This document shows, piece after piece, positions 1-64,000 of a stretch of 64,000 nucleotides of DNA. The position numbers and the translations under genes are program-made. The number at the start of each line of letters is the position of its first letter. The stretch's first letter is position 1. Under the pieces are notes generated by a model. That model saw nothing but the letters and a program-made list of their open reading frames with translations, ran no database searches and was not told where the DNA came from. This stretch comes from Nitrosopumilus sp. b3. GTDB taxonomy: Archaea; Thermoproteota; Nitrososphaeria; Nitrososphaerales; Nitrosopumilaceae. The stretch is from NCBI RefSeq assembly GCF_014078525.1, contig NZ_MU078693.1, positions 186,001 to 250,000 of the forward strand, in the 5' to 3' direction.

Positions 1-192
1 ACTGCAAACATAACAATTGTGGATAATGTAACTCGTGGAATAGTTTTGTTAATTGAAGAATGTAAAAAACTCTCAAAGAAAAATACGAATAGTCTTCAGA
101 AAATTATAGATGAATTTGATAATAAAAAGAACTTGGGTGAAAATATTATTCAAATAAAAAATAATTTAACAAGGAGAGCAAGAATTGCATAA
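1..192 (+). CDS. 4-phosphopantoate--beta-alanine ligase, C-terminal end (partial)
   Basis: An open frame enters from the window edge and stops at TAA 190-192, giving 63 residues. It begins with TANITIVDNVTRGI, which I recall as the conserved C-terminal signature of archaeal phosphopantothenate synthetase (COG1701), the enzyme joining 4-phosphopantoate to beta-alanine. The stop overlaps the start of panB and coaBC follows, so the gene lies in a CoA-synthesis operon, as expected for this enzyme. The Lys/Asn-rich tail after the signature is variable. Only the tail is visible, so the other archaeal CoA enzyme, pantoate kinase, is not fully excluded. Confidence 0.65.
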   Translation, partial: TANITIVDNVTRGIVLLIEECKKLSKKNTNSLQKIIDEFDNKKNLGENIIQIKNNLTRRARIA

Positions 193-1024
193 ATCAGTTC
201 AAGACATAATCAATATGAAAAAAGAAAAGAAAAAAATTTCAGTTATTACTAGTTATGATTATAGTTTAGCTTCTCTTTGTGATAAAGCAGGAATTGATGT
301 ACTGCTAGTTGGCGATAGTGCAGGGATGGTAATGTTGGGATATGAAAATACACTCAATGTTTCAATGGATCAAATGTGTATGTTTACTGAAGCAGTTAGT
401 AGAGCAAGAAAAAATTCATTATTAGTATCTGATTTACCATTTATGTCATACCAAGCAAGCATTGAAGATGCCATCAATAATTCTGGTAAATTAATCAAAG
501 CAGGAGCTGATGCTGTAAAGCTTGAAGGAGGTTCTATTATGGCCGAAACAATTAGTGCCATTGTAGATGTTGGAATTCCAGTTATGGGACATATCGGATT
601 TCAGCCACAAACAACTACACTTTCACAAGGATACAAAGTTCAAGGAAAAACAAAAGATGCTGCAATGAGGTTAATTGAAGATGCAAAAGATCTTGAAGAT
701 GCAGGAGTATTCAGTATTGCCCTAGAAATGGTCAGTCATGAAGTTGCAGAAATAATTTCTCAAACAGTAAGTGTGCCAATTATTGGAATTGGTTCAGGTG
801 TAGGATGTGATGGGCAAGTACTAGTTGTCCAAGATTTACTAGGGATGTACGAGAAAATCAAACCCAAATTTGCTAAAAGATACATGAATTTGTCTGAAGA
901 TATTGTGAAATCATTAAAAGATTACAAAAATGATGTAATTTCAGGCACGTTTCCTGCAGAAGAAAATTGGTTTTCGATGGAGGAGGAAGAGTTAGAAAAA
1001 TTACGTGAGCAAATTGGTGGTTAA
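185..1024 (+). CDS. panB: 3-methyl-2-oxobutanoate hydroxymethyltransferase (PanB)
   Basis: Transfers a hydroxymethyl group from methylenetetrahydrofolate (or the archaeal pterin) to 2-oxoisovalerate, giving ketopantoate for CoA synthesis. The 279-aa length fits the family. Residues matching the E. coli metal ligands and catalytic base are visible: D44 in LLVGDSAGM, D83 in VSDLPFMSY, E114 in VKLEGG and E181 in ALEMV. The GHIGFQPQ motif is at about 136. The start is TTG at 185, backed by a Shine-Dalgarno AAGGAG at 171-176. The start lies inside the end of the upstream gene, and the 3' end overlaps coaBC by 20 bp, which indicates translational coupling in one CoA operon. Confidence 0.96.
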   Translation: MHKSVQDIINMKKEKKKISVITSYDYSLASLCDKAGIDVLLVGDSAGMVMLGYENTLNVSMDQMCMFTEAVSRARKNSLLVSDLPFMSYQASIEDAINNSGKLIKAGADAVKLEGGSIMAETISAIVDVGIPVMGHIGFQPQTTTLSQGYKVQGKTKDAAMRLIEDAKDLEDAGVFSIALEMVSHEVAEIISQTVSVPIIGIGSGVGCDGQVLVVQDLLGMYEKIKPKFAKRYMNLSEDIVKSLKDYKNDVISGTFPAEENWFSMEEEELEKLREQIGG

Positions 1025-2252
1025 GAAAAAAGATCATCCATCACTGGATATCGTTTCATCAAAAGGTGTGGAGCTTTCAGGTAAAAAGATAGTTCTGTGT
1101 GTTGCAGGTAGTGTAGCAGCTTACAAAGCAATAGAATTAGCAAGATTATTGATGAGACATGGTGCTGATGTCACATGTGTTGCAAGTAATGCAGTTACAA
1201 AACTGATACAACCAGATTATTTTAAATGGGCTACTGGAAACAAAGTCATAACAAAACTTACTGGTGAATTAGAGCATATCAAATTAGCCGATTATAAACA
1301 ATCAGACTTGATAATTGTATATCCTGCAACAGCAAATACACTTGGAAAACTTGCTAATGGAATTGATGATACACCTGTATCAACAGTTCTTACAGTAGGA
1401 TTTGGTTCAAAGATTCCAATTCTAATGTGTTTGGCTATGCATGAATCAATGTATGATAATTTAGCAGTTAAAAAGAATATTGAATTTCTAAAAAATAAAA
1501 TTCAATTTCTTAGTCCACAAATGATTGAAGGAAAAGCAAAAGCTCCAGAACCAGAAGATGTTTTAGATATTGTTTTAAGTAAATTTGGATTCACATCTCG
1601 ATTAAAAAATAAAAGAGTGTTAATGACTGCAGGTCCTACACTAGAATACATAGATCCAGTAAGAGTAGTTACAAATCTTAGTTCCGGAAAAACTGGAGTT
1701 CTTTTAGCATCTGAGTTGATTTCTGCAGGATCTAAAGTTACTATTGTTTATGGACCAGGGAATGAAAAACCACCAAAGGGTGCTAAAATAATCAATGTGA
1801 AAACAGGAAAAGAAATGTTTGATGTTGTTAAAAATGAGTTAAAGAAAAAATTTGATGTTGTAATTATGGCAGCAGCTGTATCAGATTATACTCCAGAAAA
1901 TGTATCAAAATCCAAAATAAAAAGCGACAAAAAATCTCTGACAATTAGGCTCAAAAAGGCTCCAAAAATCATAGATCTGGTAAGAAAATTTCAGAATGAT
2001 GCTATACTTATTGGATTCAAAGCTGAATCAAATATTTCAAAAAGTGCTTTAATTAAATCTGCCAAAAAAAAGCTAAAAGATGTTGATGCAAATATTATCA
2101 TTGCAAATGATATTGGAATTAAATATCAAAAAAATCCTGATTATAATCAGATATTAATTATTGATAATAAGAAAATCGTATCTTCAGGATTGAAAAAGAA
2201 AGAAAAGATTGTAAAATTAATTAGAAAAGAAATTGAAAAAAAGTTAAAATGA
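1005..2252 (+). CDS. coaBC: Bifunctional phosphopantothenoylcysteine decarboxylase / phosphopantothenate--cysteine ligase (CoaBC)
   Basis: Two-domain CoA enzyme of 415 aa. The N-terminal flavoprotein domain (about 25-195) carries VAGSVAAYKA, the catalytic His (H91 in GELEHIKLA) and PATANT at 107-112. The C-terminal ligase domain (about 200-415) begins with VLMTAGPTLEYIDPVR and contains NLSSGKTG and AAAVSDYTP. The first domain decarboxylates 4-phosphopantothenoylcysteine; the second forms that compound from phosphopantothenate and cysteine. The start is GTG at 1005 inside panB; a GGAGG at 979-986 is somewhat far away, and TTG 1014 or GTG 1017 are alternatives. The stop overlaps the next small ORF as ATGA. 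Confidence 0.96.
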   Translation: MSKLVVKKKDHPSLDIVSSKGVELSGKKIVLCVAGSVAAYKAIELARLLMRHGADVTCVASNAVTKLIQPDYFKWATGNKVITKLTGELEHIKLADYKQSDLIIVYPATANTLGKLANGIDDTPVSTVLTVGFGSKIPILMCLAMHESMYDNLAVKKNIEFLKNKIQFLSPQMIEGKAKAPEPEDVLDIVLSKFGFTSRLKNKRVLMTAGPTLEYIDPVRVVTNLSSGKTGVLLASELISAGSKVTIVYGPGNEKPPKGAKIINVKTGKEMFDVVKNELKKKFDVVIMAAAVSDYTPENVSKSKIKSDKKSLTIRLKKAPKIIDLVRKFQNDAILIGFKAESNISKSALIKSAKKKLKDVDANIIIANDIGIKYQKNPDYNQILIIDNKKIVSSGLKKKEKIVKLIRKEIEKKLK

Positions 2253-2416
2253 AAAACTCTGAGCTGAAAAAATTAATTTCACAATACAAAGAATTTAGAG
2301 AAAAAAAGAACAAGAAGCATGCTGACAGTTTTAAAATTGAAAAAACATTAAAAGAAATTGAGCATAAATATTTTCATGAAACAGGACGAACATTAAAATC
2401 AGATTTAATGGAATAG
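2249..2416 (+). CDS. Small basic protein, 55 aa, coupled to coaBC
   Basis: ATG at 2249 overlaps the coaBC stop in an ATGA arrangement and the frame runs to TAG at 2414-2416. The product is highly charged and Lys-rich (KKLISQYKEFREKKNKKHA) and looks wholly helical, with no membrane segment or cysteines. The ATGA coupling and the exact fit between coaBC and the methyltransferase argue for a real gene. I do not recognise a family, so its role is unknown. Confidence 0.6.
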   Translation: MKNSELKKLISQYKEFREKKNKKHADSFKIEKTLKEIEHKYFHETGRTLKSDLME

Positions 2417-2422
2417 TCAAAG

Positions 2423-3268
2423 TTGTTAAATCCAAAATCATTGGAATACAAAAAAAGAAACATGAGTATATGGAATGAGGTTGCACCACGTTATCATAAA
2501 AGATGGGCAAGTGTGAGTGAAGGTCCTTTTCAAAGCACTTCAAAGTTAGTAGAATTAGTAAACATTAGCAAAGGGGATTCTGTATTGGATGTTGCATCTG
2601 GAACTGGAGTTGTTACAAAAGAAATTAGGAAAAAAGTGGGTAGTTTAGGATATGTTATAGGCGCTGATACTTCTAGTACTGCAATTAATATTGCAAGAAA
2701 ATGGAATGGAAAAAAATCTAATTTAGATTTTTTAAACATTGATGCTGAAAATTTTAGCTTTTCAAAAAAATTTGATATTATTACATGCCAATATGCATTA
2801 TTTTTCTTTCCAAATGCAAGTAAAGCACTAAAAAATATGAGAAATAGCCTTAAAAAATCAGGTAAAATTGGAATCTCAGTTCATGGTAAAAGAGAAAAAG
2901 TTCCATTCTTTAGCAATATTTTAGATTCTGTAACCAAGTTTATTCCAGATTATATTCCACCGGGATCTCCAGATCTTGATAGATTTGGTACAAAATCTGC
3001 ATTAAGAGAAGAAATTAGTAAAGCAGGATTCTCAAAAATTTCAGTGAAAGAATTTGTTTTTCATTATAGTCCTGGAAAATTTGAGGATTACTGGAAAAAT
3101 TATATCAAATACGTAGCTAAACCATTGAAAACGAAACTTGATGAGTTAGAATCTTCTAAAAGAAAAGAATTGAAAGAGATGGTAAAAGAAAAGACATCTC
3201 AATATACAAAGAAAGATGGGAATATTCTATTTCCTTGGCAAGTTTTAATTTTAACTGCAAAATATTAG
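2423..3268 (+). CDS. Class I SAM-dependent methyltransferase (UbiE/COQ5-like)
   Basis: A 281-aa Rossmann-fold methyltransferase. SAM motif I is VLDVASGTGVVTKEI (about 52-66), followed by an acidic ribose-binding position in GADTSS and by ITCQYALFFFPNA at the motif IV position. The fold and spacing resemble UbiE-type C- or O-methyltransferases, but no substrate can be read from the sequence. The start could be TTG 2423 or ATG 2462; the latter begins MSIWNEVAPRYHKRW, a typical N-terminus for this family. It follows the CoA operon by a few bases and probably shares its transcript. Confidence 0.85.
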   Translation: MLNPKSLEYKKRNMSIWNEVAPRYHKRWASVSEGPFQSTSKLVELVNISKGDSVLDVASGTGVVTKEIRKKVGSLGYVIGADTSSTAINIARKWNGKKSNLDFLNIDAENFSFSKKFDIITCQYALFFFPNASKALKNMRNSLKKSGKIGISVHGKREKVPFFSNILDSVTKFIPDYIPPGSPDLDRFGTKSALREEISKAGFSKISVKEFVFHYSPGKFEDYWKNYIKYVAKPLKTKLDELESSKRKELKEMVKEKTSQYTKKDGNILFPWQVLILTAKY

Positions 3269-3278
3269 GATTCAAGAA

Positions 3279-3758
3279 ATGGTAAAAGAAAAGAAAAAAG
3301 AAGGAAAGCCAAAAAAGAATGATTTTAAATCATTTCTCAAAAAAAGAGCTCCGATTTATCTTGCTTTGATTGCAATGCTTATTGTATTTGTAGTTCCGGA
3401 ATTAACAAAAGGGGACCTTGAAAGTAGTTTTCCAGAACTCACATCTGAAGAAAGACAGGTATTGGATCTTTTAATGAATTATAATGGACCGAATGATTTT
3501 GGCTTGACTGTAATGGACGCAATAACTAATAAAATTAGTGAAGAGTATCCTGATGAGAAAATTTTTGATCATAAAAAAACTATAGTTGATTTAGCCATAT
3601 CAAAAATTAATGGTGAGGAATACAACATAATATTGAATTTCAAATCTTACAAAGGTGAATTAAATTATGATTGGAATGTGGATAAAAGTTTAGGAAAAAT
3701 TACATCAAACAATCAAGATTCAAAACATATAATTGATTTAGTAGATTTTTATGATTAG
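3279..3758 (+). CDS. Membrane-anchored protein of unknown function, 159 aa
   Basis: Very basic N-terminus (MVKEKKKEGKPKKND), one transmembrane helix at about 25-41 (IYLALIAMLIVFVV), then an acidic domain of roughly 115 residues. By the positive-inside rule the Lys-rich tail is cytoplasmic and the C-terminal domain faces outside. It sits 10 bp after the methyltransferase and 2 bp from the convergent M24 peptidase stop. I do not recognise a family. Confidence 0.7.
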   Translation: MVKEKKKEGKPKKNDFKSFLKKRAPIYLALIAMLIVFVVPELTKGDLESSFPELTSEERQVLDLLMNYNGPNDFGLTVMDAITNKISEEYPDEKIFDHKKTIVDLAISKINGEEYNIILNFKSYKGELNYDWNVDKSLGKITSNNQDSKHIIDLVDFYD

Positions 3759-3760
3759 GC

Positions 3761-4825
3761 TCAAATTTGAACTAAATCTTTTGTAAATTTATGCATTACA
3801 ACAGGTTTCTCTTTAACAATCAATGAATCCTCAATACGAATCCCAAATTTGTTTTCAATGTAAATTCCTGGTTCAACAGTAATTGCCATATTCTTTTCTA
3901 ATTTTGTTTCACTTCTGTAAGAAATGGTTGGTAGTTCATGTACTTCTAATCCAATACCATGACCAGTGGAATGAATAAAGTATTTTCCAAAATTTTTATC
4001 TTCAATGTATTTTCTGCAAGCAAGATCTACATCTTTACAATATACATTAGGTTTTACAGCTTTTAGACCAAGTTTTTGTGATTCTTTTACAATTTCATAT
4101 GCTTCATTTGCTTGTTGTGAAACTTTTCCAAGTGCAAAAGTTCTAGTAGCATCAGAGACATATCCTTTGTATCTTAACGTAAGATCAGTTACAACCAAAT
4201 CACCTTTTTTGAATTTTCTTTGAGTTACTTGTGCATGAGGAAGTGCACCGTTTGGACCACCAGCAATTATCAGTGGATTAAGGGTAGATTTGTAACCAGT
4301 GTCAAACATTTCTTGCTCCATTGCATATGTCATTAGAATTGTTTGTAATTCAGATTCTTTTTGACCAACTTTCATCTTTTCTGAGCAAATATCGAACATT
4401 TCATCTATAATTTTAGATGCTTTTTTGAGAGTTTTGATTTCTTTTTCATCTTTAATAATGCGTGAATTGTAAAATGGTTCAACTGATGGTCTGATTTTTG
4501 GAATTGATTTTTTCAAAGACATCATTACAGAATAATTTTGACAATCAGTACAAACTCGATTTTTTTTGATTTTATCAATTAAAGAAGAAATCAAGCCTGT
4601 TCCACGTTCTGCTGTAATAACATCACAATCTTCAGATTCTTCTCGTGCCCTTCCTATTTCTAACTCTGGAGCAATGATTGTGGTTTTTCCATTTTTTTCT
4701 AGCAATCCAATTGCTTCACCCCAAAATCCAGTCAGATAAAACAAATTTTCAGGCTCAAATGTTACTAATGTATCACAATCGATCTTTTGAGCAAATTTTA
4801 GAAGATTCTTTCTTCTATCTTTCAT
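3761..4825 (-). CDS. pepQ: M24 family Xaa-Pro dipeptidase/aminopeptidase
   Basis: A 354-aa two-domain creatinase-fold metallopeptidase that removes residues next to proline. The C-terminal pita-bread domain shows all five metal-ligand contexts: the two Asp in VVTDLTLRYKGYVSDATR, His in HSTGHGIGLEVHE, Glu in VEPGIY and Glu in GIRIEDS. The N-terminal domain (about 1-120) is the non-catalytic creatinase_N type. ATG at 4825 faces the start of the PP-loop gene across a short divergent promoter region. Whether it prefers dipeptides or longer peptides cannot be read from sequence. Confidence 0.9.
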   Translation of the reverse strand: MKDRRKNLLKFAQKIDCDTLVTFEPENLFYLTGFWGEAIGLLEKNGKTTIIAPELEIGRAREESEDCDVITAERGTGLISSLIDKIKKNRVCTDCQNYSVMMSLKKSIPKIRPSVEPFYNSRIIKDEKEIKTLKKASKIIDEMFDICSEKMKVGQKESELQTILMTYAMEQEMFDTGYKSTLNPLIIAGGPNGALPHAQVTQRKFKKGDLVVTDLTLRYKGYVSDATRTFALGKVSQQANEAYEIVKESQKLGLKAVKPNVYCKDVDLACRKYIEDKNFGKYFIHSTGHGIGLEVHELPTISYRSETKLEKNMAITVEPGIYIENKFGIRIEDSLIVKEKPVVMHKFTKDLVQI

Positions 4826-4898
4826 ACAAGAACAACACTCACATTCTCAATTTATGTATGATGTAAAGTTTGTATATGGAAAATTAAAGTTGATCGCT

Positions 4899-5912
4899 GT
4901 GACAGAAGAAAAAGAAAAGAAAAAAGTTGTTGCATTACTATCAGGAGGTCTTGATAGTCAGCTTGCAGTACGTATGATGCAAGAACAGGGATTTGATGTT
5001 TCAGCTGTTGCAATAAAAACACCATTTTGTGATTTTGATTGTGGAAGAGGGTGTGGATTTGAAATTAGAGAACGTGCTGATGATCTAAATGTTAATTTAA
5101 AAACTGTCTATCTCGGTGATGAATACATTGAGATGTTAAAGCATCCAAAACATGGAATTGGTGCTGGTTTCAATCCGTGTGTTGATTGTAGAACTATGAT
5201 GTTTGATGCTGCAAAAAAACACATGGAAGAAATTGGTGCAGAGTTTATCATATCAGGTGAAGTATTAGGACAACGTCCAATGAGTCAACATGCACCTTCA
5301 TTAAGTATTATTGAAAAAGAATCAGGTCTAGTTGGAAAAATTGTAAGACCATTATCAGCTGGATTACTTCCAGAAACTGATCCAGAAAAAGAGGGATTGA
5401 TCAAAAGAGAAGATCTTGGAATGATAAGAGGTAGAACAAGACGAAATCAATTAGAAATGGCAAAAAAATATGGAATTGAAAATCCACCTAATGCAGGAGG
5501 TGGTTGTCTATTAACAGAACCACAATTTGGGGTTAAAGCTAAAGATTTGTTTGAACATGTTGAAACTCCAACAATAAATGATATTGATTTGTTAAAAATT
5601 GGCAGACATTTCAGATTAGATGAAGAAACAAAATTTGTTGTTGGAAGAAACAAAGATGAAAATGAAATGATAAAAGCAATTGCGTTACCTGGAGATATTT
5701 TACTTGAAGCAAAAGATCATCTAGGACCAGTATCAATTTTACGAGGTAATAATTCAAAATCTCATGTAAAGTTTGCAGCTTCTGTTACACTAAGATATTC
5801 AGATGCTCCAAAAAATCAAGATTGTGTTGTTACAGTAAAAAATAATGAGTTAATTGAAGAAGTAATCTCTCAATGTGCTAAAGAAGAATCTTACATTAAA
5901 TTTAGAATGTAG
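4899..5912 (+). CDS. PP-loop ATPase, MnmA-like tRNA 2-thiolation enzyme
   Basis: Adenylating PP-loop protein with the signature LLSGGLDSQLAV near its N-terminus. Cysteine motifs CDFDCGRGCGF and NPCVDCRTMMF resemble TrmU/MnmA-like proteins that thiolate tRNA uridines. A later GGGCLLTEPQFG motif and a C-terminal beta-barrel-like part follow. The frame opens at ATG 4854, but a TATA-like TGTATATGG near 4871 lies inside that extension, so GTG 4899 (MTEEKEKKKVV) is the better start for a short-leader transcript. The exact tRNA or other substrate is not certain. Confidence 0.75.
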   Translation: MTEEKEKKKVVALLSGGLDSQLAVRMMQEQGFDVSAVAIKTPFCDFDCGRGCGFEIRERADDLNVNLKTVYLGDEYIEMLKHPKHGIGAGFNPCVDCRTMMFDAAKKHMEEIGAEFIISGEVLGQRPMSQHAPSLSIIEKESGLVGKIVRPLSAGLLPETDPEKEGLIKREDLGMIRGRTRRNQLEMAKKYGIENPPNAGGGCLLTEPQFGVKAKDLFEHVETPTINDIDLLKIGRHFRLDEETKFVVGRNKDENEMIKAIALPGDILLEAKDHLGPVSILRGNNSKSHVKFAASVTLRYSDAPKNQDCVVTVKNNELIEEVISQCAKEESYIKFRM

Positions 5913-5984
5913 GCGTGAATTTTTAAAAAAATTAGTCGTAACTAAAGAAGAGTTTTTGAAGGAGTAGATCAGATTTTCAATAGG

Positions 5985-6263
5985 ATGCAAAAACAAGAAA
6001 GTCCAACATATCTCAAGGCTATAACGATTAGAGATATCAGCGATGTTCATTCCATAAAAGAAGATATCAAAAAGGAGATGATTTTGATTTTAAGAGTCAC
6101 TCCCTTAGCTCAGAAGGATGTGGACCAATTAAGAAAAGTTGTTGAAGAGCTGTATTCTATTGCAAAAGCTGCTAATGCAGATATTGCAAGATTAGGTGAA
6201 GAGAGAATTATTGTTGCTCCATCTAACATAAAAATTTGGAAACCAGAGTACGATCTAAAATAA
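5985..6263 (+). CDS. sepF: SepF-family cell division protein
   Basis: 92-aa archaeal SepF. The core YLKAITIRDISDVHSIKEDI and ILRVTPLAQKDVDQLRKVVEELY followed by an ending of the type ARLGEERIIVAPSNI match the SepF fold, which forms a dimer and anchors FtsZ to the membrane in other archaea. A bacterial-type N-terminal amphipathic helix is short here (MQKQESPTY). The 3' end overlaps the convergent aCPSF1 gene by 9 bp. No ftsZ or cdv gene is in the window, so its partner cannot be seen. Confidence 0.85.
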   Translation: MQKQESPTYLKAITIRDISDVHSIKEDIKKEMILILRVTPLAQKDVDQLRKVVEELYSIAKAANADIARLGEERIIVAPSNIKIWKPEYDLK

Positions 6264-8234
6264 TTTTATTGCTTCTTGAATTTGAGGATAATGAGCTGGT
6301 ACTCTATACATTCGTCTAATGTTCATTGCAAGATTTTCTGATTTTTTACGTTCACCGTGATTAACAAGTACTCGTCTAAGTTTTGGTCTCAATCTTTGTA
6401 CAAATGACATTAATTGGTTATAATCACTGTGACCACTGAATCCATCTAGTTTTTCAACACCACAATTGATTGTGACAACTTCTACTTTACCTTCTTTTCC
6501 TAACATGGTTGCTTGTTTAGAACCATCAAGAACTCTTCTTCCTAAAGTTCCATTAACTTGATATGAAACAAATAAGACTTTACTTTTTTTATCAGGTGCA
6601 ATATTTTTGAAATATTCTAAAACAGGCCCTCCTTCCAACATTCCAGATGTTGCCAAAATAATACATGGTGAGTTTTCTCTCATTGGTTCTTCTCTAGCAT
6701 CACCATGTTCAATGTTAGTGAAATATTCTGAATCAAATGGATTATCATCAGTCTCTAAGATTTTTTGTTTTAGTTCTCTTGCAAGATATTCAGGATATGA
6801 TTCATGTATCGCAGATGCTTCAGAAATCATTCCTTCTGTAAATACTGGCGCTTCAATCATTTCTCCTGATTTCATATAGTGATCAATCACCATCATGATT
6901 TCTTGTGCACGTCCAACTGCTGGAATTGGAATCAAAACTTTACCTCCATCTGCTAAAGTATTGTTTACTGCATTAATGAAAGCAGATTCTACCTCTTGTC
7001 TTGTTGGTTGAATGTCTTCTTTAAGACCGTATGTACTTTCTATCAATAGTGTTTCTACTCTAGGGAAATTCCAGCTTGCAGCTTCAAACAAAATACTTTT
7101 TCCAAATTTAATATCTCCAGAATAAACAAAGTTATGATCTCCATTTCCAATATGAAAATGACATAACGCAGAACCAAGAATGTGACCTGCATTTGCAAGA
7201 ACCAGTTTAATGTCAGGAGAAATATCAGTTACAGTTCCATAGGGTAATGTGATAGTCTGTCTCATGATTTGTTTTACATCTCTTTCAGAATAAATTGGGG
7301 TTCTGCCTTGAGCAGCAGCCACTTTGATTGCGTCTAATTGAATCAGATTCATCATAGGTAAAGTTGGTTCAGTACAATAGATTGGGCCTTTGTAACCATA
7401 TTTGCACAAAGCAGGTAAAAATCCTGTATGATCCAAGTGTGCATGTCCAATGACTATTGCATCAAGTTCATCTAGAGTGATATTTAGAGAATCTAATCTA
7501 GGATAGGCATCCATTGGGGAGCGTGCACCTGGATTAATTCCACAGTCAATTAAGATCTTGCTTTCAGGAGTAGATAGTAATAGTGAGGATCTTCCAACTT
7601 GGCCAAAGCCACCAAGGGTATAAAGAGAAACTTCAGTTCTTTGAGATAATCGAGGTCGAAAAATTTCATCACCTACTTGTTTGAGTTGTTTGCTTCTCTC
7701 AGCAGATGATTGTTTGAGGGTTGCATTGATAGTTTGAATGGTTCTTGAGGGAATAGTTGTAGCTTTTCTAATACGTAATTTCCAGCCCATTTTTTCTGTT
7801 ACTTCAGCATGATTGAATTCTTTTGCATTTCTTTGTAACAACCAAGGCCTTTTTGCTTCAACTGATACTTCACCTGTAGCAGTATCAAATATTGTTCCTT
7901 GTAGTTTTGCTTCTTCTGGAACACATTCTGCAATAATTCTTCTAGCTTCATCTTCAGGTTTTCTAATTGATTCATCAGTTCTTACAACTATTCTTTTTTT
8001 GATAATATTCACAAGATTTGAAATTGTTTCATTATTTTCCATAAGATATCTAGGAGAGTTTGTATAAAGTGCAATTCTTGGACCTTCGTATTCTATTTTT
8101 GTAACACTTGCCTCTTTTGGAATACTTTGCAGTATGGTTGCCATTATATTCTGGCTACTAGGAGGTAATTCTTTTTGTTGTTGTTTTCTTTGCATTAAAT
8201 CACTAAAGTTCGATAACTGCTTTCTTTTGTTCAT
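6255..8234 (-). CDS. aCPSF1/FttA: KH-domain beta-CASP ribonuclease and transcription termination factor
   Basis: Domain order: two N-terminal KH-like domains (about 30-175), metallo-beta-lactamase fold with HAHLDHTGF (264-272) and a beta-CASP region including IESTYG, GHSDYNQ and VNHGE. This is the archaeal CPSF73 relative that cleaves nascent RNA after U-rich tracts and releases RNA polymerase. Length 659 aa is slightly above the usual 635-650. ATG 8234 overlaps the end of psmB by 32 bp; Met14 (position 8195) would avoid the overlap and gives a more typical length. It is probably co-transcribed with psmB. Confidence 0.95.
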   Translation of the reverse strand: MNKRKQLSNFSDLMQRKQQQKELPPSSQNIMATILQSIPKEASVTKIEYEGPRIALYTNSPRYLMENNETISNLVNIIKKRIVVRTDESIRKPEDEARRIIAECVPEEAKLQGTIFDTATGEVSVEAKRPWLLQRNAKEFNHAEVTEKMGWKLRIRKATTIPSRTIQTINATLKQSSAERSKQLKQVGDEIFRPRLSQRTEVSLYTLGGFGQVGRSSLLLSTPESKILIDCGINPGARSPMDAYPRLDSLNITLDELDAIVIGHAHLDHTGFLPALCKYGYKGPIYCTEPTLPMMNLIQLDAIKVAAAQGRTPIYSERDVKQIMRQTITLPYGTVTDISPDIKLVLANAGHILGSALCHFHIGNGDHNFVYSGDIKFGKSILFEAASWNFPRVETLLIESTYGLKEDIQPTRQEVESAFINAVNNTLADGGKVLIPIPAVGRAQEIMMVIDHYMKSGEMIEAPVFTEGMISEASAIHESYPEYLARELKQKILETDDNPFDSEYFTNIEHGDAREEPMRENSPCIILATSGMLEGGPVLEYFKNIAPDKKSKVLFVSYQVNGTLGRRVLDGSKQATMLGKEGKVEVVTINCGVEKLDGFSGHSDYNQLMSFVQRLRPKLRRVLVNHGERKKSENLAMNIRRMYRVPAHYPQIQEAIKLF

Positions 8235-8835
8235 CTGTCAAAAGACGGAATCCATCTTTATCCATTATTGCGATGTTAATTCCATCGCCTGTTCCAATGT
8301 TTCTAACAATTGCAGCTTTTACAGCTCTGAGAGCTATTTTTTTTGCTTCCTCGACTGTAAGATCTTCCCTATATTCTTCTTCAAGTAAACCATAGGCAAC
8401 TGGTGATCCACTACCAGTAGTAACATATGATTTTTCTTCAACCGAACCAAACATGTCAATATTAAATAAAGCAGGACCATTTGCATCATAACCACCAACC
8501 AGAATATCAGCCATGAATGGATAACCTCGGTTTTGATGGAATATCAATGAGCAAAGTCTTGAAAGTGAATGAATAGAAATTGGTCCTTGTTTTTCGACTC
8601 TATGAAGATTGGAATGATAACGTAAAATATCAACAATATTTTGTGCGTCTGCAACACCACCAGCCAGTGTCAATCCTGCGTGTAAATCAATTTTCTGGAT
8701 TTTCATAGTGTTGTTATTTGCGATAAAATAGCCTGCACTGGCTCTCATATCTGCACATAATACAACACCATCTTTAGCCTTGATACCTACAGTGGTAGTC
8801 CCGTGCAGAATTTTTTCTTCAACATTATTTGACAA
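8203..8835 (-). CDS. psmB: 20S proteasome beta subunit
   Basis: N-terminal threonine hydrolase of the proteasome core. The sequence LHG|TTTVG gives cleavage after Gly12, making Thr13 the catalytic Thr1. Counting from it, D17 (in VLCAD) and K33 (in NTMK) fall exactly at the catalytic positions. The mature SGSGSP motif (VTTGSGSPVAYG) is also present. The propeptide is short (12 aa). The start is TTG at 8835 with GGTG about 8 bp upstream and an AT-rich TATA-like stretch around 8850-8862. aCPSF1 follows in the same operon. Confidence 0.97.
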   Translation of the reverse strand: MSNNVEEKILHGTTTVGIKAKDGVVLCADMRASAGYFIANNNTMKIQKIDLHAGLTLAGGVADAQNIVDILRYHSNLHRVEKQGPISIHSLSRLCSLIFHQNRGYPFMADILVGGYDANGPALFNIDMFGSVEEKSYVTTGSGSPVAYGLLEEEYREDLTVEEAKKIALRAVKAAIVRNIGTGDGINIAIMDKDGFRLLTDEQKKAVIEL

Positions 8836-8911
8836 AAATACACCTTTTAAGATAAAGTGAATGGCATCTCACCCTTTTAAATAACTTTTTGATCACTTGA
8901 AATCATAAATA
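8836..8911. promoter_or_regulatory. Divergent promoter region of psmB and egsA
   Basis: A 76-bp gap between two diverging genes. On the plus strand a TATA-like TTTTAAATAAC (about 8876-8886) lies some 25-35 bp before the egsA ATG at 8912. On the minus strand CTTTATCTTAAAAG (about 8850-8863) sits at similar distance from the psmB TTG. Both arrangements suit short-leader or leaderless transcripts. No operator palindrome was seen. Confidence 0.55.
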
Positions 8912-9976
8912 ATGACAAAAAATCAAGATCGCATGCAATCACATACCATGGAATTACCTAGACAGATTGTAGTAGGGGAAAAAAATATCTCCGAATTTGG
9001 TGATTTTCTCCACAATCTTACGAAACCGAAGAAAGTATCTCTAATTTCAGGAATTCATGTAAAAAAAATTCTCAAAGAAAAAATTGAGAAATCATTGAAA
9101 TCAAAAAAAATTCAGTTCGTTTGGCATTTATCAAAAGATAATATGATTACGAGTCTAAATAAAATTGAAAAAGACGTCAAAAAAGATCATAGTGATATTG
9201 TAGCAGGGATTGGAGGAGGTCGTTCTGTTGATACTGCAAAAATGGTTTCTTTTAATTTGGATATACCGTTTGTGAGTGTGCCAACGGCAGCATCACATGA
9301 TGGAATGGCAAGTCCGTTTGTTTCAGTTAAAACAGACAAGCCACATTCAATTATAGCAAGTGCCCCCTTGGGAGTTTTTGTAGATATTGATATTATAAAA
9401 AAAGCCCCTACCAGATTACTTTCAAGTGGATGTGGAGATTTAATTGCAAATATTATTGCTGTAAAAGATTGGCAATTAGGTCATGAAAAAACTGGAGAGT
9501 ATTATGGTAGATATTCAGCAGATCTGGCTCTAATGAGTGCAAATATTGTAATGGAGAATTCAAGTAAATATGCCAAAAAAGGACTTGATGCAAGAGTGAT
9601 TGTAGAGGCTCTAATTAGTGCAGGGGTTGCATCATGTATAGCAGGAAGTAGCAGACCATGTTCTGGAGCAGAACATCTTTTTTCTCATGCATTAGACAAG
9701 ATTGCACCAGGAAAAGGATTGCATGGTGAAAAATGTGGATTAGGATCTATTTTGATTTCAAAACTTCAAGGTCAAGATTGGAAAAAAATTGTAAAGACTC
9801 TCAAAGACCTTGGTGCCCCAACAACTGCAAAACAGATTGGCTTAACAGAAGATCAAATTATTGATGCACTTGTAATTGCACAAGACTTGAGACCTGAAAG
9901 ATATACTATTCTAAAAGAGATAGAAATGACAGAAAGAAAGGCAATGAATCTTGCGAAAAGTACTAAAGTGATTTAA
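8912..9976 (+). CDS. egsA: sn-glycerol-1-phosphate dehydrogenase
   Basis: Makes G1P from dihydroxyacetone phosphate with NAD(P)H, the step that sets the archaeal stereochemistry of membrane lipids. The 354-aa protein shows the dinucleotide loop GGGRSVD (101-107), the family motif PTAASHDGMASP (124-135) and zinc-ligand histidines in GAEHLFSHALD and GLHGEKCGLG. Start ATG 8912 follows a TATA element by about 30 bp. The final four bases are shared with the convergent FKBP gene. Confidence 0.96.
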   Translation: MTKNQDRMQSHTMELPRQIVVGEKNISEFGDFLHNLTKPKKVSLISGIHVKKILKEKIEKSLKSKKIQFVWHLSKDNMITSLNKIEKDVKKDHSDIVAGIGGGRSVDTAKMVSFNLDIPFVSVPTAASHDGMASPFVSVKTDKPHSIIASAPLGVFVDIDIIKKAPTRLLSSGCGDLIANIIAVKDWQLGHEKTGEYYGRYSADLALMSANIVMENSSKYAKKGLDARVIVEALISAGVASCIAGSSRPCSGAEHLFSHALDKIAPGKGLHGEKCGLGSILISKLQGQDWKKIVKTLKDLGAPTTAKQIGLTEDQIIDALVIAQDLRPERYTILKEIEMTERKAMNLAKSTKVI

Positions 9977-10770
9977 GCGGTTTTTTGTTCGGGTGTTTTT
10001 TCAATGGTTTTTTCAGTGGTTTTTTCAGTGGTTTTTTCAGTGGTTTTTTCAGTGGTTTTTTCTACTTTCTTTTCCTGAGTTTGTTTGTTAACATGTGTTT
10101 CAACGAAATTCACTTTTTCTAATGTTGGAACAAATTTGAAAATATCTAATTGAATAAAGTGTTTCATTATTTGTAAACCATCAGCACGTAAAATTTCTTC
10201 AGGAATTGTGATGCTAGTTTCTTTATCTTTTAATTCAAATGAAATTTTTGTATCCTCAACAGGCAATCTATTTTTTAGAATTCCATCAATTTTGTCATTT
10301 GGAGAATCAAGTGATTTAATTACATTGACATCAAATAAGATAGTTTTTCCAGCATACCGATGGTTGTAATCTATTTGGACTCTACCAGAACCAATAAAGC
10401 GGATTATTCCTCTTTTATTATCAACTTCAATTGTGTCACCTACTGAAACTTTCTCTGCATCCTCACCTAGTTTTCTAAGTGGAATCATTCTAACTTTACC
10501 AGAGTCTCTTTCACCGAAACCTTTGTCTGGTGTTACTTCAACTGTGAGTTTATCTCCAACAGAAGTTTTTGCAAGTGCTTCATCCAATCCTTTTAAAACT
10601 GGATAAGAAACTTCACCAATTGAAACTAGTTTTGGTTGATACTTTACGTTTTGTTCATGGATAGAATGTTTTTTTGCATCCTCCTCGATAGTGGTATCAA
10701 AAATCTCTTCAGTATCTTTTACTTTAGCAGTATAATCGACTAGAATTAATGAACCTTTATCGAAAGTCAA
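9973..10770 (-). CDS. FKBP-type peptidyl-prolyl isomerase (SlyD-like) with TTEK-repeat tail
   Basis: 265 aa. N-terminal FKBP domain starts GSLILVDYTAKVKDTEEIFDTT and has KGLDEALAKTSVGDK, with an inserted-in-flap region (about 90-140; RIIRFIGSGRVQIDYNHRYAGK) typical of archaeal long FKBPs that act as folding helpers. A further C-terminal domain (about 155-235) follows, then a charged tail of TTEK repeats. The tail is probably disordered. The gene ends on the egsA stop. Start at 10770; a TATA-like TTAATATAAG lies just upstream. Confidence 0.88.
   Translation of the reverse strand: MTFDKGSLILVDYTAKVKDTEEIFDTTIEEDAKKHSIHEQNVKYQPKLVSIGEVSYPVLKGLDEALAKTSVGDKLTVEVTPDKGFGERDSGKVRMIPLRKLGEDAEKVSVGDTIEVDNKRGIIRFIGSGRVQIDYNHRYAGKTILFDVNVIKSLDSPNDKIDGILKNRLPVEDTKISFELKDKETSITIPEEILRADGLQIMKHFIQLDIFKFVPTLEKVNFVETHVNKQTQEKKVEKTTEKTTEKTTEKTTEKTIEKTPEQKTA
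9995..10064 (+). repeat. 12-bp tandem repeat encoding a TTEK tail
   Basis: The unit TTTTTTCAGTGG (plus strand) recurs in tandem, four near-identical copies plus a variant CAATGG copy, encoding TTEK/TIEK on the minus strand in the FKBP-type isomerase tail. The unit length is a multiple of three, so copy-number changes would keep the frame. Confidence 0.85.
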
Positions 10771-10811
10771 TGGGATCGTTCTCGAATTTCCTTATATTAA
10801 GTTAACAGGAT

Positions 10812-11957
10812 TTAGAGAGCTTTTAGTTTTTCTTCTGCAGTTTTGAGTCCTGCTTTAGCATCAACATCATATCCCATCATAGCTAAGGTGGATGAAATTG
10901 CAGAAATGGTTCTCATTACATGATACGGACTTACTTCTCCCATACATCCAACTCTGAATACTTTACCTTTAAGATTACCAAATCCACCAGCAACTAAAAC
11001 CTTGAATTTATCAGCAAGTGTATTTCTGAAAGTTTTGTCTTCTAGTCCATCCAAATAATTCAATGCAACAATTGAGATTGAACGATCTTCTTCTTTTGCA
11101 AATGGAGAAAGACCCATTGCACTTAGACCAGAGTATAATGCATCTGAACAAACTTTATGACGTTTAAAGACATTTTGTAATCCTTCTTCTAACATTATTG
11201 ATAATGCTTCCCTGTATGCATAAAGCAGTGGAAGTGCTGGTGTGAAAGGTGTATGTTTTTCCTCATCATAATATTTGAAATATCTGGCTAAATTGAAATA
11301 CATTGTAGGTGGTGGATTTTCCATCATGTATTTTTTGGCTTTAGCGCTAACAGAAATTGGTGAAATACCGGGTGGAGCAGCAATTGCTTTTTGTGCGCCA
11401 GTCATACATACATCAATATTCCATTTATCAACTGGTAGTTGAGCACCTCCAAGTAATGAAACAGAATCTACAACATAGAATGCATCATTTCTGGATGTCA
11501 AGTCAGATACTTTATCAAGATAATTGACCATGGTTCCTGTAGAAGTTTCATTGTGGACAACATAGAATGCTTTAACATCTTTATTGTTATCAAATGCTTC
11601 CTTTACTTGATCAAAAGTTGCATTTTCTCCTGGTGGAGTTTGAAGTTTAACAACATTAGCTCCTTGTCCTTCAATTAGCTGGGATAATCTATTACTAAAT
11701 TCTCCATTGACAGGTATGATGATTTTATCACCTTTTTTAACTAAATTTACAACGCCAGCTTCTACTGCACCGGTTCCAGATGCGGATAAAGCTACGATAT
11801 CATTTTGTGTTTCAAACACTTGTTGAGTTTTGTCTACTACATCAGTGTAGAGTTCAACAAAATCATCACTTCTGTGATTAATAATTGGTGCAAGCATAGC
11901 CCTCATCACTCGATTAGGTACATTTGTTGGACCAGGAAGCATTGAAAGATATTCCAT
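10812..11957 (-). CDS. Class V aminotransferase (alanine-glyoxylate / serine-pyruvate type)
   Basis: 381-aa PLP enzyme of the small-subunit hydrogenase-42-kDa/AGXT group. It begins LSMLPGPTNVPNRVM, has ALSASGTGAVEAGV for the phosphate-binding region, VVDSVSLLGG with the PLP-contacting Asp, and the Schiff-base Lys in TGAQKAIAAPPGIS. Likely transaminates serine or alanine with glyoxylate or pyruvate; the actual pair cannot be decided. A TATA-like ATTATAAATAA at about 11990-12000 precedes the start and overlaps the end of nadM. Confidence 0.88.
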   Translation of the reverse strand: MEYLSMLPGPTNVPNRVMRAMLAPIINHRSDDFVELYTDVVDKTQQVFETQNDIVALSASGTGAVEAGVVNLVKKGDKIIIPVNGEFSNRLSQLIEGQGANVVKLQTPPGENATFDQVKEAFDNNKDVKAFYVVHNETSTGTMVNYLDKVSDLTSRNDAFYVVDSVSLLGGAQLPVDKWNIDVCMTGAQKAIAAPPGISPISVSAKAKKYMMENPPPTMYFNLARYFKYYDEEKHTPFTPALPLLYAYREALSIMLEEGLQNVFKRHKVCSDALYSGLSAMGLSPFAKEEDRSISIVALNYLDGLEDKTFRNTLADKFKVLVAGGFGNLKGKVFRVGCMGEVSPYHVMRTISAISSTLAMMGYDVDAKAGLKTAEEKLKAL

Positions 11958-11997
11958 GTGTAATCTACAATCAATATCATATGGGGTTTATTTATAA

Positions 11998-12492
11998 TTA
12001 GAGATTTTTCAAACGCTCATTAGCACTAGTGTTAATCAAAAAATTTTTTGAACCTTCAGGAACAAGATGTTCCCATTTTTGATCGCTAGCAATTAGATCT
12101 CGTATATTGGTTCCAGATAATTCATCCCTCTTCAAAAATGGAATAGAAATAACTTGAACAGTTCTTTTTGAATACAGATGTTTTGTTAATTCATCATTTG
12201 AGAAAACTATATCGAATTTTGGTACAATAGAATCGATTTTTTCTATCCATTTTATATGATTGTCCAAATCAGGAATAAAATAAATTTCAATTCTATTTTT
12301 CATAGAGTCATCAATTGATGATAAAATCATTTCTTTACGTTCTTCAGCAGAAAATGGATTATTTTTTTCTGGAGACTTGTTTGAGCTACCTAAACCTAAC
12401 CATAATTTATCAACTTTAGATAGTGCAAACTGCAAAGCTTCAAGATGACCCAAGTGAAAGGGCTGAAATCTCCCTATTAACAATCCATTCAT
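11998..12492 (-). CDS. nadM: Nicotinamide-nucleotide adenylyltransferase (NadM)
   Basis: Adenylates NMN to NAD+. The archaeal NadM signature GLLIGRFQPFHLGHLEAL with the HxGH motif is at the N-terminus and the SxTxxR-type LSGTNIRDLI is near the C-terminus; GSSNKSPEKNNPFSAEER is also typical. I place the start at ATG 12492 because the motif must begin within a few residues; the frame remains open to 12531 but that hydrophobic extension (MILFLHWYFLHFC) is unlikely. Length 164 aa fits the family. Confidence 0.93.
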   Translation of the reverse strand: MNGLLIGRFQPFHLGHLEALQFALSKVDKLWLGLGSSNKSPEKNNPFSAEERKEMILSSIDDSMKNRIEIYFIPDLDNHIKWIEKIDSIVPKFDIVFSNDELTKHLYSKRTVQVISIPFLKRDELSGTNIRDLIASDQKWEHLVPEGSKNFLINTSANERLKNL

Positions 12493-12555
12493 ACAAAAAT
12501 GTAGAAAATACCAGTGTAAAAAAAGTATCATAAAGAGTATTGAATGTAAAAATTT

Positions 12556-13581
12556 GTGGATTTTTTAAAAATTAATGGTGGTCATGGAGAAGGAGGAGGT
12601 CAAATCATTCGTTCAGCAATTGCACTTGCATGTATTACAAAACAATCAATTCATTTAGAAAACATAAGAAAAAATAGAAAAGTTTCTGGATTAAGACCAC
12701 AACATCTAACATCTATTAGAATTCTTCAAAAAATTTCAAATGCAAAAGTGATTGGTGCGGGGATTGGTTCTACAGAATTAAAATTTATTCCAGGAGACAT
12801 TGATAGTTTAGAATTAAGTGAAGATGTTGGAACTGCTGGAAGTATATCTTTAATTTTACAAGTTTTAATTCCAGTAGTTGCAATTGCTCAAAAAAAACTA
12901 AGTTTAACAATTAAGGGTGGAACGGATGTTCTCTGGAGTCCTTGCATTGATTATACACAGTATGTTCTAAAAGAAGCATTTTCTAGAATGGGAATAAAAT
13001 TTTCTCTAGAATTAATTAAACGTGGTTACTATCCAAAGGGAGGTGGAGAAATAAAATTACAGGTTTTTCCTTCGAAACTAAAATTAACATCATTTGCAAA
13101 AAGGAAAACAAATAATGTAAAAATAATTTGTACATTTTCAAAAATTGCAATTGAAATAATTGAAAGAGAAATTCAGCAAATGAAAAATAAATTTACCAAT
13201 GAAGGTTTTAAAGTTGAAGTAGAAATTACCAATCAAGAAGCTATGGATTCTGGAGCATCTCTATTAATTTACAGCATTGATGAGAACTCTATAATCGGAG
13301 TTGATTGTTTATTTGATAAAAAAACGCAAAGGTTTGATTTGAATTTTGAGAAATTTATTAAAAAAACACAAGGAATAGATACGAATTTAGCTGATATGCT
13401 TGTAGTTCCTGCAAGTTTATGCCCTGGAAGAACAACATTTTTGGTAAAAGAAATCACAAAACATCTAGAAACAAATTTGTTTGTAACATCAAAAATTACA
13501 GGATGTAAATATGGAATTGGAAAATTAGACAATGGCTTTGAAGTGATAATTGAGGGAGTTTCAAACTCCAGCATCAAGTAA
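12556..13581 (+). CDS. rtcA: RNA 3'-terminal phosphate cyclase (RtcA)
   Basis: Uses ATP to turn RNA 3'-phosphates into 2',3'-cyclic phosphates via a His-AMP intermediate. The family motifs GHGEGGGQIIRSAIALA (N-terminus), GLRPQHL, EDVGTAGSISLILQ, KRGYYPKGGGEI and a C-terminal CPGRTTFLVKEITKHL are present; length 341 aa is standard. The start is GTG 12556. The region between the nadM ATG and here is short and divergent. The 3' end overlaps the convergent membrane-protein gene by 21 bp. Confidence 0.95.
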   Translation: MDFLKINGGHGEGGGQIIRSAIALACITKQSIHLENIRKNRKVSGLRPQHLTSIRILQKISNAKVIGAGIGSTELKFIPGDIDSLELSEDVGTAGSISLILQVLIPVVAIAQKKLSLTIKGGTDVLWSPCIDYTQYVLKEAFSRMGIKFSLELIKRGYYPKGGGEIKLQVFPSKLKLTSFAKRKTNNVKIICTFSKIAIEIIEREIQQMKNKFTNEGFKVEVEITNQEAMDSGASLLIYSIDENSIIGVDCLFDKKTQRFDLNFEKFIKKTQGIDTNLADMLVVPASLCPGRTTFLVKEITKHLETNLFVTSKITGCKYGIGKLDNGFEVIIEGVSNSSIK

Positions 13582-14058
13582 AGATGCAAAAAATAAAATT
13601 GCAATTGACAAAACGACGGTAATTTCTCCAAGAATAATGATCTTTTTTCTTAATTTTTGAATTTGGGGTTCTGACATTTGGTTTGACATAATTTTTTCTT
13701 CAACATCTTTACGAATTACCCTTACATGTATTGCATATGTAACAACTAACCCAACAACAAGAATAATTTTGATTATTAGGAATGTCCCATAGCTTGTAGC
13801 TACAAGTAGCTCAGGTTTACCAAGCAACATATGTGAACTGTATAATCCCGTAGCCATCAAAATTATTAATGATGGAACAGCAACTTTGTTGAATCTTCTT
13901 CCAACACGAATCATAATTTGCATTCTTTCTTCTATTGAATTTGTCATTGTTTTGAGAAGTGGAGAGAAAACAATTCCAATGAAAAGTGAACCTCCTACCC
14001 ATATTGCAGCTGAAACAAGATGAATCCATGTTAGAATTGCTTGTTCTAGTGCTGTCAT
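13561..14058 (-). CDS. CopD-like four-helix membrane protein
   Basis: 165 aa with four predicted membrane helices (about 10-35, 55-75, 83-107, 138-160). The N-terminal LTWIHLVSAAIWVGGSLFIG with conserved His and Trp is typical of the CopD/PcoD copper-transport and related heme-binding membrane families. A copper role would suit a copper-rich ammonia oxidiser but is inference. The last 21 bp overlap rtcA on the opposite strand. Confidence 0.7.
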   Translation of the reverse strand: MTALEQAILTWIHLVSAAIWVGGSLFIGIVFSPLLKTMTNSIEERMQIMIRVGRRFNKVAVPSLIILMATGLYSSHMLLGKPELLVATSYGTFLIIKIILVVGLVVTYAIHVRVIRKDVEEKIMSNQMSEPQIQKLRKKIIILGEITVVLSIAILFFASLLDAGV

Positions 14059-14139
14059 AGATAATGATATCTTTGATTAAATATTATGTATTTGGATCTT
14101 GACAACGTTTTTTAGTTGTACATAGTCTGTTACGTTGGA

Positions 14140-14634
14140 ATGGCACTTCAAAGCAAGATGACAGTTTATGCAGCAGTAGCTGGTGTTTTCGCATTAATGG
14201 GAGGAATTGTTTTCTATGCTAGTCTTGATAATGATGAACTCAATCAAGTTGAGATAGAATTAACCAATGTTGAATTAATTGATGTAAATGAAATAAATAA
14301 TCAAGCAAAGTTCAGTGTTACTTTTCTAATAAAAAACCCCAGTGATAAGACATTCACAGTTTCAGTTATAGAATACAATCTTTATGGAGATGGAACTTTA
14401 CTGGGTTCAGGGTTATATTCAACAGCAGATATTTCTTTACCTGGAAGAGCTTTGTTTAGTTCAGGTGCTGAAATTCCTTTGAAAAACATATTTCTTCTAA
14501 GTAAAGGAGATATTAATTCAGAAATATATCAAGCAATGATAGATAATAAAATCACAAGTTTTAGTGCCGATGGAACTATCATTACTCAATCTTCGTGGAG
14601 TGAAGCAGAAAATGAATTTCAGACTGGTTATTAA
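14140..14634 (+). CDS. Membrane-anchored LEA14-like protein
   Basis: 164 aa from ATG 14140 (the frame opens at TTG 14116). One N-terminal transmembrane or signal helix (about 8-25, TVYAAVAGVFALMGGIVFYA) precedes a beta-rich domain containing QAKFSVTFLIKNPSDKTFTV and later SLPGRALFSSGAEIPL, the pattern of LEA14/WHy domains. Likely exposed on the outer face. Function unknown. The 20 kb region holds another secreted protein (20093) with the same type of domain. Confidence 0.65.
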   Translation: MALQSKMTVYAAVAGVFALMGGIVFYASLDNDELNQVEIELTNVELIDVNEINNQAKFSVTFLIKNPSDKTFTVSVIEYNLYGDGTLLGSGLYSTADISLPGRALFSSGAEIPLKNIFLLSKGDINSEIYQAMIDNKITSFSADGTIITQSSWSEAENEFQTGY

Positions 14635-14637
14635 AAG

Positions 14638-14711
14638 TGGGCCGAGTGAGATTCGAACTCACGATCACCGCCGTGTCGAGGCGGTATCCTAACCAGCTAG
14701 ACTACCGGCCC
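14638..14711 (-). tRNA. tRNA-Val (GAC)
   Basis: Read on the minus strand the cloverleaf is complete: acceptor GGGCCGG/TCGGCCC, D stem GTCT/GGAT, anticodon stem CCGCC/GGCGG, T stem GTGAG/CTCAC with TTCGAAT loop, discriminator A and no encoded CCA. The 7-nt loop TCGACAC places GAC at 34-36, the Val anticodon. Position 33 is C instead of the near-universal U. It lies 3 bp beyond the convergent LEA14-like gene. Confidence 0.92.
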
Positions 14712-14778
14712 ATTGAAGTACAAAACTAAAGATTGACATTATTAACGTTTAACAAAAGAAGAATGAAGGAGAAATACA

Positions 14779-15489
14779 TTGACAGATGATTTTACTGAAG
14801 AGGAAAAACTAGGCTTCTATAAGGCAATTTATTCAAGAAGAGATGTTAGATCTCACTTTACCTCTAAACCCATTGAAGATGAGATTTTATCAAAAATTCT
14901 TCATGCTGCGCATCATGCACCATCTGTTGGATTTTCACAGCCATGGAATTTTATTTTAATTAAAAATAATCAAACAAAAAAGAAGATAAAAGAATCTTTT
15001 CAGGAAGAAAAAAAACGCTCGTCACAATTAATTGATGAACCAAAAAGATCAAAGTATCTTTCATTCAAGTTAGAAGGAATTTCAGAAGCTCCAGTAAATG
15101 TATGTGTAACATATGATCCTACAAAATTTGGTCCATTTGTGATAGGCAGATCAAGTATTCCTGAAGCAGGTCTATACAGTGTTTGCTGTGCAATTCAAAA
15201 TTTATGGTTATCAGCAAGAACAGAAGGTGTTGGTCTTGGATGGGTAAGTATTTTATCAAATGAAGTATTAAAAGAAGTTCTAGAATTGCCTGAGCATGTT
15301 ATTCCTGTTGCTTACTTGTGTTTAGGATATGTTGATGAATTTGCTGAAAAACCAGATCTTGAAGCTGCTGGATGGCTACCAAGACTTGAATTGAAAGATG
15401 TAGTTTATTTTGAAAAATGGAATGAAAAAGAAAACAAAGACTGGATGAGTATTAAGAAAATGATAAATGAAAATCTCGATTACGCTTAA
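14779..15489 (+). CDS. bluB: 5,6-dimethylbenzimidazole synthase (BluB)
   Basis: Oxygen-dependent nitroreductase-fold enzyme that fragments reduced FMN to dimethylbenzimidazole, the lower ligand of cobalamin. The diagnostic motif SRRDVRSHFTSKPI and HAAHHAPSVGFSQPWNFILI (about 15-60) match BluB closely and differ from ordinary nitroreductases. Length 236 aa is slightly longer than bacterial BluB. The start is TTG 14779, preceded by GGAGA. A run of eight T at 15503-15510 follows. Supports endogenous cobalamin synthesis together with cobJ at 25.6 kb. Confidence 0.93.
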   Translation: MTDDFTEEEKLGFYKAIYSRRDVRSHFTSKPIEDEILSKILHAAHHAPSVGFSQPWNFILIKNNQTKKKIKESFQEEKKRSSQLIDEPKRSKYLSFKLEGISEAPVNVCVTYDPTKFGPFVIGRSSIPEAGLYSVCCAIQNLWLSARTEGVGLGWVSILSNEVLKEVLELPEHVIPVAYLCLGYVDEFAEKPDLEAAGWLPRLELKDVVYFEKWNEKENKDWMSIKKMINENLDYA

Positions 15490-15502
15490 ATAATTAAGAG
15501 TA

Positions 15503-15510
15503 TTTTTTTT
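15503..15510 (+). terminator. T-tract terminator after bluB
   Basis: Eight consecutive T follow the bluB stop by 13 bp and end 3 bp before the tRNA-Arg gene, matching the oligo-U signal used for archaeal termination. Confidence 0.5.
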
Positions 15511-15513
15511 GCT

Positions 15514-15606
15514 GGGCTTGTGGCGCAGAGTCATTTTGACGCGCAACATGGATAGCGCAGTAGCCTCCTAAGTTACAGGTCGAGGGATCGAAGCCCTCCA
15601 AGCCCG
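15514..15606 (+). tRNA. tRNA-Arg (CCT) with an 18-nt D-loop intron
   Basis: Exon 1 is 15514-15528, intron 15529-15546, exon 2 15547-15606. Joined exons give a 75-nt tRNA: acceptor GGGCTTG/CAAGCCC, D arm GCGC-AGCATGGATA-GCGC, anticodon stem GTAGC/GTTAC with loop CTCCTAA (anticodon CCT), T stem GAGGG/CCCTC and discriminator G. The intron sits between nucleotides 15 and 16. A bulge-helix-bulge is visible: helix GCGC (15523-15526) with GCGC (15541-15544), bulges AGA and AAC, inner hairpin GTCA-TTT-TGAC. The T-loop ATCGAAG departs from TTCRANY at position 54. No CCA is encoded. Confidence 0.9.
15529..15546 (+). other. tRNA-Arg intron (non-canonical position)
   Basis: Predicted from splice-endonuclease geometry: cuts AG^A after 15528 and AA^C after 15546, each after the second base of a 3-nt bulge. 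Its 3' half contains a copy of the D-stem strand GCGC, which competes with the true D-stem partner at 15555-15558 until the intron is removed. Confidence 0.8.
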
Positions 15607-15626
15607 TTAATTTTAAAATTTTTTGA

Positions 15627-15636
15627 AACTTAAATA
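15627..15636 (+). promoter_or_regulatory. TATA-like element of the FMN reductase gene
   Basis: ACTTAAATAC lies about 25-30 bp before the ATG at 15658, the distance expected for a leaderless archaeal transcript. The T-rich stretch before it (15608-15623) may end the tRNA-Arg transcript. Confidence 0.5.
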
Positions 15637-15657
15637 CAAAAACAAATTGCTTGATAC

Positions 15658-16188
15658 ATGAAAGTTATAGTTATTTCAGGTAGCCCAAGAAAAAATGCCA
15701 ATACGCAAATTATTATGAAATATGTTTACGAGTATGCAAAATCAAAAAATCAAGATACAAAATTGATTAATCTATCAGAAGGCCAAATAGAATGCTATAA
15801 GGGACCAGATGAACAGTATAATGAGCCCACAAAGACTGCAGCAAATGACATTATGGATGCAGATGTGTGGTTGATTGGTTCACCAATCTACAATTCATTT
15901 TTTAGTTCATCATTAAAAAATCTGTTTGAGTACATTAATTATAAAAAAACTGCCGGAAAGGTTGCTGGAATAACAATTTTGGCTTCTGGAAATATTGGTT
16001 TTGTTAACGTACAGAATTTAATCACTCAATTATTATCATATTTTAGAGTAATAGCAAATCCAAAGGCAGTATTTTTAACCACAGAATCGATTAATGAAAA
16101 CGCTGTATCAGATGAAGATGCACAAAATAGATTAAAAGAAATGGTAGATGAAACTTTAGAGATTGCCTCTAAATTACATCTAGATTAA
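15658..16188 (+). CDS. NADPH-dependent FMN reductase / flavodoxin-like oxidoreductase
   Basis: 176-aa flavodoxin fold. The FMN-phosphate loop SGSPRKNANTQII is at residues 7-19 and the flavin-contacting GSPIYNSFFSSSLKNLFEYI at about 80-100. Such proteins reduce FMN, quinones or azo compounds with NAD(P)H. It is a plausible source of reduced FMN for the neighbouring BluB, though the intervening tRNA and separate promoter show separate transcription. Substrate not determinable. Confidence 0.85.
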   Translation: MKVIVISGSPRKNANTQIIMKYVYEYAKSKNQDTKLINLSEGQIECYKGPDEQYNEPTKTAANDIMDADVWLIGSPIYNSFFSSSLKNLFEYINYKKTAGKVAGITILASGNIGFVNVQNLITQLLSYFRVIANPKAVFLTTESINENAVSDEDAQNRLKEMVDETLEIASKLHLD

Positions 16189-16570
16189 TTTTTTCACATA
16201 GTAATTTTTTTAGTAAAAAAATAATGTTGAATTACTATATGAACATAATATTTTAAATTTTTTTGAGAATAGATTTATGAAAACAGTCTAAATTGTAAAT
16301 TAAATATTAATGTGATTTGAATTATGGGAAATTAATAATACTTGTATTGATCTCTTTAGAAAAAAATGAGAAATTAATTCTAACAAGGAATTTTTTAAAT
16401 CTAAATTAATTTTATTATTAGTCATATGTGCATTCTACCAATAATTATTTAGAAATTTTAAGGAATAATTTTACTATGATAAAATTTGTGATAGTAGATT
16501 TTTGTGATCTAATTTAGTGAATTTACTCAAAATTGGAAGAATCAAATACTAACATTACTTTTCATAATTA
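16189..16570. other. AT-rich intergenic region without recognisable gene
   Basis: A 382-bp stretch that is extremely AT-rich, with T-runs just after the reductase stop (16189-16215) that can terminate it. I see no tRNA fold, no conserved RNA signature, no good ORF and no clear repeat. It probably carries the promoter of the small zinc-ribbon ORF at its right end. Confidence 0.5.
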
Positions 16571-16690
16571 GTGAGTGTAAAAAAAGATCCAACTGAATTA
16601 TGTTCTTGCAAATGTCATTTTGGAGGTGCAGTTAGTTGTCCTGGTTGTAAGGAAAATCACGGTATAGAATGCTCACATTGCAAAAAGTAG
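16571..16690 (+). CDS. Cys-rich microprotein, 39 aa (zinc-ribbon-like)
   Basis: GTG 16571 to TAG 16688-16690. The product contains CSCKC, then CPGC and CSHC with a His between (LCSCKCHFGG...SCPGCKENHGIECSHCKK). Two CxxC knuckles plus an N-terminal CxC pair could bind one or two zinc ions. Cysteine density in an otherwise AT-rich region argues against chance. No family recognised; it ends 11 bp from the convergent membrane protein. Confidence 0.6.
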   Translation: MSVKKDPTELCSCKCHFGGAVSCPGCKENHGIECSHCKK

Positions 16691-16701
16691 ACTAAAATGA
16701 A

Positions 16702-17169
16702 TTATTTTCTTTTAGAGGCTAACATTTTCAGGTTAGCTAATTCTGTTTTTAATGATTCAATTTGAACAAGTGTTTGTAAATTTGAAATTTCTTGATTTAA
16801 TCTTTCAATTTCACCATCTTTGAGTTTAACAGACTCCTTGAGAGTGTTAAGTTCTGCAGATAATTCTGATTGAACTTGTTTGATTTCTGAAAGACCAATT
16901 TGATTACCACTAGTTGAAGTTTGAATGGTTTGTGTGCTACTCAAGCTTTTTTTTTCTGTTTGAGCATGAGATGAGCCATGACTGTGCATGTAATCAGTAC
17001 TTTTTTGAGATATCCAGCATGTAAAAGTCATGAACCATGTTATTGGAACTGCCATAAGAAAGACAAAATCTAGAACTGGTGATAAATCCCAAAAAGCCCA
17101 AAGTCCTGTAAGTACTGCTGCAAAAATTCCTGTGGAAACAGTGGCCAAATGGTTTCCCAAATATCCCAT
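16702..17169 (-). CDS. Membrane protein with C-terminal coiled coil, 155 aa
   Basis: Two hydrophobic helices near the N-terminus (about 12-30 and 33-52), a short His/Ser-rich linker (HSHGSSHAQ) and a coiled coil from about 95 to 150 (heptad-like SELNTLKESVKLKDGEI). Such a layout suits a membrane anchor that oligomerises. No family recognised. Confidence 0.65.
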   Translation of the reverse strand: MGYLGNHLATVSTGIFAAVLTGLWAFWDLSPVLDFVFLMAVPITWFMTFTCWISQKSTDYMHSHGSSHAQTEKKSLSSTQTIQTSTSGNQIGLSEIKQVQSELSAELNTLKESVKLKDGEIERLNQEISNLQTLVQIESLKTELANLKMLASKRK

Positions 17170-17254
17170 AATAATTTAAAAAATTCATTATTTATAACAG
17201 TAATGATGAATACCAGAAAATAATATAAGAATTAAAAAGAAAAAGGAGCCGAAT

Positions 17255-17485
17255 TTATTCGTCTTCTTCAGTGGTACTAGATACTTTGGGCATATCTGAT
17301 TGTAAGATTTGGATTTTTTGCAATAATTCAGTTCTAAGATCTCTTGCAACTCTTCTTACAGTTGGTCTTGGAACACCAAGCTCATCAACTACTTTGGTGT
17401 AGATATCCTGTTTGTCCGTTACCCCTTTGTCAAGATAAGAATTAATTGCTTCTTTAATTATCGTGCTTTGGTTTGTACGATTCAA
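17255..17485 (-). CDS. Small helix-turn-helix protein, 76 aa
   Basis: Residues 30-52 (DIYTKVVDELGVPRPTVRRVARDL) form a convincing helix-turn-helix, preceded by a helix (IIKEAINSYLDKG) and followed by an acidic tail ending TTEEDE. Likely a small DNA-binding regulator. Start ATG 17485 with an AT-rich upstream gap of about 245 bp that may hold its own and other promoters. Targets unknown. Confidence 0.7.
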   Translation of the reverse strand: MNRTNQSTIIKEAINSYLDKGVTDKQDIYTKVVDELGVPRPTVRRVARDLRTELLQKIQILQSDMPKVSSTTEEDE

Positions 17486-17731
17486 CAGATTCTAAACTTT
17501 AATTGTTCTATATAAGACTATAACTTTATGAAATCTAAAAATCATCATATAAAAAATTTGAATTTTATTTTTTACAAATAATTATTTTTTTCAAAGTCCT
17601 CAACCAAATTAATTCATCAACGAAAAACGTACAGATAGATATGAAATTTTCAACATAGTTAAAATATTAATTATGATTTTTAAAATAAATTTCACAAAAG
17701 ACTCTTATGATAAGACGATAAAAGAGTCCTA

Positions 17732-18208
17732 TTGAGCAATGTGAATATAGAAACTAATTTTGGTAATATTGCATTTAAACTTCTACCTGAATTAGCTCCT
17801 GAAACAGTTAGAAATTTTGAAAAATTGGCTAAAGATGGATTCTATGATGGTACTCTATTCCATAGAGTCATTCCTGGATTTATGATTCAAGGAGGAGATC
17901 CAAATACAAAAACAGACAACAAAGGTTCCTGGGGAATGGGAGGACCTGGATACAATATCAAGGCCGAATTTAATTCAAGATCCCATTTAAGAGGCATAGT
18001 TTCTATGGCTAGATCACAGGATCCAGATAGTGCAGGTTCACAATTTTTCATAGTTACTTCAGACAGTGCATTTTTAGATAAACAATATACTGTGTTTGGC
18101 GAAGTAACTGAAGGTATGGATGTTGCAGATAAAATTGTTAATCTTCAAAGAGATGGCAATGATTGTCCTTTAGAAAAAGCACAAATGCTTCATGTAACAG
18201 TGGAATAA
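17732..18208 (+). CDS. Cyclophilin-type peptidyl-prolyl isomerase
   Basis: 158-aa single-domain cytoplasmic cyclophilin. Catalytic and binding residues are visible in LFHRVIPGFMIQGGDP (the catalytic Arg), GIVSMARSQDPDSAGSQFFI and FLDKQYTVFGEV. The start is TTG 17732 (or GTG 17741). No signal peptide. The stop is immediately followed by the ATG of the next gene, so the two are probably co-transcribed. Confidence 0.95.
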   Translation: MSNVNIETNFGNIAFKLLPELAPETVRNFEKLAKDGFYDGTLFHRVIPGFMIQGGDPNTKTDNKGSWGMGGPGYNIKAEFNSRSHLRGIVSMARSQDPDSAGSQFFIVTSDSAFLDKQYTVFGEVTEGMDVADKIVNLQRDGNDCPLEKAQMLHVTVE

Positions 18209-19105
18209 ATGAATAGTAAGATTTGTGGATTTTTAGTAATTTTTCTAATAATATCAGTTATTCCCACAGTTGATGCACAGATTTCATTTGGTGAAAAGGC
18301 TTCACAAAAATCAGTTGAAATAGTCATAAATTCAGTTGGAGATGTTCATGTCAAACATGTGGTTAGTCCAGCAAATTTGCCAAAGCAAATTGAGTTAATT
18401 TATGGAACTGTTTCAAATATCACAGTTACAGATGAAGAAGGAGAAGAAAAACAATTCTCAGTTATTGGAGATAATACAGGAGTACTAATTTTTCCTTCTC
18501 AAAACAGATCCATTGTAGAATATGATCTAGAGCATGCAATTACTGAAAAAGACAATGTATGGACTTGGAGTTTCAGATATCTTGAGACCACTTCTTTTAT
18601 TTTACCTGAAGAAGCAGATTTGATCTTTGCAAATGAAAGGCCAGTGTATTTGGATGAAAAGAAAGGAATTACATGTCATGGTTGTCAAATGGTTTTGGAG
18701 TATTCTCTTGATGAACCAAAAATTTATCAAAACATAAAATGGGAAGATAAAGAATTTCTAGTTGAAATTAGAAGTTATTCAAAAATAAATGATTTTACAT
18801 TTGATCAACCAACAAAAAGTATTACATTTGATGTCTCTGAAAAAAATAGATTTGTTACAACAATAATTCCATTAGAATTGTTATGGGGACCATATGCTGT
18901 ATTTCTTGATGATGAGAAAATTTATTTTCATGAATATATCAATAATGGAACTCATGTATGGCTTAACATAAGACCTGAAACAACTGGAGAAGTTACTATT
19001 ATTGGGACTACTGCAGTTCCTGAATTTTCAATATTAGCACCATTGGCAATTGGGTTTTTAGTTATTGTAATTGCTCCTTTAATTAGAAAAGTTAATCTCC
19101 ACTAG
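18209..19105 (+). CDS. Secreted surface protein with PEF-CTERM-like sorting tail
   Basis: 298 aa. Signal peptide at 1-24 (ICGFLVIFLIISVIPTVDA). The mature part is beta-rich with a CHGC motif near 152. The C-terminus is tripartite: VPEFSILAP, a hydrophobic helix and basic IRK. This matches the PEF-type archaeosortase signals described in thaumarchaea, implying cleavage and attachment to a lipid. A plain C-terminal membrane anchor is the alternative. It begins one base after the cyclophilin stop. Function unknown. Confidence 0.75.
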   Translation: MNSKICGFLVIFLIISVIPTVDAQISFGEKASQKSVEIVINSVGDVHVKHVVSPANLPKQIELIYGTVSNITVTDEEGEEKQFSVIGDNTGVLIFPSQNRSIVEYDLEHAITEKDNVWTWSFRYLETTSFILPEEADLIFANERPVYLDEKKGITCHGCQMVLEYSLDEPKIYQNIKWEDKEFLVEIRSYSKINDFTFDQPTKSITFDVSEKNRFVTTIIPLELLWGPYAVFLDDEKIYFHEYINNGTHVWLNIRPETTGEVTIIGTTAVPEFSILAPLAIGFLVIVIAPLIRKVNLH

Positions 19106-19268
19106 AACCACACGAGCAAAAACCATATTCATCAATCCTAACATCACAGACAGGGCATTTTTCACCATAATCTACCTCCCATGGCTCTTTTCCAAAAAGC
19201 TTGAAATGATCATCAATCTCTATAGGAATTTCTCGTTTCTTTTCCAATGATTTGTATATGTATTCCAT
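19092..19268 (-). CDS. Zinc-ribbon microprotein, 58 aa
   Basis: ATG at 19268, stop at 19092-19094. N-terminal charged helix (MEYIYKSLEKKREIPIEI), a DDHFKLFGKEPWEVDYG segment, then CPVCDVRIDEYGFCSCGSSGD, a compact four-Cys ribbon. It overlaps the 3' end of the PEF-CTERM gene by 14 bp and diverges from the next zinc-ribbon gene with only 26 bp between starts. Family unknown. Confidence 0.65.
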   Translation of the reverse strand: MEYIYKSLEKKREIPIEIDDHFKLFGKEPWEVDYGEKCPVCDVRIDEYGFCSCGSSGD

Positions 19269-19294
19269 CTATACATGAATATCGGATACAAATC

Positions 19295-19483
19295 ATGAAA
19301 ATTGAATGTGGTTGTCATTGTATAAAGTGTAAGAGTACAGATCTTGAATCTAATCAGATAGGTGAAGTGGAAAAGGATGGGTATTTTGACATGCATCATA
19401 CATGTAATGAATGCAATACACATTTTGATCATTTAGATGGCGAAACTTTTTCTAATTGTGAGAAATGTAATTTTTCTAGTTAG
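19295..19483 (+). CDS. Zinc-binding small protein, 62 aa
   Basis: From ATG 19295 (frame open from 19247): CGCHCIKCKSTDLE, then HHTCNECNTHFDHLDGE and NCEKCNF. Three CxxC-type pairs and several His suggest one or two zinc sites. The upstream TATA would fall within the divergent 58-aa gene. The end overlaps the convergent 162-aa gene by 8 bp. Function unknown. Confidence 0.65.
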   Translation: MKIECGCHCIKCKSTDLESNQIGEVEKDGYFDMHHTCNECNTHFDHLDGETFSNCEKCNFSS

Positions 19484-19964
19484 CAACTAATGCTTCTTCA
19501 TTAAAATAGCGAGTCCTATTTTGATATGAATTTTTCATTATTTCTTTATTTGATGCCATCTTGGCTAAAGCAGTTGATACATCTAATGGACTTGCAGACC
19601 AGCCATATTCTCTAAGTTGTTGAACTGTTTCAGTTACTGTTCTTGGGGAATCAAAAAATCTGCTTGTTTCTAGAATTCTTAATTTTGATTTAATTTCATT
19701 TGAGGTGATAGATATTGGTTCATCAAATTCTGGCTCGTTTGCTTCAGCATTATCTAAATATTCTAAACCGTATTGAGCCACTTGCTCAGTTTCAGATGGG
19801 TTTGGGGCAGATTCTGTTTCGTATACAATTTTTGCTTGATTTTCTGGTAAATGATTTGAAATATTATCAATTATTTCACCTAATGTCTGATTATCAACAT
19901 AGAAATCTCTAGAATCAACTTCAATTTCATTCTCACCTAGCTTTACTTTAATTCTAGCCATCAT
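19476..19964 (-). CDS. Protein with ubiquitin-like-fold start and winged-helix-like C-terminus, 162 aa
   Basis: The N-terminus (ARIKVKLGENEIEVDSRDFY) suggests a beta-strand pair, the middle is acidic and variable, and the C-terminal 65 residues (RFFDSPRTVTETVQQLREYGWSASPLDVSTALAKMA) look like a winged helix, with NRTRYFNEEAL as a wing. I think it is a thaumarchaeal regulator or adaptor, but no family name can be given. Confidence 0.6.
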   Translation of the reverse strand: MMARIKVKLGENEIEVDSRDFYVDNQTLGEIIDNISNHLPENQAKIVYETESAPNPSETEQVAQYGLEYLDNAEANEPEFDEPISITSNEIKSKLRILETSRFFDSPRTVTETVQQLREYGWSASPLDVSTALAKMASNKEIMKNSYQNRTRYFNEEALVAN

Positions 19965-20092
19965 AAAATAATCATTTAATTTTGATTTATTCTGTTAGCT
20001 CTAAGGAGCTTAGAGATTAGATCAAAACTTTTACACAATTTATCGGTATTTTTTCCCTTTTGAGTTAAAATGTAATTTTTCTGAAATTAGTC

Positions 20093-20542
20093 ATGAAATC
20101 ATCAAAAAAAGGTGGTCTTTTAGTTCTCTTTGTCTTAGCCATGAGTATTTTTGGGTATTCACAGTATGCTTCTGCATCACAAATTGGAGTCAGTGTTGCA
20201 CAAAGTGAGTTATTAGATGAAAATGAAAGTAGTTCAAACTATAATATCGAATTAAAATTTGAGAATCCATCATTATTATTAATGACTGCAGGTGAGACAG
20301 AATTTTTTGTGATTTCAAATAATGAAATGATTGGAAAAGGAAAGTTAGAACCTTTTACGTTACACCCATTAGACAGTAGTTTTGTAAAAGGAACTTTTCA
20401 TACAGATTCCAATAATGAAGAATCCGAATCAGTAAAAATTACAGGTATAACAAAATATGATTTGATAATTACTTCTATTGATGTACCATTTGTTTATTAT
20501 CCAACAGAAGAGCAGGCAAGAGAATTTATACATCAAAATTAA
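20093..20542 (+). CDS. Secreted LEA14-like protein, 149 aa
   Basis: Signal peptide at 1-28 (GLLVLFVLAMSIFGYSQYASA). The mature domain is all-beta, with NYNIELKFENPSLLLMTAG and HPLDSSFVKGTFHTD, resembling the single-domain LEA14/WHy-type protein at 14140. No anchor at the C-terminus. Function unknown; the next gene (PfkB) begins 12 bp later. Confidence 0.6.
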   Translation: MKSSKKGGLLVLFVLAMSIFGYSQYASASQIGVSVAQSELLDENESSSNYNIELKFENPSLLLMTAGETEFFVISNNEMIGKGKLEPFTLHPLDSSFVKGTFHTDSNNEESESVKITGITKYDLIITSIDVPFVYYPTEEQAREFIHQN

Positions 20543-20553
20543 TTTCGTTGTAA

Positions 20554-21447
20554 ATGCTTACTGTTTTTGGTTCTACAGCACTTGATACAATTAGAACACC
20601 AAAAAAAACATTAAAAAATGTTTTAGGAGGAGCAGCAACTTTTGCTGCAATATCAGCAAGCAATTTTGTAAACACAGGATTAATTGCTGTAGTTGGCAAA
20701 GATTTTCCTAAAGATCACCATAAGATACTATCAAAGCATTTGGATTTACAGGGATTAACAATCAAAAATGGTAAAACATTTCGCTATGATGGCAAATATG
20801 ACGATACATTAAGCACTAGATCAACTTTGAAAACAGAATTAAATGTATTAGCTGATTTTAAACCAAGTGTACCCGATGATTACAGAAAATCTCAATTTGT
20901 GTATCTAGCAAATAATGATCCTGAACAAAATACGTCATTAATCAAAGAATTTGATAATGTTAAATTTTCTATGTGTGATACGATAGATTTTTGGATCTCT
21001 ACAAAAAGAGATGCAGTGATTAAAATGATTAAAGCTGTTGATGCAGTTGTCATTAATGATGAAGAGGCCAAACTTCTTACAAAAGAATTCAATTTGATAA
21101 AATGTGCTAAAAAAATGATGAAATGGGGAGCAAAATACGTGATTATTAAAAAAGGAGAGCATGGTTCGCTAATGTTTTATGATGATGTGATATTTCCTAC
21201 AGCAGGTTTTTCCTTAGAGGATGTAGTAGATCCTACAGGTGCAGGAGACTCTTTTGCAGGTGCAATGATAGGATATCTTGCAAGTAAAAAATCTACTAGT
21301 ATTTCTGAAATAAAAAAAGCAGTAGTGTACGGAAATGTATTAGGATCTTTTGCAGTTGAAAAATACGGATTAGATGGATTACTTGGGATCAAAAATGGAG
21401 ATATTTCAAAGCGAATTAAAATTTATGAAAAAATGATCCGCTTCTAA
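20554..21447 (+). CDS. PfkB-family carbohydrate/nucleoside kinase
   Basis: 297-aa ribokinase-fold kinase. N-terminal GGAATFAAIS substrate loop (about 26-35), VINDEEAKLL hinge and the C-terminal anion hole and catalytic Asp in DVVDPTGAGDSFAGAMIGYL. Substrate could be a sugar or nucleoside; the short N-terminal lid (FRYDGKYDDTLSTRST) resembles archaeal nucleoside/ribokinase-like proteins. No sugar operon is nearby to specify it. Confidence 0.88.
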   Translation: MLTVFGSTALDTIRTPKKTLKNVLGGAATFAAISASNFVNTGLIAVVGKDFPKDHHKILSKHLDLQGLTIKNGKTFRYDGKYDDTLSTRSTLKTELNVLADFKPSVPDDYRKSQFVYLANNDPEQNTSLIKEFDNVKFSMCDTIDFWISTKRDAVIKMIKAVDAVVINDEEAKLLTKEFNLIKCAKKMMKWGAKYVIIKKGEHGSLMFYDDVIFPTAGFSLEDVVDPTGAGDSFAGAMIGYLASKKSTSISEIKKAVVYGNVLGSFAVEKYGLDGLLGIKNGDISKRIKIYEKMIRF

Positions 21448-21486
21448 AAAGACTTAAGTTCAATTATTTCTCAAAATAACTCATCC

Positions 21487-21834
21487 TTGACACAAGAAAT
21501 GTCTGAAGATAGACTAGATACAATATTCAAACTTCAAAAAGGTCTATCTGAAATGATGAATTTAGATAGATATCCAAAAGATTCTGAAGGCAGGGTCTCT
21601 GCATTGTGTACTGCAATAATGCATGAAGCTGTAGAACTTCAAAGAACTACAAATTGGAAATGGTGGAAAACACCAACAAAATTTAATGAATCTGAAGCAA
21701 GAGAGGAATTAATTGATATTTGGCATTTTGTTGTTCAAGCATCACTAGAGCTTGATCTTACACCTGATGATATTGTAGATGAATACAAAAAGAAAAATGA
21801 AATCAATAGAGAAAGACAACGAAATGGCTATTAA
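21487..21834 (+). CDS. All-alpha NTP pyrophosphohydrolase (dimeric dUTPase / MazG-like)
   Basis: 115 aa. Metal-binding pattern of the all-alpha NTP-PPase superfamily: EAVELQRTTNWKWWK (helix 2 Glu) and EELIDIWHFVVQASLELDL (ExxxD, helix 3). Similar to stand-alone dimeric dUTPases that keep dUTP out of DNA. The start is TTG 21487 or ATG 21499. The stop codon overlaps that of the MtrA-like gene in a shared TTAA. Confidence 0.8.
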   Translation: MTQEMSEDRLDTIFKLQKGLSEMMNLDRYPKDSEGRVSALCTAIMHEAVELQRTTNWKWWKTPTKFNESEAREELIDIWHFVVQASLELDLTPDDIVDEYKKKNEINRERQRNGY

Positions 21835-22307
21835 GTGAATTTGATTTTAGATACAATTCTTTCATAATCAGTTTCGCCAATTAAATTTACAAGATTCACA
21901 TTATTTTGAAAATATTTTATTTTTAATCTAGAAACTGTAAGATAAGGATCCGGACTAGATGAATTAATTATTCTATTATTTTTATCAATTCCATTTTTGT
22001 GTAATTCAAATAACGAGTGACCAGATTTATGTCCCCAAACTTCTTTTCCACAAACAACAATGGTGTTAATTTTTTGATGATTGTTTACATATTCAATGAT
22101 AGAATCAATTCCTTTATTTTCAGTTAAGAGTCTCCCCACTATAGAAATATCTTTTAAAATCTCAGAATTGGAGAATTTTTTGAGCAAATTCATGCTTGAA
22201 AGGGTGCAAATAGCTATGGATGAATTTGGATTTCCTTTAAAATACTCCACAGGTATAGGTAAAACTACCTTACAGAGTTCTCCAATGGCCTCTGCTATGA
22301 TATTCAT
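21831..22307 (-). CDS. Soluble MtrA-like (tetrahydromethanopterin S-methyltransferase subunit A) protein
   Basis: 158 aa. GNPNSSIAICTLSS (about 25-38) and GKEVWGHKSGHSLFELHKNGID (87-108) match the corrinoid domain of MtrA; His93 in the GH position is the equivalent of the cobalt-binding His. The C-terminal membrane anchor of methanogen MtrA is missing and no other mtr gene is nearby. It may carry a corrinoid or pterin in C1 transfer; this is inference. The start overlaps the DegT gene by 4 bp. Confidence 0.75.
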   Translation of the reverse strand: MNIIAEAIGELCKVVLPIPVEYFKGNPNSSIAICTLSSMNLLKKFSNSEILKDISIVGRLLTENKGIDSIIEYVNNHQKINTIVVCGKEVWGHKSGHSLFELHKNGIDKNNRIINSSSPDPYLTVSRLKIKYFQNNVNLVNLIGETDYERIVSKIKFT

Positions 22308-23386
22308 AGTATTTCATGTAGGGTTTTTGCAATAAATTCAATATTTGCTTTAGTGACACCTGGATGAATTGGTAATGAAATTACATGAGATGCTGCCCAA
22401 TCAGTAATTGGAAGCTTTGTTTTTAATTTGTAATATGGTGTTTTGTGAACTGGGATTGGATAGTAAGATGCAGCGCCAACCCCATTTTCATTTAGTTTTT
22501 TCAAAACTTTATCACGGTTTTGAGTTGCAATTGTATAGAGATACCAATTCACATTTTCATTTTTTCGTTGTTTTGGAAGAATAACATTTAGATCAGATAT
22601 TAGGTTTGATAGTAGTTGTGCATTTTTCTGTCTAGATTTTAAAAAGTTCGAAAGTTTTTTCATTTGAACAGTTGCAATTGCAGCATTTATTTCTGGTAAT
22701 CGTAAGTTAAGTCCAAAAATCTTAGTATCATATCCATGAACCATTCCATGATTCCTAATCATCAGTAATTTATCTCGAAGTTTTTTATTATTAGTAACAA
22801 TAAAACCACCTTCACCAGCAGTCATTACTTTTGCAGGATACATACTATAACAACCCATATCAAAGAAAGTTCCTGTATGTTTACCTTTGTAAGTTGAACC
22901 TAAAGATTGTGCTGAATCTTCAATAATTGGAATATTATGTTTTTTTGAAATTTCAGAAAGCCTTTCTACATTTGCCACATTACCATAAAGATGAACAGGT
23001 ATGATAGCACGAGTTTTTTTATTAATTTTCTTTTCTAAATCATCAGGATCAATTGTATAATTTTCTTTTAGAATATCAACAAAAATTGGTTTAGCTCCAG
23101 TTGAGACAACAGCATTTGCAGTTGCAACAAAAGTAAACGACGGAACTAAAACTTCATCTCCTTTTTTAATTTCTAATGCGTGTAGTGCGGCTTGTAGTGC
23201 AGCAGTACCTGAATTAACAGCAATAACGTATTTGGATTTTACAAAAGAGGCAGCAGTTTTTTCAAAATCTTGAACATGTTTTCCACCTTGACTAGCAGAT
23301 GATGTTAAAGCGCCATTTTTGAGAATATTAGTGACTGCAGATATCTCTTCTTTACCTACAATTGGGATGTTAATTGCAATCTTCAA
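22304..23386 (-). CDS. DegT/DnrJ/EryC1/StrS-family sugar aminotransferase
   Basis: 360-aa PLP enzyme that aminates keto-sugars for surface glycans or glycoproteins. Motifs: NSGTAALQAALHAL, VPSFTFVATANAV, EDSAQSLGSTYKG with the PLP-binding Asp, and the Schiff-base Lys in MYPAKVMTAGEGG. C-terminal YPIPVHKTPYY is also typical. A single gene without other sugar genes nearby; it overlaps the MtrA-like gene by 4 bp and likely shares its promoter. Confidence 0.92.
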   Translation of the reverse strand: MKIAINIPIVGKEEISAVTNILKNGALTSSASQGGKHVQDFEKTAASFVKSKYVIAVNSGTAALQAALHALEIKKGDEVLVPSFTFVATANAVVSTGAKPIFVDILKENYTIDPDDLEKKINKKTRAIIPVHLYGNVANVERLSEISKKHNIPIIEDSAQSLGSTYKGKHTGTFFDMGCYSMYPAKVMTAGEGGFIVTNNKKLRDKLLMIRNHGMVHGYDTKIFGLNLRLPEINAAIATVQMKKLSNFLKSRQKNAQLLSNLISDLNVILPKQRKNENVNWYLYTIATQNRDKVLKKLNENGVGAASYYPIPVHKTPYYKLKTKLPITDWAASHVISLPIHPGVTKANIEFIAKTLHEIL

Positions 23387-23453
23387 CAGTAATGCTGTTT
23401 ATAACTAGTCTATAAATCTCATCGGTGAAACATGAATTTTTATATTTCAAAAA

Positions 23454-24044
23454 TTGGCAAACGGCATTATGAAACCACGTCATCTTGAAAAAACAGATTC
23501 AGGCTACAAAGTCTATCTGTATATTTTCTATGTTTGTGGAGTAATTATGTTATCCACTCTAGTATTTGGAGTGTATGTTACAATGATAGAATGGATTGAA
23601 AATGGAACATATGTGATGGGAGAAGCAATTCATAATACTACAATTCCGTTTGAAAACTTTGCAAGAGTATCCACATGGATATTTTTTTCTACAATAATTG
23701 GATGGTATTGTGTTTCAAGAATTGGTTGGAGAAGAACTGCAGGAAATAAAATTGTTGGAACAAAGATGGCATTACTTCAGTTAATGCTTTTAGGATTTTC
23801 AATAATTACACTTTATGAAGTGATATACAATTTTACAGTATTGAATGCACAAATTACGGCAGGGATTGTAGATGGAATGGTTCCAGATATAGATAGATTA
23901 TCAGTTGCTTATCCAGATCCTGATAGACCATGGAATTTGGTTTTTGCAACCAAGGTATTTCTTGCGGCGTTTATAATCAGTACCCATGCATTTTATCTTA
24001 GCATAAAACCACGGAAAAGTCTAGATGAATCAGGAATAGAATAG
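23454..24044 (+). CDS. Polytopic membrane protein, 196 aa
   Basis: Four predicted membrane helices (about 20-42, 72-90, 103-127, 163-183), with a loop containing DIDRLSVAYPDPDRPWN on the outside or inside. Conserved-looking Trp and Arg residues (RIGWRRTAG) lie between helices 2 and 3. The start is TTG 23454 or ATG 23469. I do not recognise a family; a lineage-specific thaumarchaeal protein is likely. Confidence 0.65.
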   Translation: MANGIMKPRHLEKTDSGYKVYLYIFYVCGVIMLSTLVFGVYVTMIEWIENGTYVMGEAIHNTTIPFENFARVSTWIFFSTIIGWYCVSRIGWRRTAGNKIVGTKMALLQLMLLGFSIITLYEVIYNFTVLNAQITAGIVDGMVPDIDRLSVAYPDPDRPWNLVFATKVFLAAFIISTHAFYLSIKPRKSLDESGIE

Positions 24045-24099
24045 TGAGTTTAAGATTTTTTCATAAAAACTATTTCTAGTATGAACGAGTATTTTCAGT

Positions 24100-24288
24100 A
24101 TGGGGTTATTTGGTTCTAGTAGTAATGATTTAAAATGTAAAAAATGCGGAACAGTTCTTCCTGATTCTGAAAGATTAAAGAAGCATCAAGAAAAAGCACA
24201 CAATAAGAAAAAAGAAAAGTGTCGAGTGTGTGGAACTGAATTTGACACTCAAGATGAATTGAGAAAACACAAAAAGAATTGTAAGTAG
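24100..24288 (+). CDS. Two-finger C2H2-type zinc protein, 62 aa
   Basis: Finger 1: CKKCGTVLPDSERLKKHQEKAH; finger 2: CRVCGTEFDTQDELRKHKKNC (the last ligand Cys). Both have CxxC-x12-H-x3/4-H/C spacing, as in classical C2H2 fingers. Basic linker KKKEK between them. Archaeal relatives bind nucleic acid or protein. It ends 10 bp before the convergent 69-aa gene. Confidence 0.8.
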   Translation: MGLFGSSSNDLKCKKCGTVLPDSERLKKHQEKAHNKKKEKCRVCGTEFDTQDELRKHKKNCK

Positions 24289-24298
24289 GGTTCAGAAA

Positions 24299-24508
24299 TT
24301 ATTCTGACAAACCTGATTCATATTTTGCAGGTTTTTTGAGTGCTTTTTCAATTGCATCCAAGTTTGCAATTTCATTTTTTGAATTCATTGTAAGTGTTTT
24401 TACCATTTCTGAACCTAGTTGTACTGATTGCTCAGGTAACGTATCTAGAAATTTTTGAAGTGCTTTTTTGTAATTTTCAATTAGATTTAATCCATCTTCA
24501 AGAGTCAT
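24299..24508 (-). CDS. Small helical protein, 69 aa
   Basis: Two long amphipathic helices (LEDGLNLIENYKKALQKFL and LGSEMVKTLTMNSKNEIAN), no Cys and no membrane segment. It diverges from tyrS. Function unknown; a real gene is supported by its placement between two stops and by its balanced composition. Confidence 0.55.
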   Translation of the reverse strand: MTLEDGLNLIENYKKALQKFLDTLPEQSVQLGSEMVKTLTMNSKNEIANLDAIEKALKKPAKYESGLSE

Positions 24509-24602
24509 ATATGGAACAAAGACATCCCATATTCAAAGTTTCCAAAGTCGTCTAAATTTTTTGAATAACTTTATACGTTTAGATCATAAAACTTGTTTTG
24601 AT

Positions 24603-25649
24603 TTGGATATTACAGAAAAAGTAGATCTGATTGAAAAACCACCAACTGAAGAAGTTGTCACTCATGATGAGTTAATCGAGTTATTCAAATCAAATTCATC
24701 ACCAAAACACTACATTGGTCTTGAAATTTCAGGATTTTTGCATCTTGGTAGTTTAATCAGCACAGGTTTCAAAATTAATGATTTTGTAAAAGCTGGAGTA
24801 AACTGTACAATATTTCTTGCAGATTGGCACACGCTAATTAATGATAAACTTGGAGGGGATTGGGAAACAATATCAAAAGTCTCAAAATATTATCAAGATG
24901 CATTCAAGTTAGTATGTCCTGATGCAAAAATTATCTTAGGCTCAAAATTGTATGAAGAAAAAACTGAGTATTGGTCTGAACTTGTAAAATTTACAAAACA
25001 TATGTCAATTGCAAGAACTATGCGAACTCTTACAATAATGGGACGCTCTGAAGATGATAAAAAAATAGATCTTGCTAAATTACTCTATCCTGCAATGCAG
25101 GCAGTAGACATCCATTCATTAGATGTCGATATTGCACATGCTGGAATGGATCAAAGAAAAATTCACATGTTAGTTAGAGAAATTTTTCCCAAAATGAAAT
25201 GGAAGGTTCCTGTAGCGGTACATCACAAACTGTTACCTGGACTTTCAAAACCTGCAGACACTAATGATTCTCAAATATTAGGTAAAATGAGTAAATCTGA
25301 TCCAAATTCTGGGGTTTTTATTCATAATTCAGATGAAGAAATAAAGAAAAAAATTAGCAAAGCCTGGTGTGAGGAAGCAAATATTCAAAATAACCCATTG
25401 TTAGAAATTTCAAGAACTATAATCTTTCATGATTTTAATGAGATGAAAGTTGAAAGACCTGAAAAATTTGGTGGAAATGTATCATATTTTGAATATGAAC
25501 AACTTGAAGCAGATTTTGCTCAAAAGAAACTACACCCAGGAGATTTGAAACAAACTGTTGGAAATTATTTGGTGAAAGTAATTTCTCCAATTAGAGAAAA
25601 GCTAAATCTGAGTGAAGAAGTTAATGAAGCAATTAAGAAAAGCTATTAG
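24603..25649 (+). CDS. tyrS: Tyrosyl-tRNA synthetase
   Basis: Archaeal class I TyrRS. The HIGH equivalent is HLGS in YIGLEISGFLHLGSLIS, the KMSKS loop is KMSKSDPNSG and MDQRKIHMLVRE is the conserved central motif. The frame opens at TTG 24561, but the archaeal protein normally starts at MDITEKVDL, so TTG 24603 is chosen (349 aa). A TATA-like TTTATACG at 24569-24577 would then lie about 25 bp upstream. The stop overlaps that of cobJ. Confidence 0.95.
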   Translation: MDITEKVDLIEKPPTEEVVTHDELIELFKSNSSPKHYIGLEISGFLHLGSLISTGFKINDFVKAGVNCTIFLADWHTLINDKLGGDWETISKVSKYYQDAFKLVCPDAKIILGSKLYEEKTEYWSELVKFTKHMSIARTMRTLTIMGRSEDDKKIDLAKLLYPAMQAVDIHSLDVDIAHAGMDQRKIHMLVREIFPKMKWKVPVAVHHKLLPGLSKPADTNDSQILGKMSKSDPNSGVFIHNSDEEIKKKISKAWCEEANIQNNPLLEISRTIIFHDFNEMKVERPEKFGGNVSYFEYEQLEADFAQKKLHPGDLKQTVGNYLVKVISPIREKLNLSEEVNEAIKKSY

Positions 25650-26440
25650 ACTTTAAGATCTGGATTAGTTTGTTCTTCTAAATTATACTTTGATTTGTAT
25701 CCTCTTGGGTTAATCATTAAATCTTTGTAAGTATATGTTGATGAATTACCAATAATTACAGTACTGATCATTCCTAATTTGTCAGAGTGGTTAGGTAGAT
25801 TTTCCAAATCAGTCATTTCAATTGTTTCAGATTCTCTAAATGCTCCTTTAATTATTGCTACAGGGGTAGTAGGTTTTCTATATTTTAAAAGAACTTTTCT
25901 TGTATCTTGTAATTGATGAATTCTTTTTTTGCTTGCAGGATTGTAAATAACAATTACAAAGTCACCTTGAGCTGCTGCTTCAACTCTTTTTTCAATAACT
26001 TCCCATGGAACTAATAGATCACTCATACTAACTACTGCAAAATCAGTCATAAGAGGTGAGCCAATAATTGATGCACATGAATTTAGTGCCGATACGCCTG
26101 GTACAATCTCTACTTGCAGACCTTCTTTAGGATCCCAGTTAGATTCTGCAAGTGTTTCATAAATTAATCCAGCCATTCCATAAATTCCTGGATCTCCACT
26201 TGATACAAGTGAAACAATTTTTCCAGACTTTGCAAGATCAATGCACTGGTGAGCTCTTTCAACTTCTTGTGTCATTGCATAACGATATACTGTTTTGCCT
26301 TCAATTAGATCTTGTACTAAATTTACATAGGTTTCATAGCCAACAATAGTATCACTTTCTTCAATTACTTCTTTGGCTCTAAATGTCATGTGATCATGAT
26401 GTCCGGGGCCAACACCAACAATGTTGAGTTTACCAGTCAA
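25646..26440 (-). CDS. cobJ: Precorrin-3B / cobalt-factor III C17-methyltransferase (CobJ/CbiH)
   Basis: 264-aa SAM methyltransferase of the corrin pathway. GVGPGHHDHMTFRAKEVI and ETYVNLVQDLIEG at the N-terminus, SSGDPGIYGMAG in the middle and IYNPASKKRIHQL near 170 are the signature of this family. It contracts the corrin ring during B12 synthesis. It stands alone here, so other cob genes are elsewhere. Its stop TAA is shared with tyrS as TTAG. Confidence 0.93.
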   Translation of the reverse strand: MTGKLNIVGVGPGHHDHMTFRAKEVIEESDTIVGYETYVNLVQDLIEGKTVYRYAMTQEVERAHQCIDLAKSGKIVSLVSSGDPGIYGMAGLIYETLAESNWDPKEGLQVEIVPGVSALNSCASIIGSPLMTDFAVVSMSDLLVPWEVIEKRVEAAAQGDFVIVIYNPASKKRIHQLQDTRKVLLKYRKPTTPVAIIKGAFRESETIEMTDLENLPNHSDKLGMISTVIIGNSSTYTYKDLMINPRGYKSKYNLEEQTNPDLKV

Positions 26441-26488
26441 TTAAGAATAATTTTTCTGCCAAGTAATTTATCCGTTTAGTGGAATATG

Positions 26489-27952
26489 TTATTGGAATGG
26501 ATCTATGAATGGGCAATTAACTATATGATCACTGTTTAGTGGTCTGGCAATACTAACTGAAAGTAAACCATCAGCACGAAATGCATCAATATCTGATTTT
26601 GTCTCCAAAATTTTTGCTGATTCGGGATTATTCCATTCAACTAGATAAATTCGCCACATCGGACTGTAATTTTTATCATCAAGGGATGCACCCGCAATTC
26701 CTGCTTGGAATCCTAATGGACCAGAACCTTTAATTCCATTTTTAAATTGGAAAAGATCTACTGCTCCAGAATGTGCAATCAGATTTGCAGAACTTGGAGA
26801 TGATACAACACCCATTGTCTCTGCAGGTCCTAAAGGAGTAGCATCAGTTACAATGTAGTAAATTGTTCTTCCATCAGGTCCCCAACCTCTATGAGCAACA
26901 AAAGTAACTGTCAATTCTTCTTCATTGATTTCTATTATTTGTCCCCCACCATATGGCATATCATCAGTTATTTCTTTGTCAGAACGTATCTTCATCTGTC
27001 CATCAGGCCAAGTAATCTGTGGAGAGTTTAGTACTATTCCTGTTTCATTAAATTCTATTCTACCTTTTTCTTGAGCATCAATAATATCGGTAGCAGATTC
27101 AAATACTATTTCTTTTTGACCTTTTTTCCAGGTAACTTCAATTACAGAATTTAGTGCACTATATTCAGATTCTTGTGAAGGAGTACTAGAAAATACTTCA
27201 TCTTGGAATCCATAGATTCCATCACCTTTTACTCCATTTTTAAAAATGAATATTTTTTGTAGTGTATCTTTAGGAACATCTGCAATTACAGGTGCTACCT
27301 CTACATTCCATTCTTGTTTTTCAGATAATTCTTTTGCATATTCTTTATCACTTCCATCTGTAATGATGTAAAGAATTTGATTTCCATTGTAGATTCCTTT
27401 ATGCATTGGAATGGTAGCAGGCACATTAGTTCTTGAAAGTAGTGATGATGGTTCTTCTTTTTCTAATTCAATTTTTTGCATAATCACTTCAGTAGGCTGT
27501 CCTCTAATCCATCCATCAACACTTACAGTTGAAGTAAATTCTTTTGATGTTGGAGAATGTAATGCAAGTGCAGCTCCTGTAAACTCAAAAGATCCGGATT
27601 TTTCCTGTAAATCAATTAGAGATAATCCATAAATTGTTTTTCCATCAACAGTCCATGTTGGCTGTCCTTTTGAATCTTGAGGATTAATTTCATGTAAAAC
27701 AACTATCTGAACAGGTGAACTTGAGGTAAATGTCATAGAGCCATCATACAAAGTTCCTTCATTTGGAGAAAGAATTAGTGCTAACTGATGATTCTCATGT
27801 CCTAGCCCAGGATCTTGAGAAGAGGTTATAGTTTGAGTGAAATGGATTTTTTTTCTTGAACCTGCATCTGCAAACTGATCAGAAATGGAAGAAAGTGAAA
27901 TGAGACCAATGGCTAAAACTCCAATTAACAAAACAGCAATTAGTTTTTTCAA
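26489..27952 (-). CDS. Large secreted protein with duplicated domain, 487 aa
   Basis: Signal peptide at 1-29 (LIAVLLIGVLAIGLISLSS). The mature part contains two related segments, one ending KNGVKGDGIYGFQDEV (about 245) and one ending KNGIKGSGPLGFQAGI (about 405), each preceded by a TDG/TDA motif and followed by a W-x-K/N-x-x-Q/S-x-E pattern. No anchor; it is probably a soluble or S-layer-associated exoprotein. Family function unknown. Confidence 0.7.
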   Translation of the reverse strand: MKKLIAVLLIGVLAIGLISLSSISDQFADAGSRKKIHFTQTITSSQDPGLGHENHQLALILSPNEGTLYDGSMTFTSSSPVQIVVLHEINPQDSKGQPTWTVDGKTIYGLSLIDLQEKSGSFEFTGAALALHSPTSKEFTSTVSVDGWIRGQPTEVIMQKIELEKEEPSSLLSRTNVPATIPMHKGIYNGNQILYIITDGSDKEYAKELSEKQEWNVEVAPVIADVPKDTLQKIFIFKNGVKGDGIYGFQDEVFSSTPSQESEYSALNSVIEVTWKKGQKEIVFESATDIIDAQEKGRIEFNETGIVLNSPQITWPDGQMKIRSDKEITDDMPYGGGQIIEINEEELTVTFVAHRGWGPDGRTIYYIVTDATPLGPAETMGVVSSPSSANLIAHSGAVDLFQFKNGIKGSGPLGFQAGIAGASLDDKNYSPMWRIYLVEWNNPESAKILETKSDIDAFRADGLLSVSIARPLNSDHIVNCPFIDPFQ

Positions 27953-27990
27953 TAAATCTATTTTGGTTTATGCCCTTAAATGATTTTGTC

Positions 27991-29394
27991 TCAATTGATT
28001 TTGTCTAGTTCAAATGCGTTATGCAGTGCTCGAACTGCTGCATTTGTATCAGAATTTTTAACAACAAAAGCAAGATTTAGTTCTGATGAACCTTGGGTTA
28101 TCATGGATACGTTGATTTTATTTTTCTCAATTGCTCCAAATACTCTTGATGCTACTCCAACTGTTCCTCTCATTCCAGAACCTATCAATGCAATAATGGC
28201 CACATTAGTAGTAATTTCCAATTTTTTGATAATTTTTCCCAATAATTCCATCTCTAGTGCACTGACTGCTTTATCAAGATCAGTATTTTTTACCACAATT
28301 GTTATGCTTGATTCGGATGGATTTTGTGAGATCATCATTACATTAATGCCAGATTTTGCTAATGTTTCAAATATTTTTGCTGCAGTTCCAGGAGTTCCAA
28401 CCATACTGCCACCTCGAATATCAATTAGTCCATTATTTTGAATATTACTTACACATTTGACAGTATTTTTTACTGATGCTGATGGTGATACAGTTACTAA
28501 GGTACCTTCATTTTTGACATTAAATGAATTTCTAATCTTCATTGGAATTTTCTTTGATAGTAAGGGCTCAAAGGTTCTTGGATGAATTTGCTTGGCACCA
28601 AACATAGCCATCTCAACTGCTTCAATGTATGAAACTTCTTTTAGTAATTTTGCATTCTTTACTATTTTTGGATCAGCAGTCATTAGTCCGTCAACATCAC
28701 TCATCAACCAAATTTCATCTGCCTTTATACAAGAACCAATAGTTGTTGCAGAATAATCTGAACCACCTCTACCAAATGTAGTTACATGTCCGTGTTGATC
28801 TGCACCTGCAAATCCTCCCACTACAGGAACAATCTTCTTTGAGAATAAATTATCTACAGTCTTTGATACTCTAAGTCTGGTAGTATCCATTAATGGTTTT
28901 GATTCACCAAAATTTGAATCAGTGATTATTCCAACTTCCTTTCCAGTAAGAGGAATTGATTTTTTTCCTGAATCATTGATTGCTGCTGAGATTAATTTTA
29001 TCGATAGTCTTTCACCAAATGAAATGAGATAATCCATTGATCTTGATGTAACCTCACCAAGTAATACCATTCCATCAATTAAAGCAAGAAGTTCTGAAAA
29101 ATCTTCATCTAGTTTTCTTAATAATTTTTTTTGTAGATCAGATTTTTTGATTGTCTGTTTTGCTAACTGTTTGTGTCGATTTGTAATCTTTGATGCAAGT
29201 TGTTCAGCTTTTGATTTATTTTCTTTTTTTATTGATTCAGATATCTCTATTAGATCATCAGTTGTTCCACTAATAGCAGAACAAACAACTACAATTTGAT
29301 GTTTCTTTGATAAAGAGTTAATCTGTTTAGCTATTGCTTGAATGTCTTTGGTAGCAGAGATTGATGTTCCGCCATATTTTATTACGAGTCTCAA
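27991..29394 (-). CDS. lysC: Aspartate kinase
   Basis: 467 aa. KYGGTS (6-11), VCSAISGTTDDLIE, SFGERLS and GRGGSDYSATTIG (catalytic Asp and Lys region), FGAKQIHPRTFEP complete the kinase domain. Two C-terminal ACT domains (about 325-467; MVGTPGTAAKIFETLAKSGIN and GMRGTVGVASRVFGAIEKNKIN) bind an amino-acid feedback inhibitor, Thr or Lys. First step to Thr, Met and possibly Lys. Stand-alone gene, 35 bp from pcn. Confidence 0.95.
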   Translation of the reverse strand: MRLVIKYGGTSISATKDIQAIAKQINSLSKKHQIVVVCSAISGTTDDLIEISESIKKENKSKAEQLASKITNRHKQLAKQTIKKSDLQKKLLRKLDEDFSELLALIDGMVLLGEVTSRSMDYLISFGERLSIKLISAAINDSGKKSIPLTGKEVGIITDSNFGESKPLMDTTRLRVSKTVDNLFSKKIVPVVGGFAGADQHGHVTTFGRGGSDYSATTIGSCIKADEIWLMSDVDGLMTADPKIVKNAKLLKEVSYIEAVEMAMFGAKQIHPRTFEPLLSKKIPMKIRNSFNVKNEGTLVTVSPSASVKNTVKCVSNIQNNGLIDIRGGSMVGTPGTAAKIFETLAKSGINVMMISQNPSESSITIVVKNTDLDKAVSALEMELLGKIIKKLEITTNVAIIALIGSGMRGTVGVASRVFGAIEKNKINVSMITQGSSELNLAFVVKNSDTNAAVRALHNAFELDKIN

Positions 29395-29429
29395 TTCAAA
29401 GTACCTGAATTAGTTAATCTTTAAATGCT

Positions 29430-30176
29430 TTAACTTTCCACGCGTGGGGCCAAGTAAAAGTGAATTCTGCCAATATTTGCTACCTTAAATTCAATTCTGA
29501 GAGGTTTTGCGCTTGAAAACTCACATGTGATAAAGCCTGCAGTGGTACCTACTGCCTTTACTACAGGATTCAGATACTCAAGGCTGTAAGTTCCAATACT
29601 GTCTTCTTTTGAGGAGATTTCTTCAATCTCTTCATCTTCTTTATCCAAATCTATCACTACCTCTCCGGAATCTCCTTTACCTGAAAAGTCACCCTTAGAA
29701 TCAGATGTATGGATTGTTAGATAATCAGATACTACCTGCACATCGCCGAGAATTTTATCAAACTTTGAGGAGGATAAAATTATTTTAGAATCATACGGAA
29801 TTTTTGGTAATGGTGTATCTGTTGCAGAACTTTCAATTAAACGCATTTTGTATTTTTTATTTTTTCCAACAGTAACTAGTAACATATTTTGTTCAGAGAT
29901 GCTAATCTCTATGCTATCTTTTTTGTCAGCTCTTTTGATAAGTTTTGAAAATTCATCAATTCTAACTCCAAATTTAATATCACTATCACATTCATATTTT
30001 TCAAATGCAGAGTTTGGCCAAGAAATATCAATTAAAGCGACATGAGATGGATCCATCCCTCTGAAGGTAATTCCTTCTGCTGTTGCAACAAAAGTAGCTT
30101 CTTCAACAAGTGTAGATATTGCAGATATGATTGCCTTTAGATCATCAGAACCACTTGTTTTTGCTCCAAAAGTCAA
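29430..30176 (-). CDS. pcn: PCNA, DNA polymerase sliding clamp
   Basis: 248-aa ring clamp. Opening IISAISTLVEEATFVATAEGITFRGMDPSHVALIDISW matches archaeal PCNA, and the C-terminal half has LEYLNPVVKAV and ends PLRIEF...GRIHFYLAPRVE. Start codon TTG 30176. An acidic loop DKEDEEIEEI in the interdomain region is longer than usual. Gene order pcn, tfs, rpoL is compact; it serves as the tether for DNA polymerases, FEN1 and ligase. Confidence 0.96.
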   Translation of the reverse strand: MTFGAKTSGSDDLKAIISAISTLVEEATFVATAEGITFRGMDPSHVALIDISWPNSAFEKYECDSDIKFGVRIDEFSKLIKRADKKDSIEISISEQNMLLVTVGKNKKYKMRLIESSATDTPLPKIPYDSKIILSSSKFDKILGDVQVVSDYLTIHTSDSKGDFSGKGDSGEVVIDLDKEDEEIEEISSKEDSIGTYSLEYLNPVVKAVGTTAGFITCEFSSAKPLRIEFKVANIGRIHFYLAPRVES

Positions 30177-30210
30177 ATCAATTTTCTTGACTTAAAGTTC
30201 CAGTTAAACG

Positions 30211-30528
30211 TTATGTGTAATCTCGCCAGGTGTATTTACATTTCTGGCAGCGATAAAATCTTGTTGTAGGTTCATCTGCACTTCTAGTTTGAAACATCCA
30301 CCAAACTGCCTCATCATGACCACATTTTTCACATTCTAATTTGATTGTTGGATGAATATCTTCTCCTTCATCTCCTTCAAAAGCTAAAAGTGAAAAATCT
30401 TCTTTTTCTTCTTCAACAATTTTTTTTGTCTCTTTTACTTTTTGTCCTTCTATGTAGCCACATTTTGAGCATTCAAGACCAGAAGTACCCTTCTTTAATT
30501 TGACCTCACATTTGGGGCAAAATTTCAA
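30211..30528 (-). CDS. tfs: Transcription factor S (TFIIS-like)
   Basis: 105 aa with two zinc ribbons: N-terminal CPKCEVKL...CSKCGY and C-terminal CEKCGHDEAVWWMFQTRSADEP...CQKC. The SADEPTT hairpin is the catalytic acidic loop that stimulates transcript cleavage in stalled RNA polymerase. Length and layout match archaeal TFS. It begins 1 bp after the rpoL stop, so the two are co-transcribed. Confidence 0.96.
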   Translation of the reverse strand: MKFCPKCEVKLKKGTSGLECSKCGYIEGQKVKETKKIVEEEKEDFSLLAFEGDEGEDIHPTIKLECEKCGHDEAVWWMFQTRSADEPTTRFYRCQKCKYTWRDYT

Positions 30529-30529
30529 T

Positions 30530-30808
30530 CTAATTTACCTTAATTTTAGAATTAAATAGTTGCTTGAACTCTTCTGCCATTTTTATTGCGGAATCTGTTG
30601 CTTTTTTAATTTCTCCCAGAGGTTTTGTACTGGAGTTAATTCTCATCCAGCATTCATTGGTAAGGGGATGTTTTACTATAACTCCTGCAAAATCAATATT
30701 TGATCCTTTTAGGAGTTCATGTTGAATAATGTATAAGATTCCTATATCAGTCTCAGTGATAGAAAGGCTGATTTCTTTTGGTTCAGAACTGATCACTTGT
30801 GCGTTCAT
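30530..30808 (-). CDS. rpoL: RNA polymerase subunit L (Rpo11/RpoL)
   Basis: 92-aa Rpb11/RpoL homologue that pairs with subunit D. LSITETDIGILYIIQHELLK and a basic-helix ending (KKATDSAIKMAEEFKQLFNSKI) match. The VKHPLTNECWMRINSST motif is characteristic. It heads the rpoL-tfs-pcn transcript on the minus strand and diverges from the 178-aa gene at 30860. Confidence 0.93.
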   Translation of the reverse strand: MNAQVISSEPKEISLSITETDIGILYIIQHELLKGSNIDFAGVIVKHPLTNECWMRINSSTKPLGEIKKATDSAIKMAEEFKQLFNSKIKVN

Positions 30809-30859
30809 GTATTCAGAAAAAGCACTTATTGCGGATATAAATCATTATGAGCGGTAGGA

Positions 30860-31396
30860 ATGGCAGAAAGTAAGATTTCAGAGATAAAACTAGTAAATTC
30901 CAAGGATGAGTACTCATCTGATGAAAATGTGGAGATTAATGTACAATTTTCAGTTGAAGGAGACCTCAGAAATGCGTTTAATGAAGCAAATTGGACTAAA
31001 GCCTACAATAACAATGATGTTTCTTTCAAAATGAAATATGGTATTAAATTGACATCAGGTGGATTCAGAAAGAAGGAATTAGGCAGGACCATTGATACCT
31101 ATAGAAAGGCATCAATCTTTTGGACCAGAAATCCAAAACTAGTCAATCCAATGAAAGATAGAAGAATTTGGGTCCAGGTAGCCAAAAATTTTGAGCCATT
31201 TATCAGACTAACTGAAGAAGAGGTAAGGCAAGAACTTTTTGACTTTGATGAGAAATTTGTATTCAAAGCTTCAGATTTAGGAAAAGGCAAGCACAAGATT
31301 AGCGCTGAGGCATTTGCATCATGGCAAAAGCATGACTATACAGAAACTGGTAGTATCAAGAATAATTCTAGTGAAATTGAAATCACAATCAATTAG
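30860..31396 (+). CDS. Conserved hypothetical protein, 178 aa
   Basis: Acidic start, then KNNDVSFKMKYGIKLTSGGFRKKELGRTI and a beta-rich C-terminal half with FDEKFVFKASDLGKGKHKISAEAFASW. Reads as a soluble, beta-sandwich protein. Preceded by ATG after a 50-bp divergent promoter facing rpoL. I do not recognise a family; a lineage-specific thaumarchaeal protein is likely. Confidence 0.7.
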   Translation: MAESKISEIKLVNSKDEYSSDENVEINVQFSVEGDLRNAFNEANWTKAYNNNDVSFKMKYGIKLTSGGFRKKELGRTIDTYRKASIFWTRNPKLVNPMKDRRIWVQVAKNFEPFIRLTEEEVRQELFDFDEKFVFKASDLGKGKHKISAEAFASWQKHDYTETGSIKNNSSEIEITIN

Positions 31397-31441
31397 GACC
31401 TGTTTGAATATTTACTAAAAATAACTATAGCAGTATTTTGA

Positions 31442-32992
31442 TTATTTTTTCAGGTTGTTATGTTTTCTATGAAAAAGTTGTTGAGCAATACTAATCATTT
31501 TGTTGAAATCTTCGTCAGTTGCATCAAGTTTTGCAAACTCAACTAAGCTTGAAAGTTGAAAACAATATCTAATATCAGATATAGGATAAACACTATTCTC
31601 CAGATGGGATATTAGATCTTCGTTTGTAATTTCCTTGTTTAATTTTAATTCATAACTCAAGAAAAGTCTGATTGCTTGACTGACTTTACCATAAGCATCT
31701 TTGTATTGTTTTTTATTGAAATTATCTTTTGCCTCAATTAGTAAATTATTTGATTCTAAGACATAATCAAATTTTTTTGATTCTTTAGAAATGGGGGGCT
31801 TTGAGGGAATTTTCTTTTTAATTTTTAATTTTTCATATAGAAAATATGCAATGATACCTGCAGGTACGAGTATCAAAAGTGGATACAGATGTGAGTAATC
31901 TTTCCATGGTTTCTCAAGTTGAATGTTTACCAATTCATCATTTTTAAAATCTGCTACAATTGTTGCAGTCTGTGTTTCATCATTTTTGTAAACTAATGAG
32001 ATAGAAGTCATGTTTTGATCAAAAATAAATTCTAAATTCTGCTCTACAAATGTATCTTGAATCAATTGGTTCTCATAGTCTTGAAAAGTAGGATCTGCTC
32101 TGAGTTTAGCTAATAATCCTTCTTGTTCTTCCTGAGTTTGCTTTTGGATCTTAGTTATGGTTCCATTTATCATACTTCCCTCAATTTTTGCCCATTTTCC
32201 TTGCTCATTTTGATAATTTACTTCAAAATCTCCTGTTGAATCAGAACTAGGATTCAGATTTCCACCAGTTACGTTGTATCCCTGTTTCAAAAGTTCATGA
32301 TGAGATTTTTGAAAATCTTTAGCAGATGCAAGTTGATTTTCAAATGTTTTTTTGAGGCTATTTTCTTCTTGTAATTGCTCTTGAATTTCTTTTTTTAAAG
32401 CATTGCTGTCTTGTGCTAATTGATTATTTTGAAGTCTTTGTTGTGGATCTTGGGCTATAGGAGACGGTTGATTCATTATCTGATCTAATTTTTGTTGAAG
32501 AGATTGTTGTGTACTTGAGGGGTTATTCTGAGCAGATGCTCCTTGCTGAGATGAGCTTTGCATTTTATTTTGTACGTTATTTTTTTGAGATTCATCTGTA
32601 ACAAAATGAATTGTGATTGGATCAAAGGAGACATTCATTTGATTTCCATCATTGTAAATGAAATTCAGATTTACTGAAAGAATAGCAGGTGAGGTACTAG
32701 TTCCAAAGTCTAATGAAACTATCTGGGTTCCTTCATTAACGGTAAACATAGATGCTTGTGTGTTAGAGCTTGAAAATTGTGTGTTTGCTTGTCTAATTTG
32801 TTGAGTTATAGTGTATTGTAGCATGCCAGATATTTGTTGATTGAAATTATTTTGAATTTCCAGAGGAATTACAGCATTTTCTCCAATCTTGAAATAATAC
32901 TGTGATTGTTCAACAGACATCACAATGTCTTCTGCAAATACAAATGGAAATTCAATTAAAAATAATAAAAATAATAAACATATTTTGCTCAT
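31442..32992 (-). CDS. Secreted/anchored protein of the MoxR operon (BatD/DUF4129-like)
   Basis: 516 aa. Signal peptide at 1-20 (ICLLFLLFLIEFPFVFA), an outward beta domain with NNFNQQISGMLQYTI, a long Gln/Asn/Ser-rich stretch at about 145-215 (repeats of QQ and SSQQ), further beta sequence, a membrane helix at about 368-387 (HLYPLLILVPAGIIAYFLYE) and a cytoplasmic helical domain (AKDNFNKKQYKDAYGKVSQAIRLFLS) like DUF4129. Last gene of the MoxR operon, overlapping the VWA gene by 4 bp. Likely a periplasm-sensing partner. Confidence 0.75.
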   Translation of the reverse strand: MSKICLLFLLFLIEFPFVFAEDIVMSVEQSQYYFKIGENAVIPLEIQNNFNQQISGMLQYTITQQIRQANTQFSSSNTQASMFTVNEGTQIVSLDFGTSTSPAILSVNLNFIYNDGNQMNVSFDPITIHFVTDESQKNNVQNKMQSSSQQGASAQNNPSSTQQSLQQKLDQIMNQPSPIAQDPQQRLQNNQLAQDSNALKKEIQEQLQEENSLKKTFENQLASAKDFQKSHHELLKQGYNVTGGNLNPSSDSTGDFEVNYQNEQGKWAKIEGSMINGTITKIQKQTQEEQEGLLAKLRADPTFQDYENQLIQDTFVEQNLEFIFDQNMTSISLVYKNDETQTATIVADFKNDELVNIQLEKPWKDYSHLYPLLILVPAGIIAYFLYEKLKIKKKIPSKPPISKESKKFDYVLESNNLLIEAKDNFNKKQYKDAYGKVSQAIRLFLSYELKLNKEITNEDLISHLENSVYPISDIRYCFQLSSLVEFAKLDATDEDFNKMISIAQQLFHRKHNNLKK

Positions 32993-33939
32993 TGAATAAT
33001 TCTCCCCTTACCATATCTCATGTAGATTTGTAAAAAGAACAATCCAAGTGATGCTGCAAAGAACCAGTCTTTTATGCTGGTATCTTCTTGCTCTCGTTTA
33101 ATATCTTGACTGATATTTTTGTAGATGTTTTCAAGAGTCATAGAATCTATTGACTTGAAATATTTTCCACCAGTATTCTCAGCTATTGTCTTAAGGGTTG
33201 TTTCATCAAGTTCTGCATATTGAGCCCTACCAAAAAAATCATATCCCAAAACTACCTTATTTTCTGAACCTAAACCAATGGTGTAAACTTGAATGTCATT
33301 TAATTTGGCAAATGCAACTGCCTCACTAGGAGTAATCACTCCTGCATTGTTAACACCGTCACTGAGGAGGATGACTACTTTTTGCTTATTTGGTACGGAT
33401 ATAGCCATATCAATTCCAAGACTCAATCCATCACCTATTGCAGTTTTGCCTTCCCTTGGCAGAATATCTCTGAGTTTATCTATCACCTTATCCTTGTATG
33501 GACTTAGATATGCAGCAGTGGTAGCCCCTGTTTCAAAAGTTACAATACCTGCATTGTCTTTTGGTTGAAGAGAATCTAGTAAAATTTCAGCAGATTTTTT
33601 CGCAGATTCCAATCTGTTAGGAGGGTAATCTTCTGCTTGCATGCTTCCAGAATTATCAATCACTAGAACTACGTTCACACCCTCTTTAGTTTGTTCTAAT
33701 GGGATATGAGGATCTGCAAATCCAATTATCATCAATACAATTACTGAAATTGATATGTAAAACAACAAAGAGTCTCGTTTAGTTTTCTTCTTGTTTCCTA
33801 ATGCAGATTTGATAAATGATAAATTGCTAAATTGTATTGCTGCTTTTTTCTTTTTTGTTAGAATTTTATTGTAGAAATAAAATAATGCAGGTATAACCAA
33901 AAGAAAAATTAGAACATATTGATTATCAAATCCTGCCAT
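32989..33939 (-). CDS. VWA-domain membrane protein (BatA-like)
   Basis: 316 aa. Two N-terminal helices (about 8-24 and 60-77), a von Willebrand A domain with complete MIDAS (VLVIDNSGSMQAED, TAIGDG and LLSDGVNNAG) and a C-terminal helix (DWFFAASLGLFFLQIYM). This is the BatA/aerotolerance-operon layout. The MIDAS metal site is likely exposed outside and binds partner proteins. Second to last gene of the MoxR operon. Confidence 0.9.
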   Translation of the reverse strand: MAGFDNQYVLIFLLVIPALFYFYNKILTKKKKAAIQFSNLSFIKSALGNKKKTKRDSLLFYISISVIVLMIIGFADPHIPLEQTKEGVNVVLVIDNSGSMQAEDYPPNRLESAKKSAEILLDSLQPKDNAGIVTFETGATTAAYLSPYKDKVIDKLRDILPREGKTAIGDGLSLGIDMAISVPNKQKVVILLSDGVNNAGVITPSEAVAFAKLNDIQVYTIGLGSENKVVLGYDFFGRAQYAELDETTLKTIAENTGGKYFKSIDSMTLENIYKNISQDIKREQEDTSIKDWFFAASLGLFFLQIYMRYGKGRIIQ

Positions 33940-33941
33940 TT

Positions 33942-34862
33942 TTACTTACTCCTTTTCTTAAAGAATTTTTTCAGTGATGTTGAATAGTCTTGTTCGGTCA
34001 ATAAGGGAACGGTATCAACTTTTATCTTCATCATACTAGATTGAAACTTTGAATCGTTTTCAGATATCAATCTTGAATATGAATTTCTAAATTCTTCATT
34101 TGATGTATCTACTAGAATTTGCTCACCTGTCTCCTCATCTTCTAGCTCTATCATCCCAACATCAGGAATCTCTCTTTCTCTAGGATCAATTATTCTCAAA
34201 GCAATTACATCATGACGCCTTCGTAGTAGTTTGAGTGGTTTAAGATAATCGCTATTATCAATAAAATCAGAGATTACAAAGACAATGCTTTTTCTTTTAA
34301 TTATTTTTGATATTTCTTCAAGTGATTTTTTGAGGTTAGTTTTCCTAGAATTAGGCGTAAAAGTGGTCAGAAAATCCAATAATTGGATGATGTGTTTTCT
34401 TCTTTTCTTTGCTGGAATGAATTTTTCAACATTTTCTGTAGTCAGAAAAATTCCAACACCATCATTATTTCGAAGTGCTGCAAACATTAGACTAGCAATT
34501 ATCTCAACAGATTTTTCTTTTTTTGAGATGTTTGTACCAAAACTTCCAGAACCAGAAATATCAATAATAAAATATACTTGCAAATCTCTTTCTTCGATAA
34601 ACTCCTTGATGTAAGGATGATTAAATCTGGCAGTAACTTTCCAATCTATTGCTCGTATATCATCACCTGCTCTATAATCCCTTATTTCAGAAAATTCAAT
34701 TCCTTGTCCTTTGAAAATAGAATTATAATTTCCAGTAATTATTCCATCTACTAGTTGTTTTGTTTTAATATCTAATTTTTTAATTTTTTTTAACATTTCT
34801 TTTGTTTGGAGCATTTTCTCACCAGAAAATATTCTAATATTACGGAATTGTAATTTTATCAA
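33942..34862 (-). CDS. DUF58-domain protein
   Basis: 306 aa, no membrane helix. IFKGQGIEFSEIRDYRAGDDIRAIDWKVTARFNHPYIKEF is the DUF58 core and the rest (VYFIIDISGSGSFG, VISDFID) is a degenerate vWA-like fold. DUF58 proteins always pair with MoxR ATPases and VWA proteins. The start overlaps moxR by 23 bp. Confidence 0.93.
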   Translation of the reverse strand: MIKLQFRNIRIFSGEKMLQTKEMLKKIKKLDIKTKQLVDGIITGNYNSIFKGQGIEFSEIRDYRAGDDIRAIDWKVTARFNHPYIKEFIEERDLQVYFIIDISGSGSFGTNISKKEKSVEIIASLMFAALRNNDGVGIFLTTENVEKFIPAKKRRKHIIQLLDFLTTFTPNSRKTNLKKSLEEISKIIKRKSIVFVISDFIDNSDYLKPLKLLRRRHDVIALRIIDPREREIPDVGMIELEDEETGEQILVDTSNEEFRNSYSRLISENDSKFQSSMMKIKVDTVPLLTEQDYSTSLKKFFKKRSK

Positions 34863-35826
34863 TAATTTTTTTTATGATCTCATCTGTTGTGACTTCATCT
34901 GCCTCTGCTTCATAAGTTAAAATAATTCTATGTCGCAATACATCATTAACTACGTCTTGTACATCTTTTGGAATTACGTATCCTCTTCCTTGTAAAAATG
35001 CATTTGCTTTTGCAGATATGGTTAACCATAATGATGCCCTTGGAGATGCACCATATTCAATTAGTTCAGAAAGTTGTAGATCATATTTATTTGGAAATCT
35101 TGTTGCATCTACAATTTGTGTGATATATGTTCTAACTTTTTCATCAGCATAAATTTTAGGTATAAAATCTTGCATTTCTAAAAGTTTTTCATTCGATAGA
35201 ATTTTTGCTGGTTGATATGAAATTCCTTCAGTGAATCTTTGAATAATTTCTGATTCTTGTTCTATTGTTGGGTAGGAAATTAGAATTTTAAACATAAAAC
35301 GATCTACCTGAGCTTCAGGCAACTTGTATGTTCCTTCAGATTCAACTGGGTTTTGTGTAGCCATTACAAAAAATGGTTTTTCTAATTGATACGTTTCTCC
35401 CTGAATACTTACTTGGTTCTCTTGCATTGCCTCAAGTAATGCAGATTGAACCTTTGGCGGTGCACGATTGATTTCATCGGCAAGTATGAAATTTGAAAAT
35501 ATAGGACCTTTGATTGTTTTAAATGAAGTTGAGGCATGATCATAGATTTTAGTTCCCAAAATGTCTGCAGGGAGAAGATCAGGTGTAAATTGCAATCTAA
35601 CAAACTGAGAATTAATGCAATTAGACATTGTTTGGACGAGTAATGTCTTTGCCAAACCAGGAACTCCCTCAAGTAAAACATGTCCCCGAGATAACAATGC
35701 AACAATTAATTTTTCAATAATTTTGTCTTGGCCTACAATTACCTTTGAGATTTCTTTTTGGAGACTTTGGAGGGTGACTGAAAATTCTTTGGCTTGATTT
35801 GTTAATGCAGTAACTTCCTGACTCAT
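34840..35826 (-). CDS. moxR: MoxR-family AAA+ ATPase
   Basis: 328 aa. Walker A GVPGLAKTLLVQ (about 53-65), Walker B and sensor ILADEINRAPPKVQSALLEAMQE, sensor-1 MATQNPVESEGTYKLPEAQVDRFMFK and arginine finger region; C-terminal lid (GASPRASLW). MoxR ATPases act as chaperones to insert metals or mature membrane complexes. First gene of an operon with DUF58, VWA and a BatD-like protein. The promoter is in the AT-rich gap 35827-36000. Confidence 0.94.
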   Translation of the reverse strand: MSQEVTALTNQAKEFSVTLQSLQKEISKVIVGQDKIIEKLIVALLSRGHVLLEGVPGLAKTLLVQTMSNCINSQFVRLQFTPDLLPADILGTKIYDHASTSFKTIKGPIFSNFILADEINRAPPKVQSALLEAMQENQVSIQGETYQLEKPFFVMATQNPVESEGTYKLPEAQVDRFMFKILISYPTIEQESEIIQRFTEGISYQPAKILSNEKLLEMQDFIPKIYADEKVRTYITQIVDATRFPNKYDLQLSELIEYGASPRASLWLTISAKANAFLQGRGYVIPKDVQDVVNDVLRHRIILTYEAEADEVTTDEIIKKIIDKITIP

Positions 35827-35996
35827 TTTGTGTCACTCCAAGTAGAGGTAAAAATACAATTGAGATTTATAAAAATTACTTAACAAAGTATCATTTGCTA
35901 TCCAAATATGTAGAAAATTAATTCTGTATTCTAATTTTATTGAAAAACATGCCTAGAAATACGGTTATTATAAAAAAATATCAAGGTCAATTAGGG

Positions 35997-36005
35997 ATAT
36001 AAGGA
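35997..36005 (+). promoter_or_regulatory. TATA-like element before the tandem microproteins
   Basis: GATATAAGG lies about 25 bp upstream of ATG 36025, the usual distance for a leaderless thaumarchaeal transcript. Confidence 0.4.
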
Positions 36006-36024
36006 ACTTTTTGAGAGATTCAAT

Positions 36025-36177
36025 ATGGCAAAATATGATGGTCTGTTAGGACAACCAATTCTTGAAGTTGAAGAACCTGATAAAGAAGACGGAATTACCT
36101 TTATCTTCAAAGACAACAGGTTTTTGTTCATCAAAGCAATTGATGGAAAAATTGAGACCGTGTCAATTCCAGAATAG
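36025..36177 (+). CDS. Microprotein A of a tandem paralogous pair, 50 aa
   Basis: ATG 36025 to TAG 36175-36177. The sequence has a GQPILEVEEPDKEDGI core followed by FIFKDNRFLFIKAIDGKIETVSIPE. It shares a template with the next gene (36187): V-E-(E/D)-P-D, D-G, (I/L)T, IF, N, L/F-x-IK, DGK. Acidic, beta-rich, no Cys and no membrane segment. A TATA-like element at 35997-36005 precedes it, so it may be leaderless. Function unknown. Confidence 0.7.
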   Translation: MAKYDGLLGQPILEVEEPDKEDGITFIFKDNRFLFIKAIDGKIETVSIPE

Positions 36178-36186
36178 GTGATATGA

Positions 36187-36333
36187 ATGGAAAAATTTGA
36201 TGCAATCAAAATGTTAGAACTTGTAAAAGTTGAAGATCCTGATTCAGACGGAGGATTAACTATGATTTTCCAAGAAAATAAAACTTTGAAAATTAAAGTT
36301 GTAGATGGAAAATTAGTTTCTGAATTTGTCTAA
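36187..36333 (+). CDS. Microprotein B of a tandem paralogous pair, 48 aa
   Basis: ATG 36187 to TAA 36331-36333, 9 bp after its paralogue. The segment LVKVEDPDSDGGL then MIFQENKTLKIKVVDGKLVSEFV aligns with the upstream gene. It stops 3 bp before the convergent phosphatase stop. The pair probably descends from one duplication and is probably co-transcribed. Function unknown. Confidence 0.7.
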   Translation: MEKFDAIKMLELVKVEDPDSDGGLTMIFQENKTLKIKVVDGKLVSEFV

Positions 36334-36336
36334 GAA

Positions 36337-36864
36337 CTAATTTTTTACATGTTTTTCATAAAAACCAATAGCTAGTTCTTGTACTTCAGATTGAATAGAA
36401 CCAGGTCTTTCATCTCGAATTTTTTTAATTGCATCTTTTGCTGCATATTTTTTATATTTTACAAAATAACATGCAAGGATTGTTCCTGCTCTTCCCATTC
36501 CAGCTGCACAGTGAACCATTACAGATTGATTGTTGCTAATTTGTTCATGAATGAAATCCACTGCTAAATCAATTTTATCCATATCAGGGGCAGTTAGATC
36601 AGGTGTGGGAACATGAAGATAACCAATATCTTCTATCCAATCATCTGGTAATGAATTCTCAGTCATAGTTACAATTGATTTTACTCCTTGATCTAAAAGC
36701 CAATTAAATTCATCAAAAGTTGTGGGAAATCCCGAACCAGCTAATTGTTCTTCGATCAACCAAGAAAAGTTTGTTGGTTTTTTTGTAATTTTTCCATGAA
36801 CTTTTCTCCATAAATTCCCAGGTTTGCTCATATGAGTAATAGGAAACTGCTGTATTTTTAGCAT
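36337..36864 (-). CDS. Dual-specificity protein phosphatase
   Basis: 175 aa. The catalytic loop MVHCAAGMGRAGTI has the Cys-x5-Arg motif, and the general-acid Asp lies in DLTAPDMDKID about 35 residues earlier. The N-terminal NFSWLIEEQLAGSGFPTT is typical of archaeal or eukaryal-like DSP. It dephosphorylates phospho-Ser/Thr/Tyr proteins or phosphorylated nucleotides. Reverse partner of the tandem microproteins, but convergent, so functional link is unproven. Confidence 0.9.
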   Translation of the reverse strand: MLKIQQFPITHMSKPGNLWRKVHGKITKKPTNFSWLIEEQLAGSGFPTTFDEFNWLLDQGVKSIVTMTENSLPDDWIEDIGYLHVPTPDLTAPDMDKIDLAVDFIHEQISNNQSVMVHCAAGMGRAGTILACYFVKYKKYAAKDAIKKIRDERPGSIQSEVQELAIGFYEKHVKN

Positions 36865-36883
36865 TGCGAAATATTGAATAAAA

Positions 36884-37525
36884 TTATGATGCTACCGCTC
36901 TTACAGGTGAGCCTGTTGCATCTTTTAGTTTTAGTGGTAGAATTGTAAAATTAAATTCCCTAGAAGGAATCTTATTCAAATTTGTTAGATTTTCTACTAT
37001 CAGAATATTATTTTTTGAGAAAATATGGTGAGTAGTAAATGATTCATCTTTTCCTAGATCTATACTTGGAGAATCTATTCCAACAAGATTGATTCTTTTT
37101 GCTACAAGATAATCTGCAGCTGATTTGTCCAGTCCCGGATTTTCAGTAAAATAATTGTTCTTTGTCAGATTTTTTTGCCATTCTGTAAAGAAGAAAATCG
37201 ATGATTCATTTGGAATTTTTCCAGTTTTTTTTTCAAATAAAATAATATCCTTCTTTGTAATAGGGCAGTTTCTAGTTTTTTTGAGTTTTATTAGAATGGC
37301 TTTTCCAACTAGTCTATCAATAGGAATTTGATGTATCTTGATTCCATTTTTAACAAAATGATATGGTGCATCAATATGAGTTCCAGTATGAGAACTTAGG
37401 AACAATAATTCAAGATTGTATCCATCATCTTTGATATCAGACCATAAAATGAATTGAGGTTTTGGGGAACCGGGAAAACTTGGGATAGATTTTGAAATTG
37501 TAAGTGTAAGATCTATTGGTTTCAT
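36884..37525 (-). CDS. Cyclase-family / kynurenine-formamidase-like metal hydrolase
   Basis: 213 aa. The family motif SSHTGTHIDAPYHF (about 45-58) supplies the two His and Asp metal ligands, and IDSPSIDLGKDESFTTHHIFSK holds the third His group. Similar folds hydrolyse formylkynurenine or isatin; no tryptophan pathway gene is nearby so the substrate is unknown. It is separated from the phosphatase by 20 bp and may be in the same transcript. Confidence 0.85.
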   Translation of the reverse strand: MKPIDLTLTISKSIPSFPGSPKPQFILWSDIKDDGYNLELLFLSSHTGTHIDAPYHFVKNGIKIHQIPIDRLVGKAILIKLKKTRNCPITKKDIILFEKKTGKIPNESSIFFFTEWQKNLTKNNYFTENPGLDKSAADYLVAKRINLVGIDSPSIDLGKDESFTTHHIFSKNNILIVENLTNLNKIPSREFNFTILPLKLKDATGSPVRAVAS

Positions 37526-37600
37526 ATCAATAGAAACTACTGGTAATTAATCAATTTATGAACTATGAAAAGTTAAATACTCTTTGATGAAAATCATCCT

Positions 37601-37858
37601 GTGCCTACTGCATATGTTCTATTAAATTCTGATTTAGGTTCAGATGAATCAATAATTGCCGAAGTAAAACAGATTCTAGCTGATGGGGATATCAAATATG
37701 AGGTTCAAGGTGTCTATGGCGTATACGATATTGTATTAAAATTGACATCTGATGATGCAGAAAAACTACGTGGAATTATCACTAACAAGATCAGAAAAAT
37801 CAATAAAGTTCAATCAACATTGACCATGATGGTCATAGAAGAACAAGAAAATCTATAG
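37601..37858 (+). CDS. Stand-alone RAM (Lrp/AsnC ligand-binding) domain protein
   Basis: 85 aa starting with GTG 37601. The whole protein is one RAM/ACT-like domain (TAYVLLNSDLGSDESII, VQGVYGVYDIVLKL, IRKINKVQSTLTMMV) with no DNA-binding helix. Such proteins dimerise and sense amino acids. The end overlaps the class V aminotransferase stop, sharing CTATAG. A role in sensing an amino acid for a neighbour is inference. Confidence 0.88.
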   Translation: MPTAYVLLNSDLGSDESIIAEVKQILADGDIKYEVQGVYGVYDIVLKLTSDDAEKLRGIITNKIRKINKVQSTLTMMVIEEQENL

Positions 37859-39004
37859 TTTCTTTATTTCATCAATTACCTGAAGCATTTCAGATTCAGT
37901 ATTAAAAAAGTGAGGAGATACTCGGATAATTTTTTGCTCCATAATTTCCCTAACCGCTAAAATAATATTTTGTTTTTCAAGTCTATCTACTACTTTTTGG
38001 GAATCATGCCCTTTCACATTAAAAGATACTATGCTTGTTCTTTCGTTTGGATCATCAGGTCCATACAAAATAATATTAGGAATTTTTGATAATTCTTCTC
38101 TGAACATATTTGACAAGTACTGATTCTTTTGTCTAATGTTATTCAAACCAAATTTCATCAAATACCTTGCAGATGATTCCAAGCCGACTATTCCGACATA
38201 ATTTCTAAAACCAGTTTGAAATTTGTCGGGAAGTTCTTTGAAAGCAAGATTAGTTTCATCATAAATTATTGCAGATTCACCTCCTATAGTCATAGGTTTC
38301 AGTAATTCGCTTGATCTTCTATTGCAATAAAATAATCCAGTACCCATTGGTCCGCAAAGCCATTTTGAGCCATTAAATGACATAAAATTACATTTTATCT
38401 TTGATACATCCATTTCACCTAAACATCCTACAGTTTGTGCACTATCAATAAAGAATGGAATTTTATCATCAAGAATTTTTGCAATTTCTTCTACAGGTAA
38501 TATCGAGCCAGTATTGTATAATGCATGACTCAAAGCAACTAGTTTTGTGTTTTGATCAACTAGAGATTTTAAATCATCTAATTCGAAAAAACCATTTTTA
38601 TCGATAGTAAGATTTTTTACAGAAATTTTGTCTTTGAGTTTAATCCAGGGATAATAATTTGCATGATGTTCATGTCCCATTCCACGAATGATTATATTTG
38701 ATTTTTCATCAAAAGAAAGACCATTTGCTACAAAATTTATTCCATCAGTTGTACTCTGAGTAAGAACTACCTCATCAGGCTGACACGAAATTATTTTTGC
38801 AATTATTTTTCTAACATTTTGTAGTTTTTCAATTACAAATGGCTCTGAATCCTTTGAATCAGGGCCAATTGAATTGTATGAGATTAAAAATTCTTTCATG
38901 TCCTCTATACTTTGAGTGGGCATCAAGGATACTGATGCATTATTGAGATAGATTTTATTTGAATCTGGAAAATCATTAGAAATATCTTTTGAAGTTAAAT
39001 TCAT
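37853..39004 (-). CDS. Class V aminotransferase, cysteine-desulfurase-like
   Basis: 383-aa PLP enzyme related to SufS/CsdA. IYLNNASVSLMPTQ at the start, VLTQSTTDGINFVANGL, GHEHHANYYPW, FFIDSAQTVG and the Schiff-base Lys in FNGSKWLCGPMGTG. A catalytic Cys loop is expected near the C-terminal third, but RVSPHFFN shows no Cys there, so desulfurase activity is doubtful and a lyase or epimerase-like function is possible. Diverges from the RecA-like gene. Confidence 0.8.
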   Translation of the reverse strand: MNLTSKDISNDFPDSNKIYLNNASVSLMPTQSIEDMKEFLISYNSIGPDSKDSEPFVIEKLQNVRKIIAKIISCQPDEVVLTQSTTDGINFVANGLSFDEKSNIIIRGMGHEHHANYYPWIKLKDKISVKNLTIDKNGFFELDDLKSLVDQNTKLVALSHALYNTGSILPVEEIAKILDDKIPFFIDSAQTVGCLGEMDVSKIKCNFMSFNGSKWLCGPMGTGLFYCNRRSSELLKPMTIGGESAIIYDETNLAFKELPDKFQTGFRNYVGIVGLESSARYLMKFGLNNIRQKNQYLSNMFREELSKIPNIILYGPDDPNERTSIVSFNVKGHDSQKVVDRLEKQNIILAVREIMEQKIIRVSPHFFNTESEMLQVIDEIKKL

Positions 39005-39030
39005 TATTATATCTGTTAAATGCTAAAGTG

Positions 39031-39645
39031 GTGTTGGATAAAAATCCTGAGTTAATTGTAGATAATGATTTGGCACATATCAAAAATGAGTTTGAGCTAA
39101 ATATTCCAAGTTTAGTTTTGTGCTCTGAACCTTTTCACAAAGCCGAATTTCTTTATAGATTAATCAATTCTATCGAACATCAGATTATCTTTGTAGACTT
39201 GGATTTACTTTACACTGGTTATGTTAAATCTGGTATGATCCCAAAAAATAATAATGTAATAATTTTTCATCCTGAGAAAGAAAACTGGGAAGAAAAATTA
39301 ACTGAAATTATCTCCAAAGTTTCAACGGAAAAATTTCTGGTTGTGATTGATTCATTTAACGGAGTTTACAACATGTTTGATGATCTAGAATCTGCAAGAT
39401 TTGTAAATTCATGCATTATGCTTCTATCATCACTGGCAAATCAAACAAATTCATCAATTGTCATTTCTGGAATGGCAAGAAAGAAAGAAAATGTCGGATG
39501 GATCATTTCGCCAGGAGGAAAGCAGATTATTAAATCTGGAAAAACAGGTGTCTATTTTATTAAAAAAAATCAAAGCAATCTGATTTTTACTAGTTTGAAA
39601 GAAAATGATCGCAAATCATTCATAATAGAACATCAAAAACTCTGA
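39031..39645 (+). CDS. RecA/KaiC-like protein lacking a Walker A loop, about 205 aa
   Basis: Start chosen at GTG 39031 (frame open from TTG 38989); a TATA-like TTATATC at 39004-39010 fits that start. Strand order and VVIDSFNGVYNMF (Walker B position) look like KaiC/RadB, with an NSSIVISGMARKKENVGW switch segment and IIKSGKTGVYFIKK at the end. Where a P-loop should be the sequence reads LVLCSEPFHKAEFL, with no GxxxxGK. Likely a non-ATP-binding paralogue; function unknown. Confidence 0.6.
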   Translation: MLDKNPELIVDNDLAHIKNEFELNIPSLVLCSEPFHKAEFLYRLINSIEHQIIFVDLDLLYTGYVKSGMIPKNNNVIIFHPEKENWEEKLTEIISKVSTEKFLVVIDSFNGVYNMFDDLESARFVNSCIMLLSSLANQTNSSIVISGMARKKENVGWIISPGGKQIIKSGKTGVYFIKKNQSNLIFTSLKENDRKSFIIEHQKL

Positions 39646-39666
39646 TACAACTGCGATCAGATTTTT

Positions 39667-39700
39667 AAACGCCGTTATAAAATTTGAAACGCCGTTATAA
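39667..39700 (+). repeat. Perfect 14-bp direct repeat upstream of the ferredoxin gene
   Basis: AAACGCCGTTATAA occurs at 39667-39680 and again at 39687-39700, a 20-bp period (about two helical turns). Each copy ends in a TATA-like TTATAA. The ferredoxin ATG follows 54 bp later. A tandem operator or duplicated core promoter is possible. Confidence 0.7.
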
Positions 39701-39753
39701 CAAGAAATTCTAAGGCAAATTATATTAAGAAGAAATCAAGATTGAATTCTGTT

Positions 39754-40053
39754 ATGCCAGTAGGAATTATTCCAGACATCAGCGAACAAATGTGTATCGG
39801 ATGTGCACTATGTGTAGAAATCTGTACAACATTAGGTCCAGATGTCCTTAGAGTAAAACCAGTTGAAGGCTGGAAGAGAGGTAAAGCATTTGTTTTCTAC
39901 CCAGAAAGATGTATTTCTGATGGTGCATGCATCGGTGTATGCCCAACAAAAGCAATCTTTTGGATGAGACCAATGGACTTTACTGTTGGACAACCAGTTC
40001 CACTCTACAAGAACTCAGTCTTCGTCAAAGGTTGGACTGAATTAATCGATTAG
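39754..40053 (+). CDS. 2[4Fe-4S] ferredoxin
   Basis: 99 aa from ATG 39754 (TTG 39742 also possible). CIGCALCVEIC and CISDGACIGVCPTKAIFW give eight Cys in the arrangement of a dicluster ferredoxin, with an insertion of 30-odd residues between the motifs and a C-terminal extension (PLYKNSVFVKGWTELID). Electron carrier for 2-oxoacid oxidoreductases or other redox partners. T-rich sequence follows (40067-40090). Confidence 0.93.
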   Translation: MPVGIIPDISEQMCIGCALCVEICTTLGPDVLRVKPVEGWKRGKAFVFYPERCISDGACIGVCPTKAIFWMRPMDFTVGQPVPLYKNSVFVKGWTELID

Positions 40054-40066
40054 ATTAATTCATCAA

Positions 40067-40090
40067 TTTTTAATTTCTTTTTATTATTTT
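40067..40090 (+). terminator. T-rich tract after the ferredoxin gene
   Basis: Runs of T (ATTTTTAATTTCTTTTT and TTATTATTTT) directly after the ferredoxin stop fit a poly-U termination signal for the plus strand. Confidence 0.45.
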
Positions 40091-41081
40091 AGATTTTAAC
40101 AGAACCAGTCTTTTCCTGTGAAATATTTGGTTTTTTCTTTAACCAAATCAACGCTCCAATAAACAGAATGCCTGGAATTAGAATAATGAATAGCATTAAT
40201 TCGTAATAAGTGGTAAGTCTTTGAGCAGGTTTAATGTGATAGGTTTCATGAGATGTTTTTTTTGGATTATCATAAACTGCAGTAGTAAAATCAACTGATC
40301 TTTGTTCTTTATTTTGTACATCTCCAAAGACAGTTACACTTTCTTCTGCAAATATAGAGGGAGTATGAATTCCCTCAATCCTTACTATGATTGAACCAGA
40401 CTCACTGAAAACAAAATTTCTGTAATCACCTCCAATCTGACTTAGTCCTTCATCTCGGAAAATCTCTTTTCCATTTTGAAATATTACAAAATTGTATTTC
40501 ATTTCTGCTAGATTTGAATTCGTTTGAGGATCATAGAATTGATATACAAATTGTATTTTTTCATGAGTTTTAATCACAGGTGGATCCCATGATAGATTAA
40601 CTTCCAAAGATAAATCTGGTGTATATTGTAATAATGGAAAATCTATTTTTGCACCAGTTGCATCATGTGGATAATCTGGAATTTCTTTTTCAATAATTAG
40701 CACTCCTTCCATCCATGGATGAATAGTGCAATAATAAGAAAAAGTACCAGATTCTTCAAATTTGTATGACCATGATTCTCCTGGCATGAATCTACCGCTA
40801 TCAAAAATTCCATTTGGAGTTCCAAAGTTATCACTCATCCATCCAAATCTCCCAGATCCTTCTCCACTTGTAACAGTATGACCTTCTTTGTCATCATTAT
40901 ACCAAGTAATTGTATCACCTACTGTGGCGTATAGTTGTGGTGGATCATACCATACTTCAGCAGGAGTGTTTAATTCTGGATTATATGCTCCTAGTGGAAT
41001 ATCAATAATGTACTCATCTGCAGAAACGACAGGAATTGAGGCTAAAATTGTAAAAATTATTGAAAATATTAAAAACTTCAC
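40089..41081 (-). CDS. Membrane-anchored cupredoxin (blue copper) protein
   Basis: 330 aa. Signal peptide at 1-21. The plastocyanin-like domain (about 45-130) has DKEGHTVTSGEGSGRFGWMS for the first His and FSYYCTIHPWMEG for Cys, His and Met ligands. A second beta domain (about 140-280) and a C-terminal helix (YELMLFIILIPGILFIGALIW) with a basic tail follow. It is typical of the abundant extracellular copper carriers of ammonia-oxidising archaea. Confidence 0.9.
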   Translation of the reverse strand: MKFLIFSIIFTILASIPVVSADEYIIDIPLGAYNPELNTPAEVWYDPPQLYATVGDTITWYNDDKEGHTVTSGEGSGRFGWMSDNFGTPNGIFDSGRFMPGESWSYKFEESGTFSYYCTIHPWMEGVLIIEKEIPDYPHDATGAKIDFPLLQYTPDLSLEVNLSWDPPVIKTHEKIQFVYQFYDPQTNSNLAEMKYNFVIFQNGKEIFRDEGLSQIGGDYRNFVFSESGSIIVRIEGIHTPSIFAEESVTVFGDVQNKEQRSVDFTTAVYDNPKKTSHETYHIKPAQRLTTYYELMLFIILIPGILFIGALIWLKKKPNISQEKTGSVKI

Positions 41082-41228
41082 ATTTTAAAATTATTAGCTC
41101 ATTAAATAAATACTTGATTTAATTTTCATCGATGAGAAGTAATTATCAAATCAAAGAATTAACCCAAATATATTAACTCAAGATTTGTAGAAGGTTTCAT
41201 ATTAACATAAAATGAATGTAGAGTTAAA

Positions 41229-42980
41229 ATGGTAATTTCAATCAATCTTGGTAAAAAACTAATTTTTTTGGTAATGATCGTATCAGTTGTTGCTCTTTCA
41301 ATTACAGGATTTCTTAGTTTCAATTATGCAGATCAAATACTAAAACAAAGAGCAGGAGATCAATTATTAGGAGAATCAAGTGTGCGCGGAGATTCACTTA
41401 GGGTTCTTTTTGAATCAAGAATTGATCAAAATAATATTCTTGCAAGTGATCCAATGATTCAACTTTTAGTTTCACAAATGAATCAATCTTCTGAAAATGA
41501 ATTTCAAGAATTAAAAGAAAACAATCGTAGAGATTTTTTAATTCAGATTCAAGCTTTTCAGAAGCTTATTGGATTTTCCATTGGGTTTGAAGATGTAAAA
41601 ATTATTGGTGCTAATGGAAAAGTTTTCTTTTCTCTTGGAGCAAATAGTGATGAAGATTTCACTAATGATCCATTTTTTCAAAGAGGTCAAAAAGAATCTT
41701 TTATAGAATTTGAACCAGCAGAGTCTGGTAAAAAAATGATTGTTGTTTCACCAATTGTTGCAAGTGATAGTAAAAAAGGAGATGAACCAATTGGTGTAAT
41801 CATTTCAAGAATGAGGACAGCATCAATAGATAATGTTTTGATTAGTAGAAGTGGATTGGGAGAAACAGGGGAAGTGTACATCGTAAATGACAAGTTTATG
41901 ATGTTATCGGAATCTAGATTTTTTGAAAATGCTGTGTTTGAACAAAAAGTAGATACTTTGCCAGTTCAAAAATGCTTCAACGAGGGTGAAGAATACATTG
42001 GGTTTTACAAAGATTATAGAGGAATTCCAATATTTGGTTCATCATATTGTGCAGATGATTTAGGAATTACTTTACTTGCAGAAATTGACGAATCAGAAGT
42101 TGAAAAACCAATAATAATTCTACAAGAGAGAATACTAGAAACAGGAATAGTAATTACAATAATAATGGGAATTGTAGCTTTTGGTATTTCTAAATCACTA
42201 TCAAGGCCACTAACTAAATTAAAAAATGCTGCAAATAAAATTTCAAGTGGAGACTTTGATGTAAGAACTGAGATTAATACAGGCGATGAAATTGGTGAAT
42301 TGTCTCATGCATTTGATTCAATGGCTGAAAAGCTTCAAGACTCAATAATTGAGATTAAACGCAAAGAGAAGGTAATCAAACAACTTGAAGGCGATATGCT
42401 GTTAAAATTTTCTCAGCACGAGCAAAATGATTGTGTTGGGGTGATTGACATGTCAGACTCGACAAGAATTTCATCTAAATTATCTGATCAAGATGTTACA
42501 AAGTTATATGAAATTTTCCTAAACTTTATGGCAAAAATTATTCGAGAGTATAATGGTGAAGTGGTAAAAAACATTGGTGATGCTCTAATGTTTAGATTCC
42601 CAAATGTAAATATTGCAGATCAAAAAGTTTTGAAAAATATTTTTGAATGTTGCTTATCAATGATTGAATCACATGAAAAGTTACAAGAGAAACTCAAAGC
42701 TGAAAATATGCCTCAAATTGATTATAAAATTAGTTTGACATATGGCTCTGTCAAAGTTGCTGAGAGTACAACTTCAAATATTAGTGATATTTTCGGCCCA
42801 ACAGTGAATCGATGTTTTAAGATTAATTCATTATGTCCAAAAAACAGCATAGTGATTGGAGAGAACATGAATAATATTTCAAAAAGTTTTTCAGAATACA
42901 GTTTTGATGAATTAGTTGTGGCTGAATTGAAACAAAAATATGATTATAGGGTATATGAAGTAAAAAGGAAATTGGGATAA
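41229..42980 (+). CDS. Membrane class III nucleotidyl cyclase with Cache and HAMP
   Basis: 583 aa. TM1 at about 9-28, an outside Cache-like sensor domain (about 35-290), TM2 at about 300-322, HAMP (SRPLTKLKNAANKISSGDFDVRTE) and a class III cyclase domain from about 400. Metal Asp residues are in GVIDMSDSTR and IGDALMF, about 45 residues apart. Makes cAMP or cGMP, or a relative. A short ORF upstream (41212-41235) is probably chance. No cAMP receptor is visible nearby. Confidence 0.88.
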   Translation: MVISINLGKKLIFLVMIVSVVALSITGFLSFNYADQILKQRAGDQLLGESSVRGDSLRVLFESRIDQNNILASDPMIQLLVSQMNQSSENEFQELKENNRRDFLIQIQAFQKLIGFSIGFEDVKIIGANGKVFFSLGANSDEDFTNDPFFQRGQKESFIEFEPAESGKKMIVVSPIVASDSKKGDEPIGVIISRMRTASIDNVLISRSGLGETGEVYIVNDKFMMLSESRFFENAVFEQKVDTLPVQKCFNEGEEYIGFYKDYRGIPIFGSSYCADDLGITLLAEIDESEVEKPIIILQERILETGIVITIIMGIVAFGISKSLSRPLTKLKNAANKISSGDFDVRTEINTGDEIGELSHAFDSMAEKLQDSIIEIKRKEKVIKQLEGDMLLKFSQHEQNDCVGVIDMSDSTRISSKLSDQDVTKLYEIFLNFMAKIIREYNGEVVKNIGDALMFRFPNVNIADQKVLKNIFECCLSMIESHEKLQEKLKAENMPQIDYKISLTYGSVKVAESTTSNISDIFGPTVNRCFKINSLCPKNSIVIGENMNNISKSFSEYSFDELVVAELKQKYDYRVYEVKRKLG

Positions 42981-43044
42981 TTAGAAAGAAAATAGACTTT
43001 TTGCTAAAGTATACAACCAATTAGAACCAAAATGATCAATTTTC

Positions 43045-44190
43045 TTATAATCCAAATTTAGATTTCCAACTGCTTTTTTGTTTTTTAGATGGTTTCTTTG
43101 AAAGGTTATCTAGCATATCATAAGTAATTGTAAATCCATGCCCAACCATTGTGTCATCTTTACCATAATTTTCTTTATTGGTAACAAATTCATCCGATAA
43201 GTCTCTGATTTTTTTAGTTTTTACATCAAACAGACGAATTTTTTTTCCATTTTCAAGTCTGATAATTGCATCACCACTTAATCCTTGAATTGAAAAATTT
43301 TCAAAGAATCTAATGGTTCCACCTTGTTTTAATTCAATAGTTGAATCATAAGTAAACTTTCCACCATAAAATAAAATTTCACGTGCAGTTACTGTTACAT
43401 CATCTTCTACATTTAGAATAATAGCAGTATCTGCTTCTATTGATACTGAATTTACAAGGTTTTCAGCTATAATTTTTCCATTTGGTGCAGAGAGATGTGT
43501 TCTATGTTCAATGATTTGAAAAATACCAACTCTTCCTTGTGGATCTTCAACTTTGAATTTTCTTCCAAAAACATTTCCAACTACAATGTTTCCATTATCT
43601 GCAATAATTGTAGCGCCATTTTCAATTCTGTATTTATTTTCAACAGGATCAACAAATTTGAAATCTCCTGAAGTCAGATGAATATTAGTTTTAAATTCCT
43701 CAGTCCATGAAGGACTTGAAACACTTCCTTGCATAATTATTGGACCATCATAAGTTAGATTTCCAGCCATAAAATTCCCTTTAATTGATAGAGCACCATT
43801 TGCTTTCCTTTCTAATTCAATTTCTCCCAGAGTTTTAGAACCAAATAGTCTTGTTCCAGTGGCACCTGACCTGTTCAAAGCTGCTGCCCATTCTTCGGCA
43901 GTTTTCATTTCTTTTGATAATTCTTGACCTAGAATCTGATTTTTTCGTCTAATATCAGCTTCTGAATCACCAGAATATACTTTAGAATTTTTTAGTTTTT
44001 CAAGATCAGTGTCAGGATATTTTTTACCAATTTTGATGTCTTCATATGCTTGTTTAATTTTGATAAATTGATCGTTTTCTCCCCCACGATCTGAGTGATA
44101 TTGAAGTGCTAATCTTCTAAACGCATCTCTAATTTCCTTCTCCGTTGAACTTTCTACAATACCTAAAATATCATAATTACTTTCTACCAT
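43045..44190 (-). CDS. J-domain (DnaJ-like) protein with HSD variant and beta-rich repeats
   Basis: 381 aa. N-terminal J domain (about 4-65; YDILGIVESSTEKEIRDAFRRLALQYH) but the catalytic HPD reads HSD in QYHSDRGG. A linker (about 75-110) leads into a long beta-rich region (about 120-340) of NG-turn repeats like bactofilin or beta-solenoid domains (GNLTYDGPIIMQGSV, VVGNVFGRKFKVEDP). A polymer-like scaffold with a modified Hsp70-docking arm is an inference. Confidence 0.8.
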   Translation of the reverse strand: MVESNYDILGIVESSTEKEIRDAFRRLALQYHSDRGGENDQFIKIKQAYEDIKIGKKYPDTDLEKLKNSKVYSGDSEADIRRKNQILGQELSKEMKTAEEWAAALNRSGATGTRLFGSKTLGEIELERKANGALSIKGNFMAGNLTYDGPIIMQGSVSSPSWTEEFKTNIHLTSGDFKFVDPVENKYRIENGATIIADNGNIVVGNVFGRKFKVEDPQGRVGIFQIIEHRTHLSAPNGKIIAENLVNSVSIEADTAIILNVEDDVTVTAREILFYGGKFTYDSTIELKQGGTIRFFENFSIQGLSGDAIIRLENGKKIRLFDVKTKKIRDLSDEFVTNKENYGKDDTMVGHGFTITYDMLDNLSKKPSKKQKSSWKSKFGL

Positions 44191-44290
44191 TTTTTACACC
44201 ATCAAAATTTAATTTTCATATTCCTTATACTTGTAGGTTTTTACTTACAGAATATCAAGGATGTGAAAAAATGGAAAAATTAGAAATGAA

Positions 44291-44713
44291 TTATTTCACA
44301 ATTAATACCGGGATCTTTGTTTTGTGCATTACATAATTTGAGGTACTTCCAAGGAATGTCTCCTTAGCTCCTCCTATACCTCGTGCTCCAAGAACTATCA
44401 TGTCAAATTTTCCTTTTTCTGCGGCTTTAACAATCTCAGATCCAGTATGACCACCACCGGTTTTGTATTTGAATGTGGCACCAGCCTTTTGAGTTTTATT
44501 CATTGCAGGACCAATTGCTTTAACAGCTTTTTTCTGTGCTTCATCCTTCATTTTTGCAGTATACTTTATCCCTGCAGCTAATGGTAAATGAAATACATAA
44601 AATCCAGTTATTTCAGCATTTCCACCTTTTGCAATTTCAATTGCTCTATCTAATCCTCTCATAGAGTTTGGAGAACCATCAAGAGGCACTAAAATTTTAT
44701 TGAATTTAGCCAT
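44291..44713 (-). CDS. Universal stress protein (UspA family)
   Basis: 140 aa. ILVPLDGSPNSMRGLDRAIEIA at the N-terminus, IVLGARGIGGAKETFLGSTSNYVMHKTKIPVLIVK at the C-terminus with the G-x2-G-x9-GS/T ATP motif. A TATA-like TTTGTTTATATTGG (about 44736-44749, minus strand) lies 25-30 bp upstream. Binds ATP in stress signalling. Confidence 0.95.
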   Translation of the reverse strand: MAKFNKILVPLDGSPNSMRGLDRAIEIAKGGNAEITGFYVFHLPLAAGIKYTAKMKDEAQKKAVKAIGPAMNKTQKAGATFKYKTGGGHTGSEIVKAAEKGKFDMIVLGARGIGGAKETFLGSTSNYVMHKTKIPVLIVK

Positions 44714-44802
44714 ACTAAAAATTTAGAATCTTCCAATATAAACAAATTCATTATTTCCAATGTTGAAATGGTAAAATGTAATCAAATTTGGAAATTATAC
44801 TT

Positions 44803-44812
44803 TAGTTTTTAT
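44803..44812 (+). promoter_or_regulatory. TATA-like element of the CBS/VIT1 operon
   Basis: TTTTTATACA lies about 25 bp before the TTG start at 44836, consistent with a short-leader transcript. Confidence 0.4.
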
Positions 44813-44835
44813 ACAAAAAATCAATAAAAAAAGAA

Positions 44836-45666
44836 TTGTCAATAGAAGAAATAGCAAATAATCCAATTTCAATTATTAAAAATTCAACAATTTCTGATGC
44901 AATTAGAATGCTATTGAATACAAAAATTAGTAGGCTAGTTGTTGTAGATAATGGAAGACATGTTGGAATAATTACTGAGAAAGACATAGGATTGTTTTTA
45001 TTTTCAGAAAATACAATGCAGGGACTAGATGATATTCCTATCAGTAAAATTATGAAACCAATTGAGTTTGTAGATAAGGGATTAAATCATAAAGATTCAG
45101 CAAAAATTATGATTGAGAAAGGAATTAGCTCATTAGCAATTGGGAAAGATGAAGAAGTTAAAGGAATTATTACAAAAAGCGATCTAGTTACATTTGTTGC
45201 AGAAAACTTTTCAGGAAAAAAGAAAGTAGTTGATTTTATGACTCATGATTATGAATTTACTCATACTGCAGCTCCATTGTATAAAGTTGTAAGAAAAATG
45301 TTGGAGAAGAAGATCTCAAGAATCATTGTAAAAAATCAAAATGAAGAAGCAGTTGGAATTATTTCATTTAGGGATTTATTTAGAATTTCAATTGAACTTG
45401 GTAGTGAAGAAGATTATTCTGGATTTAATCTTTCACAGAACATTAGAAGAGGATTTCTATCTGAAGAAGGATTTGGGAATATTTCATTAGCAAGAGATGT
45501 GATGACCAAAGGATTAATCACTGTAAAATTCAATGAAGATTTAGCTGTTGCATGTAAAATCCTCTTAGAAAATAATGTTAGTGGATTAATAGTTCTTGAT
45601 GGTAATGATGGTATTTCTGGAATTTTTAGTAAAACTGATATCATGAGAGCTCTTGGATCAATATGA
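44836..45666 (+). CDS. Four-CBS-domain protein
   Basis: 276 aa starting at TTG 44836. Four tandem CBS motifs: SRLVVVDNGRHVGIITEKDIG, SSLAIGKDEEVKGIITKSDLV, SRIIVKNQNEEAVGIISFRDL and SGLIVLDGNDGISGIFSKTDIM. Each pair can form a Bateman module binding adenine nucleotides. The end overlaps the VIT1-like gene in an ATGA, suggesting the nucleotide sensor regulates the transporter. Confidence 0.93.
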   Translation: MSIEEIANNPISIIKNSTISDAIRMLLNTKISRLVVVDNGRHVGIITEKDIGLFLFSENTMQGLDDIPISKIMKPIEFVDKGLNHKDSAKIMIEKGISSLAIGKDEEVKGIITKSDLVTFVAENFSGKKKVVDFMTHDYEFTHTAAPLYKVVRKMLEKKISRIIVKNQNEEAVGIISFRDLFRISIELGSEEDYSGFNLSQNIRRGFLSEEGFGNISLARDVMTKGLITVKFNEDLAVACKILLENNVSGLIVLDGNDGISGIFSKTDIMRALGSI

Positions 45667-46346
45667 AATGGCATTTTGATGATTTTATTTATGGCTCAAT
45701 TGATGGTGCTGTAACAACTTTTGCTATAGTAGCCGGAGTAGTTGGAGCATCATTATCTCCTAGTATTATTTTGATTTTGGGATTTGCAAATTTATTTGCA
45801 GATGGATTTTCAATGGCAGCTGCCAATTATCAAGCATCAAAGGCACGAAATGAATTTGTTCAAATGAAAAGAAGGCAAGAAGAGTGGGAGATTGATAATT
45901 TAGAAGAACAAGAAATTGATGAGATCAGAGAAATTTACAGAGAGAAAGGATTCAAGGATGAATTACTAGAGGATGTTGTACGAATTATCACATCTAAAAG
46001 AAAAGTTTGGGTAGATACGATGATGAAAGAAGAATTAGGCTTAATTGAAGACGAAAAGAAACCACTAGATAGTTCTGTTAGTACTTTTGTTGGTTTTAAT
46101 TTGATTGGAGTGATTCCTTTAGTTCCATTCATGATTTTCATGGTGTTGGGGTTTGAATCAAATTCAAATGCATTTATCTATTCTACAATTTCTGTTCTTT
46201 CTGCATTTTTTCTGGTAGGAATGATAAAAGGAAAAATTGTTAAAAGTTCCATGATTCGTGCTGGAATAATTACACTAATCATTGGGGGTGTGGCAGCAAT
46301 GGTTGCTTACATTGTAGGATACGGATTAAATTTTCTGGTGTCTTAG
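45663..46346 (+). CDS. VIT1/CCC1-family metal transporter
   Basis: 227 aa. Five membrane helices; the first two contain DGAVTTFAIVAGVVGASLSP and FANLFADGFSMAAANYQASKA, the VIT1 signature. A charged cytoplasmic linker (about 70-130; EIREIYREKGFKDELLEDVV) corresponds to the metal-binding domain. Exports or stores Fe(II) or Mn(II). ATGA-coupled to the CBS gene. Confidence 0.92.
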   Translation: MKWHFDDFIYGSIDGAVTTFAIVAGVVGASLSPSIILILGFANLFADGFSMAAANYQASKARNEFVQMKRRQEEWEIDNLEEQEIDEIREIYREKGFKDELLEDVVRIITSKRKVWVDTMMKEELGLIEDEKKPLDSSVSTFVGFNLIGVIPLVPFMIFMVLGFESNSNAFIYSTISVLSAFFLVGMIKGKIVKSSMIRAGIITLIIGGVAAMVAYIVGYGLNFLVS

Positions 46347-46358
46347 GATTTGTAGTAA

Positions 46359-47663
46359 ATGTCTGAATTAAAGCGTCACATGGGTCTTTTTCATCTTACC
46401 ATGTATGGGGTAGGTTTGATTTTAGGTGCTGGAATCTATGTCTTAATTGGAGAAGCCACAGGTATTGCAGGAGATACTGTATGGATTTCATTTGCGTTAG
46501 GATCTGTTGTTGCGTTATTTGCAGGATTTAGTTATGCGGAGTTATCATCAGTATTTCCAAAAGCTGCTGCAGAATATGTTTTCATTAAAAATGCTTTTAA
46601 AAATAATTTTTTTGCATTTATCATAGGATGGCTAACTGCCATCACATCAATTATTACTGCTGCAACAGTTTCATTAGGGTTTGGCGGGTATTTTGCTGAA
46701 TTTGTAGACATTCCAATAATTATTTCTGCTATGGGATTGTTAGTTATTCTTTCAATTGTAAATTTTGTGGGAATTAGACAATCATCATGGACAAATACTG
46801 TTTTTACAATAATTGAAGCTGCAGGACTAATACTGATAATTATTATTGGTTTTACATTTACTAGTCCAGAACCTGTAAATTATCTTGAAAGTCCATCTGG
46901 ATTTACTGGAATTGCTATTGCGTTTGTTTTGATATTTTTTGCATTTATTGGATTTGAAGATATGGCAAATATTGCTGAAGAGGTAAGAAAACCAAGGAAA
47001 ACAATTCCAAGAGCAATAATTTTGTCAGTTTTAATATCTGGAACAATTTACATTTTAGTTTCTTTAGCTGTTGTACGAGTTGTAAATTGGGAAGAATTAG
47101 CAACTTCGGCTGCACCAATAGCATTAGTAGCTGAAAGAGGATTAGGTGCACAAGCTCATATCTTACTTTCATCAATTGCTCTTTTTGCTATTACCAATAC
47201 AGTTTTGATTACACTTGTTGCAGGTTCTAGAATGTTTTATGGAATGGCAAAAGAAAAAGTATTTCCTTCCATATTATCGAAAATTCATTTTAAAACAAAA
47301 ACTCCTTGGATAGCAGTCATTTTGATTTTAGTCATTTCATTGATTTTTACATTAATTGGAGATATTGTAATTGTTGCAAACATTACAGTCTTTGCAATTG
47401 TGATAACCTTTGGTGCAGTAAATTTAGCAGTAATTGTATTACGTTACACCGAGCCTGATATTGAAAGAAAGTTTAGAGTTCCGATAAATATTGGTAAATT
47501 TCCAATTCTTCCATTATTTGGGTTAGGGATTTCAATCTATATGGGATTCCAATTTGAAATTGAAGTTGTGCTTGTAGGATTAGTGATTATTGGAGTTGGA
47601 GCAATATTCTACAAGATTTCAAAAAATTCTATGAATAAATCTAAAAGCACATCTCAAAGTTGA
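46359..47663 (+). CDS. APC-family amino acid permease
   Basis: 434 aa, twelve predicted helices. TM1 contains GVGLILGAGIYVLIGEATG (substrate-binding GAGIY) and TM6 FFAFIGFEDMANIAEEVRKPRKTIPRAI (the FEE-type loop). Likely imports an amino acid or amine. Second part of an ion/solute transport cluster with the CBS-VIT1 pair and the antiporter. Confidence 0.9.
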   Translation: MSELKRHMGLFHLTMYGVGLILGAGIYVLIGEATGIAGDTVWISFALGSVVALFAGFSYAELSSVFPKAAAEYVFIKNAFKNNFFAFIIGWLTAITSIITAATVSLGFGGYFAEFVDIPIIISAMGLLVILSIVNFVGIRQSSWTNTVFTIIEAAGLILIIIIGFTFTSPEPVNYLESPSGFTGIAIAFVLIFFAFIGFEDMANIAEEVRKPRKTIPRAIILSVLISGTIYILVSLAVVRVVNWEELATSAAPIALVAERGLGAQAHILLSSIALFAITNTVLITLVAGSRMFYGMAKEKVFPSILSKIHFKTKTPWIAVILILVISLIFTLIGDIVIVANITVFAIVITFGAVNLAVIVLRYTEPDIERKFRVPINIGKFPILPLFGLGISIYMGFQFEIEVVLVGLVIIGVGAIFYKISKNSMNKSKSTSQS

Positions 47664-47708
47664 TTTTTAAAAATTAGTTTTAATAATTTAGTTTAATCTT
47701 AATGATCA

Positions 47709-48938
47709 ATGGTTCTAGAATTTGATGCAATTCCTTCATTGATTGGTATTTTGGTTTTAGTTATTCCTTCAATGCTATTAGGTCGAATTTGCAAACATTT
47801 TGGAATTTCTGAAATAATTGGTTTTGTGATTGGTGGAATAATATTAAGCCCATTTGCATTTGGTGGATGGATACAATTCTTTGATAGGCCAATTATAGAA
47901 TTAAATGAATTAATCTTATCGTTTTGGCAAATTGCTGGAATTATAATTCTATTTTCAGCTGGTCTTCATTTTCCTTTTTCTAGTTTAAAGAATGCGGGGG
48001 TTAAAGCTATCATTGTCGGTATCACAGGAGTGATTGTCCCATTAGCACTTGGATATGGTATTTCTATTTTATTTGGAATTGAGTGGATGGTTGCACTCAT
48101 CATTGCTGCAACTCTAAGTGCAACAAGTATTGCAGCAGCTGTAACAATTCTAGAGGAATTAGATAAAGAGAAAACACAAGAAGGGAATATCTTAGTTAAT
48201 GCAGCAGTTCTTGATGATGTATTAGGATTAGCAATTTTATCATCAATTATTTCAATTGTGATTGGAAATGCATTACCATCTTTGGAATTGGTGTTATTTG
48301 AGATCTCAGAATCATTAATTTTGTGGATTGTGCTTCTATTAGCTTCTATATTTTTACTTCCCAAGATAGTTCATGTTGTTGCAACTATGAGACCAACCTC
48401 CCTTGAATCACGAGGTACAAAGCAAGCAACTGCATTAGGTTCAGCTTTTGGTATAGCAGCTATTGCTGCAAGTATTGGACTTAATCCTATAGTAGGAGCA
48501 TTTGCAGCAGGAATGGGAATTGCAGGTTCAAAGTTAGTGCGGCAAGTAAAAGAGTTTGTTGGGGAATTACAAATAATTTTTGCGCCATTTTTCTTTGCAG
48601 TTATAGGTGCACAGATTGATATTACAAATATCCTAAGTGTGGATCTATCTTTATTTTTAGTAATTTTGGTTATTGCCATTCTTGGTAAAATTTTGGGTGC
48701 GGGTGTTCCAGCTATCATATTACTCAAAAATAAGAACAAAGGCTTACGAATAGGATATGGAATGGTTGTAAGAGGAGAAATTGCATTTATCACTGCAGGG
48801 TTAGGTTTAGGTTATGGAATTATTTCAGAAAATATTTTCTCTACATTAATTTTTGTAATATTGGGAACTATTATTATTGGACCTATATTATTAAAACATT
48901 CATTTAAAAATCAAGATAAAATTTCAAATTCTACTTAG
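47709..48938 (+). CDS. CPA2-family sodium(potassium)/proton antiporter
   Basis: 409 aa, about twelve helices. The ion-binding motif region reads LVNAAVLDDVLGLAIL (the conserved Asp pair) and the second unwound helix FAAGMGIAGSKL. No TrkA-N domain follows, so it is the short Kef/NhaS-like type. The last four bases are shared with the convergent secreted gene. pH or sodium homeostasis is likely. Confidence 0.9.
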   Translation: MVLEFDAIPSLIGILVLVIPSMLLGRICKHFGISEIIGFVIGGIILSPFAFGGWIQFFDRPIIELNELILSFWQIAGIIILFSAGLHFPFSSLKNAGVKAIIVGITGVIVPLALGYGISILFGIEWMVALIIAATLSATSIAAAVTILEELDKEKTQEGNILVNAAVLDDVLGLAILSSIISIVIGNALPSLELVLFEISESLILWIVLLLASIFLLPKIVHVVATMRPTSLESRGTKQATALGSAFGIAAIAASIGLNPIVGAFAAGMGIAGSKLVRQVKEFVGELQIIFAPFFFAVIGAQIDITNILSVDLSLFLVILVIAILGKILGAGVPAIILLKNKNKGLRIGYGMVVRGEIAFITAGLGLGYGIISENIFSTLIFVILGTIIIGPILLKHSFKNQDKISNST

Positions 48939-49573
48939 TTCTTTTTAGATTTTACAAGTGCAGTTATTGCAATGCCAATTCCAATAATTCCAACTCCAAT
49001 TCCAATATATCCTATATCCATTTGCTGTTTAGATTCTTCAAGAGAAATAACAGATTCTTTCAAATCATTTACATCACTAATTAGTGCAGTATGTCCATCA
49101 ATTATTTGATTCAAAGTAAGATCAGAAGGTTCAGGGAATTCAATGTAAGCACGTTCTTCAACTTTTGGTGGATGCATTGATAAACTAATTGGGGTATCTT
49201 CAATTGTTCCCAAAATATTTGCTTGATAAAATCCAGAGATAGTTGGATTAATGAATGCATAATATTTTCCTGGAATATTATGATCTGGTGATAAAGGAAG
49301 TGTTATACTTTCATCTTTATAGATTAATTTTATCTTAACTGTTTTTTTTAATCCTACAATTCCATTTTTAAAAACTTGGTCTTCAAGTTCTAATCCAGGC
49401 TCAAGTGGACTAACAAAAAATTCAATTGCGTTAGTTTCACCAGAAACAACTGGTTCATTCATCCAACCTATTTCTACTCTATATTCTCCGACAGAATCAA
49501 CTGTATGCCCATATGCAGTACCTGCTAAACCTGAAGCAAATAATAAAAATAAAAACAAGAGTTTTGTTTTCAA
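48935..49573 (-). CDS. Secreted single-anchor protein, about 212 aa
   Basis: The frame opens at GTG 49621, but TTG 49573 gives a clean signal peptide (KTKLLFLFLLFASGLAGTAYG), and TTTTTAAAATC lies about 25 bp upstream. The mature part is a beta sandwich starting HTVDSVGEYRVEIGW with EFFVSPLEPG, similar in feel to CopC/YtkA-type domains. A C-terminal helix (GYIGIGVGIIGIGIAITAL) and KSKKN anchor it. Function unknown. Confidence 0.65.
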   Translation of the reverse strand: MKTKLLFLFLLFASGLAGTAYGHTVDSVGEYRVEIGWMNEPVVSGETNAIEFFVSPLEPGLELEDQVFKNGIVGLKKTVKIKLIYKDESITLPLSPDHNIPGKYYAFINPTISGFYQANILGTIEDTPISLSMHPPKVEERAYIEFPEPSDLTLNQIIDGHTALISDVNDLKESVISLEESKQQMDIGYIGIGVGIIGIGIAITALVKSKKN

Positions 49574-49629
49574 TACTAAAAAAACTTTAATTGATTTTAA
49601 AAACCTTTGACTGATTTTCACAAATAATT

Positions 49630-50994
49630 TTAGGATTCAGGATAGTCATCAAGGGGGTTTGATTTTTTGAAATTTTTCATCTCTTCATCAAAAAAGAATT
49701 TTTCAGTCAATGCAGGCTTCAAGTCATCTAACCATATTGCATTTTCATCGTACTTTGCAAAAAATGGAACTTGAACCCAGTCAGGATTTCTACCTTGTAA
49801 GAATCGTAAAACAATTACTTTTTGATCGTGCAGATCTGCAGTACCAATAACATGTACTTTTCCTGGTGTTGCTGACATGCTAGGTCCACGAACAGTTCTT
49901 GCCAATCCACTAACTGATGAATATGCTTTTTTGAAAATTTGATAAGCCTTTACTAAAGGAACACCAAAGTAATGCTGAGCACCAGTATCTCTTACAACAA
50001 ACATGTAATATGGAATACATCCCAATTGAACTTGTTTAGTCCACATTTTTGCCCACATTTCAGCATCATCATTTATGTGAGCTAAAAGTGGAGATTGTGT
50101 TCTAATAACAGCGCCAGTAGATCTAATTACTTTAATTGCCTCTTTTACTGCATCAGTTTTTAATTCATTTAGGTGATTAAAGTGACCCATAATTGCTAGA
50201 TGAATACCGCTATCAACTATTTTTCTAAATACATCTAACATTTCTTGAGAATCTGAATCAGTTAAAAATTTGTAAGGCCAATATGACAAAGCTTTTGTTC
50301 CAATTCTAATTGTTTTGAGATTAGGAAGTTTAGCATCAAGTAGAGAATCAACATATTTTGAGAAAATTTTTGCTTTCATGATCATTGGATCTCCACCTGT
50401 AAATAAGACATCACTAATTTCTGGATGCTCTTTAACATATTGTACTAGTTGTTGTCCTTCCTGCATTGCAAACTTCATTTCATCCATTCCAACAAATTGT
50501 GGCCATCTAAAACAAAAGCTACAGTATGCATGACATGTTTGGCTTTGGCTTGGAAAGAAAAGACAGGTTTCTTTGTATTTGTGCTGCATTCCATATAATT
50601 TTGTTCCATCTTTTAGTGTAGGGACATTTAGTTCCATCTGTCCTGCAGGATGTGGATTTAGCTGTAAACGAATCTCATTTGCAATGGCTGTAATTTCTTT
50701 TTTATCCAAATTATTTTTTAACGCAGTCTCCATTTTTTCATAGTGTTCAGGTTTTAGCATTCCTTTTTGTGGAAAAGTTAGTACGTACATAGGATCATTT
50801 GGAATATTATTCCAATCAATTAATTGCTCAACAACGTAGTTATTTGCTTTAAATGGCAATACATTTCCAACAACTTCCATTTCGAATTGAATGTCTTCCC
50901 CAAGTTTCTGAATTTGTGGAAGAGTTCTAAAATTCGATAGGGTGTAGGATTTTAGTGATGGTGAAGAATCCCAAACTGTCTCTTGATAGGTCAC
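49630..50994 (-). CDS. Lysine 2,3-aminomutase-like radical SAM enzyme (KamA/EpmB family)
   Basis: 454 aa. The [4Fe-4S] motif is TCHAYCSFCFRW (Cys-x3-Cys-x2-Cys), preceded by ETCLFFPSQSQ and followed by FTGGDPMIMK. The PLP Lys lies in the C-terminal barrel region. Archaeal homologues make beta-lysine for N-acetyl-beta-lysine compatible solute, or beta-glutamate, but no acetyltransferase (ablB) partner is nearby. Function is therefore open among lysine, glutamate or protein-linked substrates. Confidence 0.9.
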   Translation of the reverse strand: MTYQETVWDSSPSLKSYTLSNFRTLPQIQKLGEDIQFEMEVVGNVLPFKANNYVVEQLIDWNNIPNDPMYVLTFPQKGMLKPEHYEKMETALKNNLDKKEITAIANEIRLQLNPHPAGQMELNVPTLKDGTKLYGMQHKYKETCLFFPSQSQTCHAYCSFCFRWPQFVGMDEMKFAMQEGQQLVQYVKEHPEISDVLFTGGDPMIMKAKIFSKYVDSLLDAKLPNLKTIRIGTKALSYWPYKFLTDSDSQEMLDVFRKIVDSGIHLAIMGHFNHLNELKTDAVKEAIKVIRSTGAVIRTQSPLLAHINDDAEMWAKMWTKQVQLGCIPYYMFVVRDTGAQHYFGVPLVKAYQIFKKAYSSVSGLARTVRGPSMSATPGKVHVIGTADLHDQKVIVLRFLQGRNPDWVQVPFFAKYDENAIWLDDLKPALTEKFFFDEEMKNFKKSNPLDDYPES

Positions 50995-51139
50995 TTAGTT
51001 ATTAGTACAAATACCATTGTTAAAGGTTACACGCTTTTTATGCCTAAAAATTTTAAATTTTATAATAGTTATATTAAAAATTCTAGCATAAACGGAGTTA
51101 ACCTTTGTATGATAGGAAAAAGGAGAAAAGGAGATCCAA

Positions 51140-52885
51140 ATGGCTGAAGAAATAATCGAGGCTGTATCAGGCCAAGTAGACCAGTTTCAAGGCATATCTC
51201 AGCTTCTAGCCTCATCAGAATCTCTTCAGGCAGCATTTATTGTATTAATTGTAGGCATTATTGGAATTACAGTAATTTATCGCACATTTTCAAAATGGGT
51301 AAAGAAGCAAAAATTGAATTATGTAAGACCGCATCTTTCAAGATTTGTTAGAGTAGTAGTTTTACCAGTTTTTGCAATCATACTAATTACTTCAGTGAAT
51401 TTTTACATACAATCATTTGCGTTGTTTGAAGATGATACCTTTGTAAATCCAGAAGAAAAAATGTCGCCTAGTGAAACGTTTGCAAAGATTCTCAATACAA
51501 TAAACATTCTCGTAATAGGGTATTCTGTTGCTCATTTAATTCCAATAATACTTCGTAAAAAAGAAAAATCAAATTTGGAGAAAGAAGATTTTGAATCATG
51601 GAAGGAATTACGTGGATTTCCTGATGATGATGGTGATCTGTTTCATAAATTCTACAAATGGGTACCTCCAAAACATACACCAGATGAATTAACAGATGAG
51701 GAATTTAAAGAAAAGTTAAAGACCGAAGAGGGAAAAAAATTTCTGGAAGAATTTAGAACAACAAAAGGACTACCAATAGGAAGTTTTGAACAATTAGTTA
51801 AAGATCCATTTGAAGAATGGAAAATTTCTGAAAGAAAAAAATATGAACAATATTTTGATGCTTGTGTTTCTGGAAATAATGAATCTGGGAAAAAACTAAA
51901 GACTGGACAAGATGTTGAAGAGATTTTCCCTATAGATACATGGAGAGAAGAAAAAAGATTTAATGGGTTTGATCCAATAATTTCTGGATCAAAACCACCA
52001 GGTTATGCTAAAAGAAAAAGAAAAGATCTTCCAAAATCAATTTCTCAGATTTTACCACTTGGAATATTTGTTGCAGTAATACTTGGAGTAATTAGTTGGT
52101 GGGGAATAGATTTGATAATACTTGCAACTGCAACAGGAGGGCTGGCTATAGGTATTGGATTAGCATTACAAGAAACCATGCAGAACTATTTTGCTTACAT
52201 ATTGATTAGAAAAGATAAGATTTTTGCAGAAGGTGAGCGAGTACAGTTAGATACTGGCTATAACGGATATGTGCATAAAATTACTCCCAGAGTTACTTTC
52301 ATTCGTGATGCATTAAATGAATCATATGCAGTGATTCCAACAAGACAGCTTGTTAATTCTCAAATTATTAATTATTCAAAAGAAATCAAAATGGTGCCTG
52401 CAATTGTTGAAGTAGGAGTGTCTTATCTAAATAATCCAAAGCAAGTAGCCTCAATCCTAGTTAAAATCGGAAAACGTGCAATGAAAGAAGTTATTGATGA
52501 AAGAGGTAGACACCTAATTAGACAACATAGATGTCCTTACTTGGATGACAACAAACCTAGCTGTGGGTGTGATAAGGATATTCATGTTGACATAAATCAA
52601 CCTGTTGTTAGATTTAACAAATTTAATGATTCATCATTAGACTTTTCATTATGGGTATATGTTAGAGATTATGGTGCACAATTCAAAACTAAAACAGATA
52701 TCAGAATAATCATGTATGAAGAATTTAAGAAATACGACATTAGAATTCCATGGCCAATTAGAACAGTGTATCAAGGAGATGAAAAACGGGAGGATGAAGA
52801 AATTAGAAAGCTTGATGAAGAAAGAAATCAAGTTTTAGATGAATTTGGTACTGGTGACTTAGGTCGTGGAGCTGGAGAAGATTGA
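51140..52885 (+). CDS. MscS-family mechanosensitive channel
   Basis: 581 aa. Helices at about 32-50, 68-90 and 120-137, a charged insertion (about 150-300), then helices ending in the pore-lining helix ATGGLAIGIGLALQETMQNYFAYIL and the cytoplasmic beta domain (about 385-540). A cysteine/His patch in the vestibule (HRCPYLDDNKPSCGCDKD) is unusual. Good ribosome binding site AAGGAG at 51128-51133. Releases solutes on hypo-osmotic shock. Confidence 0.93.
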   Translation: MAEEIIEAVSGQVDQFQGISQLLASSESLQAAFIVLIVGIIGITVIYRTFSKWVKKQKLNYVRPHLSRFVRVVVLPVFAIILITSVNFYIQSFALFEDDTFVNPEEKMSPSETFAKILNTINILVIGYSVAHLIPIILRKKEKSNLEKEDFESWKELRGFPDDDGDLFHKFYKWVPPKHTPDELTDEEFKEKLKTEEGKKFLEEFRTTKGLPIGSFEQLVKDPFEEWKISERKKYEQYFDACVSGNNESGKKLKTGQDVEEIFPIDTWREEKRFNGFDPIISGSKPPGYAKRKRKDLPKSISQILPLGIFVAVILGVISWWGIDLIILATATGGLAIGIGLALQETMQNYFAYILIRKDKIFAEGERVQLDTGYNGYVHKITPRVTFIRDALNESYAVIPTRQLVNSQIINYSKEIKMVPAIVEVGVSYLNNPKQVASILVKIGKRAMKEVIDERGRHLIRQHRCPYLDDNKPSCGCDKDIHVDINQPVVRFNKFNDSSLDFSLWVYVRDYGAQFKTKTDIRIIMYEEFKKYDIRIPWPIRTVYQGDEKREDEEIRKLDEERNQVLDEFGTGDLGRGAGED

Positions 52886-52924
52886 TCTTCTCAAAACTTA
52901 AGAATCCCATCAAATCACAATTCT

Positions 52925-53803
52925 TTGTTGAGTAGTTTATCAGTAATTTCAGGAAAATCATCTGAAGCTTTAGCAAAAAGACTGTCGAACAAATTAAAGG
53001 CAAATCTAGTAAAATCAGAAATTAGAGTTTTTGCTGATGGTGAAAGTAAAGTTACGCTTAATGGTAAAGTGTCTAAGAAAAAATCAGTTGTAGTACAGTC
53101 AATTTATCCACCAGTTGATACCAATTTGATACAAGCATTGTCATTGATATCAAAAGCTAAAGAAATTTCATCACAGGTTATTGCTGTAATTCCATATATG
53201 GGATATGCAAGACAAGATAGAGAGTTTTTGCCTGGAGAAATTGTAACGATGAAAGTTCTTGGGAAATTATTCAAAGGGGCAGGTGCATCAAAAGTTATTG
53301 CTGTAGATATTCATAGTTTGTTAGGATTTAATCACTTTACCATAAAGACAAAAAATGTAACTGCAATTCCAGATCTTGTTGAGTATTTTAAGAAATTGAG
53401 GCTAAAAAACCCTCTAATTGTATCACCTGATCAGGGCGGAAAAGAAAGAGCAGAGGAATTTGCTAATAAATTTGGAACAGAGTATATTGCTTTAGTAAAG
53501 AAGAGAGATAGGAAAACAGGTAAAGTACAGATTCAAACAAAAAATGTAGAAGTTAGTGGAAGAGATCTTATTTTAGTCGACGATATGATAAGTACTGGTG
53601 GCAGTATTGTCAAGGCTACACAATTTCTTAAAAAACAAAAATGTGGTCGAGTGTTTGTTGCATGTACACATGCTCTTTTAATGAATGACGCAGAAAAGAA
53701 AATTAAGAAAGCAGGGGTGACAAAAATTGTTAGTGCAAATACAATACCAGGTAAAACATCTGTGGTAGATGTTTCAAATACAATTGCAAAGGCAATAATA
53801 TAA
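52925..53803 (+). CDS. prs: Ribose-phosphate pyrophosphokinase
   Basis: 292 aa, TTG start. PRPP synthase motifs: RVFADGESKVTLNG, ARQDREFLPGE, VDIHSLLGF, SPDQGGKERAEEFA and the PRPP loop LILVDDMISTGGSIVKA. Short archaeal class. It supplies PRPP for nucleotides, His and Trp. The ATG of the next gene overlaps the last base. Confidence 0.95.
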   Translation: MLSSLSVISGKSSEALAKRLSNKLKANLVKSEIRVFADGESKVTLNGKVSKKKSVVVQSIYPPVDTNLIQALSLISKAKEISSQVIAVIPYMGYARQDREFLPGEIVTMKVLGKLFKGAGASKVIAVDIHSLLGFNHFTIKTKNVTAIPDLVEYFKKLRLKNPLIVSPDQGGKERAEEFANKFGTEYIALVKKRDRKTGKVQIQTKNVEVSGRDLILVDDMISTGGSIVKATQFLKKQKCGRVFVACTHALLMNDAEKKIKKAGVTKIVSANTIPGKTSVVDVSNTIAKAII

Positions 53804-54750
53804 TGCCAGAAAGTTTTTTTATTTTATCTAAAGATTATCTTGAACTTGCAACTGATGAAATAGTTGCATTATCAAAAATGTATGATAGATTTTCTAAGGT
53901 TAAAATCATTTCGAATTTGGTAATAATTCAATCAAAAACAAATTGGGAGAAAATTACAAAACGTGCATCATTTGTAAAAATTTCTGGTCAGATTTTAAGA
54001 AAGATGTCAGGGTTATTTTTAGATGAAGGAAACATTGGAGTTTTAAAAAATGCTAAAACTTTTGCTTGTAGAATAATTAATTTATCATCTAACCAATTCA
54101 ATGTTCCTGAATTAGAGAGTTCTATGGGAGATATGATATCAAAGTTTTCTCATGCAAAAGTAAAGTTAGAAGATCCTGATATTACGGTATATCTAATATT
54201 TACAGATGAAGAAAACTTTTTTGGCTTTTCAAAGAGAATGAAAGAGGTCAAAAGACCGAAAAAAATTACTAAATATCCCCATGAATTAGATTGGAAATTA
54301 ACTAGAGTTATGATAAATTTGCTAGGAATTAAAGAGGGTGAAACTGTTTGTGATCCATTTTGTGGCACAGGTACAACTCTCTTAGAAGCCGAATCAATGG
54401 GTATTCATGCAATTGGATTAGATTTTGATGAAAAAATGTGTAAGATTTCAAAAGAAAATCTTTTGGTAAATGGCTACAAATCAAAAGTTGTCAACTCGGA
54501 TTATCATGAATTATCAAAGATTTCTGAAAAAATTATCGGTATTGTCACAGATTTACCCTATGGAAAGTCATCAAAAACATCAGAAAAACCAGAGAAAATC
54601 CTCAAGGAATTTTTCTCAATTCTGCCTAAACGTAAAAGAGGTGCAATAATGTACAAAAAAGAATTAGATAGTAAATTGAGATTAAAGGGAATTAAAAAAT
54701 ATGAAATCTATAGGCATAAAAGCTTAACAAGGACAATTTTGATAAAATGA
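53803..54750 (+). CDS. tRNA guanine-N2 (G10) methyltransferase, Trm-G10/Trm11 type
   Basis: 315 aa. THUMP-like N-terminal half (about 40-150), then Rossmann methyltransferase with [26 protein letters not shown] and catalytic [12 protein letters not shown] (a DLPYG variant of DPPYG). Dimethylates G10 of tRNA in archaea. It overlaps prs at the start and the RNase Z gene at the end, so all lie on one transcript. Confidence 0.9.
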
Positions 54751-55646
54751 AACTTGTATTTTTAGGAACTTCAGCAGCGCAGCCAACTGAAAGGAGAGGA
54801 CTGTCATGTATTTGCTTAGAAAAAGATGGTGAAATTCTAATGTTTGATGCAGGAGAGGCAGCACAAATATCGTATATGAAGTCAGGTTTGGGATGGAATA
54901 AAAAAATGAAATTGTTTGTAACGCACCTTCATGGAGATCATTGTGTAGGAATTTTAGGATTATTACAAACAATGTCTATGCAAAATAGAACAGAACCTTT
55001 AGAAATTTTTGGACCAAATGGGATTGAAGAATTTATTGCTGCTAACATCAAAGTATTAAATTTTGGATTATCATTTCCTGTTTTAATTAATATCATTAAA
55101 GAAGGAAAAGCCTATGAAGATAAAAAATTTTCAATATATGTTTGTAAAGCAAATCATTCAGTAACTGCATTTTCATATTTATTTGTAGAAAAAGACAAAC
55201 CAGGAAGATTCAATATTGATGAAGCTAAGAAATTAGGAATACCAGAAGGAGAGTTGTGGAATAAATTACAAAATGGAAATGAAATAGAAATTAATGGAAA
55301 AATAGTACGGCCAGATCAGGTATTAGGAGAAAAACGGTCTGGGAAAAAAATTGGTATTTCAGGTGACACAATGCCTACTAAAGAACTGGAAAAATTTTTT
55401 GTAGGTTGTGACTATCTTGTATTTGATTCTACATTTTTAGATGAAGAAAAACAAAGAGCACAAGAAACATGTCATTCTACTGCAAAACAAGCTGCAACAA
55501 TTGCAAAAAATGCAAAAGTAAAGAATTTAGTTTTAACACATTTTTCAGCAAGATATAAAGATGAAATTGGACATTTGCACGAAGCCAAAAAAATTCATGA
55601 TTCAGTAATTACTGCAAGAGATCTTTTAGAAATAGAAATAAAATAA
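54747..55646 (+). CDS. rnz: Ribonuclease Z
   Basis: 299 aa beta-lactamase-fold endonuclease that removes tRNA 3' trailers. [35 protein letters not shown] (zinc His-x-His-x-Asp-His), GDTMPTKEL and LTHFSARY are the classical motifs. Overlaps Trm-G10 by 4 bp. Without encoded CCA in the tRNAs here, RNase Z then the CCA enzyme is the expected maturation route. Confidence 0.96.
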
Positions 55647-55647
55647 A

Positions 55648-56370
55648 ATGTTTGAAATAATCAAAGATAAAATTCAAAATATTAAAAAAATTGTAGTTGT
55701 AACAGGAGCTGGAGTATCTCAAGAAAGTGGAATTCCAACATTTAGAGGAAAAGATGGATTATGGAGAAACCATGACGCTATGAAACTAGCTACAATTGAT
55801 GCATTTTATGATAATCCTGAATTAGTTTGGGCGTGGTATAATGAAAGAAGAGTAAATATTTTTGCAGCTAAACCAAATCCAGGCCATAAAGCCATCGCTG
55901 AACTGGAAAAATATGTTCATGTATCAATTTTAACCCAAAATATTGATGGGCTTCATCAAAAAGCAGGTAGTTCAGAAGTATTAGAGTTGCATGGAAGCAT
56001 CATTAAAATCAAATGTTCAGTTTGTGATTATAAAGAAGAAATAAAATCAGAGTTTTCAGAAATTCCACCTATTTGTAAATGTGGAAATATTTTACGACCA
56101 GATGTTGTATGGTTTGGAGAATCTTTGCCTCAAGATGTTTGGCAAAAATCTATGATACTTGCAAGTCAATGCGATTTGATGATAATTGTTGGAACATCTT
56201 TAGTTGTGTCACCTGCAAATACATTACCTATGTATGCAAAACAAAGTGATGCAATTTTGATTGAGATCAATCCAGAAAATACTGAAATGTCATCTGAAAT
56301 GGATTTAGTGATTAGGAATACAGGTTCAAATTCATTACCTGAATTAGTATCTCTGTTTAAACAAAATTAA
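55648..56370 (+). CDS. Sir2-family NAD-dependent deacylase
   Basis: 240 aa. VVTGAGVSQESGIPTFRGKDGLW and TQNIDGLHQKAGSSEVLELHGS give NAD and acyl-peptide binding including the catalytic His; zinc Cys at CSVCDYKEE and CKCGN. Class III/V-like with VWFGESLP. Removes acyl groups from proteins such as Alba-like or metabolic enzymes. It starts one base after the rnz stop. Confidence 0.93.
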   Translation: MFEIIKDKIQNIKKIVVVTGAGVSQESGIPTFRGKDGLWRNHDAMKLATIDAFYDNPELVWAWYNERRVNIFAAKPNPGHKAIAELEKYVHVSILTQNIDGLHQKAGSSEVLELHGSIIKIKCSVCDYKEEIKSEFSEIPPICKCGNILRPDVVWFGESLPQDVWQKSMILASQCDLMIIVGTSLVVSPANTLPMYAKQSDAILIEINPENTEMSSEMDLVIRNTGSNSLPELVSLFKQN

Positions 56371-56371
56371 A

Positions 56372-57115
56372 TCATTTTTGTGAAAAGATACCATTGATGT
56401 TTGAATCAGAAGAATCTCCAGGATTGAATACTGATGAAGCTACTGTACCGTAATCTTGATGATCAATTACCATATCCACATAGTATGGAATTCCTGTTGC
56501 ATCATTTACAGTAGTTTCAAACATTGAAGTAAAATATGTACCAGAAAAAATTTCTTTATCTGTAGTTCTAATTACAACGTTAACGCTATTTGTTTTTCCA
56601 CTTGTATCTGAATATTGAAGAACAATATTATCATCAGATTGTTGTTTGGTAGATAAAGATAGTGTTTCATATGTAATTGGAGTAGTTTGAGTTGTAGATG
56701 TAACAGGAGATGGTGATGAACTAGGAGGTGATCCTAATGATTTTGAATTTTGTGATGTTGAATTTGTTTCAAAGACATTCTTAACAGATTCAATTGGATT
56801 AAAATTAGAAATTCCTTCAGAAATTACTTTTTGTGATGATTCTTTTACTTCAGAAATTTCATTGGAAATTTTATTTCCAGTCTGAGTTATTTCATTAGAT
56901 ATAGTATTTCCAGTTTTGTCTATAATTTTATCAATAGATCCATCAATTCTTTCTTCTACTGAATCTGAAGCTTTAGATCCAAAATCTGATACATCGCTTT
57001 TTAAAGAATTAATTACGCTTGCAGAAGTTGAAGGAAATAGTGTATCTATCTCAGTAGAGAATATCATGCCTCCTAAGATCAAAATGCCAGCTATTACGCC
57101 TAATTTTATGAACAT
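56372..57115 (-). CDS. Membrane-anchored Ser/Thr-rich surface protein, 247 aa
   Basis: Signal anchor at about 5-22 (LGVIAGILILGGMIFST), a helical Ser/Lys-rich stalk with repeats (GNTISNEI / GNKISNEI at about 70-90), a Ser/Thr/Pro-rich linker (SPPSSSPSPVTSTTQT) and a beta domain (about 160-247) ending in NINGIFSQK. No Cys. Likely an extracellular stalk protein with possible glycosylation. No family recognised. Confidence 0.65.
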   Translation of the reverse strand: MFIKLGVIAGILILGGMIFSTEIDTLFPSTSASVINSLKSDVSDFGSKASDSVEERIDGSIDKIIDKTGNTISNEITQTGNKISNEISEVKESSQKVISEGISNFNPIESVKNVFETNSTSQNSKSLGSPPSSSPSPVTSTTQTTPITYETLSLSTKQQSDDNIVLQYSDTSGKTNSVNVVIRTTDKEIFSGTYFTSMFETTVNDATGIPYYVDMVIDHQDYGTVASSVFNPGDSSDSNINGIFSQK

Positions 57116-57199
57116 TTGATAATAATTTAAAAAAAATCATTTTAGATTCATACTAAAAAAAATAGTCAAAAAAGAGTGAATTTTCTTAACTAAGTTTTC

Positions 57200-57607
57200 C
57201 TAATTACCTAAAACAATCCAATCAATGATTCCATCAATATTTGGTGAAGAAAGAATTACTTTGATTGGTCCTAAAGGAGATTCTTCTGGTTGTTCACAAA
57301 TTGCTATTTTTTCAACAAATGCCGCCTGCTTGTTAAGATAAAACCAGGTTGTATCATTATCTAAATTCTTTTCAAGATAACGTCGGTAGGTGTTTTGAGT
57401 TTTTTTTGAATGAACTGTTTCATAGATTTTTTCAAAAGATCTTAATTCTTTTGATTGTGCTACTACTGAAAAATCTTCAGTTCTAATTGTTGAATATGGA
57501 AAAATATTTGAGATAGACGTTTTAACTTTTTCAGGATCTTCAGAAGGGTGTAATGCACAATTCATTTCCAGTGTGCAGTTAATACTTGGAATTTTCATTC
57601 TATCCAA
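57200..57607 (-). CDS. UPF0201 RNA-binding-like protein
   Basis: 135 aa. ALHPSEDPEKVKTSISNIFP and the C-terminal ESPLGPIKVILSSPNIDGIIDWI match the archaeal COG1325 family, predicted ribosome/exosome-associated and structurally like ribosomal L5. Overlaps the end of the UPF0200 kinase gene by 13 bp, a pairing I believe is conserved among archaea. Function is not experimentally settled to my knowledge. Confidence 0.88.
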   Translation of the reverse strand: MDRMKIPSINCTLEMNCALHPSEDPEKVKTSISNIFPYSTIRTEDFSVVAQSKELRSFEKIYETVHSKKTQNTYRRYLEKNLDNDTTWFYLNKQAAFVEKIAICEQPEESPLGPIKVILSSPNIDGIIDWIVLGN

Positions 57608-58143
57608 CTTTGTATGATTTCATAGGCTTTATTGATTAATTCATCTTTTGTTAAGTCAATATTTGATATTGCATAATCAGATAATGCAATTGAATTGCTA
57701 ATTCCAACTCCTAATTCACGATTATCTCTTTCTTCAAAATGCTCTTTTGTTTGTGGATCATCTGTTCTGCCTCTTTTTTGAAGAAAATCAAATCTTGTAT
57801 CTGTTGAAGCATGAATTGCTAATAGTTTTACAGTTCCATATTTTTTTAATACTTTTATTTCATCATTTGATCTAACTCCATCTAATAATATCACTTGAGC
57901 TGTAGAAGATTCAATCTGTGGTTTTACTAATTCCGCTATTGCGCCAGGACCATTTTGTTTTCTTAGTTCTAGCATTAATTTACCTAAATTTGATCTTGTT
58001 AATTCTAAATTTCTTTTTTTTGCTTCTTCCCTGACAGCATTTCCCATATTGATAATTTTGTATCCTTTTGATTCCAAACCTTCAGCAATGGTAGATTTTC
58101 CAGCACCAGGCATACCTGTTAAGCATACAATTAGTTTTGTCAA
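57595..58143 (-). CDS. UPF0200 P-loop kinase (dephospho-CoA kinase-like)
   Basis: 182 aa. Walker A LTGMPGAGKSTIAEGLESKG, then INMGNAVREEAKKRN and the LID-like DPQTKEHFEERDNREL. The family resembles nucleoside/adenylate kinases; an archaeal dephospho-CoA kinase role was proposed, but another archaeal enzyme fulfils that. The promoter faces thpR. Confidence 0.85.
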   Translation of the reverse strand: MTKLIVCLTGMPGAGKSTIAEGLESKGYKIINMGNAVREEAKKRNLELTRSNLGKLMLELRKQNGPGAIAELVKPQIESSTAQVILLDGVRSNDEIKVLKKYGTVKLLAIHASTDTRFDFLQKRGRTDDPQTKEHFEERDNRELGVGISNSIALSDYAISNIDLTKDELINKAYEIIQSWIE

Positions 58144-58212
58144 TATATAGCAAAAAAAAGACTCGTCTATGAAGTTACCGGAAATTATTATAAAGATACA
58201 TCAAAAAATGTT

Positions 58213-58758
58213 ATGATGCGAACTTTTGTAGCAATAGAAATTTCAAATGTTGACGTTCTTGATTCGATAAAAAAAATTCAGAATAAAATTAATATCGATG
58301 CAAAACCAGTTAATTTAGAAAATTTACATTTTACATTACAGTTCTTAGGAGAAATAACAGATGAAAAATCTAAGAAAGTTATTGAATCTCTAAATAACAT
58401 TGAATTTTCAAGTTTTAGGATTAATCTAAAAGGAGTTGCTGCATTCCCCAAGCCTAAATTTCCAAGGGTGATTTGGATCGGTACTGATGAAAATGGGGGT
58501 CAAATGCTAATTCAACTAGCTAAAAAAATTGAAAAAGTCTTAGAACCATTAGGATTTTTTCCGGATAAACGATTTAAACCTCATATCACGATATTTAGAA
58601 TTAAAAAGAAGGTAGGAGATATAACCAAAGAATTGAATGAACAAAAAATGACAGATTTTGGAATTCAAGAAGTTGTTAGTTTCAAATTGAAAAAAAGTAA
58701 ACTTACTTCTACTGGACCAATTTACTCTGATTTAGAGGAGATCAAATTAAGAAAATGA
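58213..58758 (+). CDS. thpR: RNA 2',3'-cyclic phosphodiesterase / 2'-5' RNA ligase family (ThpR)
   Basis: 181 aa, two HxTx motifs: LHFTLQFLG (about 41) and PHITIFRIK (about 131), the catalytic core of the 2H phosphoesterase fold. Acts on RNA 2',3'-cyclic ends such as tRNA halves. Start ATG 58213 or 58216. Stop overlaps the CCA gene by 4 bp. Confidence 0.93.
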   Translation: MMRTFVAIEISNVDVLDSIKKIQNKINIDAKPVNLENLHFTLQFLGEITDEKSKKVIESLNNIEFSSFRINLKGVAAFPKPKFPRVIWIGTDENGGQMLIQLAKKIEKVLEPLGFFPDKRFKPHITIFRIKKKVGDITKELNEQKMTDFGIQEVVSFKLKKSKLTSTGPIYSDLEEIKLRK

Positions 58759-60086
58759 ATCAAATTATTAGTAAAGTATCAAAAAATGTAATTCCATCAA
58801 AAACAATTGAGAAGTCAAAAAAGGAAATTGCCAATTTAGCATTCGAATTAGTAGAAAAGGAAATTAAAAAATATCCTGAAGTTATAGGATTAGAATTTGG
58901 TGGATCATATGCAAAAGGTACTTGGTTAGCTATAGATGCAGATATAGATATTTTTGTAAGATTTAAAAAATCGACAAAAGAAGATAAATTTGAAAAAATT
59001 TCAAAAAAAATAGGTTTTGATTCATTAAAAAAATATTCTCCATATGTAAGATATTCTGAGCATCCATATGTTGAGGCTAAAATAAAAAATACTAAGATCA
59101 ATGTAGTACCATTTTATGATGTTAAAATTGGAGAATGGAAAAGTGCAGCAGATAGATCAACATTTCATACAAAATTTATGCAGAAATCATTAACATTAAA
59201 AATGAAAAATAATGTTAGAATTCTTAAAACTTTTCTAAAATCAAATGGGATTTATGGTGCAGAAATTGCAAAACAAGGGTTTAGTGGATATGTATCAGAA
59301 GTTTTAGTGTTACACTATGGAAATTTTGAAAATATTGTAAACTCAATTTCAGAAATTAAAGAATTTCAGGTTGTTGGAAAAGCATCAAAGAAATTTGAGA
59401 CGCCAATTACCATAATTGATCCTATTGATAATAATAGAAACTTGGCTGCTGCAATATCAAATGAAAATATTGGTAAATTTATTCTAATTTGTAGAGCTTT
59501 CAAAAATAAAAGCACTCTGCATTTCTTTAAGAATAAAAAATTGCAAATTTCAAAAAAATATTGGGAAAATTTGTTAGTAATAAAATTCAATTTTAAAATT
59601 AGGAGTCCAGATATAATATGGGGGCAGATTAAAAGAGCTACTTCATCGCTGTCAACTCAATTAGAATTAGGCGGATTTCATGTATTAAGAAATAGTTCGT
59701 ATACGGATCAGAAAAAGAGTGCTTGGTTATTTTTCTTCCTAGAATCACCAAAGATTAATCAAATTTATTCAAAAAATGGACCAGATTTTTTCAGAGAAGA
59801 TAATTCTAAGAGTTTCATTTCGAAAAATCTTAAAAATACAGAATTAATGTGGATTGGAAATAATGGAAAAATTATTTCAATAGAAAAAAGAAAACATACA
59901 GATGCAGCGAAGTTTATGTCAGAATTTTTGAAAAAGAATCTTCAAACAGGCATACCAAAAGGACTTCAAAATGATTTCAAGCAAGGTTTTAAGATTTCAA
60001 CTGGAAAGAAAAATTTAAGCAAATCAATTAAAGAGGTAGCAAATGAGTTGATTTCAACAGATGGCGCACTCATTTATTTCAATTAA
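58755..60086 (+). CDS. cca: CCA-adding enzyme (class I archaeal)
   Basis: 443 aa. The nucleotidyltransferase head FGGSYAKGTWLAIDADIDIFVRF holds the DxD metal pair, followed by the archaeal CCA middle and tail domains. It adds CCA to tRNA 3' ends; none of the three tRNAs here encodes CCA, so it is needed. Overlaps thpR by 4 bp and the kinase by 26 bp. Confidence 0.95.
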   Translation: MNQIISKVSKNVIPSKTIEKSKKEIANLAFELVEKEIKKYPEVIGLEFGGSYAKGTWLAIDADIDIFVRFKKSTKEDKFEKISKKIGFDSLKKYSPYVRYSEHPYVEAKIKNTKINVVPFYDVKIGEWKSAADRSTFHTKFMQKSLTLKMKNNVRILKTFLKSNGIYGAEIAKQGFSGYVSEVLVLHYGNFENIVNSISEIKEFQVVGKASKKFETPITIIDPIDNNRNLAAAISNENIGKFILICRAFKNKSTLHFFKNKKLQISKKYWENLLVIKFNFKIRSPDIIWGQIKRATSSLSTQLELGGFHVLRNSSYTDQKKSAWLFFFLESPKINQIYSKNGPDFFREDNSKSFISKNLKNTELMWIGNNGKIISIEKRKHTDAAKFMSEFLKKNLQTGIPKGLQNDFKQGFKISTGKKNLSKSIKEVANELISTDGALIYFN

Positions 60087-60822
60087 CAAATTATCTGATG
60101 AGCCATACTCAAAAATTCTTGGATATCCAAAAGCTACGACACGTCAAATAAAATCAAGGATTTCTGAATTAGAAAAATTAAAAATTAAATCAATTTCATT
60201 TTCTGGTCCTACAACAATTGGCAATATAGCAATTTTGGGAAAGGGATATGTTGGAGTTGTAGTTCTTGCAAAAAAAAATAATAAACTAGTAGCATTAAAA
60301 ATTAGAAGAACTGATTCACAAAGAAAAGATATGAAAAAAGAATCACTCTTACTGAAATTAGTCAATTCTGTAAATGTAGGTCCAAAGATGATCATTGCAA
60401 GCAAAAATTTTTTGGTGATGGAATATTTAGATGGAATTAAAATTACTGAATGGGTTGATCAGTTAAAAGGAGTGGGAAGCGCAAAAAAATTAAAATTAAC
60501 AATCAAAAAAATTTTAGAGGACTGTTATAGATTAGACCAATTGGGTTTTGATCATGGTGAATTAAGTAATATTTCTAAACATGTTATAGTAGGAAAAACA
60601 AAATCTACTTTAATCGATTTTGAAAGCTCTAGTACTAATAGAAGACCATCAAATGTTACATCTATTACTCAAGCGTTTTTTATTGGTTCAGGAATTGCAA
60701 AAAAAGCTCAAAAAATATACAAAAATTCTTCTAAAGAAAAAATTATTGAATCATTAAAACAGTACAAACAAGAAAAAACACGAGAGAGTTTTGATGAATT
60801 ATTGAAAATTCTAAAATTATAA
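60061..60822 (+). CDS. Predicted Ser/Thr protein kinase (COG2112-like)
   Basis: 253 aa. Gly-rich loop AILGKGYVGVVVLAKKNN, ATP-anchoring Lys in VALKIRR, FLVMEYLDG hinge, catalytic Asp in FDHGELSNISKHVIV and LIDFESS as the DFG equivalent. Resembles atypical RIO/Bud32-type kinases. It has about 60 extra N-terminal residues (ISINKLSDEPYSKILGYPKATT). It overlaps cca by 26 bp, so it is co-expressed with tRNA-repair genes; target unknown. Confidence 0.85.
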   Translation: MAHSFISINKLSDEPYSKILGYPKATTRQIKSRISELEKLKIKSISFSGPTTIGNIAILGKGYVGVVVLAKKNNKLVALKIRRTDSQRKDMKKESLLLKLVNSVNVGPKMIIASKNFLVMEYLDGIKITEWVDQLKGVGSAKKLKLTIKKILEDCYRLDQLGFDHGELSNISKHVIVGKTKSTLIDFESSSTNRRPSNVTSITQAFFIGSGIAKKAQKIYKNSSKEKIIESLKQYKQEKTRESFDELLKILKL

Positions 60823-60896
60823 TGGGATTGGCAGGATTTGAACCTGCGACCACTAGTCCCCCAGACTAGTATCATACCAAGCTAGACTACAATCCC
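60823..60896 (-). tRNA. tRNA-Pro (GGG)
   Basis: Minus-strand cloverleaf: acceptor GGGATTG/CAATCCC, D arm GTCT-AGCTTGGTA-TGAT, anticodon stem CTAGT/ACTAG with loop CTGGGGG (GGG at 34-36), T stem GCAGG/CCTGC and TTCAAAT loop, discriminator A, no CCA and no intron. It directly abuts the stop codon of the convergent kinase gene. Confidence 0.95.
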
Positions 60897-60952
60897 TTGT
60901 CTCAGAGGCACAAAATGAAATTATTAAATCGTCGTATTGATTAAGTAAATAC

Positions 60953-61168
60953 ATGAAGATTTGTAATATTTGTCACAAAGTATCAGCAACTGATCAAGAT
61001 CATCTGGATTGTATTCAAAAAAGAAGTATTGAATTACAAGATGAAGATTTTAAAAATAGTATTCCAGAAAAACTGAGTCTATCAAATAATACTGAAAATT
61101 TAGGTATTGAAGTAAAAGCTATCCTAGAACATCTTTCCAAAACTAAAGATGAAAAAGATGAGTTATAA
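60953..61168 (+). CDS. Small Cys-containing protein, 71 aa
   Basis: CNICHKVSATDQDHLDC gives a CxxC...H..C pattern like a single zinc knuckle, followed by an acidic, helical tail (EVKAILEHLSKTKDEKDEL). A TATA-like TTAAATC is present upstream. The stop is shared with the convergent flavoprotein (TTATAA). Function unknown. Confidence 0.65.
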   Translation: MKICNICHKVSATDQDHLDCIQKRSIELQDEDFKNSIPEKLSLSNNTENLGIEVKAILEHLSKTKDEKDEL

Positions 61169-62311
61169 CCATTTTTCTAATCTTTCTTTTTCAAATTCTA
61201 TTTTCTTAGAAAGATTATCTGTAGTTGATTCTGTGATATTTGTTGAGGGTTTTGAATTTGAAAACATATCCACTTCGATAATTGATGCAGTGCCTTTACC
61301 AGATTCAATAAAACAACCACCCTTCCCATCAAAAAGTGCAGATTCTTCTTTAGATTGAATTTTTGAAATAATGTTTTTTGCAACTGTAATTCCTTCACCC
61401 TCCGCAAAAACCCCCGCTTTAGGTACTGCCATTGTTTCTCCAACTGCTAAACTGGTAACATCACCAATTGCAAAAACATTCTCAAAAGATGTTTTACAAT
61501 CTCTATCTATCGAAATAAATCCAGATTCTACAGCTAATCCAGAATCATAAATGATTTTTGGAGCTATATGTGGTGGTATAGCTAAAAGTAAATCAAAATT
61601 AGCTTGACTATTTTCAAAAATTAGTTTTTTTGGTTCCACTGATTTAATTTTGCTTGAATTATGGAAAATGATTTTTTCAGAATTTACAAGTTCAAGAATT
61701 TGTTTACTTACTTCAGGACCCGCTGCAGGTAAAGTTATTGGGGCAGGACTGTAAAAATTAATTTCTACAGAATCACGTATTCCACGTTTTCTAAGCATAG
61801 AATCTATTAGTAGACTAGCCTCAAATGGGGCAGGAGGACACTTGTAAGGCATCCCCATAATTGAAATTGCAATTATTCCAGATTCTATTTTTTGTAGTTT
61901 GTTATGAATTTCTGAAAGATCATTGTGATCATATAGGTTTAATCCATTTTCAACTAATCCAGGAATTTTTTCAGGAGCCAATACAGCACCCATTGAGATT
62001 ATTAGGTAATCATATTGTAAATTATGCGAAACAGTTTTTACATTTTTATTTTGTATATCGATTTTTACAATTTCATCTTTAATGAAATTGATATCTTTTT
62101 TTGATAATTCATTTAATGATCCAATTGAATTTTCAAAAGTTCGTGTTCCATTAATTATCCATAATTTTGCAAATCCTACCATAAACCAATCTTTTTTATC
62201 AATTACAGTAATTTTTACTTGCGATGAAGATAGAGAATTTCTTAATTCATTTGCGGAGGATAGTCCACCAAAGCCTCCCCCTAAAATAACAATATGTGGG
62301 ATATCAGTCAA
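61163..62311 (-). CDS. FAD-dependent NAD(P)H/sulfide:quinone oxidoreductase-like protein
   Basis: 382 aa. FAD loop VILGGGFGGLSSANEL, ATG-like YDYLIISMGAVLAPEKIPG and the second FAD motif VFAIGDVTSLAV. Cys in GMPYKCPPAPFEAS is at the position used by SQR and FCSD, and CFIESG is near the C-terminus. Either a sulfide:quinone reductase or a type II NADH dehydrogenase-like enzyme. It is 1 bp downstream of the SDR gene on the same strand. Confidence 0.85.
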   Translation of the reverse strand: MTDIPHIVILGGGFGGLSSANELRNSLSSSQVKITVIDKKDWFMVGFAKLWIINGTRTFENSIGSLNELSKKDINFIKDEIVKIDIQNKNVKTVSHNLQYDYLIISMGAVLAPEKIPGLVENGLNLYDHNDLSEIHNKLQKIESGIIAISIMGMPYKCPPAPFEASLLIDSMLRKRGIRDSVEINFYSPAPITLPAAGPEVSKQILELVNSEKIIFHNSSKIKSVEPKKLIFENSQANFDLLLAIPPHIAPKIIYDSGLAVESGFISIDRDCKTSFENVFAIGDVTSLAVGETMAVPKAGVFAEGEGITVAKNIISKIQSKEESALFDGKGGCFIESGKGTASIIEVDMFSNSKPSTNITESTTDNLSKKIEFEKERLEKWL

Positions 62312-62312
62312 C

Positions 62313-63053
62313 TTAACGTTCTTGTGTTGTGGGTCTTATCAAAATTTCATTTACATTAACATGGGGCGGAGATTTAACTGCATACAAAATTGCATTTGCA
62401 ATGTCTTCTGCTTGTAATGCTTCCATCTTCTTTGCATTTTCAACAAATCCTTTCAAGGATTCATCAGTAATTGTATCATTGAGTTCTGTTGCAACAACAC
62501 CAGGTTCTATACTAGTAACTCTAATTTTAGATCGTACACTAAATTCTTGTCGTAATCCCTCACTAAATGCAGCAACTGCATGCTTTGTTGCACAATAAAC
62601 ACTTCCTGCAGGGAAAACAATTCTTCCAGCTACAGAAGAGAGATTTACAATATGACCCGATTTTTTATCTTTCATATGAGAAATTACTGCAGCAGTAGAA
62701 TACAATACCCCTTTAATATTTACATCAATCATTTTATCCCATTCATCTATTTTTAGACTTTTGAAAAAGCTCAAAGGCATCAAGCCTGCGTTATTTACTA
62801 AAATATCAATAGAACCCCATTTGTCTAAAACTGCATTAGCAAAATTATCACATTCAGTTTTTTGGGTCACATCTAATTTTTGGAAAAATACTTCCCCACC
62901 ATTGGCAGAAATTTTTTTTGCAAGTTCTTCTAATCTGTCAACTCTTCTAGCTCCTATAGCTACTTTAGCACCTGCTTTTGATAATGTCAATGCAGTAGCA
63001 AAACCAATGCCACTACTTGCGCCTGTAATAATAGCAACTTTATCTTTAATCAT
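62313..63053 (-). CDS. SDR-family oxidoreductase
   Basis: 246 aa classical short-chain dehydrogenase. NADP-type cofactor motif TGASSGIG (10-17) with GARRVDRLEEL, NNAG at about 88-91, catalytic Ser in NLSSVAG and YCATK at about 152-156. Substrate unknown. Likely co-transcribed with the flavoprotein that follows it. Confidence 0.95.
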   Translation of the reverse strand: MIKDKVAIITGASSGIGFATALTLSKAGAKVAIGARRVDRLEELAKKISANGGEVFFQKLDVTQKTECDNFANAVLDKWGSIDILVNNAGLMPLSFFKSLKIDEWDKMIDVNIKGVLYSTAAVISHMKDKKSGHIVNLSSVAGRIVFPAGSVYCATKHAVAAFSEGLRQEFSVRSKIRVTSIEPGVVATELNDTITDESLKGFVENAKKMEALQAEDIANAILYAVKSPPHVNVNEILIRPTTQER

Positions 63054-63163
63054 CTAAATTTCCTAAACAAATTATCATTGTAAAAATGTTTAGAAGTTTT
63101 GAAAATGTAAATTGGATATAAAGTTGTGGCACCTTTATTAAAAGAAAAGATGTAAGTTAATTT

Positions 63164-63385
63164 ATGAAATCTGAAAATTGCGCATATTGTGGTGATTTGA
63201 CAGATTTACCTTTTCAATGTAATTATTGTAAAGATCCTTTTTGTTCAGAACATAGACTTCCTGAAGAGCATAGATGTGTAAAACTCAGTCAGATTAGAGC
63301 AAAAAGATTTGGGGAAAAAAAAGTAATTCGAGACGGAGGTCCAAATAAGCCAAATATCTTCAAACGGATTTTTGGACGATTTTAA
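63164..63385 (+). CDS. AN1-type zinc finger protein, 73 aa
   Basis: CAYCGDLTDLPFQCNYCKDPFCSEHRLPEEHRC matches the AN1 finger (CxxC-CxxC-CxxH-HxC). A basic C-terminus (KRIFGRF) follows. AN1 fingers are linked to ubiquitin/stress factors in eukaryotes; archaeal versions are of unknown role. A TATA-like TTTATTAAAAG lies about 25 bp upstream. Confidence 0.9.
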   Translation: MKSENCAYCGDLTDLPFQCNYCKDPFCSEHRLPEEHRCVKLSQIRAKRFGEKKVIRDGGPNKPNIFKRIFGRF

Positions 63386-63387
63386 AA

Positions 63388-63672
63388 TCAATACGGACTT
63401 TTGTCAGGTGATATTTTTGCACGTCTTCCTTGATAAATAAGTGCAATAGCGAGTGCAAACATTACCATTGCAGTTAGTGGAAAATTCTGTGGGGCAGGCA
63501 AAATAAACCAATAGTACACACCAAAACCAATTGATACAATTGCTTGAACCCATAATTTTATCCATTTTGGGGCCTTGATTATTCTACTAATTGCTTCCAC
63601 TACAAAAATTCCAATTACAGGATAAATTGTATAGAATAAAAAATCAATTACGTCAACACCTGTATGAGACAT
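63388..63672 (-). CDS. Small membrane protein, 94 aa, three helices
   Basis: Helices at about 10-25, 40-58 and 60-80, then a basic tail (YQGRRAKISPDKSPY). WIKLWVQAIVSIGFGVYYWF lies in the middle. Function unknown. It is 2 bp from the AN1 gene stop on the opposite strand and 32 bp from the GINS gene stop. Confidence 0.6.
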   Translation of the reverse strand: MSHTGVDVIDFLFYTIYPVIGIFVVEAISRIIKAPKWIKLWVQAIVSIGFGVYYWFILPAPQNFPLTAMVMFALAIALIYQGRRAKISPDKSPY

Positions 63673-63704
63673 TTATCATCAAAAGAAATAGGTATAATTT
63701 CTAT

Positions 63705-64000
63705 CTAATCTTCCCAGCGTACTTTGGTTGCAATATTCTTGGAAATTAAGGCTTGGGCATTCTCATAGGGAATAGTTGCAATATCCTCAGGTTTGAAAGG
63801 GCCATATTTTTCAAGATCTGCTCCAACGATTTCATCTACTTCATTAAGAAATCTAATGACAATTTTTTTCGTCTTGTGATTTTGAGCTAATGATTCAAGA
63901 AATTTTGATTTTCCATGAATTGTTGCTGATATAATCATTTCAATTCTTTCTTTTTCTTCTTCTTTTGAATCCAGAATGAATTTTTCTTCATCTAAAAGAA
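63705..64000 (-). CDS. GINS replication complex subunit, C-terminal part (partial)
   Basis: The open frame continues past the right edge (Glu/Lys-rich: LLDEEKFILDSKEEEKERIEM), so the apparent ATG at 63938 is internal. The C-terminal domain (VRFLNEVDEIVGADLEKYGPFKPEDIATIPYENAQALI) matches the GINS51/23 B-domain, where GPF-x2-x-D-x4-P-x2-NA is conserved. GINS activates the MCM helicase. Which GINS subunit cannot be decided from the visible half. Confidence 0.75.
   Translation of the reverse strand, partial: LLDEEKFILDSKEEEKERIEMIISATIHGKSKFLESLAQNHKTKKIVIRFLNEVDEIVGADLEKYGPFKPEDIATIPYENAQALISKNIATKVRWED

Follow-up and report, generated by a model that had tools for sequence, protein, structure and literature searches.

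The exon-intron border of archaeal tRNA introns falls between the second and third residues of the bulge (PMC4307357), and the D-loop has been named as a place of both canonical and relaxed bulge-helix-bulge (BHB) motifs (PMC6379350). For the D-arm intron of Sulfolobus tokodaii tRNA-Glu, the cut sites have been verified in vitro with recombinant enzyme, and a missing outer helix has been described in Aeropyrum pernix tRNA-Lys (PMC4307357). The splicing endonucleases of Thaumarchaeota are of the alpha2beta2 type, and relaxed motifs are among the substrates of such enzymes (PMC4090602, PMC6379350). The BHB model of tRNAscan-SE 2.0 was trained on Thaumarchaeota, and 107 non-canonical introns are reported for this group in the description of that program (PMC8450103). 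The D-loop intron described below is present in the tRNA-Arg(CCT) gene of a Nitrosopumilus genome.

The gene was read from the sequence of a 64,000-nt stretch of the genome (the window, the numbering of which is used throughout) and occupies positions 15514-15606 of the + strand, as do all the features listed here; whole-genome searches found no second Arg(CCT) copy in this Nitrosopumilus genome, so that 15514-15606 is the sole one found. The 5' exon (15514-15528) consists of the acceptor strand GGGCTTG (15514-15520), TG, the D-stem strand GCGC (15523-15526), A14 and G15. The intron, AGTCATTTTGACGCGCAA, is 18 nt long (15529-15546), interrupts the tRNA at position 15/16, shows BHB geometry and is missing in intronless orthologues. 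The 3' exon (15547-15606), which is recognized from the sequence, from the Rfam tRNA match and from its conservation among relatives, opens with the remainder of the D-loop, CATGGATA, and the 3' D-stem strand GCGC (15555-15558), followed by the anticodon arm (15560-15576; loop CTCCTAA, with the anticodon CCT at 15567-15569), the T-arm (15582-15598, GAGGG/CCCTC), the acceptor strand CAAGCCC (15599-15605) and the discriminator G15606. When the intron is removed, a normal tRNA is restored, and the spliced 75-nt form folds as a cloverleaf. The T-loop of this tRNA, within 15582-15598, is ATCGAAG (A54, G60), compared with the usual TTCGAAT; this variant is conserved across the Arg(CCT) genes of Nitrosopumilaceae and is also found in other tRNAs of the same genome, for example, Arg(TCT), Arg(TCG) and one Met(CAT).

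Before splicing, the 5' D-stem strand GCGC (15523-15526) is the exon strand of a 4-bp helix, H, whose intron strand is the GCGC at 15541-15544; after splicing, its partner is 15555-15558. On either side of H lies a 3-nt bulge, AGA (15527-15529) and AAC (15545-15547), respectively, and the published border rule places the predicted cuts between residues 2 and 3 of each, AG^A (15528/15529) and AA^C (15546/15547), which are also the borders in the intronless orthologues, where GCGCAG is followed directly by C or T and then ATGG. Inside the intron, the hairpin h' (GTCA-TTT-TGAC, 15530-15540), with 4 bp, folds alone and covaries among relatives. The motif is a relaxed HBh' rather than the strict (canonical) hBHBh'. 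The first-pass annotation, made from the letters of this stretch, had already called a relaxed form but described the outer exon-exon helix h as weak; in fact, h is absent here, and no run of outer pairs is present in any of the 95 intron-containing genes considered below, so that it is essentially absent in all of them. When the 18 nt were shuffled 200,000 times with their composition preserved, 1.2% of the shuffles gave a fitting 4-bp H helix, 2.2% gave a 4-bp hairpin and 0.02% gave both. The window contains the interrupted D-arm pattern once, and shuffled windows do not contain it at all. The comparative evidence for the intron is stronger than this evidence from shuffling.

The orthologue set was assembled by whole-genome searches and one scan of named genomes, and comprises 108 distinct genes, with Nitrosopumilus, Nitrosopelagicus, Nitrosarchaeum, Nitrosotalea, Nitrososphaeraceae and Nitrosocaldus among the groups represented. 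Comparison with related genomes had been suggested in the first-pass annotation as a check, and it yielded 95 orthologues with an intron at the same site and 13 precisely without it. The 95 introns, from Nitrosopumilaceae and Nitrososphaeraceae, are 14-31 nt long. Most Nitrosopumilaceae Arg(CCT) genes contain the intron, as a rule with 17-21 nt; the introns in the Nitrososphaeraceae genes that were recovered by a pattern-based, incomplete sampling span 14-31 nt and have a quite different sequence. The D-loop intron is missing in Nitrosocaldus, in several deeper families and in scattered Nitrosopumilaceae. The 13 intronless genes, among which are those of Nitrosopelagicus species and of Nitrosocaldus, lack the insert precisely at the predicted junction (the exact absence was recorded, for example, for orthologues L031-L037 and L101-L104) and read ...GCGCAG(C/T)ATGGATAGCG..., that is, the predicted spliced form. 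The Nitrosopelagicus-type intronless allele reads GGGCTTGTGGCGCAGTATGGATAGCGCA at the junction and is one base off the predicted mature tRNA; in the nearest intronless gene, from genome G155, 1 base in 75 differs from the predicted spliced tRNA. The initial assignment of an 18-nt intron to 15529-15546, at 15/16, thus proved exact. Apparent intronless matches in five other genomes (G026, G030, G120, G348 and G368) were discarded as pattern artefacts, given that the introns concerned end in GCGCAG and were seen once the loci were read.

The same comparison bears on the suggestion that the 93-nt RNA is used unspliced, with its D-loop enlarged to 28 nt as in the precursor. Inserts of 14-31 nt with paired ends at a single site, their exact absence from orthologues and the presence of splicing enzymes in the genome all argue against such use, which we consider extremely improbable. 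The intron is old, being common to Nitrosopumilaceae and Nitrososphaeraceae, and has been precisely lost a few times. From its distribution among these sequences, we infer one gain after the split from Nitrosocaldus and several precise losses; as an alternative to a shared origin, the intron may have been gained independently in Nitrososphaeraceae. In two deeper families, the Arg(CCT) genes L115 (genome G075) and L113 (genome G085) have no D-loop intron but contain a 37/38-like insertion at the anticodon loop, so the order also includes cases in which this gene is interrupted at a different position.

Both helices of the motif leave a trace in the alignment. Of the 228 cells for the first three pairs of the intron hairpin (76 distinct introns), 221 are paired, compared with a mean of 169.5 and a maximum of 184 after partner shuffling, an excess that is inflated by relatedness, and up to five standard pair types are found at one hairpin pair. 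In six distinct introns of the Nitrososphaeraceae type, h' is down to 1-2 bp. The introns of L244, L259 and L271, with only 14 nt and a hairpin of 1-2 bp, are near-minimal HBh' introns. The exon side of H doubles as a D-stem strand and hence hardly varies, being GCGC in 94 of the 95 genes. The sole exception, L020, has a change of C13 to U and of the intron partner to A, whereby GCGC/GCGC becomes GCGU/ACGC (GCGT/ACGC in DNA); H remains complementary, and a G-U pair results in the mature D-stem. The inner three pairs of H (nucleotides 11-13) are formed in all 95 distinct genes. These invariably formed pairs and the compensatory change in L020 bear out the earlier proposal that the intron GCGC at 15541-15544 pairs with the 5' D-strand. 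The pair between nucleotide 10 and the intron is present in only 47 of the 95, so three H pairs are evidently enough; in about half of the distinct genes, the fourth pair is lost (GCGA) while the D-stem still has four pairs. An association between this weakening of H and G-U pairs in the D-stem was suggestive, but is confounded by descent. An origin of the intron from a direct repeat, GCGCAR being present at both intron ends, was also considered and found to be uninformative: GCGC is self-reverse-complementary, so that a repeat-like appearance follows from the H helix itself, and the L020 intron keeps the complement, ACGC, rather than the repeat.

The repeated motif complicates both the placement of the borders and the recognition of the gene. 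GCGCA occurs twice, at 15523-15527 and at 15541-15545, so that removal of, for example, 15523-15540 or 15527-15544 could be envisaged and some borders could be ambiguous if judged from cDNA alone; the intron copy of GCGC is also the one that Rfam picks. Such alternative borders are nevertheless very improbable. The upstream GCGCAG is nearly invariant (GCGC in 94/95 and AG in 95/95) and agrees with the intronless orthologues, whereas variants are seen in the intron copy (GCGA, GCGT, GTGC, ACGC; followed by AA, AG or AT), and an A15 in place of G15 would spoil the expected G15-C48 pair. Nucleotides 14 and 15 are AG in every gene, with the intron (95 of 95) or without it, whereas the last two intron bases are AA in 76, AG in 17 and AT in 2, which favours the junction 15528/15547 over shifted ones. 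The tRNAs of the genome were collected with the Rfam model RF00005, which matches this locus partially, over 15536-15601 only and with 31.2 bits, because the model mistakes the intron GCGC for the 5' strand of the D-stem. Its match to the intronless G155 orthologue, from which the present gene differs in the 18 nt and a single base, spans the whole model and reaches 57.9 bits. ARAGORN reports no tRNA at 15514-15606. The gene shows why finders that have no archaeal intron model miss or mis-start such genes in common marine and soil archaea.

The machinery that would process this precursor appears to be encoded in the same genome. Two EndA-family genes are present, predicted to encode one catalytic and one non-catalytic subunit of the splicing endonuclease. 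The 178-aa protein aligns full length to the crenarchaeal chains 2cv8 and 3p1z, with a His in DHAPF and a Lys in VRKQ, and we interpret its GYYGKPIG..KPK segment as the Crenarchaea-specific loop that carries a lysine; no aligned catalytic His is present in the second protein. An RtcB ligase gene is present as well. We are confident that tRNA-Arg(CCT) contains a non-canonical HBh' intron at 15/16 that would be spliced by the two-subunit endonuclease and RtcB. In the proposed pathway, the 5' D-stem strand of the precursor would pair with the end of the intron, producing the 4-bp helix between two 3-nt bulges; the two-subunit endonuclease would then cut at 15528/15529 and 15546/15547, and RtcB would ligate the exons. 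The freed 5' D-strand would finally pair with 15555-15558 to form the normal D-arm, and the open state of the precursor D-arm would be a by-product of the position of the intron, a part of the reading in which we place the same confidence.

The first-pass annotation proposed instead that the precursor is a folding switch. The competition for the 5' D-strand is real, in that three GCGC strands compete with one another: in addition to the two alternative partners of the 5' strand, the intron GCGC is paired with the 3' D-strand in a third form of the ensemble, creating a decoy D-arm. The computed energies, with the tRNA body held fixed, are -30.9 kcal/mol for the BHB form and -29.0 kcal/mol for the D-stem form with the hairpin, a gap of 1.9 kcal/mol that is model-dependent, and thermodynamic folding of the precursor without constraints gives neither the BHB form nor the cloverleaf. 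Competition of this kind arises because any H helix placed beside a tRNA stem yields it, and a regulated switch is unlikely to follow from it; the small energy gap, the third pairing and the count of 47/95 for the outermost pair of H make the switch doubtful. One could suppose that the intron is kept as a checkpoint, with the H helix holding the D-arm open until splicing and the timing being important, for example, for the action of archaeosine transglycosylase on G15. G15 is the second nucleotide of the 5' bulge, a TGT-family gene is present in the genome, two families have retained the intron, and ArcTGT opens the D-arm of its substrate to the lambda-form (PMC11298593). However, the two forms differ little in energy, H is weakened in about half of the 95 distinct genes, the placement of the BHB motif alone explains the competition, and the intron was lost without a trace in several species, so it is dispensable. 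We therefore regard such a role as improbable. It is slightly less probable still that both families of ammonia oxidisers have retained the intron at 15/16 because an open D-arm orders maturation, for example, by offering the bulged G15 to the archaeosine enzyme ahead of exon ligation. The preferred reading remains that of an ordinary spliced intron.

Further candidates for non-canonical introns were found in tRNA genes outside the window. In the same genome, the initiator tRNA-Met gene L305 (G000:C1:43814-43907) contains a 15-nt D-loop insertion, GGGAAGCCAG[ACTAATTAGGGCTAG]GTCATCCC, with an HBh'-like pairing AGCC/GGCT; the exact empty form, GGGAAGCCAGGTCATCCC, occurs in many congeners, so the insertion is a probable D-loop intron. 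ARAGORN gave no match at this initiator tRNA-Met locus. Among relatives, the initiator tRNA-Met genes L309 (G013:C1:1969260-1969335) and L325 (G066:C1:1277339-1277401) show a second interruption 3' of the anticodon arm and are probable two-intron genes; in L309, this interruption lies in the T-loop, after AGTAGTTCAAAT. The tRNA-Val(CAC) gene L273 (G000:C3:49957-50051) is extended in its variable region, around GGGAATAATTCCCCGCAA, by what is probably a non-canonical intron. With these probable introns in initiator tRNA-Met and tRNA-Val(CAC), the Arg(CCT) intron would be one of several non-canonical introns in the genome.

The Arg(CCT) intron provides a dense comparative case in which one intron site is followed across two archaeal families while sequence and length changed, and in which natural precise losses and a compensatory change back the splice-site structure. 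The location in the D-loop, which had been singled out as notable, is less so, since D-arm introns and introns that lack the outer helix have been published for Crenarchaeota (PMC4307357, PMC6379350). The exact Nitrosopumilus Arg(CCT) intron was not found named in the main texts of open-access papers; it is probably already in tRNA databases. Position 15/16 is not among the examples given in the text of PMC4090602 (20/21, 22/23, 25/26 and others, closing with 'etc.'). The D-arm introns of crenarchaeal S. tokodaii tRNA-Glu and A. pernix tRNA-Thr(UGU) likewise form BHB-like motifs inside the D-arm and are cut by the crenarchaeal EndA, but interrupt other isoacceptors, in hyperthermophiles, and the border in S. 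tokodaii tRNA-Glu is near nucleotide 25 rather than at 15/16 (PMC4307357). The HBh' introns of Marck and Grosjean likewise combine an H helix, bulges and h' with no outer helix (PMC6379350, PMC4090602). The thaumarchaeotal introns reported with tRNAscan-SE 2.0 are of the same clade and intron class (PMC8450103), and the Arg(CCT) intron very likely belongs to that set of 107. Compared with these systems, the intron is of an ordinary kind, but unusually conserved.
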